DNA from: an uncultured Chlorobiaceae bacterium
GTDB lineage: Bacteria > Bacteroidota > Chlorobiia > Chlorobiales > Chlorobiaceae
Length of the DNA stretch: 40,280 bases
Assembly: GCA_903824295.1 (NCBI GenBank)
Contig: CAIJWE010000014.1
Location: 1-40,280, forward strand
Direction of reading: 5' to 3'
Shown: positions 1-40,280 of the stretch, piece by piece
Numbering within the stretch: the stretch's first letter is position 1
Layout: the number at the start of each line of letters is the position of its first letter
Notes under the pieces: model-generated
Database searches by the model: none
What the model saw: the letters and a program-made list of their open reading frames with translations, nothing else
What the model was told of the DNA's origin: nothing
Program-made: the position numbers and the translations under genes

Positions 1-83
1 AAAAATATCTTTATATCTTTGAGTAAGACAATTTCCAGAAATATACAAAATAATACTGTTTGATACTCAAAATATTACGAAAG

Positions 84-713
84 TCAAATTTTAAACACCA
101 ATGAATTCAAGGTGTACGGGCCAAATCGGGAATTGCTGTTGAATAATCTTTCAAAATCTTCTACAAGTGGTCTATATACCTGTTTATTGAAAGCAGCATC
201 AACACCTACAGGAAATAATGACTCTCTCGCAAGAGACAATAAATTCAAATCCAAATACTTTTTTTGCGCAGGTTGACGAACATTTCCGTCTTTATCTTTA
301 AGCGTAATATCGGAAAAAACAGATTGCAGCTTTGCTCGTGTGTAAGATTGCGGCTTAAGATCAGGAACTTGTTCACGCTCTTTTGACGCACAAATATCGG
401 CAATACGAATCAGTTTTAGGGGGACACCCTTATTATTAATCCCTTGGTAATCAGCCATACCTTTTTCTCGTCCCTGATGATGCAATAACGCATACATTTC
501 AATATCAGCATCAGACAAAAACTCACTGAACATCTTCTTGATAAACGCAGCGGAATACCTTCTGTGAGCATGATTCCTGCCAGCAAAACGACTTTGTACA
601 TAACGTTTAGCTGAGCACTCCCAATTCCGAAGCTTCGCACGCTGAATAAATTTGCCGATATCGTGCATTAAAGCGCCAAGGTAAAACGAGTCTCGTTCCT
701 GCATAACTAACAT
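84..713 (-). pseudogene. cas10: N-terminal HD-domain fragment of type III CRISPR Cas10/Csm1
   Basis: The 209-residue product has the order of a Cas10/Csm1 HD region. LMHDIGK near residue 17 gives the HD pair, LLHHQG near residue 77 a second histidine pair, and IADICASKERE near residue 105 matches the ADxxSSGERE-type motif of the family. These residues form the single-strand DNase site in Cas10. Full Cas10 proteins run to roughly 700-1000 residues with two Palm domains and a GGDD motif. This reading ends at a TGA just where the family passes from the HD region toward Palm 1 (after TLNSLVFKI), and no frame of bases 1-83 continues it. It lies 68 bases downstream of the CARF gene on the same strand. 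An alternative is a free-standing HD nuclease, but the family linker at its C-terminus argues for truncation. ATG at 713 or 704 could start it. Confidence 0.7.
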
Positions 714-781
714 TTAATAATGATGTTATAGCAATATTTCCGGCCTGTCAGAAAGCAAAAAAATAAGTAACCCACCAAAGG

Positions 782-1645
782 TCACGCGTCAAAATACCCG
801 ACGTCATAACTCCGCACAACCTTATCTTCGCTGATGTACTGAAATTTTCGACCAACTGAAAGAGCGGCCACAGACGCTGCAGCAATACTATTTGATTTTT
901 TGCCCCCGGTAATATCAATCAAAACATCTTTTTCCTTGAAACCGCGTACTACAGCGTCAGTATAGAAGGCTTCAACAGCGTAAAATATCTCCGTAAGATT
1001 GTCAAAATCAAGACCACCTGTCACCCACTCAGCAACTGAAATACCCGGATAGAGTACTTTGACAAGCCTGACAAACAGCTCGCTATCAACAGTTGTTCCT
1101 TTATCTCCAGACGAAGTAAACAAATAGAGCGTTTCAACGCGGGATTTATGAAATTCAATGGCCTTCAGAGGCATTTCCCATGTTGTACCGTCAAGAGTTT
1201 CCCTTTTCACGGTATGTTCAGCCAGTATTTTTTCAAGAGATTCGTTTTCCTTGCCCTTGACAATTTCAACCTGGGATTGCGAGCTGTTATACCATACATT
1301 AAAAGAGCTTAGAAATACGCCAAGCACTTTGACTGGTTCCGGCGGATCGTTGCTTACCTCAATTTTTCCAGGGGCATGAACAATTTTTTTTAGTTGAACA
1401 CCGAAAAGAATTAAAATGACGACTGAACCTGTCAGTTGATAGTTAACAGTCCACAAAGACCAATCACCGGTGAGATACTTAATGAAGTCAGCAATTCCGT
1501 TAGGCAGCCAGCCGCCGGCGATAAAAAGTAATGCCGTATACACCACGGCATGCCAAACAAAATTCTTCTGCCCAAAAGTACATTCAGCAAAGTGCCTGAA
1601 GCTTTCGGCCTGCATTCTCCGTTGTATGGGATTGTTTGTAGACAT
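782..1645 (-). CDS. Membrane-anchored CARF-domain protein (type III CRISPR ancillary effector)
   Basis: The product has 287 residues. Two hydrophobic segments (about residues 30-50 and 68-88) form a membrane anchor. A CARF-like Rossmann domain follows from about residue 105: a first strand VLGVFLSS, a middle strand TLYLFTSS, and the hallmark IDITGGKKSNSIAAASVAAL near residue 243, followed by FQYISEDKVVRSYDVGYF. CARF domains bind cyclic oligoadenylates made by Cas10. Membrane-CARF effectors such as Cam1 act on the membrane upon ligand binding; I infer a related role and have not shown one. No RNase (HEPN) RxxxxH motif or nuclease domain follows the CARF domain. The neighbouring cas10 is truncated, so within this window the gene has no intact cOA source. 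Confidence 0.7.
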   Translation of the reverse strand: MSTNNPIQRRMQAESFRHFAECTFGQKNFVWHAVVYTALLFIAGGWLPNGIADFIKYLTGDWSLWTVNYQLTGSVVILILFGVQLKKIVHAPGKIEVSNDPPEPVKVLGVFLSSFNVWYNSSQSQVEIVKGKENESLEKILAEHTVKRETLDGTTWEMPLKAIEFHKSRVETLYLFTSSGDKGTTVDSELFVRLVKVLYPGISVAEWVTGGLDFDNLTEIFYAVEAFYTDAVVRGFKEKDVLIDITGGKKSNSIAAASVAALSVGRKFQYISEDKVVRSYDVGYFDA

Positions 1646-1935
1646 TGAAATACGTTGAGTCGATTAACAGATACGAGTACCCTGCGGCCTGATTGTTCAG
1701 TTATAGCCCTTCTACCATACAGCCTTATGGTCTTCAGAAGACAACCTACAATGAGACATCTCTTTTTCGCATCAGTAATGCTTCAATATAGATAACCATA
1801 CGGCAATGTTGCTATTACGTGCGGGAATTAAGGAGGGAAATCTGTATTTTTTTTCGTAACAGCAGCAGATGCTACGGCCCCGTCTAAGCTACCCACTGAA
1901 GGGAAAATGGCCAGCCTGACGATAGTGAGATGATG

Positions 1936-2988
1936 TTAAGGCTTCACCTCCACCCCGGCAGCAAACAAGGCGAGCTGTGCATGAGATTCATCCGGTATCA
2001 TTGCTTTCTTTGAGAGGTCTAATGCGCAAAGCGCCTCCCCGATGCAATAATCGGCATGAGGGTCAATCAGCCTTGCCAGTATTCGCTTTATGGTTTCAGA
2101 ACTCTGCCCTTCGAGAAAGCGAAATGCGGAAGATGCAAGATATTCCCTGCTGATCTCAAATGTCAACCATTTCCGTTTGAGTGCCTCTGCGGTAAACCCA
2201 GTTGTGTTTGATCCGCCAAAAATATCGAGCACGACGTCCTCCTCATCGGTCAGCATTTTGATAAAGAAGGCTGGAAGCTCCGCCGGGAATCGCGCGGGAT
2301 GACCTGCCAAACCGAGTTCCTTGCAAAGCCGGAGATAACTTGAGTTGCTGTCGGTGTTTGGTATAGAGAGGAGATTTGAGGGAATTGCGCCTCCATTATC
2401 CTTGCCAAAGCTCGCGCTGATATCATGACCGGATGGGCGCTTTTTTGGCGTGTAGAAACTTTCGGGATCTCTGATTAACTTTTTCATTCGGTCAGAATAG
2501 GGTGCAAGTACTTTCCGAACATCTGCTTTGGGGAACTCGGTTTTACTGAACCACCATACCGTATTGACGGAATCCTTTGCCCGAATTTTTCGTTTATTTA
2601 CCCATTCAATGGGCGAGGGCAGCTTTGCCGGATTGAACCAGTAGAAATCTTCGGCAAGGTGAAATCCAATCTCGTCACAAAAAGCGAGGAGCACGCGAAA
2701 GTTGTACAGGGATCGGGATGGAATTCCTGATCGATATGTTCCTCCCAGATCGAGGACAAAACTGCCGCTCTCCTTGAGAACCCGGAACACCTCTTGGCCA
2801 AATGGCTTAATCCACTTGACATATTCTGTTTCCTCAACATTGCCATAGCTCTTTTGGCGGCGGAGTGCAAAGGGAGGAGAGGTCATGACGAGATCAATGC
2901 TATTACTGGGTAACTCGGCAAGAAGTGCCAGCGAATCGCCAACATAGGCTTGCCCTTTTGCTGTCCGGTAGAGTGGTTTGCTCAGCAT
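1936..2988 (-). CDS. Beta-class site-specific DNA methyltransferase
   Basis: The protein (350 residues from this start) methylates DNA with S-adenosylmethionine. Catalytic motif IV, TSPPF (residues 36-40), comes before the SAM-binding motif DIFGGSNTTG (from about residue 255). That is the beta-class order. SPPF/SPPY is usual in N4-cytosine enzymes, though adenine cannot be excluded. An in-frame GTG/ATG extension to 3033 exists, but I chose the ATG at 2988: GAGGG lies a few bases upstream and the ATG overlaps the stop of the preceding reading frame (TGATG). That is typical translational coupling within a restriction-modification operon. The partner upstream is broken, so the methyltransferase may now be an orphan. 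Confidence 0.88.
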   Translation of the reverse strand: MLSKPLYRTAKGQAYVGDSLALLAELPSNSIDLVMTSPPFALRRQKSYGNVEETEYVKWIKPFGQEVFRVLKESGSFVLDLGGTYRSGIPSRSLYNFRVLLAFCDEIGFHLAEDFYWFNPAKLPSPIEWVNKRKIRAKDSVNTVWWFSKTEFPKADVRKVLAPYSDRMKKLIRDPESFYTPKKRPSGHDISASFGKDNGGAIPSNLLSIPNTDSNSSYLRLCKELGLAGHPARFPAELPAFFIKMLTDEEDVVLDIFGGSNTTGFTAEALKRKWLTFEISREYLASSAFRFLEGQSSETIKRILARLIDPHADYCIGEALCALDLSKKAMIPDESHAQLALFAAGVEVKP

Positions 2989-3804
2989 CAGTACTCCCTC
3001 AAGTCGTTGACCCAACTGGCCACAATCTGCCACAGCACACTTGCAGCAAAATAGACTTGTGAATCTGCGTTACACAGAGCGTCAACATCACCCTGTACAA
3101 ACTTATCCTTACCGTAGCCGACAATGTAGCTTATCCATTTTTTCAGGTTCTCATCGGCACCAACAACCAACTCTGATGGATTGCATTTACCTGTTCGGGC
3201 AAGCACCCATGACAGGCCGTCACGCTTGGCAGGGTCGCCACGCTTCAAAAGATCAATCAAATGAGGAATTTGTGGCTCGGCAATCCGCAAAAGTGCCCGG
3301 GCCGCTTTAACTTTAATCTCCAGTGGGCTTGAACAACTGAGCGCTGTCTTGCTCAAAAACGACTATTGATACAAAATCGTCATCACGCATCCCTGCATCC
3401 CAAGCCCTTTTAGGGTCTTTGAGAGAATGCGACATTGATACCTCAAGCTTCGTCTTGCCACGGGATTCAAACCGTAAACCCGTGTTCAGGCATAAAATAT
3501 CAGGAACCCGAACTCGCTTGATTTTGATTTTTTTCCAGATTTTGAAGCCAGTAGAACCGCGCTCAAGCTCTATGGGGTTGAAACCTATCGCCTTGAGCAA
3601 GACCATGGTTGCATTTGTTCCTGCAGCACCAACTGCAAGTTTTCGCAGGAAACTGTCATCACTTTTGAAGCTATTTGCCACTGTACCACCGTAAGTTCTT
3701 ATTGGAGAGTATAATTGACCGTAGCACTTGCAAATTCTTCTGTAAATTGTGGCACTATCGTCATAATTGAGTACTTGAAGAGAATCTTGGCTGACTTTTT
3801 TCAA
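2988..3804 (-). pseudogene. Frameshifted restriction endonuclease-like gene (PD-(D/E)xK plus helical-repeat C-terminus)
   Basis: Two overlapping frames read as one protein. The first (3804-3313, TTG start, 163 residues) has a PD-(D/E)xK-like core: VPDILC, then RFESRGKTKLEVSMSHS. The second (to 2988) has alternating AARALLRIAEP..IPHLIDLLKRGDPAKRDGLSW helices that resemble HEAT-type repeats. The second frame has no ATG at its head. It opens only with TTG at 3356 after an in-frame TAG at 3365-3363, and switching to it needs a +1 shift inside the 44-base overlap, close to a TTTTT run at 3355-3359. The end is coupled (TGATG) to the methyltransferase, so I infer a restriction partner. I do not know its site. 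Two separate overlapping genes is the weaker alternative. Confidence 0.6.
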
Positions 3805-4179
3805 TCAAACTACCCTGGTTCTCGTTGATACTGGTGCGACCTTGCGAACTGTGAGTGTACACCAGTCATGCTTTCAACAATATAAAAGCATTTCAGATAT
3901 TGCAACGTATCTTGTCTTTATCAGCGTTTCAAGGCGTTTATCGGTGCTGATCTTGCCAAAATGGTAACCGTTGAATGAGGCAGGATAGCAGCTACGCTGG
4001 AGACAAAAAAGGGATTGTTGCTACCCGTTCATCTTTGACGCAGCGACGCAGCGGACCGTCATTCCATCTGCATGATGTTCGGTGGCTCGAACGAGGCTTG
4101 AGTTGTGAGAAAACTTTTTTGAGCATTAACACTGGAGCCAGCAGAAAATGCAATGTGAGCAGTGAGGTAAAGAATTATC
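3805..4179. other. Intergenic stretch without a recognisable gene
   Basis: About 375 bases lie between the nuclease-like gene and the chlorosome promoter. The open frame on the plus strand (3975-4232) has no recognisable motif and runs into the promoter and leader of the chlorosome gene, so I do not call it. The only local pattern I see is a short tandem ACGCAGCG pair near 4038. The stretch may be the scar of the adjoining defence island. Confidence 0.4.
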
Positions 4180-4207
4180 TTGGCATAATTGGTAAAAATA
4201 CTATAAC
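4180..4207 (+). promoter_or_regulatory. Predicted sigma70-type promoter of the chlorosome envelope gene
   Basis: TTGGCA (4180-4185) and TATAAC (4202-4207) are separated by 16 bases. A start site near 4214 would give a leader of about 70 bases that begins with a GCCGT/ACGGC hairpin (4219-4223 with 4232-4236). A 5' hairpin of this kind could stabilise a highly expressed mRNA. No Shine-Dalgarno sequence is evident before the ATG at 4285. Confidence 0.5.
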
Positions 4208-4284
4208 TTCACTAAAGAGCCGTTTAGATTGACGGCATCATTGTTTGACTGTTATTTTCCAATAACCTCTCAATAACAAACATC

Positions 4285-4509
4285 ATGGCAAACGAAACGA
4301 ATGATCTGACGGCCGCTTTGACCAATTTGCTGAACACCGGCGGCACTCTTCTGCAGCAGTCCATCGAACTGTTGACCAGTGGATTGAAAAGCGCCTCACA
4401 GGCAATTGAGCCTCTGGGTAAATCAGCGATTGACTTGGCTGGAAATGCGACCAACGCTTTGAATCAGACATTGCAGAGCGTCTCAGCCGCTATTGCTCCG
4501 AAAAAGTAA
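4285..4509 (+). CDS. Chlorosome envelope protein, CsmB/CsmF family
   Basis: A 74-residue, cysteine-free amphipathic protein. Its pattern matches the CsmB/CsmF family of the chlorosome envelope: a helical N-terminal half, a central IEPLGKSAIDLAGNATN stretch, and the C-terminus SAAIAPKK. These proteins coat the lipid monolayer around the bacteriochlorophyll aggregates of the light-harvesting chlorosome. The length (about 75 residues) is usual for the family. The gene is monocistronic, with its own promoter and a strong terminator. It faces the histidine kinase gene, which converges on the same terminator. I cannot separate CsmB from CsmF by eye, although the C-terminus looks closer to CsmB. Confidence 0.85.
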   Translation: MANETNDLTAALTNLLNTGGTLLQQSIELLTSGLKSASQAIEPLGKSAIDLAGNATNALNQTLQSVSAAIAPKK

Positions 4510-4533
4510 ATCAAGATTTTTGTTACTGCTTTT

Positions 4534-4573
4534 AAAAAGCACCCTGCTCCAGACCGTGCAGGGTGCTTTTTTT
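4534..4573. terminator. Bidirectional rho-independent terminator
   Basis: A-tract plus GCACCCTGC (4534-4547) pairs with GCAGGGTGC plus T-tract (4558-4573). The stem is flanked by A on the left and T on the right, so it works in both directions: for the chlorosome gene on plus and the histidine kinase on minus. The kinase stop codon (4572-4574) lies inside the T tract. Confidence 0.9.
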
Positions 4574-7436
4574 ATGACTGAAAAATAGTCTGCACAGCTT
4601 TGGTCAGCGATTTAACGTCAAAGGGCTTCTGAATAAAGTTAACGCCATCGGCAAGAACACTGTTGTTGGCAATAACATCGGCAGTGAAGCCTGACATAAA
4701 GAGCGTTTTAAGCCCTGGTCGTGTTACGCGAAGCTTTTTGGAAAGTTCGGATCCGTTCATTTCCGGCATAATCACATCCGTGAACAGTAAATCAATCGTT
4801 CCTTTGTAGTTTTCCGCTGCCATGAGGGCTTCCACAGGTGTAGCAGCCGCAAGCACCAGGTAACCGTTGCGCTCAAGAATGAGTTTGCAGAGATTGAGAA
4901 TAGGAAGCTCATCTTCCACAAGCAGGATGGTCTGGTGGCCTTTAAGGGTCAATTGCTCCAGTTTTGCGTTGTGATCCACTATCGACTCTGCACGGTAGAG
5001 GGGCAGATGAATCGTGATGACTGTTCCCTTGCCAGGTTCACTCTGGCATTCGATGGTGCCGTTATTCTGTTTTACAATCCCGTAGACCATGGACAATCCA
5101 AGCCCTGTGCCTTTTCCCAACTCTTTGGTGGTGAAAAATGGCTCAAAAATATGCTCAATATCGTTTGGGTCAATACCGCTACCGTCATCGCGAATGGAGA
5201 GTGAGACGTAGGAAACGGAGTAATCCTCAGTGCTGGTGGCTTCACTGGTAACGTAGCTCCCGCTTTCAAGAGTGATTCTGCCGTTTCCGGTTATGGCATC
5301 ACGGGCGTTGACGCAGAGGTTGACCAGAATCTGGTCGATCTGCGATGGATCGATGTTTACCTGGGAGTTTTTGCAGTCAGGAATCCATACCAGCGAGATA
5401 TGTTCACCGATGAGTCGCCGCAGCATGGGAAGCAGCTCTTCGACGGCAGTGTTCAATTCAAGAACTTTTGGAACAACAATCTGCTTCCGGGCAAAGGCAA
5501 GGAGTTGGCGTGTCAGATCAGCCGAACGGGTTGCGGCCTGGCGGATGGCCTCAAGATCTCTGTAGGCTTCCTCGGATGGGTCAAAGAGTTCAAGGGCCAT
5601 TTCGGAGTGACCGAGAATAACCGTCAGCATATTGTTGAAATCATGGGCTATACCTCCTGCAAGCCTTCCGACCATCTCCATTTTCTGCGACTGCTGAAGC
5701 TGAATTTCAAGTTTGCTCCTCTCCTCTTCAGTCTGGCGGCGTTCGGTGATGTCGGTGCTGGTACCAATAATTCTGTAAATGGAACCACTCTCATTGCAAA
5801 CAGGATTCAAGACGGTATCCCATAACGTCTCTTTGCCCTTGAACGGCAGCGACTCTTCATAATGGATTGATGTACCCGCATGAATACAGTCGTCATAATG
5901 ATGAGTAACCAATTCTGCAATTGCCGGGGCAAGAAACTGTTCGGGTGCTTTTCCGACAACAGCATCACTGCAAAGATCTGTCAGTTTTTCATGATGCGGG
6001 TTAATGCCCTTGAAGCGATACGTGCCATCAGGCTGCACATCGACAACAAAGATAGAGTGGTTGACCTCATCATAGATATCCTTGAGAAACTCTTTGCTTT
6101 CGAGTATCTCCTGCTCATATCGTTTACGATCCGTAACATCTCGAATCAGTCCAATCATGCCAGAAGAGCCTTGGCTTTCGTAATGACGAACATGAACCTC
6201 ACCGTAAAAAAGTGAGCCATTTTTTTTCCTGAACCGCAATTCGGTCACCTGATCGGTCAGGTAATCCTGCAGGGCATTATCAAATATGACATACGCTCCG
6301 GGAACATCCTCTTCGGCAAGATATTCGGTAAAAAAGTGACCGATAACCTCATGAACGGTATAGCCGAACAGAGTTTCCAAGATGGAAGAAATATAGGTCA
6401 AACGTCCCTTGTCGTCGGTAACATAAACCAGTTCAACCATTTGTTCAGTAATGGAACGGAACCTTCCTTCACTCTCTTGCAATGCCTTTTCCATCAGCGT
6501 ACGATCGGTAATGTCGTTAATGATGGAATAGAGCAAAAATTTATCCTGAAGCGGAATGGGACTGCTGAACACCTCAACATCGCGAATTGAACCGTTGGAC
6601 AGACGATGGCGGAAAAGGAAATAATTTCTTTTTTCTTTGTAGGCCAGGTCCATTTCTGATTGGACCTCTTGAGCTGTCAACTGGTTAATCTGGCAGATGT
6701 TCATCTGGCAGAGTTCAGCAAGCTCCCATCCATAGTAGGCGACTGCCGCAGGATTGGCGTCAACAATCCGGCCATTTTCAGGATCAATGATCAGCATGAC
6801 GGTATGCTTGTTCTGAAAGAGGCTCCTGTAGCGAGCCTCACTTTGCCTTACCTTCTCCTCAGCCAGTTCCCGTGCCTTACGGACGTTCAACATGGTGATT
6901 CCATAGGAGAGGTTTTCAGCAAGTGAGACAAGCAATTGGATCTCTTCAGTATCAAAGGCGTCCGGGTAGGAGGAATAAATATTTAACACTCCAAAAACCT
7001 TGTCCTCTGCTTTCAAGGGCAAACATATCGTTGAAGCATAACCACGAGCTATAGCCTCCTTTCTCCAGGGTGCAAATTGCGGATCAAACTGCACATTATG
7101 GATGCAAGATGGCTGGCCTGTACGGATTGCTGTTCCTGTTGGTCCTCGTCCATGCTCAACATCAGCCCATGAGAGTCTGAGTGCCTGAAGGTATCCATCC
7201 TCAAAACCTTCCTGGGCTACCGGGCAGACACTTTTTGCTTCGTCATGCACAACATTACCGACCCATGCCATCCGGTAACCACCGCTCTCGATAATAATGC
7301 GGCAGATATCGCCCAATAATTCCAGCTCATTAGTGGCATGAAGCAAAACCTTATTGCAACTGTTGATTGCCAGAAGTGCGCGGTTCAACTTGCAGAGCTC
7401 TTCCCGCATCTGTTTTTGCCCCAGACGATCCATCAT
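4572..7436 (-). CDS. Hybrid sensor histidine kinase (GAF-PAS-PAS-PAS-HisKA-HATPase-REC)
   Basis: A soluble sensor of about 954 residues with no membrane segments. In order: a GAF domain (about 40-185), three PAS/PAC modules (about 200-320, 325-445, 455-570), a HisKA helix with GGIAHDFNN (phospho-accepting His near 598), a HATPase_c domain (N box LVNLCVNARDAI, G boxes DDGSGI and GKGTGLGLS), and a C-terminal receiver with phospho-acceptor Asp near 887 (FTDVIMPEMNG) and the conserved Lys in IQKPFD. Three starts are possible (GTG 7439, ATG 7436, ATG 7433) after AGAAGGG. I use 7436, which overlaps the stop of the upstream pentapeptide gene as TGATG. The two are therefore translationally coupled. 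The ligand is unknown and no output regulator is adjacent. Confidence 0.92.
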   Translation of the reverse strand: MMDRLGQKQMREELCKLNRALLAINSCNKVLLHATNELELLGDICRIIIESGGYRMAWVGNVVHDEAKSVCPVAQEGFEDGYLQALRLSWADVEHGRGPTGTAIRTGQPSCIHNVQFDPQFAPWRKEAIARGYASTICLPLKAEDKVFGVLNIYSSYPDAFDTEEIQLLVSLAENLSYGITMLNVRKARELAEEKVRQSEARYRSLFQNKHTVMLIIDPENGRIVDANPAAVAYYGWELAELCQMNICQINQLTAQEVQSEMDLAYKEKRNYFLFRHRLSNGSIRDVEVFSSPIPLQDKFLLYSIINDITDRTLMEKALQESEGRFRSITEQMVELVYVTDDKGRLTYISSILETLFGYTVHEVIGHFFTEYLAEEDVPGAYVIFDNALQDYLTDQVTELRFRKKNGSLFYGEVHVRHYESQGSSGMIGLIRDVTDRKRYEQEILESKEFLKDIYDEVNHSIFVVDVQPDGTYRFKGINPHHEKLTDLCSDAVVGKAPEQFLAPAIAELVTHHYDDCIHAGTSIHYEESLPFKGKETLWDTVLNPVCNESGSIYRIIGTSTDITERRQTEEERSKLEIQLQQSQKMEMVGRLAGGIAHDFNNMLTVILGHSEMALELFDPSEEAYRDLEAIRQAATRSADLTRQLLAFARKQIVVPKVLELNTAVEELLPMLRRLIGEHISLVWIPDCKNSQVNIDPSQIDQILVNLCVNARDAITGNGRITLESGSYVTSEATSTEDYSVSYVSLSIRDDGSGIDPNDIEHIFEPFFTTKELGKGTGLGLSMVYGIVKQNNGTIECQSEPGKGTVITIHLPLYRAESIVDHNAKLEQLTLKGHQTILLVEDELPILNLCKLILERNGYLVLAAATPVEALMAAENYKGTIDLLFTDVIMPEMNGSELSKKLRVTRPGLKTLFMSGFTADVIANNSVLADGVNFIQKPFDVKSLTKAVQTIFQS

Positions 7437-8524
7437 CACCCTTCTCTTTTGCGCATGAGTTCAAGGAGTTCGGCTGTTCGAGATGCCTGTTTTTCTACGG
7501 CTTCAGCAAGGCGCTCCATGTCGGTTTGGCGTCCGCGCTCGGTTTCGGTATCGAAGAGTATCGGCTTCTGAAAGCCTTCCGAAAGCCGGAAAATATGGAG
7601 GCATAGCTTGATAAGAATGAAATAGAATACCGGAAGCAGATACTCGGCGAAAATGACGGGCATATCCTGATAGTGCCGCATGATGCCTTCCCAGTCGCCG
7701 CTGAAAAACAGATCCCATTTCAAAAAAAAATAGAGATAGATGACGGGATGAAAAACCAGAAAGAAGCGCATTATTTTCGACTGCCTCCGGTTGGCCGCTT
7801 CACTTTCGTACTTTGAGAGGAGCCAGGGAAAGTGACCGACAAGCATGGCCGCCCTGCGATCGTTAAGATAGTGTGCTCCTTGCAGTGCGGAGTCGATAAA
7901 AGAGGATACCTGGCTCAAAAGAACGGTGGAGAGAATCATGGCCAGAAAAGCATAGCTGATGTCGTCGAACTTGAACGATCCGGAAAGATAGGGCAGCGTG
8001 ATGGTTTTTGGTTTGATGACGATAAAGAGCATCGCTATCCCTGCAAGCAAGAGCGAGAAGGTGTGGAGCTTGCGGGCATGGCGAAGACTTTCGATGACGG
8101 CATCAACGTTTGCTCCCTGCATGGAGTTGCCTGGCGGGTCGATTCTGAGCAGGGCTGCCGAATCAGTGAGGGGTGAGTAGAGACCATTGACGCCAACATC
8201 ACACCCCTCAATGTCGCGACAGATGGTGTAGATGTCGATAGTGCTTTTACTGAAATGAACTCCGGTGAGGTTGCTTCTGCTGAGGTCAGCTCCCCGAAGG
8301 TCGGCACCACGAAGATCGGCTTCGGCGAGATTTGCCCCTACAAGATTGGCTTTCGCAAGGTTTGCACCACCAAGATCAGCTTCTGAGAGGTTTGCTCCCC
8401 GCAAATCAAGTGTGATAAGCAAGGCCTCGTGCAGATCCGGTCGGACCTCAGGATGTTCCCGGCGCCATTGGTTCCAGTTGGCAACGCCCTCTTTGAGAAG
8501 CTGCAGGTGTTCAGTGTCAGCCAT
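7436..8524 (-). CDS. Pentapeptide-repeat membrane protein
   Basis: A 362-residue protein. Residues about 40-95 are a run of A(D/N)LxX pentapeptides (LRGANLSEADLGGANLAKAN and on), which fold as a right-handed quadrilateral beta-helix. Four hydrophobic helices follow (about 150-168, 180-200, 258-275, 290-312), ending in a charged cytoplasmic tail with a coiled-coil look (TERGRQTDMERLAEAVEKQ). The stop codon overlaps the histidine kinase start, so the two are probably made together. The protein could be a membrane partner of the kinase, but this is inference from coupling alone. I do not recognise an enzymatic domain. Confidence 0.75.
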   Translation of the reverse strand: MADTEHLQLLKEGVANWNQWRREHPEVRPDLHEALLITLDLRGANLSEADLGGANLAKANLVGANLAEADLRGADLRGADLSRSNLTGVHFSKSTIDIYTICRDIEGCDVGVNGLYSPLTDSAALLRIDPPGNSMQGANVDAVIESLRHARKLHTFSLLLAGIAMLFIVIKPKTITLPYLSGSFKFDDISYAFLAMILSTVLLSQVSSFIDSALQGAHYLNDRRAAMLVGHFPWLLSKYESEAANRRQSKIMRFFLVFHPVIYLYFFLKWDLFFSGDWEGIMRHYQDMPVIFAEYLLPVFYFILIKLCLHIFRLSEGFQKPILFDTETERGRQTDMERLAEAVEKQASRTAELLELMRKREG

Positions 8525-8548
8525 TTTTATGAAATAACATTGTAGAGA

Positions 8549-9262
8549 TCAGCAAGGGGTTTTGCCCACATACTTGAGCACAGCTTTCAATAGTGACGCA
8601 CTCCGGATGACCTGGGTATAGACCTCGTTCTGAGTCATATCCCTCTTCTCTTCCCTTATTTTAATGCCAAGATCACGGGCGCTGTTGGCGACTTTTGCGA
8701 TTTCACTGGCAAGGTCAGCTTCGTTCAGGATGGTAATATCCTGAATGTTGCGCTGAATATACCCGATATTGTTTCTGACGCTCTGTTCGATGATGCCGTC
8801 ATTGATACTGTGGCGACTTTTATTGAAGTCGTCATACAGGGTGTTGTGCAGCGGCATGGAGAGGTCAGCAACGTAGTGAGCACAAAAAGCGAGCGGATAT
8901 TCGGCGTATTTGCCGGAATTTTGCTCTGCCTTGTATGCCCGTATTGCACCAATGATGGCGCCGTAAAGATGCCCTTCCACGTCATCAGGTTTATTATATC
9001 GTTCAATCTGACTCATAACCAGTGCGCCATCCACCTCTTTGCCTGCGTTGTTGTTGAAGTAATGGTTTTTCTCTTCTATCGGTCTGAATTCGCTCTTCGA
9101 TTTGGCAACATCGGCCGCAGCCGCACTGTACCAGAGTTCAAAGCCAGCGGCCTCGGCAACCGAAAGGTGGGTTTTGTCGTGCCAGGCTAACGCAGGCAAT
9201 GAAGAGAACATGACCGAGAGAGCTGTTGAGAGGACGGCAACGCTTCGTGAGAAGATACGCAT
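8549..9262 (-). CDS. Secreted zinc-dependent phospholipase C/S1-P1 nuclease-fold protein
   Basis: A 237-residue exported protein. The signal peptide (residues 1-26) ends in SLPALA, so the mature chain begins with Trp-His, as in zinc-dependent phospholipase C, where the N-terminal Trp is itself a zinc ligand. Further likely metal ligands are in DKTH, NHYFNN, GHLYGAIIGA, FCAHYVADLSMPLHN and RHSINDG. This pattern supports the phospholipase C/P1 nuclease fold in the periplasm or outside the cell. The substrate (phospholipid or nucleic acid) cannot be told. It lies just upstream of the pentapeptide gene with a 24-base gap and may share its transcript. Confidence 0.7.
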   Translation of the reverse strand: MRIFSRSVAVLSTALSVMFSSLPALAWHDKTHLSVAEAAGFELWYSAAAADVAKSKSEFRPIEEKNHYFNNNAGKEVDGALVMSQIERYNKPDDVEGHLYGAIIGAIRAYKAEQNSGKYAEYPLAFCAHYVADLSMPLHNTLYDDFNKSRHSINDGIIEQSVRNNIGYIQRNIQDITILNEADLASEIAKVANSARDLGIKIREEKRDMTQNEVYTQVIRSASLLKAVLKYVGKTPC

Positions 9263-9373
9263 GAGAGCCTCGTTGTTTTTGTTTTATAATGAGTCCGTCA
9301 GTTGACGGCTTAATTTCAGGTAAAAGAGAGACAGTTCAGCCGATAACGTTGCAGCGCTCTGGCCGCCAGCTCA

Positions 9374-10339
9374 TCAGGCGGGCGACATTTCGAGCATCCT
9401 CTGAATGGAACCAAGGGATGCAAGACGAAGCGTTTCATCAACCATAATCTCCGGTTTCCGGTTAAGCATGCTGAGGTAAAGCTTTTCAAGGGTATTCTGC
9501 TTCATCTGCGTACAGAGTGTTCGAGGATTGCCGGGATCCTTGGGTGCAGGAATGAAGGTTTTCAATGGGGAGCGTCTCAGCATTTCATAAATAATTCCGG
9601 GCTCGGTCGCAACAACAAATGTTTGGGCGGAACTGTTGACGGTATACTCAAGCAGAGCCTTCGTTGAGCCGATAAATGCTGCATGGCGAAGCACCTCTTC
9701 GCGGCATTCGGGGTGGGCTATGAGTTCCGCACCGGGATGCTCCCGGCAGGCGTTGAGCACACTTGATTCGGAAAACTCTTCGTGTACATAGCAGTAGCCC
9801 TGCCAAAGAATCATCTCCCTGCCAAGTTTTTTTGCCAGATAGCCGCCAAGGTTTCTGTCGGGGCCAAAAATAATCTGCTGACTTTGTGGAATCTGGCGAA
9901 TAATCTCTTCGGCGTTGGAGGAGGTACAAGTGATGTCGGAGAGCGCCTTGATTTCTGCGGTCGAGTTGATATAGGTAATAACGAGGGCGCCGGGGTGCTC
10001 TGCCTTGAATTTCCTGAACTCCTCTGCCGGGCAACTGTCGGCAAGGGGGCAGCCGGCACGGGCGTCAGGCATCAATACCAGTTTTCCGGGATTGAGAATT
10101 TTGGCGGTTTCGGCCATAAAATAGACTCCGGCAAAAACGATCACATCGGCATCGGTTTTTTCGGCTGCCCGGGCAAGAGCAAGGCTGTCACCAACAATAT
10201 CGGCGATCTGCTGTATCTCTGGAAGAGTATAGTAGTGGGCAAGAACAAGAGCGTTCATCTCTTTTTTCAGCGCATTGATCCGTCTGAAAAGCTCTTCATG
10301 CGAAAGGGAGGCTGTAGTTGAAGCAAAATTTCTGGTCAT
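9374..10339 (-). CDS. nadA: Quinolinate synthase
   Basis: A 321-residue NadA. It condenses iminoaspartate (from NadB) with dihydroxyacetone phosphate to make quinolinate for NAD. Three cysteines in conserved contexts are the expected [4Fe-4S] ligands: C97 ([12 protein letters not shown]), C183 (WQGYCYVHE) and C276 ([12 protein letters not shown]). The N-terminal [11 protein letters not shown] and GDSLALA motifs are intact. It follows the GroES-like gene by 47 bases on the same strand, so the two are probably cotranscribed. nadB and nadE lie about 8-11 kb away; nadC is not in the window. Confidence 0.96.
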
Positions 10340-10386
10340 GGTCTTATGTTCACTGTGGTTGCAAGCAAGCTGTTAAGGCGGATCTC

Positions 10387-10776
10387 TTATTTGAGATAGT
10401 AGTCAAGATCGTCATCTTCGCGGATCAGAAGGAGAATGGCGGAGTTTGGCACAATAATGTATCGTTCATCCTCGTATTCGATCTCATAGGAGCTGCTCTG
10501 GATAAAAATAGCCATATCACCGACTTTGGCCTGAAGCGGTATGTACTGGGCGGCTGAAACGCGCTCCTTCCATGGTTCGTCCGACTCGGGCGGTGGACCT
10601 ACGGGATAGCCCGGTCCGGTCTTTATAATATAACCAGTCTGAATTTTTTCCTTTTCCTGAACGCCTGGAGGAAGATAAATACCTGATTTTGTTCTTTCGC
10701 CAAGAGATTTTGGCTTGATTAATACTCTATCACCAACAACAACAAATTTATCTGTTATATTCACATTCTTAGTCAT
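10387..10776 (-). CDS. GroES/Cpn10-like co-chaperonin paralogue
   Basis: A 129-residue protein with a GroES-type fold. The N-terminal strand VVVGDRVLIKP is followed by a mobile-loop region (RTKSGIYLPPGVQEKEKIQ) and GYIIKTGPG. The C-terminus has KVGDMAIFIQSSSYEIEYED and YIIVPNSAILLLI, as in GroES. It is about 30 residues longer than standard GroES because of a proline-rich insert (PVGPPPESDEPWKE) after the GPG turn and an acidic tail. No groEL neighbours it; nadA does. It is probably a second, specialised Cpn10. Whether it still caps GroEL is unknown. Confidence 0.8.
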   Translation of the reverse strand: MTKNVNITDKFVVVGDRVLIKPKSLGERTKSGIYLPPGVQEKEKIQTGYIIKTGPGYPVGPPPESDEPWKERVSAAQYIPLQAKVGDMAIFIQSSSYEIEYEDERYIIVPNSAILLLIREDDDLDYYLK

Positions 10777-10855
10777 ATTATTACTCTTGACCTATTGACT
10801 TCGGCACCCTTGCGATTGATGAGGAAAATGTAATAAAAAAAACGGAATATGAACC

Positions 10856-11704
10856 GTGAGGAAGTTTTTTACTCTTTTTGTGGAATACAGTACATGGCTG
10901 CTTTTTGTGCTTTACTGCAGCATAGGTTTTCTTTTCATACGTCTTCAGCAGGATGATGTGCAGGCCAAGTTGCACAACGAAGGTATTGAGTTCAGCGCAG
11001 CAGTCAACGAACAGTTGATGAAGTTCAACTCCCTGTTTACCCTGAAAAAAGAAAATGAGCATCTGATGCGGGTCAACACTGATCTGCTTTCGAGGATACT
11101 CACCCTTGAGACAGCCAATGTTGATGAGCGGAACCAGCGGAAAATACTGGCCGACACCACGCTCAACGCATCTGGGTTTATCATGGCAAGGGTTGTTGAC
11201 CGCAAATTCAGCGATCGGGAAAACATGCTGGTGATTGATGCCGGATGGAGAAAAGGAATCAAAAAAGATATGACCGTTCTGGTGCCGGAGGGACTGGTGG
11301 GGAGGGTGACCTCTGTCTCCGAGCACTATGCCAAGGTACTGCCTCTTATTCACCCTGATTTCAAAGTGATTGTGGCTGCTGATTCATGCCAGAGTATGGG
11401 TGTTCTTTCGTGGAACGGGGGCAGGGAGTTCATTGCCCAGGTTGAACATATTCCTATTAGCAGCCACATAAAACTGAACGAACGATTTGTCACTTCAGAT
11501 TTCAGTACCTTTTCGATACGGGGCATTCCTGTCGGGCGGGTGGTACGCATAAAACCTGACAACCTGTTTTACGATGTTGATATCTGGCTGGCCGTTGACT
11601 TTTCAACCTTGTCACAGGTACTGATTGCCCCACTGAAAATCGAGCCGGAAAAGATCAGGATCATGACCGATGATACTGTAACTATAAATAAAAAAAGACC
11701 TTAA
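10856..11704 (+). CDS. mreC: Rod shape-determining protein MreC
   Basis: A 282-residue bitopic protein of the elongasome. It has a short cytoplasmic N-terminus, one membrane helix (about residues 10-28), a coiled coil (about 55-95, LMKFNSLFTLKKENEHLMRV), and the beta-barrel periplasmic domain with ARVVDRKFSDRENMLVIDAG and VPEGLVGRVTSV, which are typical of MreC. The start is GTG at 10856. It diverges from the GroES-like gene across 79 bases. mreD follows 18 bases downstream. mreB is not in this operon but at 31435. Confidence 0.93.
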   Translation: MRKFFTLFVEYSTWLLFVLYCSIGFLFIRLQQDDVQAKLHNEGIEFSAAVNEQLMKFNSLFTLKKENEHLMRVNTDLLSRILTLETANVDERNQRKILADTTLNASGFIMARVVDRKFSDRENMLVIDAGWRKGIKKDMTVLVPEGLVGRVTSVSEHYAKVLPLIHPDFKVIVAADSCQSMGVLSWNGGREFIAQVEHIPISSHIKLNERFVTSDFSTFSIRGIPVGRVVRIKPDNLFYDVDIWLAVDFSTLSQVLIAPLKIEPEKIRIMTDDTVTINKKRP

Positions 11705-11722
11705 TTTTCAGATATTGACCTT

Positions 11723-12214
11723 GTGACAAAAAAAAATTATATCTATATCCTCCTCCTCTGCATCATCTCTCTGGTGCAGGAGTTCAGCTTTTCGCGCATG
11801 ACGCTTTTCAATGTCTCGGCGGATGCTGTCACCATTTTCCTTGCTTTTATGGCTGTAACCACCAGTCAAAAGGTCAATATCAGTTTTGGATTTGCTGCCG
11901 GAGTACTCGGCGGCCTCTTGACGGGGAACATGGGATTACATATGCTTGCAAGAACGGTCGGAAGTTTTACTGCTGGTTATTTTCATACCCCAAAAGAGAG
12001 CCATGCTACCATAAACCAGAAAAGTAAGCGGTTTTATGCTGCGGTCATTGTGGCCGGACTCTGCACCAATGCCATTCTTTCTGCTGGAAACGATCCTCTC
12101 GGCTTTTCGCCAGCCTACCGAATCGTGGTTTTTGGCCTTCTTGAATCTCTCTTTAACCTCATCTTTGCCTTTGTCGTGAACTGGCTGTTTTTGAGACAAT
12201 CACTTGCAAACTGA
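11723..12214 (+). CDS. mreD: Rod shape-determining protein MreD
   Basis: A 163-residue membrane protein with about five hydrophobic helices. It is positioned between mreC and mrdA, as in the canonical mreCD-mrdA order. MreD sequences diverge strongly, so the call rests on size, topology and context. The start is GTG at 11723. The penicillin-binding protein gene begins 3 bases after its stop. Confidence 0.85.
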   Translation: MTKKNYIYILLLCIISLVQEFSFSRMTLFNVSADAVTIFLAFMAVTTSQKVNISFGFAAGVLGGLLTGNMGLHMLARTVGSFTAGYFHTPKESHATINQKSKRFYAAVIVAGLCTNAILSAGNDPLGFSPAYRIVVFGLLESLFNLIFAFVVNWLFLRQSLAN

Positions 12215-12217
12215 CCG

Positions 12218-14113
12218 ATGGATAAACTTCTGCGAAGCACCTTGCTCGTATCGGGTTTTGTGATAGCTCTTTTTTTGCTGCTGTTCAGCCGGCTTTTCTA
12301 TTTACAGGTACTCAATTATCAGCAGCTTGGTTCAATCTCAACCACAAACAGCATCCACAGGATCTGGGTTCAGCCCCCGAGAGGGCGCATGATTGACCAG
12401 AATGGCGTTGTCATTGTCGATAATCAACCACTCTATACGCTGAAGATTGTTCCGTCTGAATTCAAAAAAGAGCGTACGGCTTTTCTTGCCTGGCTTATGC
12501 AGAAGCCAGAAGAGGAGTTGAGCGAGATCCTCAAAAAGGGATCGGTGTTCAACCGTTATTCTGCCGCCATCATCAGCCGCAACCTCGATGCTGTTGCGAT
12601 AGCGAGAGTGAGCGAAAATCTCTGGCAGCTCCCCGGTGTCCTTATCGAAACTGAAAACAAGAGACTCTATCCGGATTCCCTCTTCGGATCCCATCTCTTT
12701 GGTTATTTACGCTCAGTCCCTAAAGAAAAACTTGAGGAGCTGGCCGATCAGGGTTACACGCAGGATGACAAAATCGGGTTCAGCGGACTTGAAAAGTTTT
12801 ATGAAGAGGAGCTGAAAGGACAGAAAGGGATGCGGTTTGAAATGGTTACCCCTCTTGGCAAATACGCTGGAAAATATGATAGTGGAAAGAGCGATATTCC
12901 CTCGATCAGAGGCAACGATCTCTACCTTGCTATTGATGGTGGCCTGCAGCAACTTGCAGAACAACTCCTCAGAAAAACGGGCAAATCCGGAGCTGTCGTA
13001 GCCATCAATCCCTCGACTGGAGGTATTCTTGCCCTCGCCAGTGCTCCAGATTATGATCTTGATATCTTCAACGGCTCTACCGATCGGAAAGGGTGGAACG
13101 AAATTGTCACCTCTCCTCAGAAACCGCTTTTTAACCGCACGGTTCAGGCCGTCTATCCCCCTGGCTCCATCTACAAGATGATTCTTGCCATGGCCGCTCT
13201 GGAGGGAAAGAAAATAGATCCGGCAAAAAAAATACTCGATAACGGCGCATTCGTTTACGGCCACAGGCGCTTTTTGAGTAACGAAGGCAGAGGACACGGA
13301 TGGGTTGATATGAGAGAGGCCATTACGGTCTCATCAAACGTCTATTTTTATAACCTGATTTTTAATGTAGGCTTTGAGGATTGGACAAAGTATGGGACAA
13401 TATTCGGTTTTGGAGAAAAAACCGGCATTGACCTGCCTGGAGAGCGACGTGGACTTCTGCCATCAACCGCATATTACAATAAGAGGTACGGCGAAAACAG
13501 GTGGACAAAGGGATACCTGGTCAGTCTTGCGATTGGTCAGGGAGAGCTCGGCACCACTCCCGTTCAGCTTGCAACCTATGCGGCAGCTCTTGCCAATAAC
13601 GGCACACTCTATCAGCCCCATATCGTTAAAGGCTACCGGAATACGGCTACGGGTGAATATGTCTCTTACACCTACGATAAGCAACAACTTCCGGTTTCAA
13701 AATCAACATTCGACCTTATCCATGACGGCATGGTGGGTGTGGTGGAGAGAGGCACGGGTACACTGGCAAAAGTACCTGATGTAACCATTGCAGGAAAAAC
13801 CGGTACGGCTCAAAATCCTCATGGAAGAGATCATGCGTGGTTTATTGCTTTTGCGCCAGTAGAGCATCCAAAAATTGCCATGGCGGTCCTTGTCGAGAAT
13901 GCTGGTTTTGGTGGATCCATTTCTGCTCCGATTGCTCGCGAACTGATCCGCTATTACGTGAAGGGAGAGAAATTACCGGTTGCATCCGCAAAAAAAGGGC
14001 TTAATCCTTCTGCAGCAGCCTCGCGGCAGGCTGACAGTACAAAAAACAGCACCCCATCCGAGCCTCTAACCGGTGATCAGAAGGGAAACGATAAGGGGAA
14101 AAAAGCACCATGA
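12218..14113 (+). CDS. mrdA: Penicillin-binding protein 2 (peptidoglycan D,D-transpeptidase)
   Basis: A 631-residue class B PBP for lateral wall synthesis. It has an N-terminal membrane anchor (about residues 5-28), the dimerisation-domain signature PPRGRMIDQNG, and a transpeptidase domain with all three active-site motifs: SIYK with nucleophile Ser317, SSN at 372-374 and KTGT from Lys527. The C-terminus is a low-complexity Ser/Lys/Pro tail from about 590. rodA, the usual glycosyltransferase partner, is not next to it. Instead the stop codon overlaps the start of an FAD-linked oxidase gene (ATGA). Confidence 0.95.
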   Translation: MDKLLRSTLLVSGFVIALFLLLFSRLFYLQVLNYQQLGSISTTNSIHRIWVQPPRGRMIDQNGVVIVDNQPLYTLKIVPSEFKKERTAFLAWLMQKPEEELSEILKKGSVFNRYSAAIISRNLDAVAIARVSENLWQLPGVLIETENKRLYPDSLFGSHLFGYLRSVPKEKLEELADQGYTQDDKIGFSGLEKFYEEELKGQKGMRFEMVTPLGKYAGKYDSGKSDIPSIRGNDLYLAIDGGLQQLAEQLLRKTGKSGAVVAINPSTGGILALASAPDYDLDIFNGSTDRKGWNEIVTSPQKPLFNRTVQAVYPPGSIYKMILAMAALEGKKIDPAKKILDNGAFVYGHRRFLSNEGRGHGWVDMREAITVSSNVYFYNLIFNVGFEDWTKYGTIFGFGEKTGIDLPGERRGLLPSTAYYNKRYGENRWTKGYLVSLAIGQGELGTTPVQLATYAAALANNGTLYQPHIVKGYRNTATGEYVSYTYDKQQLPVSKSTFDLIHDGMVGVVERGTGTLAKVPDVTIAGKTGTAQNPHGRDHAWFIAFAPVEHPKIAMAVLVENAGFGGSISAPIARELIRYYVKGEKLPVASAKKGLNPSAAASRQADSTKNSTPSEPLTGDQKGNDKGKKAP

Positions 14114-15600
14114 TTTACAAGGATGATCCCGATTCCATAAGGGGGTTTCTCGAGGATACGAGTAACTTGAAAAGCGGTTATACTCCAGGGGTTTATTTTC
14201 CGGAAACGGTGGATGAACTTGCTGAACTTTTGAAAAGTGCCATCAAAGAGCACCGCCAGTTTACTATTGCCGGAAATGGAACAGGAACGACTGGCGGAAG
14301 AATTCCCCAGGGAGAGTATGTTATTTCGATGCAAAAGCTTGATCGTATCGGCGAACCGGTACCATTCGGCGCTGACAGGGCATACATCACGGTGCAGGCT
14401 GGAGCGCTCCTTGAAACGCTCCAGAAAAAAGTAGAGCACTCCGGATGGTTTTATCCGCCGGACCCAACTGAGACACTCTGTTTTATCGGAAGCACGATTG
14501 CGAACAACTCTTCAGGAGCAAAAAGCTTTAAATACGGATCGACACGAAACCATGTCGCAAGAATCCTTCTTATCCTCGCCGATGGAGAAAGACTCAACCT
14601 TTCGCGCGGAGTCTGCCGGGCCGACAAGGATGGCCTGTTCCGCTTCACGCTGCCTTCTGGCAGGGAGATGAGCTTCAGGAGGCCGGAATATCGTATGCCT
14701 GAAACATCAAAGCACAATGCCGGCTACTTTTCAAAGGCTGAAATGGATTTGATTGACCTTTTTATCGGATCTGAAGGAACGCTCGGCGTTATTGCGGAAG
14801 CTGATCTGCTGCTTACACCCCTTCCATCGGCTATCATCTCCTGCCTGGTTTACTTCCGCAAGATTGATGAGTTGTTTCTTTTTGTCGATCTGCTGAAAGA
14901 GCCGGAACAGAGCGTCGTACCCCGGGCAATAGAGTTTTTTGACAGCCATTCGCTTGAGTTTCTTGCAGAGAGATATCCTGAAGTGCCCGCCAACAGCGAA
15001 GGTGCAATTTTTTTTGAGCTGGAAACAACTCCAGAAAGAAAAGAAGGCGACCTTGACCTCCTCTTCGGGTTGATGGAGTCCTGCAATGCCATGACCGACG
15101 AGTCGTGGATGGCGCTTGACCGTGATGAACAGGATCGGTTGCGACAGTTTCGTCACGCGTTGCCCCTTATCGTCAACGACTGGCTCAGCCGGCAGTATGA
15201 GAGCAAAATCAGCACCGACATGGCCGTGCCGGAAAGGAGATTTCGTGCACTGTTCGATTTTTATCGCAGTTCTTGCGAACAAGAGGGCTTTGTCTATATT
15301 ATTTTTGGTCATATAGGAGATGCGCATGTGCATTTGAATATCCTGCCGCGCAACCATGAGGAGTTTTTACAGGCAAAGGCCCTGTACAAAAAATTTGTCG
15401 GCAAGGCCCTTGAGTTGGGGGGAACGCTTTCAGCAGAGCATGGGATCGGCAAACTCAAGTCAGAATATCTTGTCGGAATGTATCATGAAAGCGGCATAGA
15501 GGAGATGGTACGGATAAAAAAATACCTTGATCCTTTTCTGCTTCTCAACAGGGGAAATCTTATCCCTGCTGCATATTTAGAACCGAATACAACCCATTGA
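14110..15600 (+). CDS. FAD-binding oxidase/dehydrogenase, GlcD/D-lactate dehydrogenase type
   Basis: A 496-residue flavoprotein of the vanillyl-alcohol oxidase superfamily. The FAD-binding (FAD_binding_4) motifs are NGTGTTGGRIPQGEY (about residue 56), PPDPTETLCFIGSTIANNSSG (about 117) and EGTLGVIAEADLLLTPLP (about 223). The C-terminal FAD-oxidase domain has HIGDAHVHLNILP and SAEHGIGKLKSEY, the metal/substrate site typical of GlcD and D-2-hydroxy-acid dehydrogenases. The substrate is probably glycolate, D-lactate or another D-2-hydroxy acid, but not determined here. The ATGA overlap with mrdA suggests translational coupling to the cell-wall operon, which is unusual for this family. Confidence 0.88.
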   Translation: MIYKDDPDSIRGFLEDTSNLKSGYTPGVYFPETVDELAELLKSAIKEHRQFTIAGNGTGTTGGRIPQGEYVISMQKLDRIGEPVPFGADRAYITVQAGALLETLQKKVEHSGWFYPPDPTETLCFIGSTIANNSSGAKSFKYGSTRNHVARILLILADGERLNLSRGVCRADKDGLFRFTLPSGREMSFRRPEYRMPETSKHNAGYFSKAEMDLIDLFIGSEGTLGVIAEADLLLTPLPSAIISCLVYFRKIDELFLFVDLLKEPEQSVVPRAIEFFDSHSLEFLAERYPEVPANSEGAIFFELETTPERKEGDLDLLFGLMESCNAMTDESWMALDRDEQDRLRQFRHALPLIVNDWLSRQYESKISTDMAVPERRFRALFDFYRSSCEQEGFVYIIFGHIGDAHVHLNILPRNHEEFLQAKALYKKFVGKALELGGTLSAEHGIGKLKSEYLVGMYHESGIEEMVRIKKYLDPFLLLNRGNLIPAAYLEPNTTH

Positions 15601-15612
15601 ACCCAGGTCACT

Positions 15613-16086
15613 GTGGCAAAAAAGCAACACACTCAGCAATATGTTCAGGCCATTCAGAACAGAAAGGCCCGTTACGAATTTGAAATTCTTGATACCATTG
15701 TTACCGGTATCCAGCTTTTCGGCAGCGAAGTCAAATCGGTGCGGCTTGGCAAAGCGAGCTTGAGTGATAGCTTTGCCATCATTCTTCGTAATGAGGTGTG
15801 GCTTGAAAACATGCAGATCACCCCTTACGAGCACTGCCATACCGTGCTGCTTGAAGCAAAACGAAGCCGGAAACTGCTGCTGCACAAAGAGGAGATTCGC
15901 AAAATCCAGACCAAAATCAGTGAAAAAGGGCTCACGCTGGTGCCGCTCAAGGCGTTTTTCAACTCAAAAGGGCTGTTGAAAATTGAGCTTGCCATAGCCA
16001 AAGGCAAAAAGCTCTACGACAAGAGAGAAACGATAAAGGCGAGAGAAAACCAGCGGCAAATGGAACAAATCAGGAAGCAATATTAA
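15613..16086 (+). CDS. smpB: SsrA (tmRNA)-binding protein
   Basis: A 157-residue SmpB, which delivers tmRNA to stalled ribosomes. Family features: N-terminal [37 protein letters not shown], and the basic C-terminal tail [18 protein letters not shown], which enters the mRNA channel. The start is GTG at 15613, 13 bases after the oxidase stop. tyrS follows after 18 bases. Confidence 0.96.
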
Positions 16087-16104
16087 AAAAAAGAGAGAAT
16101 CGAA

Positions 16105-17325
16105 ATGCTTTTTCCACCAGTACAGGAACAGCTTGATATTATTGAGCGCAATACCATAGAAATACTCAGCAATAAAGAGGAGCTTGAAAAAAAGCTGATT
16201 TCGAGCATGCAGTCAGGCAAACCGCTCAAAATTAAATTTGGAGCTGACCCCTCAAGGCCTGATTTGCATCTCGGACACTCAGTCGTTCTACGCAAACTCA
16301 GGGAGTTTCAGGATCTTGGCCATGAAGCCATTCTGATCATCGGCGACTTTACCGCAATGATCGGTGACCCTTCGGGCAAAAGCAAGACACGTCCGCAACT
16401 CTCGGCTGAAGAGGCTCGTGAAAATGGTTTAAGCTACTTCGAGCAGGCGTCGAAAATTCTTGACCATGAAAAAACAACGATCTGTTATAACTCCGACTGG
16501 CTTGGCGCCATGACATTTGCTGATGTCATCAAACTTTCAAGCCACTATACGGTTGCCCGGATGCTTGAACGTGATGACTTTGAGCGGCGCTACCGCGCAC
16601 AGGAACCGATTTCGGTTCACGAGTTTCTCTATCCCCTTGCTCAGGGAATGGACTCGGTGCATCTGAAAAACGATGTCGAGCTTGGCGGTACTGACCAGAA
16701 ATTCAATCTTCTTGTCGGTCGTGACCTGCAGCGGGAATACGGCATTGCGCCTCAGGTCTGCATCACGATGCCGCTGCTTGTGGGTACTGCAGGAGGGGAA
16801 AAAATGTCGAAATCACTTGGCAATGCCATCTGTTTCAACGACACTCCTGCCGATATGTACGGCCGTGTACTCTCTATTCCCGACACACTCATTGAGACCT
16901 ACTGCAAACTGCTGCTGCCACAGGCAGAGAAGGGCAACGTCGCGATTCTTGAGCAGATAGTGGAAAATCCGAGAAGCGCCAAACGGCTGCTGGCAAAGAA
17001 CATTGTTGCGCTCTACTCTTCACAGGAGGAGGCCGAAGGCGCTGAAATCCATTTTGATCAGCTCTTTATTCACAAAAAAGCACCCGATAATATTGAGCTT
17101 TTCGAGTTTGACGGACCCTCAATGCCAATCATTGACCTTTTGATAACCCTTGGGGCTGCCGTTTCAAAAAGCGAAGCACGAAGAATGGTTCAACAGAAAT
17201 CGGTTCTTGTTGATGAGAGAAAAATCGAAGAGATTGACGAACTGATTGAGCTCAGTGTTGAGCCAAAAATCATCAGGGCGGGGAAAAGAAGGTTTTTTAA
17301 AGTGGCCACAAGAAAAACATTTTGA
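16105..17325 (+). CDS. tyrS: Tyrosyl-tRNA synthetase
   Basis: A 406-residue class I aminoacyl-tRNA synthetase. It has the HIGH-type motif HLGH (residues 55-58) and KMSKS (233-237). A C-terminal S4 RNA-binding domain runs from about 340 ([28 protein letters not shown]). The [13 protein letters not shown] opening and the length fit the TyrS type 2 (TyrZ-like) branch. Confidence 0.96.
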
Positions 17326-17406
17326 ATACGACAGCTTTTTTCTATAATTCGTCAATTTCGTTAGAGTAAACGCATCAAACAATCACATTAATCCGGAGGC
17401 ACGGCA

Positions 17407-17952
17407 TTGTCATTTGTCCCATCAAAAGTATTTTTCACCAAAGGTGTGGGAAGACACAAGGAATATCTCTCCTCTTTTGAGCTTGCCTTGAGAGAGGCCA
17501 AAATCGAAAAATGCAATCTGGTCACGGTATCAAGTATTTTTCCGCCTCACTGTGAACGTATCAGCGTAGAAGATGGTGTACAACTGCTCTCTCCGGGACA
17601 AATCACCTTTGCCGTCATGGCCCGCAATTCAACCAATGAGTTCAACCGCCTTATTGCCGCCTCGGTTGGCGTTGCCATTCCGGCTGACGATACCCAGTAC
17701 GGCTATCTGTCGGAACATCACCCCTACGGTGAGTCTGCTGAACAGTCCGGCGAGTATGCCGAAGATTTGGCAGCAACGATGCTTGCAACCACCCTCGGCA
17801 TTGAGTTTGACCCCAACAAGGACTGGGACGAGCGTGAAGGCATTTATAAAATGAGTGGTAAAATTATCAATTCATACAACATCACGGAAACTGCAGAGGG
17901 AGAAAACGGTCTCTGGACGACGGTCATTTCATGCGCCGTGCTGTTGCCGTAG
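17407..17952 (+). CDS. pdaD: Pyruvoyl-dependent arginine decarboxylase
   Basis: A 181-residue proenzyme that decarboxylates arginine to agmatine, the first step to polyamines. The self-cleavage site is VSSIFPP: cleavage between Ser42 and Ser43 would turn Ser43 into the pyruvoyl cofactor of the beta chain's large partner. Conserved [21 protein letters not shown] and the C-terminal EGLW-like segment also match. The start is TTG at 17407, chosen because GGAGG (17395-17399) sits 7 bases upstream and no ATG fits. It is followed by a strong terminator. Confidence 0.93.
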
Positions 17953-18032
17953 TGATGATTCATCGGCTTTCAGGAAACTGAGAGCAACAGATTTTTCGCC
18001 GGAAAAAGGGTTGCCTGTTTAATAAAAGTTGC

Positions 18033-18073
18033 GAAACGGGGAGTAGAGCAAGTTATTGCCTGCTCCCCGTTTC
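18033..18073 (+). terminator. Hairpin terminator downstream of pdaD
   Basis: GAAACGGGGAG (18033-18043) pairs perfectly with CTCCCCGTTTC (18063-18073). The loop is about 19 bases and could pair further, and a short T-rich run follows. It closes the mreC-to-pdaD gene run. Confidence 0.7.
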
Positions 18074-18119
18074 TTCTTGCAGTCACTCCAGGCACAACCC
18101 ATTATTTCAGTGGCCGCTC

Positions 18120-18740
18120 ATGATTTTGCTTGCATCATTCCAGAATATCCGTACGCTTGAGGAGTTGATTCTCTGGGGTGGGTACATCCTGCTTTTCGCC
18201 ATTATTTTTGCTGAAACAGGCCTGTTTGCCGGTTTTTTTCTTCCAGGTGACTCTCTTCTTATTACCGCAGGGCTCATTGCGGCTTCAGGAAGTCTCAACA
18301 TTTTCCTTGTTCTTGCAATTCTTGCGTCTGGAGCGATTCTGGGAGATGCTACCGGCTATGTTATCGGAAAAAAACTCAAAACAACAATCTTTGCAAAAAA
18401 GGATTCCCGCTTCTTCCATCGCCAGCACTTGCAAAAAGCAGAGGCTTTTTATAACAAACATGGATCAAAAACCGTTTTTCTTGCACGCTTTGTACCAATT
18501 GTAAGAAGCTTTTCCGCAACGCTCGCCGGTGTAACGGCCATGCCATTCAGGGTATTCTTTTTTTTCAGTCTCTGCGGTTCCCTTTTATGGGTTCTCTTTT
18601 TTACGCTGACCGGTTATTATATTGCACGACTCTTTCCCGATATGGTCCAATTTCTGCACACCATCATCCTTGCGGGGATCATCTTTATCATAGTGAGTGC
18701 CCTGAAGAGCCTGAAACAAAAAAAAAGAGCCCGCAACTGA
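18120..18740 (+). CDS. DedA-family membrane protein (SNARE-associated/VTT domain)
   Basis: A 206-residue polytopic protein. It has the DedA signatures [15 protein letters not shown] (about residue 40), [12 protein letters not shown] (about 78) and [29 protein letters not shown] (about 118), then hydrophobic C-terminal helices and a basic tail ([11 protein letters not shown]). DedA proteins are undecaprenyl-phosphate or phospholipid translocases needed for envelope integrity. The exact substrate cannot be given. It lies between the pdaD terminator and nadB. Confidence 0.9.
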
Positions 18741-18839
18741 AAATTTATCCCCTTTTAAACGAAGAGTCTTACGGATATTTATACCGGGGATGGTATTTTC
18801 CAGCACTATAACCTTTAAAAAACTGTGCATCCCACTGAT

Positions 18840-20435
18840 ATGACTGAATCGATCAAAACTGATGTTCTGGTGATCGGCAGCGGCATAGGCGGACTCTATT
18901 TTGCCATTCATATGGCCGATCATGCCAAGGTAACGATTATCACAAAAAAAGAGAGTTCCACCTCCAACACCAACTGGGCACAGGGAGGAATTGCCGCCAC
19001 CATAGACAGCAATGACAGTGCTGAGCTGCATATCGCCGATACCCTTGATGCCGGCGCGGGGCTGTGTAACCTCGAAATGGTTTCGCTCATGGTGACGGAG
19101 GGGCCCCGCCATATTGAGCGCCTCATGGAGCTTGGTGTCAACTTTACAACCTCCGACCATGAACAGCTCCATCTTGGCAAGGAGGGGGGCCATTCGAGAA
19201 GCCGCATTGTCCATGCACAGGATCTGACCGGACGGGAGGTTGAAACTGCCCTGCTCAATCGTGTCAACAGCCATCCCAATATTACCCTGCTTGAGCACCA
19301 TTTTGCCATTGAGTTGCTCACAGAGCATCATCTGGGCATCAAAACAAATGACATCAACTGCTACGGCGCCTATGTGCTCGACTCAAGACAGCGGCAGCCG
19401 AAAAAAATTCTTGCCAAAATCACCATGCTCGCATCCGGAGGGCTTGGCCATATCTATCCCTATACGACCAACCCTGAGATTGCTACCGGAGATGGTGTGG
19501 CCATGGCATACCGGGCAGGAGCTGAAATTGCCAATATGGAGTTCATTCAGTTTCATCCGACAGCTCTCTACCACCCAAAGGCAAAATCATTTTTGATCTC
19601 TGAAGCTGTCCGGGGATTCGGAGGAATTCTGAGACTGAAAAATGGTCAGGAATTTATGCACAAGTATGATAAACGGCTGAACCTGGCTCCTCGCGATATT
19701 GTGGCCCGCGCCATAGATTCAGAGATCAAAAAAAGCGGTGAAGAGTGCGTCTTCCTTGATGTGACGCATATTGATCCTGAAAAAACAAAAGAGCATTTTC
19801 CAAACATCTACGAAACCTGTCTCAGCTTTGGTATCGATATGACGAGAGAGGTGATCCCCGTCGTTCCTGCTGCACACTATTCCTGTGGAGGGGTACGAAC
19901 CGATGAAAGGGGACGAAGCACCATAGCAAGGCTCTATGCCTGCGGAGAGACAAGTTGTACAGGGGTTCACGGAGCAAACCGTCTTGCAAGCAACTCTCTG
20001 CTTGAAGCTCTTGTCTTCGCATGGAGAGCTTATCTTGATATCAGTCAAGAGCTGCACAAGCGTGACAACAGTGTTGATTTTCCAAATTGGGATGACACCG
20101 GTACGGTCAATTCAGAGGAGTGGATTCTGGTATCGCACAACAAACGGGAAGCACAGCAGGTCATGAACGATTATGTCGGTATTGTACGCAGCGATCTTCG
20201 TCTGCAGCGTGCAAACCGCCGGATTGATTTTCTCAAAGAGGAGACGGAGTCCTATTACAAAAAAACAAAGATCACGACACAGATCCTTGAGCTGAGAAAT
20301 ATCATCAAGGTTGCAAGTCTTATCATCGAAAGCGCCATCAAGCGCCGTGAATCGAGAGGACTGCATTATACAACCGATTATCCAGGCAGAGACGACACCC
20401 ATTTTTTGATCGACACGGTACTGCGCTCGTTTTAA
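18840..20435 (+). CDS. nadB: L-aspartate oxidase
   Basis: A 531-residue flavoprotein that oxidises aspartate to iminoaspartate for NadA. It has the Rossmann motif [33 protein letters not shown], the fumarate-reductase-like [28 protein letters not shown], and [18 protein letters not shown] with [29 protein letters not shown] at 18825 would add five residues. I prefer the ATG at 18840, but neither has a Shine-Dalgarno sequence. Confidence 0.95.
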
Positions 20436-20466
20436 CCACCGAGTGCTCATAACGTGGATAATTGCA

Positions 20467-20490
20467 GGGGGCAAGCCATGGCGTGCCCCT
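20467..20490. repeat. REP-like palindrome between convergent nadB and nadE
   Basis: GGGGCA (20468-20473) pairs with TGCCCC (20484-20489), with an inner GCC-AT-GGC stem and one A/G mismatch. The right arm runs into the nadE stop codon (20489-20491). It is the only intergenic structure between the two convergent genes and may serve as a bidirectional terminator. The GC-rich form resembles dispersed REP elements, but I see only one copy here. Confidence 0.5.
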
Positions 20491-21322
20491 ACATTACCTC
20501 CTGCCAGTCTCTCGCGTAGCGGAAATCAATACCGGGGGTACGTGCGGAGAGTTTGGCAATGACTGGCATCATCCGTTTGTACTGGTTCCGAACAACCATC
20601 ATACGGACACGGTCATAAAAGGGTTCCGGAACCCCTTCAGCAAGGATGGCACTCTTATCCATCCGCTTTTCAAGCATCATGTAGAGGAGCAGATCAACCG
20701 ATTCATAGCTGAATCCGAGCTCATCCTCATCGCTCTGTCCTTCCCACAGATCAGCCGAAGGCGGTTTGTCAATAATTGCTTCCGGAATTTCAAGATGACG
20801 GGCAAGACCCCGCAACTGGGTTTTATAGAGATCACCGATCGGGTTGATGGCTGAAGCCATATCGCCGAACATGGTGCCATAACCAAGAAGCAGCTCGGTT
20901 TTGTTGCTCGTGCCCGTCACAAGACGACCATCCCTTGCCGAAACATCATAGAGAAAAATCATTCTGGTACGAGCCATGATATTACCCCGTCTCAACAACT
21001 GCCCCTCGGGCACAGAAGAGAAAAAAGCATCAACAACTGGCGTAATCGGCATCTCTTCAGCCTCTATGCCGAGTTTCCGGATCATGAGCCCGGCATGTTC
21101 AAGACTTTCCGGGCTGCTTGAAACATAGGGCATCATGAGCCCAAGCACATTCTCCCGGCCAAGAGCGCGGACGGCAAGTTCACAAACAACCGCCGAATCA
21201 ATGCCTCCAGAAAGGCCAAGGACAACCGAACGAAATTTGAACTTGCGAATCTCGTTGAAAAGAAATGCCTTGAGAATATCCTCGACCATGGGATAATCGA
21301 GGTGGAGATCCTGAACCTTCAT
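20489..21322 (-). CDS. nadE: NAD+ synthetase (ammonia-dependent type)
   Basis: A 277-residue NadE, which amidates nicotinate adenine dinucleotide to NAD. It has the N-type ATP pyrophosphatase P-loop [12 protein letters not shown] (about residue 36) and [32 protein letters not shown] (about 155). There is no N-terminal glutaminase domain, so ammonia is the likely nitrogen donor. It follows the EnvC-like gene by 76 bases on the same strand. Together with nadA and nadB it covers most of de novo NAD synthesis. Confidence 0.94.
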
Positions 21323-21398
21323 AACGGAGCCATAGAAACGTTAAAAAATCAAAATAGCCGGGCTAATCACCCGCACTCCCCTTTTTGCTGATTGCTTC

Positions 21399-22913
21399 CT
21401 ATCGCAGCCATTTTGACGGATTCTGCTTGGCATGTCCCTTCCATATCTCAAAATGGACGACTGAGCCGCCCTCAGCCATTCTGCCCGAAACGCCAAGCAG
21501 TTGCTGTGATTTCACAAGCTCGTCCTTGACGACATTCAATTGTGCAAGATTGGCATAGACGGTAAGGTAAGATTTTGGATGGCGGATAATGACAATATTG
21601 CCGAATGTAGGCAAAAAAGCAATCTGTACCACTTTTCCGCCTGAAACGGCCCTTACCTGGGTGCTGGCAGGAACGGAAATATCGATCCCGTTATTGGTGG
21701 TGACGATCTTCAGATCCTTGTCTTCAACCGTGCCATACCGGTGAGCAACAACGCCATTGCGCACAGGCCACGGCAGAGAACCTGCTGCGCTTTCAAAATC
21801 TGCAGAAACCCTTTCCAGTTCAGCAGAATCAAGACGGGGAGGCAAAGAGAGACTCTCCTGTTCCTCACTCTTCACCGTTGTTTTTGGCGCCACGTCAATC
21901 TCTTTTTTGGCGAAGAGAGACTCCTCCTGTTTGTGTCGTAAAGACTTATTTTTGTTCCTGCGCAACCGTTCAGCTTCAAGACGCTCAGCCTCCAGACGCT
22001 GGGCTTCAAGACGTCTTGCCTGAAAACGCTGAGCTTCAAGACGTTGTAACCTGATGCGCTGGGCCTGAAGACGCTTTGCTTCAAAAAGCTTTTTCTGGCG
22101 CTCACGCTCTGCCTCCATCGCGCGTTGCTCGGCCAGAATCAGTGACTCTATTCTCAATTGCAGTTGGCTGCGTTTTTTCTGTACAGAGGCGAGCTGTAAA
22201 AGATACTCCTGCTTGTTTTTCCTTAACCCTTCAAGCACCACCTCTTTTTCTTTTTGAGTGGCCGACCAATTTTTCAACTGCCGCTCCTGCTCCCTGACTG
22301 TTTCGGCTTTTTGGCGATAGCTTTGCTGAAGCGCAAGCTGACTGTTTTCAAGCTTGGCGGCAACCTGCTGTAAATTATCAACATGACGACTGACTGCCCG
22401 TGTAAAAAAACCCATGTATTGCGCACGTACCAGTGCTTTCGAAACCGTACCGGCAGCAAAAAAATGCTCGATATCCCTCTTGCCGCCATATTTGTAGGCT
22501 GAAATCGCTGTCCTGCGAAAATCGTCGGATACACGACCGTAAATGCGGCGATTTCCCTGAAACTCATTGCGCAAACGATCAATATCCCTGTCAAGCTTTT
22601 TAAGATAGTTCTGGTTTTCACCAATCATTTTCTCAAGCACCAGAATCTGGTTGCGAATATTTTCCAGAACCCTGAAAGAGCGCGTCTCCTTCCGAGTTGT
22701 CGAACTCAATTTTGACTGGTACTCCTGAAGCTGCAGTTTGAGACTTGCAAGGTTCTGCTCTACCATCGCCCGCTCTTTGGTAATCCTCGATATTTCGCGG
22801 TTTTTCGGTAACGCCGCCACTGCGGAGAGCTGCAGACCCGTCAAAAGCAGGAAAAAGAGGGCTGCTATCCGCAACACCCGTGGAAAAAGGGCTGGTGAGG
22901 CAATAAAAGTCAT
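21399..22913 (-). CDS. EnvC-like murein hydrolase activator (degenerate M23/LytM domain)
   Basis: A 504-residue exported protein. I start it at ATG 22913 because AGGA lies 6 bases upstream and a clean signal peptide follows (to about residue 34, LQLSAVAA); an in-frame extension to 23030 would bury it. Next come long coiled coils (about 40-280), an Arg/Leu/Gln/Glu-rich stretch built on RLEAQR/RLEAER repeats (about 275-330), and a C-terminal LytM domain. The LytM zinc ligands are lost: NNGID replaces HxGxD, SVVHFEIW replaces xxHxHFE, and YANL replaces YAHL. It should therefore activate amidases rather than cut peptidoglycan, as EnvC does in cell separation. Confidence 0.85.
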   Translation of the reverse strand: MTFIASPALFPRVLRIAALFFLLLTGLQLSAVAALPKNREISRITKERAMVEQNLASLKLQLQEYQSKLSSTTRKETRSFRVLENIRNQILVLEKMIGENQNYLKKLDRDIDRLRNEFQGNRRIYGRVSDDFRRTAISAYKYGGKRDIEHFFAAGTVSKALVRAQYMGFFTRAVSRHVDNLQQVAAKLENSQLALQQSYRQKAETVREQERQLKNWSATQKEKEVVLEGLRKNKQEYLLQLASVQKKRSQLQLRIESLILAEQRAMEAERERQKKLFEAKRLQAQRIRLQRLEAQRFQARRLEAQRLEAERLEAERLRRNKNKSLRHKQEESLFAKKEIDVAPKTTVKSEEQESLSLPPRLDSAELERVSADFESAAGSLPWPVRNGVVAHRYGTVEDKDLKIVTTNNGIDISVPASTQVRAVSGGKVVQIAFLPTFGNIVIIRHPKSYLTVYANLAQLNVVKDELVKSQQLLGVSGRMAEGGSVVHFEIWKGHAKQNPSKWLR

Positions 22914-23113
22914 AAAAAATCCTGGAGCATTAAAATTCAACTCTTTTACAAGAAAACAGCAAGAACATACCACTGAAAAAGAGGACAGAAACATCAGCTC
23001 AAGGTAAAGGATAAAATCTTTTCTTCGCAAACACGAGAGCGAAAAAAAAATTGTTTTTCTTAAGCTGAAATAATGGTAACTATCCGTTTTTCATCAGCGA
23101 TTTAACAAATCAC

Positions 23114-24385
23114 ATGGACAAGCTTGTCATAAGAGGTGGTCGCCGGATTTCCGGAAGCGTGACCGCCTCGGGCTCAAAAAACACCTCTCTGCCAATCATT
23201 GCTGCAACACTGCTTACCGGAGCTGGAACCTTTACCCTTCATCAGATTCCTGATCTTGTTGATATCAAGACTTTTACCCAGCTTTTAAACCACCTTGGCG
23301 CTGAAACAACCTTTGAGAAGAACACCCTGAGGGTTTCGTCGCGAAACGTGGAAAATATCCAGGCGCCCTATGAACTGGTAAAAAAAATGAGAGCCTCTAT
23401 CTATGTGCTCGGGCCAATCCTTGCAAGATTTGGCCATGCAAGGGTCTCTCTTCCGGGAGGATGTGCTTTCGGTCCTCGCCCGATTGACCTTCATTTAATG
23501 GCCATGGAAAAACTCGGCGCCATAATCACCATTGAAACCGGATTTATTGATGCCACAGCTCCGGATGGAAAACTGAGGGGGGGCCATATCGATTTTCCAA
23601 TCTCTTCTGTCGGAGCAACAGGAAACGCTCTCATGGCGGCCGTACTTGCCGAGGGCACCACAACTATCAGCAATGCTGCTGCAGAACCTGAAATTGAGAC
23701 TCTCTGCCGGTTTCTCATCGCCATGGGCGCAACAATCAGGGGAACAGGCACAACCGAACTTGAAATTGAGGGAACCAAAAAGCTTAAAGCAATTGAGTTT
23801 CATAATGTTTTTGATCGCATCGAAGCGGGTACCCTGCTTGCTGCTGCGGCTATAACCGGAGGCGATATTACCGTCAACGGTGTTGAACCTGAGCAGATGA
23901 AAGCGGTACTGAAAAAATTTGTCCATGCAGGCTGCTCCATTGAAACAACTGAAAACAGCATAACCCTGAAAAGCCCTGAAAAGCTTATTCCAACCGATGT
24001 CACGGCGAAACCGTACCCCTCGTTTCCAACCGACATGCAGGCCCAGTGGATTGCTCTGATGACTCAGGCAGAGGGAACAAGTCATATTACCGACAAGGTC
24101 TATCATGAACGGTTCAATCATATTCCTGAACTGAACCGACTCGGAGCCCATATCGAAATTCATAAAAATCAGGCGATTGTTCACGGACCGCAAACTCTTT
24201 CAGGAACAAAAGTGATGTCGACCGATTTGAGAGCATCAGCAAGCCTTGTTCTTGCAGGACTTGTCGCTGAAGGCACGACTGAAGTACTCAGAGTCTATCA
24301 TCTCGACCGGGGATATGAGAAGATTGAAATAAAACTGAACAGTCTCGGAGCAGATATCAGCCGTGAAAAGTACAGCGAATTTTAA
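23114..24385 (+). CDS. murA: UDP-N-acetylglucosamine 1-carboxyvinyltransferase
   Basis: A 423-residue MurA, the first committed step of peptidoglycan synthesis (transfer of enolpyruvate from PEP to UDP-GlcNAc). The active-site cysteine, target of fosfomycin, is present as C117 in [15 protein letters not shown]. Other conserved segments are [16 protein letters not shown] (substrate Lys22/Asn23), [11 protein letters not shown] and [17 protein letters not shown]. It diverges from the EnvC-like gene across 200 bases that should hold both promoters. Confidence 0.96.
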
Positions 24386-24413
24386 ACAAAAGAGGAAAAA
24401 GATAATTATTCAT

Positions 24414-24441
24414 TTGGAAATTATTAATGAAGCGTTATATT
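24414..24441 (+). promoter_or_regulatory. Predicted promoter of the tRNA cluster
   Basis: TTGGAA (24414-24419) and TATATT (24436-24441) are separated by 16 bases and placed 25 bases before the first tRNA. It would drive the three closely spaced tRNAs. Confidence 0.45.
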
Positions 24442-24466
24442 AACTCCCTCTAAAGCCAAGCATTGA

Positions 24467-24540
24467 GGGCCCTTAGCTCAGTTGGTCAGAGCAAGCGACT
24501 CATAATCGCTGGGTCGTAGGTTCAAGTCCTACAGGGCCCA
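24467..24540 (+). tRNA. tRNA with CAT anticodon (Ile2 or elongator Met)
   Basis: A 74-base cloverleaf. The acceptor GGGCCCT/AGGGCCC has discriminator A, the D arm is GCTCAGTTGGTCAGAGC, the anticodon stem-loop AGCGA-CTCATAA-TCGCT reads CAT, and the T arm is GTAGG-TTCAAGT-CCTAC. CCA is not encoded. The anticodon stem and C-G pairs at 4-69 and 5-68 resemble tRNA-Ile2, whose C34 is changed to lysidine by TilS, more than a typical elongator Met. I cannot settle this by eye. Confidence 0.9.
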
Positions 24541-24574
24541 CCGAATTGTGGATGATTGGAAATAGAAAATACCT

Positions 24575-24648
24575 GGCGTGTTCGTCTAGTGGCCCAGGAC
24601 ATCGCCCTCTCAAGGCGAAGATCACGGGTTCGAATCCCGTACACGCTA
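24575..24648 (+). tRNA. tRNA-Glu (CTC anticodon)
   Basis: The anticodon stem-loop TCGCC-CTCTCAA-GGCGA reads CTC, which decodes GAG. The 5' end GGCGTGT-TCGTCTAGTGGCCCAGGAC is typical of tRNA-Glu. The acceptor closes as GGCGTGT/ACACGCT with a G-U first pair and discriminator A. A genomic CCA follows at 24649-24651, unlike its neighbours. Confidence 0.9.
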
Positions 24649-24657
24649 CCATACCAT

Positions 24658-24731
24658 GCACCCGTAGCTCAATTGGATAGAGCATCTGACTACGAATCAG
24701 AAGGTTAGAGGTTCGACTCCTCTCGGGTGCA
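24658..24731 (+). tRNA. tRNA-Arg (ACG anticodon)
   Basis: The acceptor GCACCCG/CGGGTGC has discriminator A. The anticodon stem-loop TCTGA-CTACGAA-TCAGA reads ACG; A34 would be deaminated to inosine by TadA to read CGU/CGC/CGA. The T arm is AGAGG-TTCGACT-CCTCT. It lies only 6 bases after the encoded CCA of tRNA-Glu. Confidence 0.93.
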
Positions 24732-24778
24732 CAACTCTCACCTCTTTAAGGCTTAACAGCTCTTCTCTTTCTCTGGCG

Positions 24779-25349
24779 ATGTTTGGCCTTGCGTTTCTTC
24801 TTTACCCTGCTTATACCATGTTTTTTCTTGGAATGCTTTTGCGCAAAACATCAGTGTTTGATGATGCTGCTGCCGGTGTTCTGTTTAAACTTGTTCACCA
24901 TCTGACGCTTCCTGCTCTCCTGCTCTCCGTGCTTCCCTATGTCGTCATAAGCCGCACGATGCTTCTTCTTCCTCTCGTCTCGATACTCCTTATTCTTGTA
25001 ACCGTTGCGGCGGCAACGCTCACGGGAAAAGTGTCCGGCATGACGGCCTTGCTCGATTATTTGTCTTCGATATTCCCAATGGGCGAAAGTAAACCCCTTG
25101 CACCTTGCAGCCGCCGTCACCCTTCGCATGGTACTCGAACTTGCTCTCGGACTATGGCTGGCCAGTTTGTTTCATCTTGACGGGCTTGACCGGGCAATTA
25201 CGATACTCTCAGCTTGCGCTCCGGCAGGGCTCAATATCGTGCATTTTGCCTCCAGTGAAAAAGTTGACCGCGACTATGCCGCCACACTTGCAGCTTCATG
25301 CATGGTCGCCTCAATGATACTCGTCCCGGTGCTTCTCACAATTCTTTAA
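24779..25349 (+). pseudogene. Wrecked AEC-family (auxin efflux carrier) permease
   Basis: An ATG frame at 24779 gives three N-terminal hydrophobic helices (MFGLAFLLYPAYTMFFLGML, then LTLPALLLSVLPYVV and LLPLVSILLILVTVAA) in the style of the AEC transporter N-terminus. It then drifts into non-family sequence and stops at 25180. The C-terminal helices of the family continue in another frame from about 25090 (TLRMVLELALGLWLASLF, LSACAPAGLNIVHFASSE, MVASMILVPVLLTIL). The family is about 300 residues; together these pieces give about 190, so the central helices are deleted and a frameshift marks the junction. It sits between tRNA-Arg and tRNA-Gln. Confidence 0.72.
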
Positions 25350-25397
25350 AAAAAAGAATTGGAATCCATTATTTTTTAATATATTCACCTCACTCAT

Positions 25398-25471
25398 TGA
25401 GGAGTGGCCAAATTGGTAAGGCTCCTGATTCTGGATCAGGCAATTTGCAGGTTCGAGTCCTGCCTCCTCAG
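25398..25471 (+). tRNA. tRNA-Gln (CTG anticodon)
   Basis: The acceptor TGAGGAG/CTCCTCA has a U1-A72 pair, which is characteristic of glutamine tRNAs, and discriminator G. The anticodon stem-loop CCTGA-TTCTGGA-TCAGG reads CTG. The T arm is GCAGG-TTCGAGT-CCTGC. No CCA is encoded. Confidence 0.93.
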
Positions 25472-25476
25472 CAAAA

Positions 25477-25514
25477 CAAAAAAAGAGCGAACTTTAGGTT
25501 CTCTCTTTTTTTTT
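25477..25514 (+). terminator. Terminator of tRNA-Gln
   Basis: An A-tract followed by GAGCGAAC pairs with GTTCTCTC (one mismatch) across a TTTAG loop, then runs into nine T. It is placed directly behind the tRNA. Confidence 0.75.
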
Positions 25515-25639
25515 GTCCAAAATTCGGTTTAACCCGCCTACTTTCCCGCCGTTGTCAGAGCTCTCACGATCCACTTGCAAATGCACACTCCTTCCGAAGG
25601 ATGCAGCGCCACCGTAATTTATTTTCAAGCAGAATAAAA

Positions 25640-25671
25640 AAAAGAGGCAGAACTTTCGTTCTGCCTCTTTT
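25640..25671 (-). terminator. Terminator of the Ala/Pro-rich lipoprotein gene
   Basis: AAAAGAGGCAGAAC (25640-25653) and GTTCTGCCTCTTTT (25658-25671) form a perfect 14-bp stem around TTTC. On the minus strand it is followed by a long T run. It sits 26 bases after the stop of the lipoprotein frame (25697). Confidence 0.8.
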
Positions 25672-25696
25672 GATAAGAGACCGTTTAACCGGAAAC

Positions 25697-25907
25697 TTAT
25701 TTTGCTGCTGGTGCTGCAGGTGCTTCTGCTGCAGGTGCTGCTGCTGGTGCCTCTGCTGCTGGTGCTGCAGGTGCTGCTGGTGCTTCTGCTGCTGGTGCTG
25801 CTGCAGGTGCTTCTACAGGAGCTTCTACAGGAGCTTCAGTTTTTTTTTGCACAGCCAACGAAAGAGACTGAGCTTAAAAGAAAGAGGAAAATGAAAAGTT
25901 TTTTCAT
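25697..25907 (-). pseudogene. Small Ala/Pro-rich lipoprotein, frameshifted in a poly-A tract
   Basis: From ATG 25907 the minus strand encodes a lipoprotein signal peptide, MKKLFIFLFLLSSVSFVGC, with a lipobox-like FVGC, then Ala-Lys-Lys-Asn and a TGA at 25838-25836. The other frame continues as about 45 residues of TEAPVEAPVEAPAAAPAAEA-type repeat ending PAAK at TAA 25697. The two frames would join exactly if the nine-A run (25840-25848 on minus) were eight A. The intact product would be a lipoprotein of about 68 residues with a flexible Ala/Pro/Glu linker. A perfect terminator follows. The cause may be mutation, sequencing error or slippage. The cysteine-rich plus-strand reading here is an artefact of the GCA/GCT codons. 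Confidence 0.75.
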
Positions 25908-25963
25908 CGGTATGATTATTTTTGTTGTTTGATAATTGACAGCTTCATCAGCTCTCCAATAAT

Positions 25964-25996
25964 AAAAAAAAACAGCGACTTTTCAAAAGCCTACTG
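25964..25996 (-). terminator. Terminator of acnB
   Basis: On the minus strand CAG-T-AGGCTTTT pairs with AAAAGTC-G-CTG (one G-T pair) and is followed by nine T (25972-25964). It lies about 50 bases beyond the acnB stop. A second GGCGG/CCGCC hairpin lies between. Confidence 0.65.
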
Positions 25997-26048
25997 TAGG
26001 GCGGAATATGCATAAAAATTTCACATCCCGCCTTAATAAATGTTTTTT

Positions 26049-28619
26049 TTACTCAACAAGCAACTCTAATTCTGATTTTTCAAGCTTGTGAAAGTCAAGA
26101 TATTGATAAATCTTCTCTTCCTTTCCGCCAGAAAGCTCTCTTTTGAAAATCTCCATGTACTCATCCTTGTTCGGTAAATGGCCAAGAAGTGCACAAACTG
26201 CGGCCAGTTCCGCCGAGCCCAGATAAACTTGTGCTCCCGTACCCATGCGATTATCAAAGTTTCTGGTACTGGTGGAAAATACTACGGCATTATCGGCGAC
26301 CCTTGCCTGATTGCCCATGCAGAGCGAACATCCCGGACGCTCAATACGGGCACCGGAAGCGCCAAATACAGAGTAATAGCCCTCACCGACCAGCTTGATC
26401 ATGTCCATTTTCGTAGGAGGAACAATCCAAAGCTTGACCGGTGCAACACCGCGGTTCCGCAAAATCTCACCGAGAGCACGGAAATGGCCGATATTGGTCA
26501 TGCAGCTTCCGACAAAGACCTCATCAATAATTTTCGGTTTGCTGCCGTCAAGCAATACCTCTCCAAGCGTCATGACATCATCGGGATCGTTGGGACAGGC
26601 CAAAATAGGCTCGCTAATTTCGCTCATATTAATCTCAATCACTGCGGCATACTCTGCATCGGCATCAGGCTCAAGGAGAGTGGGATTTTCAAGCCATGCT
26701 GCCATTTTGCCGATACGACGTTGTAATGTCTCAGCATCGCCGTAACCCAGTTCAATCATCTGCTCAAGCAACTTGATGTTCGAGCTGATATATTCAATGA
26801 CAGGCTCTTTATCGAGCCTTACGGTGCAAGCCGCAGCGCTCCGTTCAGCAGAGGCATCGCTGAGCTCAAAGGCCTGCTCAACCTTGAGCTTCGGCAACCC
26901 CTCTATTTCAAGGATACGTCCGGCAAAAACGTTTTTCTTACCTTTCTTTTCGACCGTCAGCAGCCCCTGCTTTATGGCCACATAAGGGATGGCATTAACC
27001 AGATCACGCAGCGTAATGCCTTTCTGCATTTCACCGGTAAAACGCACGAGCACCGATTCAGGGACATTCAGCGGCATGGATCCGGTAACACCGGCAAAAG
27101 CCACAAGCCCTGAACCTGCGGGAAAGGAAATTCCAATTGGAAAACGGGTGTGGGAATCAGCACCTGTGCCGAGTGTATCGGGCAATACCATTCGATTCAG
27201 CCAGGTATGAATAACACCGTCTCCAGGTTTAAGCGAAACACCACCCCTGCTCATGATGAAGTACGGAAGACTTCTGTGCAACTTTACATCAGAAGGCTTG
27301 GGATAGGCTGATGTATGACAAAAGCTCTGCATGAAGAGGTCGGCACTGAAACTGAGTGCAGCAAACTCCTTGACCTCATCACGGGTCATGGCACCTGTTG
27401 TATCCTGTGAACCAACCGTCAAGGTTTCGGGCTCAACGTACATTCCCGGACGCACACCCGGGATGCCACATGCCTTGCCGATCATTTTCTGTGCAAGCGT
27501 GTATCCTTTACCACTGTCGGCGGGCTGTTCAGGGCGCAAAAAGAGGGTGTCTTCGCCCAATCCAAGCACTTTACGGGCCTTTCTGGTCAGTGTGCGGCCA
27601 ATAATCAGAGGAATACGCCCTCCGGCACGCATCTCATCAGTAATCGTATTCGGAGAGAGTTCGAAACGTGCAATAACCTCACCATTCTTCTCTATGGTAC
27701 CATTTGAAAGATAGAGGTCAATAACATCGCCCATCTCCATTGCCGTCACATCAGCCTGAATCGGCAATGCGCCGGAGTCCTCTGCCGTATTAAAAAAAAT
27801 AGGCGCAATGGTACTTCCAATCACCACGCCACCTGTCCGTTTGTTTGGTACAGCAGCAATGTCATTGCCAATATGCCACTGAACCGAGTTTATGCCCGAC
27901 TTCCGGCTTGATCCTGTACCGACAACATCGCCGACATAAGCAAGCGGGTGCCCTTTTGTTTTCAGCTCAGCAATCGTTTCTATCGGATCAGTTATTTTGG
28001 TGCCAAGCATGCAACGGGCATGAAGGGGAATATCACTGCGGGTAAAGGCTTCACTGGCAGGAGAGAGATCATCCGTATTGGTTTCACCAGGAACTTTGAA
28101 AACCGTAAGGGTCATTTTTTCGGGAAGCGCAGGCTTTGAGGTAAACCATTCAGCTTCCGCCCATGATTTGAGCACCTCTTCTGCATAAGAATTGGTTTTT
28201 GAGAGCTCAACAACAACGTCAAACAGATCATAAACCAGAAGGGTTTTTTTCAGCATTGCCACGGCTTCAGAACATATCGCCTGATCGTCATGACTCAGCG
28301 CATCAACAAGAGGCTTGACATTGTAACCCCCAAGCATGGTGCCCAAAATTCTGACAGCCTCAACCTTGTCAATCACCTTGCATGATGCCGTTCCTTTAAT
28401 GATGGCATCAAGAAAAGCAGCTTTTTCAAATGCTGCCTCATCAACACCCGGACTGACATGCTCACAAAACAACTCAAGCAGATACTCTTTTTCCTCAACC
28501 GTCTCCTGCTGAAGCAGGTCAACAAGCAAACGAGTCTGTTCAACCGTCAAGGGTAATGGTGGAATGCTGAGCTTCGCTCTCTCTTCGGTATGCGCACGGT
28601 ATTGTTCTACAAGACTCAT
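26049..28619 (-). CDS. acnB: Aconitate hydratase B
   Basis: An 856-residue AcnB with the family order: an N-terminal HEAT-like domain (residues 1-160), the swivel domain ([39 protein letters not shown]), then the catalytic domains. The [4Fe-4S] cysteines are seen in [14 protein letters not shown] and [15 protein letters not shown]. It interconverts citrate and isocitrate; in green sulfur bacteria this step belongs to the reductive TCA cycle for CO2 fixation. The gene has its own upstream region (28620-28861) and terminator. Confidence 0.97.
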
Positions 28620-28861
28620 AAGGTCAATCTCCCAGTGTTATGTGTGTTTGAAATAAATGCACTTCAAGAAAATGCCGGGCACGGCCTCTCCGCTGTCACG
28701 CTACAAGCGAACAATCTTAAAAATACCATACCGCCTATTTATAAACAAGAAACGCTCTCTCCGACATCGCCTGCAACAGCTAAGTTCTTAAGGATGGAAA
28801 GGAATTCGACCTGTTTCTTTAAGGCGGAACCAGGAAAAGAGCGATTGCCGGAAACAAAATC

Positions 28862-29887
28862 CTAAACAATAAACATACTGTCACCATAACTGAGAAAGCT
28901 ATAGCCTTCGGCGAGCGCTTCGCGGTAGGCAGCACGAAGCTTGTCAGCTCCGGCGAATGCGGCTGTAAGCATAAGTACCGTTGATCGTGGCGCATGAAAG
29001 TTTGTCAATAGCCGATCAATAATGCGGAATTGATAACCGGGATAGATAAAAATATCGGCTTCACCTCTCAACGGTTCATCTCCCTCAAAAGTCTCAATGC
29101 GCTCACCGGCATGTTCAAGTGCTCTGGTAACGGTAGTACCGACGGCAACAATCCTCCCGCCGGCAGTTTTTACCCGGCGAATTTTTTCAGCACAAACCGG
29201 CGGTATGGTGTAAAACTCACGGTGCATAACATGCTCCTCAAGTGCATCTACCCTGACCGGAAGAAAGGTACCCAGACCGACATGCAGCGTGAGAGCGACA
29301 ACATCAACTCCTTTACGGCGAAGCTTGTCAAGCAGTTCGGAGGTCATGTTCAAGGAGGCTGTAGGCGCGGCTACTGAGCCAGGCAATTCAGCAAATACGG
29401 TCTGGTAACGCTCCCGGTCAACCTCCTCCGCTTCCCGTTTGAGATAGGGAGGAATGGGCACTCCCCCGAAGCGCTCGAAGAGGTCGCCGAGTGATCGCTC
29501 CCCGCAGATGGCAATACGGGCAATTCCGTGATCGACAAGCTCTGTTACCAGCAGTTCATGATCATGCGCCACGAGCTTATCGCCTTTTTTCAGTTTCCCC
29601 CGGTACAGCACCAGACTTTGCTCTTCCTGGTGCTTCTCAAGAAGCATCAGCTCAATCTTCGCACCAGTCGGCTTGGAGGCAAAGAGCCGTGCACGGATAA
29701 CCCTTGTATTGTTCAGCACAAGAAGGTCGCCCGGCTGCAAAAAAGCGTCAAGAGAGGCATAGGATGTGTGTTCAAGAGCACCTGAGTGACGATCAAGCAC
29801 CAGAAGACGGGTTGATCCACGCTCCGAAGGAGGATATTTGGCAATTCTCTCCTCCGCCAGTTCGTAATCAAAATCACCAGCTCTCAT
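28862..29887 (-). CDS. queA: S-adenosylmethionine:tRNA ribosyltransferase-isomerase
   Basis: A 341-residue QueA, which makes epoxyqueuosine in tRNA. It has the N-terminal [34 protein letters not shown]-type [43 protein letters not shown] and [19 protein letters not shown]. The ATG overlaps the hisD stop (ATGA), so it is coupled to hisD. Confidence 0.96.
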
Positions 29888-31170
29888 AGCGTCCTCAATC
29901 TTGCCCGGACAGCTTCGCCGTGAGCCTGAAGCCCTTCACGATCAGCAAAGGCTGCAATTTTCTCTCCACAATGAAGCATCTGCTCTTTTGAATAGGAGAT
30001 GATTGATGTGTGCTTGACAAAATCACGAACCGATAATGGGGAAAAAAAACGTGCCGTACCGTTGGTTGGCAGGGTATGGTTCGGTCCGGCAAAATAGTCT
30101 CCGACAGTTTCGCAGGAGTAGCCTCCCATAAAAATGGCACCGGCATGGTGAATATCCGGCAATATCTCCCACGGATGCTCAACATGCAGTTCAAGATGCT
30201 CAGGGGCAATCATATCTGAGAGCGCACAAGCCTCCATAAGCGAGCCGACAAGCACAATTGCTCCGTTGTTGTGCAGTGAAGAGGCAATAATCTCATGGCG
30301 AAGCATTCCAGAGAGACGTGCTTCCGCACACTCCCTTACAGCCAGGGCCAGCGATTCAGAGGGGGTAATCAGCACCGCCGATGCATCCGCATCATGCTCC
30401 GCCTGGGCAAACATATCAAGGACGATAAACTCCGGATTGGCCGATGCGTCAGCTATGATAACGACTTCAGAAGGGCCCGCTATACTGTCGATGGCGACAT
30501 GGCCAAAAACCTGCTTTTTGGCCAGAGCCACATATTTATTGCCAGGGCCGGTGATGATGTCAACCTTTGCAATGGTCTGGGTGCCATAGGCAAAAGCGGC
30601 TATTGCCTGGGCTCCCCCAAGTTTGTAGACAGAACCGATACCGGCCACTGCAGCAGCAGCAAGAATATCGGGGCTAACCTCACCCGAAGCATCACAGGGA
30701 GTGGTCATGAAAATATGCTTGACCCCGGCCACTTTTGCCGGAGCCGCATTCATCAGCACCGAAGAGGGATAGGAGGCCTGTCCACCTGGAACATAGAGCA
30801 GTGCACGCTCCATGGGTGTTACCCGCTGGCCAAGCAATACACCGCCATCAGACTCATAAAAAAAACTTTTCTCCACCTCGTGCTCATGAAACCGGACAAT
30901 ATTGCGATAGGCCTCCTCAAGCACGGCAAGAAAAGCGGGATCAGCATGGTTATAGGCGTTCTGTATGGCATCCGCAGAAACCTGCATGTCGGTCAACCGG
31001 ACTCCCTGAAAGCGCTCTGTATAATCAAGCACAGCGCAATCTCCACGCTGGCGCACCTGCAGCAAAATTTCTTCAACAGCCGTCTGAACGGAAACATCAA
31101 ACGCAACGCTCCGATCCAGTTGCTCTTTCAGTGCTGAACGTTCTTCAGCTAAACGATATATGCGAAACAC
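29884..31170 (-). CDS. hisD: Histidinol dehydrogenase
   Basis: A 428-residue HisD, which oxidises histidinol to histidine with NAD in two steps. It has [79 protein letters not shown] (zinc ligands) and [19 protein letters not shown]. The start is GTG at 31170. It is the first gene of the hisD-queA pair and diverges from mreB over 264 bases. Confidence 0.97.
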
Positions 31171-31434
31171 GTCGTGTCATCTTTTTTGGTTATCTGGCCT
31201 CAGGAACTTCATTAAAAGAGTGGTAACGCAAGAACTTTATCAATCGAAACACGGCACAAGAAGCTCAAAACAGACAGAAAAGTGCTTAAAAAAAAAGAAG
31301 TCAAGGAAACAATTTTTTGATTTGAAAAAAAGTTGCATTAATCTACCTTAAGAGATTCAGTTGAACCCTTGGAATATAGCCTGAATGGGCTCCATTCCAA
31401 GCCACTATGACAGACATATAGAACCATCGATAAT

Positions 31435-32463
31435 ATGAGCTTCTTCAGCAACCTGTTCCGTGATATCGCCATTGATCTCGGGACGGCGAACACGTTGATT
31501 TTTATCCGAGGTCAAGGCGTGATTTTAAATGAGCCATCAATTGTCGCCCGTGAACGTAACACAGGTAAGATCGTGGCTATCGGACATGAAGCTCTTCTCA
31601 TGCATGAAAAAACCCATCCGGGTATTTTAACAATCCGGCCACTTGCCAACGGTGTCATTGCTGATTATGAAGCAACAGAGGAGTTGATCAAGGGATTGAT
31701 CAACAAAACCAAAACCCAGTTTTCGTTCGGCATCCGCCGAATGGTTATCGGCATACCATCAGGTATCACCGAAGTTGAAAAACGGGCTGTACGCGACTCT
31801 GCCGAGCATGTCGGCGCAAAAGAGGTCTATCTGGTGACAGAACCAATGGCTGCGGCAATCGGAATCGGACTTGATGTCAAAGAGCCCATGGGCAATATGA
31901 TTGTCGATATCGGAGGCGGAACAACGGAAATTGCCGTTATTTCACTTGGCGGCATTGCATCGGGAGAATCTCTCAGGGTTGCCGGAACCGATATCACCAA
32001 TGCGATTGTCCGTCATTTCCGCAAGGCATACAGCCTCGCCATTGGCGAACGTACCGCTGAAGATGTGAAAATAAAAATAGCATCTGCTTACAAGCTGGAA
32101 AAAGAGCTTACCATGATGGTACGAGGCAGAAACCTTGTAACCGCCCTTCCCGAAGAGCGTGAGGTCAACTCCGCAACCATCCGGGAAGCCATTTCCACCC
32201 CGATCAGCCAGATCATCACGTCGATCAAAAAAAGCCTTGAGGTGACAAAACCTGAGCTTTCGGCGGATATTTTTAACCGTGGACTCTTCCTTGCCGGCGG
32301 TGGATCGCTCATCAAGGGACTTGACAAAAGAATAAGCGAAGAGACAAAGCTCGCTGTACATATCAGCGACGATCCTCTCACCGCTGTCGCAAGAGGCACT
32401 GGCGAGGTACTCGAAAACCTTGAAAAATACCGGAGTGTGCTCCTTACGACCAAACGCTACTGA
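31435..32463 (+). CDS. mreB: Rod shape-determining actin homologue MreB
   Basis: A 342-residue bacterial actin. It has the phosphate-1 motif IAIDLGTANTLIF, RPLANGVIADY, VTEPMAAAIGIGL, phosphate-2 MIVDIGGGTTEIAVISLGGI and the adenosine motif FLAGGGSLIKGLDKRI. The N-terminal amphipathic stretch MSFFSNLFRD fits membrane binding. It lies apart from mreCD-mrdA (at 10856) and converges on bshA with an 18-base gap and no clear terminator. Confidence 0.97.
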   Translation: MSFFSNLFRDIAIDLGTANTLIFIRGQGVILNEPSIVARERNTGKIVAIGHEALLMHEKTHPGILTIRPLANGVIADYEATEELIKGLINKTKTQFSFGIRRMVIGIPSGITEVEKRAVRDSAEHVGAKEVYLVTEPMAAAIGIGLDVKEPMGNMIVDIGGGTTEIAVISLGGIASGESLRVAGTDITNAIVRHFRKAYSLAIGERTAEDVKIKIASAYKLEKELTMMVRGRNLVTALPEEREVNSATIREAISTPISQIITSIKKSLEVTKPELSADIFNRGLFLAGGGSLIKGLDKRISEETKLAVHISDDPLTAVARGTGEVLENLEKYRSVLLTTKRY

Positions 32464-32481
32464 AAAGAAAAAAAGGGGCTG

Positions 32482-33618
32482 CTACGCCTCGGCAAGAAGA
32501 GTCGCATAATATGCTTCATAGTGCTCAACAAGCAAGGCGGTTTCATGCTGCTTTGCTTGCCGAACACAGGCTTCGGAACACGCAACCCAGTGGTCGTGAT
32601 CTGAGATCAGAAGAAGTGCCCTCTCGGTCATGCCTTCGATATCTCCCGGGGCAAGCAGATAGCCGTGAGTGCCCGGAACAATAAACTCCGGAAACCCGCC
32701 AGCCATAGTTGCCACTACCGGCACTCCACACGCCATGGCCTCAAGCGCAGCAAGACCGAACGACTCAGCATTGCTCGGCATCAACATGATATCGGCAATG
32801 GAGAGCAGCGGAACAATATCATCAAGCTTGCCGAGAAAGCGTACCCGATCAGCAATCCCCAACTGGCGAACCTGAATTTCAGCATCACTGCGTTCCGGCC
32901 CATCACCCACAAGCAACAATGTTGCCTCGGTACGGCGGCTCATGGCATAAAAAACCCGGATAATGTCGCCAATACATTTTACCGGCCTGAAATTGGAGAT
33001 GTGGATAACAATCTTTTCATCGCCAAGACCAAGTTGCTCGCGGATTTCGGGTTTCGGAGAGCGGAAAAAGAGTGAGGTATCAACAAAATTCGGAATGACT
33101 GTAATCTCCTTTTTCGGACTGAACATCCTCACCGTCTCCTCCTTCAGCCAAGACGACACGGCCGTCACACCGTCAGACTTGTTGATAGCAAGCCTCACCA
33201 CATCCTGCATCCACCGATCGGCGCCCACAACCGTGATATCGGTGCCGTGCAGCGTCGTTACCAACTTGAAACACTGCGATTCAGCACACTTGTCCTCAAG
33301 CATCTGACGGGCAAGCAAGGCGCTCAGAGCATGGGGAATGGCATAGTGGGCGTGGACGATATCAAGCTTTTCATAATAGGCGATATCGGCAATTTTGGAG
33401 GCAAGGGCAAGAGAGTAAAATGGGCTCTCAAAAAGAGGATAGTGCATCACCTCAATCTCATGGCAGAAGATATTGCGTGAAAAGGCTCCTAACCGGAAGG
33501 GAGCCGCCTGGCTGAAAAAATGAACGATGTGCCCCTTCGAAGCAAGTGCCTTGCCCAGTTCGGCCGCAATTGCCCCGCTACCCCCGTAGGTATGGTGACA
33601 CGAAATACCGATTTTCAT
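32482..33618 (-). CDS. bshA: N-acetyl-alpha-D-glucosaminyl L-malate synthase (BshA-type glycosyltransferase)
   Basis: A 378-residue GT4-family glycosyltransferase. The N-terminus KIGISCHHTYGGSGAIAAELGKAL, followed by GHIVHFFSQAAPFRL and the HAHYAIPHA/TTLHGTDITVVG segments, is diagnostic of BshA. The C-terminal half holds VLLVGDGPERSD, VRFLGKLDDI and the nucleotide-sugar E-x7-E motif (ESFGLAALEAMACGVPVVA). BshA starts bacillithiol synthesis from UDP-GlcNAc and malate; green sulfur bacteria make an N-methylated form. The upstream region borders the accessory element. Confidence 0.92.
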   Translation of the reverse strand: MKIGISCHHTYGGSGAIAAELGKALASKGHIVHFFSQAAPFRLGAFSRNIFCHEIEVMHYPLFESPFYSLALASKIADIAYYEKLDIVHAHYAIPHALSALLARQMLEDKCAESQCFKLVTTLHGTDITVVGADRWMQDVVRLAINKSDGVTAVSSWLKEETVRMFSPKKEITVIPNFVDTSLFFRSPKPEIREQLGLGDEKIVIHISNFRPVKCIGDIIRVFYAMSRRTEATLLLVGDGPERSDAEIQVRQLGIADRVRFLGKLDDIVPLLSIADIMLMPSNAESFGLAALEAMACGVPVVATMAGGFPEFIVPGTHGYLLAPGDIEGMTERALLLISDHDHWVACSEACVRQAKQHETALLVEHYEAYYATLLAEA

Positions 33619-33767
33619 ATATAAGTTTTTACAAAAGTTCTGTATACTGTTTTTTTAAAACAAAATACAGGGAATAAAAAACATCAAAAACGGCAAAAAC
33701 TTTACCAAAACTTTACAAATGGCTCAATATTTCCCTTTTTTGCCCTTTCTGTATACTTAGGGAATAT

Positions 33768-33867
33768 TCCGAAAAGTTACCAAAGATAAGGAAAAAGAGA
33801 GAGCGAACGTTTGATGTTTAAAATATTATTCTCTTCTGAAAAGGTGCATTTGCTGCATTTACTACAT
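33768..33867 (+). repeat. Left copy of ~100-bp inverted repeat with 9-bp iteron-like units
   Basis: It starts with TCCGAAAAGTTA (33768-33779) and ends with a 29-base core (33839-33867) made of TGCATTTGC, TGCATTTAC and TACAT in tandem. The same two blocks occur in reverse orientation at 40182-40280 with almost the same spacing (71 versus 70 bases). The middle of this copy is degenerate. Confidence 0.75.
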
Positions 33868-34018
33868 AGGCCAATGGTGGCGCGCCTCTCTGGGGTGTAG
33901 TATGGAAAAACACCCTACACGCGCTACATGAAGGGAACCGGAACCCGGCCCGGCCCCTGTCGCCTGTCTGGTCTGTCGGAAGGGTGAATGTGCAACCATC
34001 CCTTTACCATACCTGAAG

Positions 34019-34068
34019 GCTCAATTTTGAGCTGTCCGCCTGATCTGCATGAGAGCGCAATTTTGCGC
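34019..34068. repeat. Twin 14-base hairpins
   Basis: GCTCA-ATTT-TGAGC (34019-34032) and GCGCA-ATTT-TGCGC (34055-34068) have the same size and identical loops and differ only by a compensated base pair in the stem. This suggests selection on structure. Confidence 0.55.
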
Positions 34069-34556
34069 CATCACCCTGGGCAACCGCTCCGCCGGGGAAG
34101 AGCTGTTTTCGCTCGAATAACCGCCTTTTGTTGATGTGTTTCTCATCATTGAAACGATACGCTTACCATCACCAAACAGAATGGACAGAATAGCACCAAA
34201 GAGACGCTATACAAGGCTTTTGCCGTCCGCTTGCAGATTGTATCAAGGCTCTGTAAACGTGCCATTACAAGGCTTTAAAACGCATCTTGCATGAGATATA
34301 AAAAAACCTGCAATTGCTCAGGGTGTCGAGAGAGTGCCAACCCGCGCAATTCCACGCCGATCACCCTTGAGAGAAACCATCAAAACGCATTGAATGAGGT
34401 AGAGACAAAAATAACGGCACAACTTGCCGCTGTTTTTAATCAAATGATTATCAATAAATGATGAATTGATTTGATACAAAACCGCCGTTACTGACTCCTG
34501 AAACAGAATCAACAAAACACCATCAAAACCAATCAACACAAGGCTTTTAGCGGTTT

Positions 34557-34655
34557 ATGGTAGATTGTATCAGTGAGCTTTCAGAGCGCCATTATAGAGC
34601 GTTAAAACAGCTTATTCAGGAAATGAAAAAGCCTGAAATAAATCAGGCTCTTGAT
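34557..34655 (+). pseudogene. Possible small-gene remnant, duplicated in decayed form at ~34229
   Basis: ATG 34557 opens a reading that starts VDCISELSERHYRALKQLIQ and runs on to about 34655 before it enters the minus-strand gene at 34660. The copy 327 bases upstream reads ADCIKAL-stop-TCHYKALKRILHEI-stop in the same register. The pattern DCI..L....HY.ALK is thus conserved at protein level, although that copy has stops. It resembles the N-terminal helical part of small phage DNA-binding proteins, but I do not recognise a family. Alternatively both are conserved non-coding repeats. Confidence 0.3.
34626..34649 (-). terminator. Terminator of the element operon
   Basis: AGCCTGA (34630-34636) and TCAGGCT (34643-34649) form a 7-bp stem with loop AATAAA. 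On the minus strand it runs into TTTTT. It lies just beyond the stop of the last operon gene (34660). Confidence 0.7.
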
Positions 34656-34659
34656 GTTG

Positions 34660-34902
34660 TTATTGTTTCGTTTTGGGGTTATCCACCACCATATCAAAAA
34701 TACGAACTGTCATCCCGCTCCCGGTCTTGCTCTCGCTCTTGAAAACTCTATCGTATGTTTTCGGCGTCTTGTCGCAATCGCACCCCATTATATGGCCACA
34801 ACCACCCGGCAAACAATTGACCTCGATAACATGGAGCTGCTCACTTCCGGCTTTGTGCAACAATTTCCCTTCAAGCTTTTCAACTCGCCTTTCGAAGTTC
34901 AT
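34660..34902 (-). CDS. Small Cys-containing protein of the element (unknown function)
   Basis: An 80-residue product that begins with a short coiled coil (ERRVEKLEGKLLH), followed by CLPGGCGHIMGCDC, a cysteine cluster that could bind a metal. I do not recognise the family. It overlaps the preceding 75-residue gene by 23 bases and is the last gene of the operon before a terminator. Its N-terminal helix resembles the C-terminal helix of that neighbour (EQRIEKLEEQL). Confidence 0.55.
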   Translation of the reverse strand: MNFERRVEKLEGKLLHKAGSEQLHVIEVNCLPGGCGHIMGCDCDKTPKTYDRVFKSESKTGSGMTVRIFDMVVDNPKTKQ

Positions 34903-35107
34903 GCTTTTCCCCTGCGTTTAATTGTTCTTCAAGTTTCTCAATCCTTTGTTCAAAATCGCTGTCTTTGATTGTGCTTGTCAAGATGTTTGAAACATAAGCA
35001 CAGGCTTTCAGGTGTGTTTCATCAATTTCTCCGGCCTCGTATCTGTTGAGTAACCCGGCCAAATAGCGCCTCACGTCTCCTAATGTTTGAAGTCTTTTTT
35101 TGCTCAT
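34880..35107 (-). CDS. Small phage-type protein (unknown function)
   Basis: A 75-residue, mostly helical product: LGDVRRYLAGLLNRYEAGEIDETHLKACAYVSNIL, then a coiled coil FEQRIEKLEEQL. Proteins of this pattern are common next to terminase genes in phages and prophages, where their role is not established. It is coupled by ATGA overlap to the 155-residue gene upstream. Confidence 0.6.
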   Translation of the reverse strand: MSKKRLQTLGDVRRYLAGLLNRYEAGEIDETHLKACAYVSNILTSTIKDSDFEQRIEKLEEQLNAGEKHELRKAS

Positions 35108-35571
35108 GTTGAAATTGATTTATAATGTTCCTCAGAAATCTCCAACCATTGACCTGAAATGAATTGTTCAAACTTGATCTTTTCAGGTGGATAATCCGTG
35201 TAACTCCTCACTGTGCAAACAGGCTCTTTTATAAATTTCACGTAATCGGCTGACGCTTCGTTACAGTCAGAATAACGCACTCTCCACCTTACTGAACCTT
35301 CATTGTTAGCAACGTCCTGTTGAACAAATTCATCATGTGAGATATTCCGCCACTGCGTGCCATCGTAAAGCTCGTAAATGCTCCCGGCTTCATAGTGTCC
35401 ATCAAGGAAAAAAGCTGGTAAAAAGTTATCCGGCTGGCTCCCTGCGGCCCATCGAAGTTCATTTTCACCCGGCCCCCTCGCTGTTTGCTGTTCAACCTTG
35501 AGCTTCTTTACATAGGACAGGGCATTGGTTTCAAGAGTTTTCAGCCTGTTTTTTATAAAATTTGTGTTCAT
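35104..35571 (-). CDS. Phage/element protein of unknown function
   Basis: A 155-residue product from ATG 35571, chosen because GAGGGAGA lies a few bases upstream; an in-frame extension to 35604 has no ribosome-binding site. It has an N-terminal helix (NFIKNRLKTLETNALSYVKKL) and a beta-rich remainder with two similar W-containing turns, GTQWRNISHDEF and SGQWLEISEEHY, which suggests an internal duplication. I do not recognise the family. Confidence 0.6.
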   Translation of the reverse strand: MNTNFIKNRLKTLETNALSYVKKLKVEQQTARGPGENELRWAAGSQPDNFLPAFFLDGHYEAGSIYELYDGTQWRNISHDEFVQQDVANNEGSVRWRVRYSDCNEASADYVKFIKEPVCTVRSYTDYPPEKIKFEQFISGQWLEISEEHYKSIST

Positions 35572-35692
35572 AGGGGTCTCCCTCTGTTTAATCAATGATA
35601 CCAACGCTTTTCAGGCTTTTGCCGTTACAAAAAACACCCTCATAACGGGCTCAGGTTGCGACTTTACAACCCAAGCCATACCTTTATACCTC

Positions 35693-36595
35693 TCAAAATC
35701 CGTTTTCTCTCAACAAGAAATCTGCAAGGTCAAGCCCTGCAGCTCGATCTTCTTCAGTTGCCCGACGTTCGAGAATGTCACTGACGGTAACGCTCTGCAT
35801 CCCCTTCACGATATCCCGCCATTTTTCATAAGCTCCCAAATCAGGAAAGAGCACAACCCTGCGACCTTGTACCGCTTTCAGCTTTTCCCTGTTGAGATTG
35901 TTCTTTCCCGCAGTGGCAAGCCAAAGGAACTCAGGCATGTGCCCCGCTGCAACAATTGCCGTTTTTTCACTTTCAACAACCGCCACCGGCCTCACCTGAT
36001 CTACTGAAAGCAAGTGCTCACCAAACAAGCATTGATGCAAGTGGTAAGGCTCCAACTTCATCACTTTATGAACCCATTGGATATGATTAAGGGGTTCCTT
36101 CACCCTGCGCCCCGTAGAGCTGTCGTAGAGCATCACTTTTCCCGCCCTGATACGTCCGCCCTTGTCGATCTGCCAAAAGACAGAGGAACCTGGCCAGTGC
36201 TTGGATGTGCCGACCTGATACGCCGCTGTAAGCTCGAAAGCCTTTCGGCCTCCAAACACGCCATGCAACCACCGGCAAAAATTGTTCTGTTCGTAATTCC
36301 TCAAACTCGCTTGCATGAGTGCCGCATCAATAAAAGAAGGTTCCGGCTCCTGTACTGGCTCCCGCTTTCTGGCAGGTGTCACCACGCTACCGAAAGGGTT
36401 CTTGCCAGTCAACAGGAAATGTTCCTTCGGGGTGAGGTGATACCCGCATGAATCCTCACGATCACAACGACCGACAATATCAGCGATCTGCTCGCCGGTT
36501 TCGGTGTCCACGTAGGGAACAAAGCGCATCTTCTTGCAGGCTGGGCAGGCATATTTCAACCCGCCCTTTTCGAGTTCAAAACGAAATTCTGCCAT
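35693..36595 (-). CDS. Zinc-finger/Toprim primase-like protein
   Basis: A 300-residue product. The N-terminus has a zinc-ribbon-like pattern (YACPACKKM, then GRCDREDSCGYH), as in DnaG-type and Bacteroidetes/Chlorobi mobile-element primases (DUF6371-like). The C-terminal half has Toprim features: VAVVESEKTAIVAA (catalytic Glu) and VVLFPDLGAYEKWRD, where the usual DxD is reduced to a single Asp. The ATG overlaps the ATPase stop (TAATG), so primase-like protein and ATPase are made as a pair. I infer a role in replication of the element. Confidence 0.65.
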   Translation of the reverse strand: MAEFRFELEKGGLKYACPACKKMRFVPYVDTETGEQIADIVGRCDREDSCGYHLTPKEHFLLTGKNPFGSVVTPARKREPVQEPEPSFIDAALMQASLRNYEQNNFCRWLHGVFGGRKAFELTAAYQVGTSKHWPGSSVFWQIDKGGRIRAGKVMLYDSSTGRRVKEPLNHIQWVHKVMKLEPYHLHQCLFGEHLLSVDQVRPVAVVESEKTAIVAAGHMPEFLWLATAGKNNLNREKLKAVQGRRVVLFPDLGAYEKWRDIVKGMQSVTVSDILERRATEEDRAAGLDLADFLLRENGF

Positions 36596-38484
36596 TAAAA
36601 CGGCCTCCCGTCATCGGCTAATTCGCTCGACTTTTTTTCTTTTGAGATGGTTTTGGCTGAATCATGTACGCAACGTACACCATGTACACCAGCTTTTTTA
36701 ATTGTGACGGTACGGCCTTTCTTGTTTTGCTGCTTACCCCGCTCAGGCAAAACAAGAACATCCGCCTCTTGAAGTGCTGGAATATTCCGTTTCAGTGCAT
36801 TGGATAAGCCTTTTTCAGACTTCGGCCATCCCTCACTATCACCGCCTTTGTGAGGAGTCAGTTTATCAAGCAACTCCTTGTACGTGCCATGAAAAACAGT
36901 ATCAAACGCTGACTCTTCCGCCATCTCAAGAATTGCCGACGCTACCGGGGAACTCTCAATCGACCTGATAACAGAATCTTTTCGGTTTTCATTATAGAGG
37001 TCAGTGAACGCCCCAGCCTCGTAGCTCATGCTTTGCGCCATCGCCTCACCAAGCCTGCAAAAATCAACCATTCGTTCACGCCCTGACGTTTTGACCTCCG
37101 GCAATTTTGCCAACGTCTTGACAAACAAATCAAGCAACCCGCCAAAAATCTCAGGCAGTGCGGCATCAAAGCCTTTCTGCAAATCACCCTCGCACAAATA
37201 CCGCTCAACACGTGGTAATTCAAGATGGATTGACCTCTCCGTCAAATCTTGTGCGGTAATCAGCGACGGAATACCGTTTATAACAATCGGCCTCTTTACC
37301 TCAATGAGAAACTCTTCACCGTTTGTGAAAAGTGCTCGACCACCCGCGCCTCCGCCCGTCGCTATTGTGCAAAAGGCGTCTTGCCATTTCGCTGGCAGGT
37401 AAGAGAGATTTTCATAGGCAACCATGTGATTGTTTCCTGCGCAAACGAAGATATCCTCAACGTTTTTGGGTGCGGGTCTCAAGTTTGACGTGGACGGGTC
37501 AACCAATGTTCTCAACTGGCTTTCTGTCGTACTCTTCGCTGAACCCATAACCCCGTTCAGTTCCAAAACAGGGAAAGGAGTATCCACCCTGTAGCACTCA
37601 AGCAACCATGCAAGAACCAAAAGCCTGTATTCTTCAGGGATATTGCAGAATTCCCATAGCTTATTGACATCACCCCCATCGACCGGCTCAGGGAGTGCCA
37701 CTGACGAAGAGGGCTTCCAAAATTTCACCGGGGATTTATCCACCATTCGCCACCCGGTAGGCGTGATTTCAACAACCCGGTTTTTCTCATCACCCATGAA
37801 CAAATAATAAGCTCCGGTTTCCTCGTGCTTTGCTGCGCGCATGAAAACCCGCTCTGACTTTCCTTCGAACTTACAAAGCCCTGACAGAGTGCAGCTTGCC
37901 TGTTTTATTGCGCCCTCACTTGCTGACGAATGCCCGGAATCTTTGTAATAGGCAAAACTCAACCACTCCGAAAAATCCATACTTCCAACCTTGAGTGTGA
38001 CGTTATCGCCTGTTATCGTGACAAATGCATCTCGCGCATTTTTATCGTAGAACAATTCACAACGATCAACCACAAGCTTAATCAGTGCTGCCGCAACGTT
38101 TCTTTCCCCGCCGATCTCGCTGTCCGGCCTTGTTGCGTCGTCAATCTCAGAGAGTAAAACCCCGCTTGGTTTCTCTCGCTTGATCTTCACCCGGCAACGT
38201 ATCCAGACCTCATCATCTACCTCCCGGATGAACTTCGCTGCATCAGTAAACTCCGTACTGGCATAAAGTCCAGGGTTTTCTTTGGCCCTTTCAATGATAC
38301 TCTCTACTGTCGCAAGATGCTTTTCAAGCTCTATCTTGTCGATTTCTTGCGTGTTTTCTTGCTGGTGTACATGGTGTACGTTGTGTACATCATTTCGCTC
38401 GTTTTGGCTGGAAAGAAAAAAAGTGCTGTCCACCGCCGCCGAGTTTTCAGCCTCGGCCCTGACTTCATCAATGATGCTTTTCAT
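36595..38484 (-). CDS. P-loop replicative helicase-like ATPase of a mobile element
   Basis: A 629-residue product. It has a Walker A variant ELNGVMGSAKSTTESQLRTLVDPS (about residue 305), a Walker B-like stretch HMVAYENLS, then CTIATGGGAGGRALFTNGEE and RPIVINGIPSLITAQDLTERSIHLELP. This series is shared with ATPases that accompany primases in phages and integrated elements. The N-terminal ~230 residues and the C-terminal basic winged-helix-like part are less clear. Near both termini lie His/Val repeats (VHNVHHVH and VHGVRCVH), which are encoded by a near-perfect 30-bp inverted repeat. It is coupled at both ends to neighbouring frames. Confidence 0.7.
   Translation of the reverse strand: MKSIIDEVRAEAENSAAVDSTFFLSSQNERNDVHNVHHVHQQENTQEIDKIELEKHLATVESIIERAKENPGLYASTEFTDAAKFIREVDDEVWIRCRVKIKREKPSGVLLSEIDDATRPDSEIGGERNVAAALIKLVVDRCELFYDKNARDAFVTITGDNVTLKVGSMDFSEWLSFAYYKDSGHSSASEGAIKQASCTLSGLCKFEGKSERVFMRAAKHEETGAYYLFMGDEKNRVVEITPTGWRMVDKSPVKFWKPSSSVALPEPVDGGDVNKLWEFCNIPEEYRLLVLAWLLECYRVDTPFPVLELNGVMGSAKSTTESQLRTLVDPSTSNLRPAPKNVEDIFVCAGNNHMVAYENLSYLPAKWQDAFCTIATGGGAGGRALFTNGEEFLIEVKRPIVINGIPSLITAQDLTERSIHLELPRVERYLCEGDLQKGFDAALPEIFGGLLDLFVKTLAKLPEVKTSGRERMVDFCRLGEAMAQSMSYEAGAFTDLYNENRKDSVIRSIESSPVASAILEMAEESAFDTVFHGTYKELLDKLTPHKGGDSEGWPKSEKGLSNALKRNIPALQEADVLVLPERGKQQNKKGRTVTIKKAGVHGVRCVHDSAKTISKEKKSSELADDGRPF
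36664..36693 (-). repeat. Left arm of 30-bp inverted repeat inside the ATPase gene
   Basis: This arm lies in the 3' part of the ATPase gene. Its reverse complement matches 38361-38390 at 29 of 30 bases. Each arm holds three TGTAC-containing units spaced 9 bases apart (GGTGTACAT, GGTGTACGT, TG(C/T)GTACAT). Confidence 0.85.
38361..38390 (+). repeat. Right arm of 30-bp inverted repeat inside the ATPase gene
   Basis: This is the partner of 36664-36693, in the 5' part of the gene. It encodes the VHNVHHVHQQ stretch on the minus strand. Both arms are in the same reading register relative to the 9-bp unit, so the repeat is visible in protein as well as DNA. Confidence 0.85.
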
Positions 38485-38603
38485 AATCCCACCGCCTTGA
38501 ACATCGCCGCGACCGCAACGAGTAAAGCCCTCAATCTGTCAATCAAGCCATCAGGGAACCGCAAGGCTGGCTCTTTGCTGGGTGTGTGCTGTGAGTTCAT
38601 CAT
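38481..38603 (-). CDS. 40-residue protein coupled to the ATPase gene
   Basis: ATG 38603 (or the adjoining ATG 38600) opens 40 codons: a polar start (NSQHTPSKEPALRF), then an amphipathic or hydrophobic helix (LIDRLRALLVAVAAMFKAVGL). The start overlaps the stop of the 92-residue gene (ATGA) and its own stop overlaps the ATPase ATG (ATGA). Double coupling argues that it is translated. The function is unknown. Confidence 0.55.
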   Translation of the reverse strand: MMNSQHTPSKEPALRFPDGLIDRLRALLVAVAAMFKAVGL

Positions 38604-38878
38604 TTTGCACCATCCCTCTCAGAGCGAACCATGAGCTTTCCATTTCTTCCTACAAAATAAGAGTAACGAATGCAGGCAGGCCAACCCTTGAGAGTAACAA
38701 AGCAATCACCTATTGCCCGCTGTGCTTTCTTTATGTAAGCATCAACATTGAAAGGTTGGTTATCTCGGCAACCTCCCCTATATTGGAGCTGTGAGCAATG
38801 CCCATTGTTCGCGCCCAATAAAAGCCCGTTCTTGCCCCGCTGCTGCCCGCTCCGGGGCTTTTTATTGTCCGGTCTCAT
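38600..38878 (-). CDS. Small basic protein of the element (unknown function)
   Basis: A 92-residue, Lys/Arg-rich product. The C-terminal half (AYIKKAQRAIGDCFVTLKG, IRYSYFVGRNGKLMVRSER) looks like a compact alpha/beta fold. I do not recognise it. The ATG overlaps the HTH gene stop (ATGA). Confidence 0.55.
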   Translation of the reverse strand: MRPDNKKPRSGQQRGKNGLLLGANNGHCSQLQYRGGCRDNQPFNVDAYIKKAQRAIGDCFVTLKGWPACIRYSYFVGRNGKLMVRSERDGAK

Positions 38879-39153
38879 GCTTGCCCCTCCACTGTCTGAA
38901 CGGCTTCATGTGCGCTACCTGTCGCCATGTAACGATCAATTTCCGCCGGGTCGAACACTAATTTTCCAAAGGGTGAACGCCTGCCGGGAAAGGTGTCCGG
39001 CTGTGTGCTTTTTTTCTTGTAGAGTGTGGCGCGTGCAATCTTCAGCCCGTGAACTTCTTGGAAATACTGAATCGCGCCTTCTGTGGATAGGGTTTTTTGT
39101 TGCCGGTGCTGAATCGCCGGTGCTGCCTGTGGTGTGGTGGTGGTGGTCTGCAT
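38875..39153 (-). CDS. AlpA/MerR-type helix-turn-helix regulator or excisionase-like protein
   Basis: A 92-residue DNA-binding protein. After a Thr/Gln-rich N-terminus comes LSTEGAIQYFQEVHGLKIARATLYKKK, a helix-turn-helix, then a wing-like LVFDPAEIDRYM as in AlpA/excisionase-type HTH proteins of prophages and integrated elements. It heads a chain of ATGA-coupled genes and has a nested inverted repeat directly before its ATG, so autoregulation is likely. Confidence 0.75.
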   Translation of the reverse strand: MQTTTTTPQAAPAIQHRQQKTLSTEGAIQYFQEVHGLKIARATLYKKKSTQPDTFPGRRSPFGKLVFDPAEIDRYMATGSAHEAVQTVEGQA

Positions 39154-39154
39154 G

Positions 39155-39202
39155 GTAGAATAGTTTTTCTTGAAAGGGTAATTCCTTTCAGCTCTATTCT
39201 AC
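39155..39202 (-). promoter_or_regulatory. Nested inverted repeat upstream of the HTH gene (operator or leader hairpin)
   Basis: The outer arms GTAGAATAG (39155-39163) and CTATTCTAC (39194-39202) are perfect 9-mers. Inside them TGAAAGG and CCTTTCA form a second stem. The right end of the structure is 1-2 bases from the HTH start codon at 39153, so folding or protein binding would block ribosome access. Confidence 0.6.
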
Positions 39203-39248
39203 ATCATGCTTTAACGGGAAAAGAGAATTGATAATTGAAATCAATTCT

Positions 39249-40070
39249 TCAATTCTTATTCAATTTTCGGTAAAGGGCTTTTGCTTTAGAAATCCCTTGT
39301 TCCGGGTTTTTTACAGGCTTCACGAAATCAGCTTTCCACCTGTCACGGAAACAGTAAAAAGACGAATCACCCTTATTTGTCGCAAGGAATGCCGTTCGTG
39401 TGGTTTCTGGTAGTTCACAAATCTTTGAATAACAAAAGCCAACAAAGCCGCCGGGTATGCTGTCCTGCCTCGCTTCCTGATCTCCCGCCGGGGCTGCGGT
39501 CTGCTTCGGCTGATATGGCTTCAGTTGCGCATCTCGAAGCCATTCGTTTGTTTTTAACAGAATCGTGTATGCCTTGATCTTTTCGGTATCGCTACCATGA
39601 AGACCAAAGTATGCGTTTTCAGAATGCTGCTTTATAAATTCACCGGCCCATATTTTTTGAGTGGGTTCACTTGCTGCCCGCTCATACTCTGAACTATGTA
39701 TGAGCGCCTCGCTGCCCTGTGAAGCCATCAAAAGCGTACTTACACCTGTAAGTAAAGGCTCTTTTAAATACTCCCTGAATGTATCGAGTGGGGTGTTGCA
39801 ACCTGTCTCCGCCGGGATTCTCAAGCACTCTATTTGCAATTCTTCCTTATCAACTTCCTCAAGTAAAGACTGCCGATATTGTTGGAGTTTTAAAAGTTCG
39901 TCTTTGCTTGATACAGTTTGCCCGTTAATCTTATCCGGTATGTTTTTAATCGCTTCCCGTTTTTTTGCTAAGTGCTGAAACTGTGCATCACACCATTTCA
40001 TAGCAGTTACGCACACCTTAAAACGGATATCGCCATCTGTAACCTGATACTCTTTGTAAATTTCGCCCAT
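39249..40070 (-). CDS. Element protein with coiled coil, unknown function
   Basis: A 273-residue product from ATG 40070. The first third is charged and helical (AKKREAIKNIPDKINGQTVS..LLKLQQYRQSLLEEVDKEELQIECLRIP), likely a coiled coil. The middle is EYLKEPLLTGVSTLLMASQ and IWAGEFIKQHSENAYFGLHG. The C-terminus is basic (DRWKADFVKPVKNPEQGISK). No known motif is seen. It is the first gene after the right inverted-repeat copy and may be the first gene of the operon. The 95-base gap to the HTH gene contains the HTH operator. Confidence 0.6.
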   Translation of the reverse strand: MGEIYKEYQVTDGDIRFKVCVTAMKWCDAQFQHLAKKREAIKNIPDKINGQTVSSKDELLKLQQYRQSLLEEVDKEELQIECLRIPAETGCNTPLDTFREYLKEPLLTGVSTLLMASQGSEALIHSSEYERAASEPTQKIWAGEFIKQHSENAYFGLHGSDTEKIKAYTILLKTNEWLRDAQLKPYQPKQTAAPAGDQEARQDSIPGGFVGFCYSKICELPETTRTAFLATNKGDSSFYCFRDRWKADFVKPVKNPEQGISKAKALYRKLNKN

Positions 40071-40117
40071 TGTCTGCCCTTGTTATAATGAATCTGCCCG
40101 ATTCTTGCCCAGGTACT

Positions 40118-40137
40118 AAATGCAGGGAAATGCAGGG
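40118..40137. repeat. Tandem 10-bp repeat AAATGCAGGG x2
   Basis: Two perfect adjoining copies (40118-40127, 40128-40137), which share ATGCA with the 9-bp units at 40182-40210. They lie in the upstream region of the 273-residue gene. Confidence 0.7.
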
Positions 40138-40181
40138 TGCTTTTCCAAACTGCGCCCTGCAATGCCCGCCCCTGTTGAATA

Positions 40182-40280
40182 ATGTAGCAAATGCAGTAAA
40201 TGCACCTTTTTGAAAAGGTAAAATATTTTACCACTAAAAGCCCTCTCTTTCCCTTTCTTCTTTACTCTTAACTTTTCGGA
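40182..40280 (-). repeat. Right copy of the ~100-bp inverted repeat, with palindrome
   Basis: The 29-base core (40182-40210) matches the left copy at 27 of 29 bases; the distal block (40269-40280) matches 12 of 12. Between them lie a perfect 7-bp hairpin (ACCTTTT-TG-AAAAGGT, 40204-40219) and a perfect 16-bp palindrome GGTAAAATATTTTACC (40217-40232). In the left copy both are degenerate. The match reaches the last base of the window, so the repeat probably extends further. Confidence 0.75.

Follow-up and report, generated by a model that had tools for sequence, protein, structure and literature searches.

The two arms of a near-perfect inverted repeat inside an ATPase gene are probably the two inverted halves of a mobile element's replication origin, bound by the initiator helicase that the same gene encodes. 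The gene lies in a 40,280-nucleotide stretch of DNA from an uncultured Chlorobiaceae bacterium (hereafter, the window), and it sits on an integrative mobile element of this Chlorobium-group bacterium. As read from their sequence, the arms appear to be more than iterons alone, namely half-sites with an additional T-rich box.

A preliminary description of the window had reported that positions 36664–36693 and 38361–38390 are reverse complements at 29 of 30 positions, and this is exact. Both arms lie, as described, within the ATPase gene on the minus strand (36595–38484), and each holds three 9-bp units around GTAC. The units are of the type ATGTACACC, with three copies per arm, and the His/Val repeats that had been noticed in the protein correspond to the (V-H-x)3 or (V-H/R-x)3 encoded by the arms, read as NDVHNVHHVHQ near the N-terminus and GVHGVRCVHD near the C-terminus. 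The repeat is longer than first noted: the full arms match at 32 of 34 positions over 34 nt, and a perfect 13-nt T-rich match, ACTTTTTTTCTTT, is collinear with them on the same diagonal (Table 1).

Table 1. Features of the ATPase gene, its half-sites and the adjoining gene in the window
Feature	Position	Strand	Basis
N-terminal arm, three ATGTACACC-type 9-bp units on the coding strand; residues 31–42, predicted disordered	38361..38394	-	Inverted-repeat search, translation, alignment, model
C-terminal arm, ATGTACACC-type units on the plus strand (inverted); residues 598–609, predicted disordered	36660..36693	+	Inverted-repeat search, translation, alignment, model
T-rich box of the N-terminal half-site, ACTTTTTTTCTTT on the minus strand	38412..38424	-	Collinear inverted match
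T-rich box of the C-terminal half-site, ACTTTTTTTCTTT on the plus strand	36630..36642	+	Collinear inverted match
Initiator-type AAA+ helicase gene, 629 aa, containing both arms	36595..38484	-	ORF, family searches, AlphaFold2 model
Predicted winged-helix DNA-binding domain of the ATPase, residues 513–597; likely iteron reader	36694..36948	-	Secondary structure of the model
Wing of the predicted winged helix in the ATPase	about 36712–36744	-	Model
Walker A motif GVMGSAKST	37528..37554	-	Translation; homologue alignment
Zn-ribbon and DUF6371 protein, probable primase partner, overlapping the ATPase stop	35693..36595	-	Pfam, NCBIfam

The repeat is beyond chance expectation, since an inverted-repeat search gave no other inverted pair of equal length and identity within 5.3 kb, three of the four occurrences of GTACACN3GTACAC in the 2.85-Mb genome are inside the two arms, and paired arrays recur among homologues. 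A strict, unbiased search for inverted pairs of 9-bp arrays gave scores of at least 5 at 29 of 61 homologous loci and in none of 305 shuffled controls (35 of 61 loci and 4 of 305 shuffles at a score of at least 4). The likeness that had been proposed to the 9-bp units of a flanking repeat was not borne out, as the latter has another sequence, AAATGCAG. These short AAATGCAG-type repeats, at 40118–40204, lie near the element end and are unlike the iterons; a 76-nt inverted match (72%; 33819–33894 with 40155–40230), also different in sequence from the iterons, is found near the element ends. The chromosomal part of the window contains a long tandem repeat, TGCTGCTGG, with a 9/12/36-bp period (positions 25703–25837).

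No family match to the ATPase was found in Pfam, PHROGs, NCBIfam or PADLOC. Its AlphaFold2 model (pLDDT 73.8) matched the SaPI5 primase-helicase (7ola; Z 15.7, over residues 112–590), poxvirus D5/E5 (Z 13–14) and SaPIbov1 Rep (8tch; Z 11.6), and the top Foldseek match was SCCmec Cch (5dgk; E 6e-9). On this model, the protein is predicted to be a D5/SaPI-Rep-like AAA+ helicase with a C-terminal winged helix and to share the fold of iteron-binding initiator helicases. A profile search of PDB sequences was set aside, as most of what it returned was ABC ATPases, matched via the P-loop. In the Walker A motif, G311, G314, K317 and S318 are invariant in the homologue alignment. In the model neither arm belongs to the folded part of the protein, both lying in disordered tails (pLDDT <50), the C-terminal arm starting directly past the last strand of the predicted winged helix. 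The protein encoded immediately downstream (Pfam PF19898, 8e-62, and PF21957; NCBIfam PG0870_Nterm) is probably a primase.

A search of the order revealed close homologues in Chlorobium-group genomes, and scanning genome contigs yielded 46 loci, chiefly from Chlorobiaceae and Pseudomonadota but from others too. Plasmid homologues were found in Streptomyces, Methylobacterium and Stanieria, on a Chloroflexota plasmid and on an archaeal plasmid. Viral contigs scanned with the ATPase alone gave no relative, and scanned with an alignment of the ATPase family they gave one. Two inverted arrays of three 9-bp units are carried by homologues from several phyla and from plasmids, and two plasmid copies (L025, L026) have a paired 9-bp array downstream of the gene; no clear array pair was detected in L007, L015/L038, L049, L059, L066, L072 or the Methylobacterium and Stanieria plasmid copies. 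The Streptomyces homologues reside on small plasmids, where they adjoin a primase/polymerase and ParA. Tyrosine integrases are present on related elements, and the window contig stops before the site where an integrase is expected. The same genome holds a second element of the family, with GTTCAC iterons (L009, on contig C124 of G000), besides the GTACAC element of the window, and another genome (G055) contains two near-identical gene copies (L006 and L010) that have GTCCGC arrays in common. Truncated ATPase copies were also seen (L017, L018, L011, L016 and L008); in L017 and L018, residues 211–280 are fused straight to the C-terminal arm (EHSEHCLRV), and these two are possibly non-autonomous derivatives that keep the sites.

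The position of the arrays varies among homologues. With few exceptions the reverse-reading array occupies the 3' end of the ATPase gene, and the majority of relatives have the forward array 40–300 bp from it. In the Chlorobium group, Thiocapsa (L035) and Nitrosomonas (L034), the forward array lies within the 5' end of the gene, and in L003, L037, L061 and L062 it precedes the gene by 0.7 to 2.8 kb. Arrays also occur in the gene that follows (L043, L058) and beyond the stop codon (L051, L052, L054) in other relatives. The distance between the two sets is 1.7 kb in the window and reaches 5.4 kb in L062, and the forward-then-reverse orientation is constant in nearly all elements.

The sequence of the repeat also varies among about 40 relatives, and both arms vary together. 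Units of GTTCAC, GTACAC, GTCCTG, GTTGCC, CGTCAC, GTTCAT, GTCCGC, CGTTCC and other types were seen, alike within one element, with a theme, TGT-CACC, shared across arrays; most relatives carry TGTTCACC and the window TGTACACC. Over 31 elements, array pairs agreed at 7.90/9 within an element versus 5.70/9 between elements, and in a permutation test that disregards relatedness, and whose elements were picked for having arrays, the observed sum of 245 exceeded a permuted maximum of 206, with 0 of 20,000 permutations reaching the observed value. Because of these two properties of the test, changes were also counted on a tree, where parsimony required at least 12 core changes over the family and at least two switches between GTACAC and GTTCAC in the clade of the window. 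Within this clade the residues of the predicted wing differ between GTACAC elements (QQN[K/R]) and GTTCAC elements (K[SQK][SG]), although the independent cases are few; the unit may be matched to the element's own initiator.

Close relatives of the window carry GTTCAC in the N-terminal arm (VHHVHHVH) and GTGAAC in the C-terminal arm (GEHSEH), that is, ATGTTCACC inverted. The closest homologue, L012, is 80% identical and has GTTCAC in all six units, compared with GTACAC in the window. GTACAC is found in both arms in the window and in the element of genome G107, whose two contigs (L013 and L019) were taken as one gene. Transfer of a whole domain between the window and L013 was considered as a source of the common GTACAC and rejected, the window being nearer to L012 over most of the protein, including the C-terminus. 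Relative to L012, the N-terminal arm of the window shows three GTT to GTA changes, all silent, and the C-terminal arm shows GAA to GTA, replacing Glu with Val (owing to a one-residue gap in this arm, two of the three GAA/GTA pairs align directly, whereas the third is displaced by a codon). Since the same switch is silent in one arm and alters the amino acid in the other, we conclude that the DNA is selected and not the protein.

Codon choice likewise differs between the arms and the remainder of these genes. Val is encoded by GTA at 12 of 12 positions in the arms of GTACAC elements and at 9 of 81 elsewhere (p = 7e-10); in GTTCAC elements, Val is encoded by GTT at 16/18 positions in arms versus 126/298 elsewhere, and Glu by GAA at 21/21 versus 161/398. 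Among relatives the arrays are translated in different reading frames, and the Nitrosomonas homologue has a GTTGCC-type unit at both gene ends that specifies unrelated amino acids (DIANVTNLAA). The suggestion that the DNA itself is under selection is thus upheld by arm codons that are fixed unlike codons elsewhere, by the co-variation of the arms and by arrays that relocate, even to other genes. Homologues without the repeat at one or both positions had been named as evidence to the contrary, and such homologues exist in part: little of the N-terminal arm is left in L003, which has a three-unit array 738 bp upstream, and no arrays were seen in a minority of the distant homologues.

The match between the arms extends outside the iterons. 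Arm identity there peaks at 0.59 at positions -30 to -26 from the first unit, against a background of about 0.25, and shifted diagonals gave 0.24–0.32 compared with 0.44 on the true diagonal; the box that corresponds to the T-rich match lies at -35 to -21 from the first iteron in relatives. Each half therefore comprises a T-/pyrimidine-rich box, a spacer of ∼20 bp and three iterons. In the G107 element the halves match in inverted orientation at 57 of 59 positions over 59 nt, spacer included, and the base past the last unit agrees within elements (C/C in the window, G/G in L012, A/A in L013 and T/T in L002). The contig break between the end of L013 and the start of L019 falls inside the gene, a few dozen bases before this 59-nt inverted repeat, which possibly caused it.

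Explanations other than an origin were considered. The ATPase or a regulator might bind the arms as operators, repressing its own operon and limiting copy number with no start of replication there. Iteron initiators commonly auto-repress, the forward array precedes the gene in L003, L037, L061 and L062, and no AT-rich melting element was found. However, the array whose place varies least is the one at the 3' end of the gene, and the majority of relatives have both arrays at that end or beyond the stop, where an operator would serve this gene poorly; a paired inverted layout is also better suited to loading two hexamers, and we regard operators as unlikely. A near-perfect inverted repeat flanking most of a gene might equally suggest sites at which a site-specific recombinase inverts that gene, or some other recombination function. 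In most relatives, however, the arrays are 40–300 bp apart and flank no gene, the direct 9-bp repeats of an arm do not resemble the sites of recombinases, and the constant orientation in nearly all elements does not fit inversion, which makes a role of this kind very improbable.

That the tripeptide repeats (VHx, EHx) are a feature of the protein, for instance metal-binding or interaction tails, is barely credible. The V-H repeats are kept in the N-terminal tail throughout the clade, but in the C-terminal tail relatives have EHx where the window has VHx, elements of the GTTGCC and GTCCTG types encode IAN, SPA or GHA, several arrays fall between genes or in the gene that follows, and codons are fixed beyond what the amino acids demand. 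The match beyond the iterons, at 57/59 in G107, suggests that the halves may be homogenised by copying, through either template switching or gene conversion between inverted repeats, and it is conceivable that copying keeps the arms alike with little direct selection: the G107 match takes in a spacer outside the iterons, and the base past the last unit follows the element. Copying alone leaves unexplained the 3 × 9-bp array in many phyla, the TGT-CACC theme and the renewed arrays at new positions, and as the whole explanation we think it quite improbable, less so than a protein feature or inversion but more so than operators. It may instead be the route by which both arms change at once, and as such it is compatible with an origin.

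The arms are probably a variant of the iteron origins of D5/Rep-type initiators. SaPI Rep and SCCmec Cch2 recognise short iterons beside their own gene via a C-terminal domain (PMC7581432), and PICI origins contain two iteron sets (PMC6092414). The family described here resembles SaPI/PICI Rep and SCCmec Cch/Cch2 in having an AAA+ initiator helicase of the same (predicted) fold with a C-terminal DNA-binding domain, and the SaPI/PICI origins in its short iterons next to the gene, in two sets. It differs from them in very low sequence identity, in iterons inside coding sequence, in half-sites with an added T-rich box and, in the Chlorobium group, in sets that stand at opposite ends of the gene and enclose no AT-rich region. 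A layout of the PICI type, with both sets immediately 3' of rep and flanking an AT-rich region, was not found: one set of the window is near the 5' end, and no AT-rich unwinding element was seen near the arrays or between the sets in relatives, so that in position and in the AT-rich region the family departs from the PICI type. The Streptomyces theta plasmids pFP11 and pWTY27 are likewise RepA and iteron replicons, and pFP11 encodes a homologue of the ATPase (28%, E 4e-34). RepA of pFP11 was reported to bind its own iterons (PMC3583192), and from its place in the replication module we infer that the published RepA is the homologous ORF. The repeat past the pFP11 gene differs in having an 11-bp period. 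Phage P4 shares with the GTTCAC-type relatives (L002, L012 etc.) the unit TGTTCACC, identical to the P4 type-1 iteron, and P4 has two separate cis regions (ori1 and crr), its crr units being inverted and spaced at 9 bp; the P4 sites are outside the alpha gene, however, the window itself has TGTACACC, and the ATPase family gave no significant match to P4 alpha (hhalign probability 1.4–6.6%). Phage lambda O and the repA genes of N15 and PY54 carry an origin sequence within the initiator gene, and are similar to the window in this respect. Their origins are at one place in the gene and their initiators belong to other families; no 9-bp array comparable to those of the window family was detected in N15 gene 37 (repA).

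In the two-part origin that we propose, the initiator would be encoded between the halves and is probably hexameric and D5/SaPI-Rep-like. Its C-terminal winged helix would bind the three 9-bp iterons of each half, and the protein would load on the halves in opposite orientation and then unwind the DNA. Intragenic iterons bound by the element's own replication protein, as first suggested, are supported by the homologous sequences and by the predicted fold of the ATPase, but the winged helix of the ATPase is a likelier binder than the HTH protein that had also been put forward. In the Chlorobium group, looping or bridging over about 1.7 kb would be required, owing to the relocation of one half to the gene's 5' end. 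Several points weigh against an origin of this kind: the sets are far apart for a single origin, at 1.7 kb in the window and as much as 5.4 kb in L062, no AT-rich unwinding element like the one in PICI was found between them, some homologues have no clear array pair, and P4 alpha reads TGTTCACC too, yet has no significant sequence relationship to the family.

The origin and its initiator can be predicted, from sequence alone, for a large unnamed family of integrative elements and small plasmids. Tentatively, and at somewhat less than even odds, this would be a widespread initiator family with a two-part inverted origin in the protein tails, whose halves relocate while keeping their orientation and in which the 9-bp code and the wing change in concert. 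If code and wing do change in this way, the elements would fall into replication specificity groups, and natural wing/iteron pairs, maybe changed together, would offer a direct route to the recognition code. The DNA-level constraint shows up in the protein as unusual tripeptide repeats, and annotated proteins can be screened for this signature. If the halves are bridged over the gene in the Chlorobium group, firing of the origin would be coupled to expression of the initiator.
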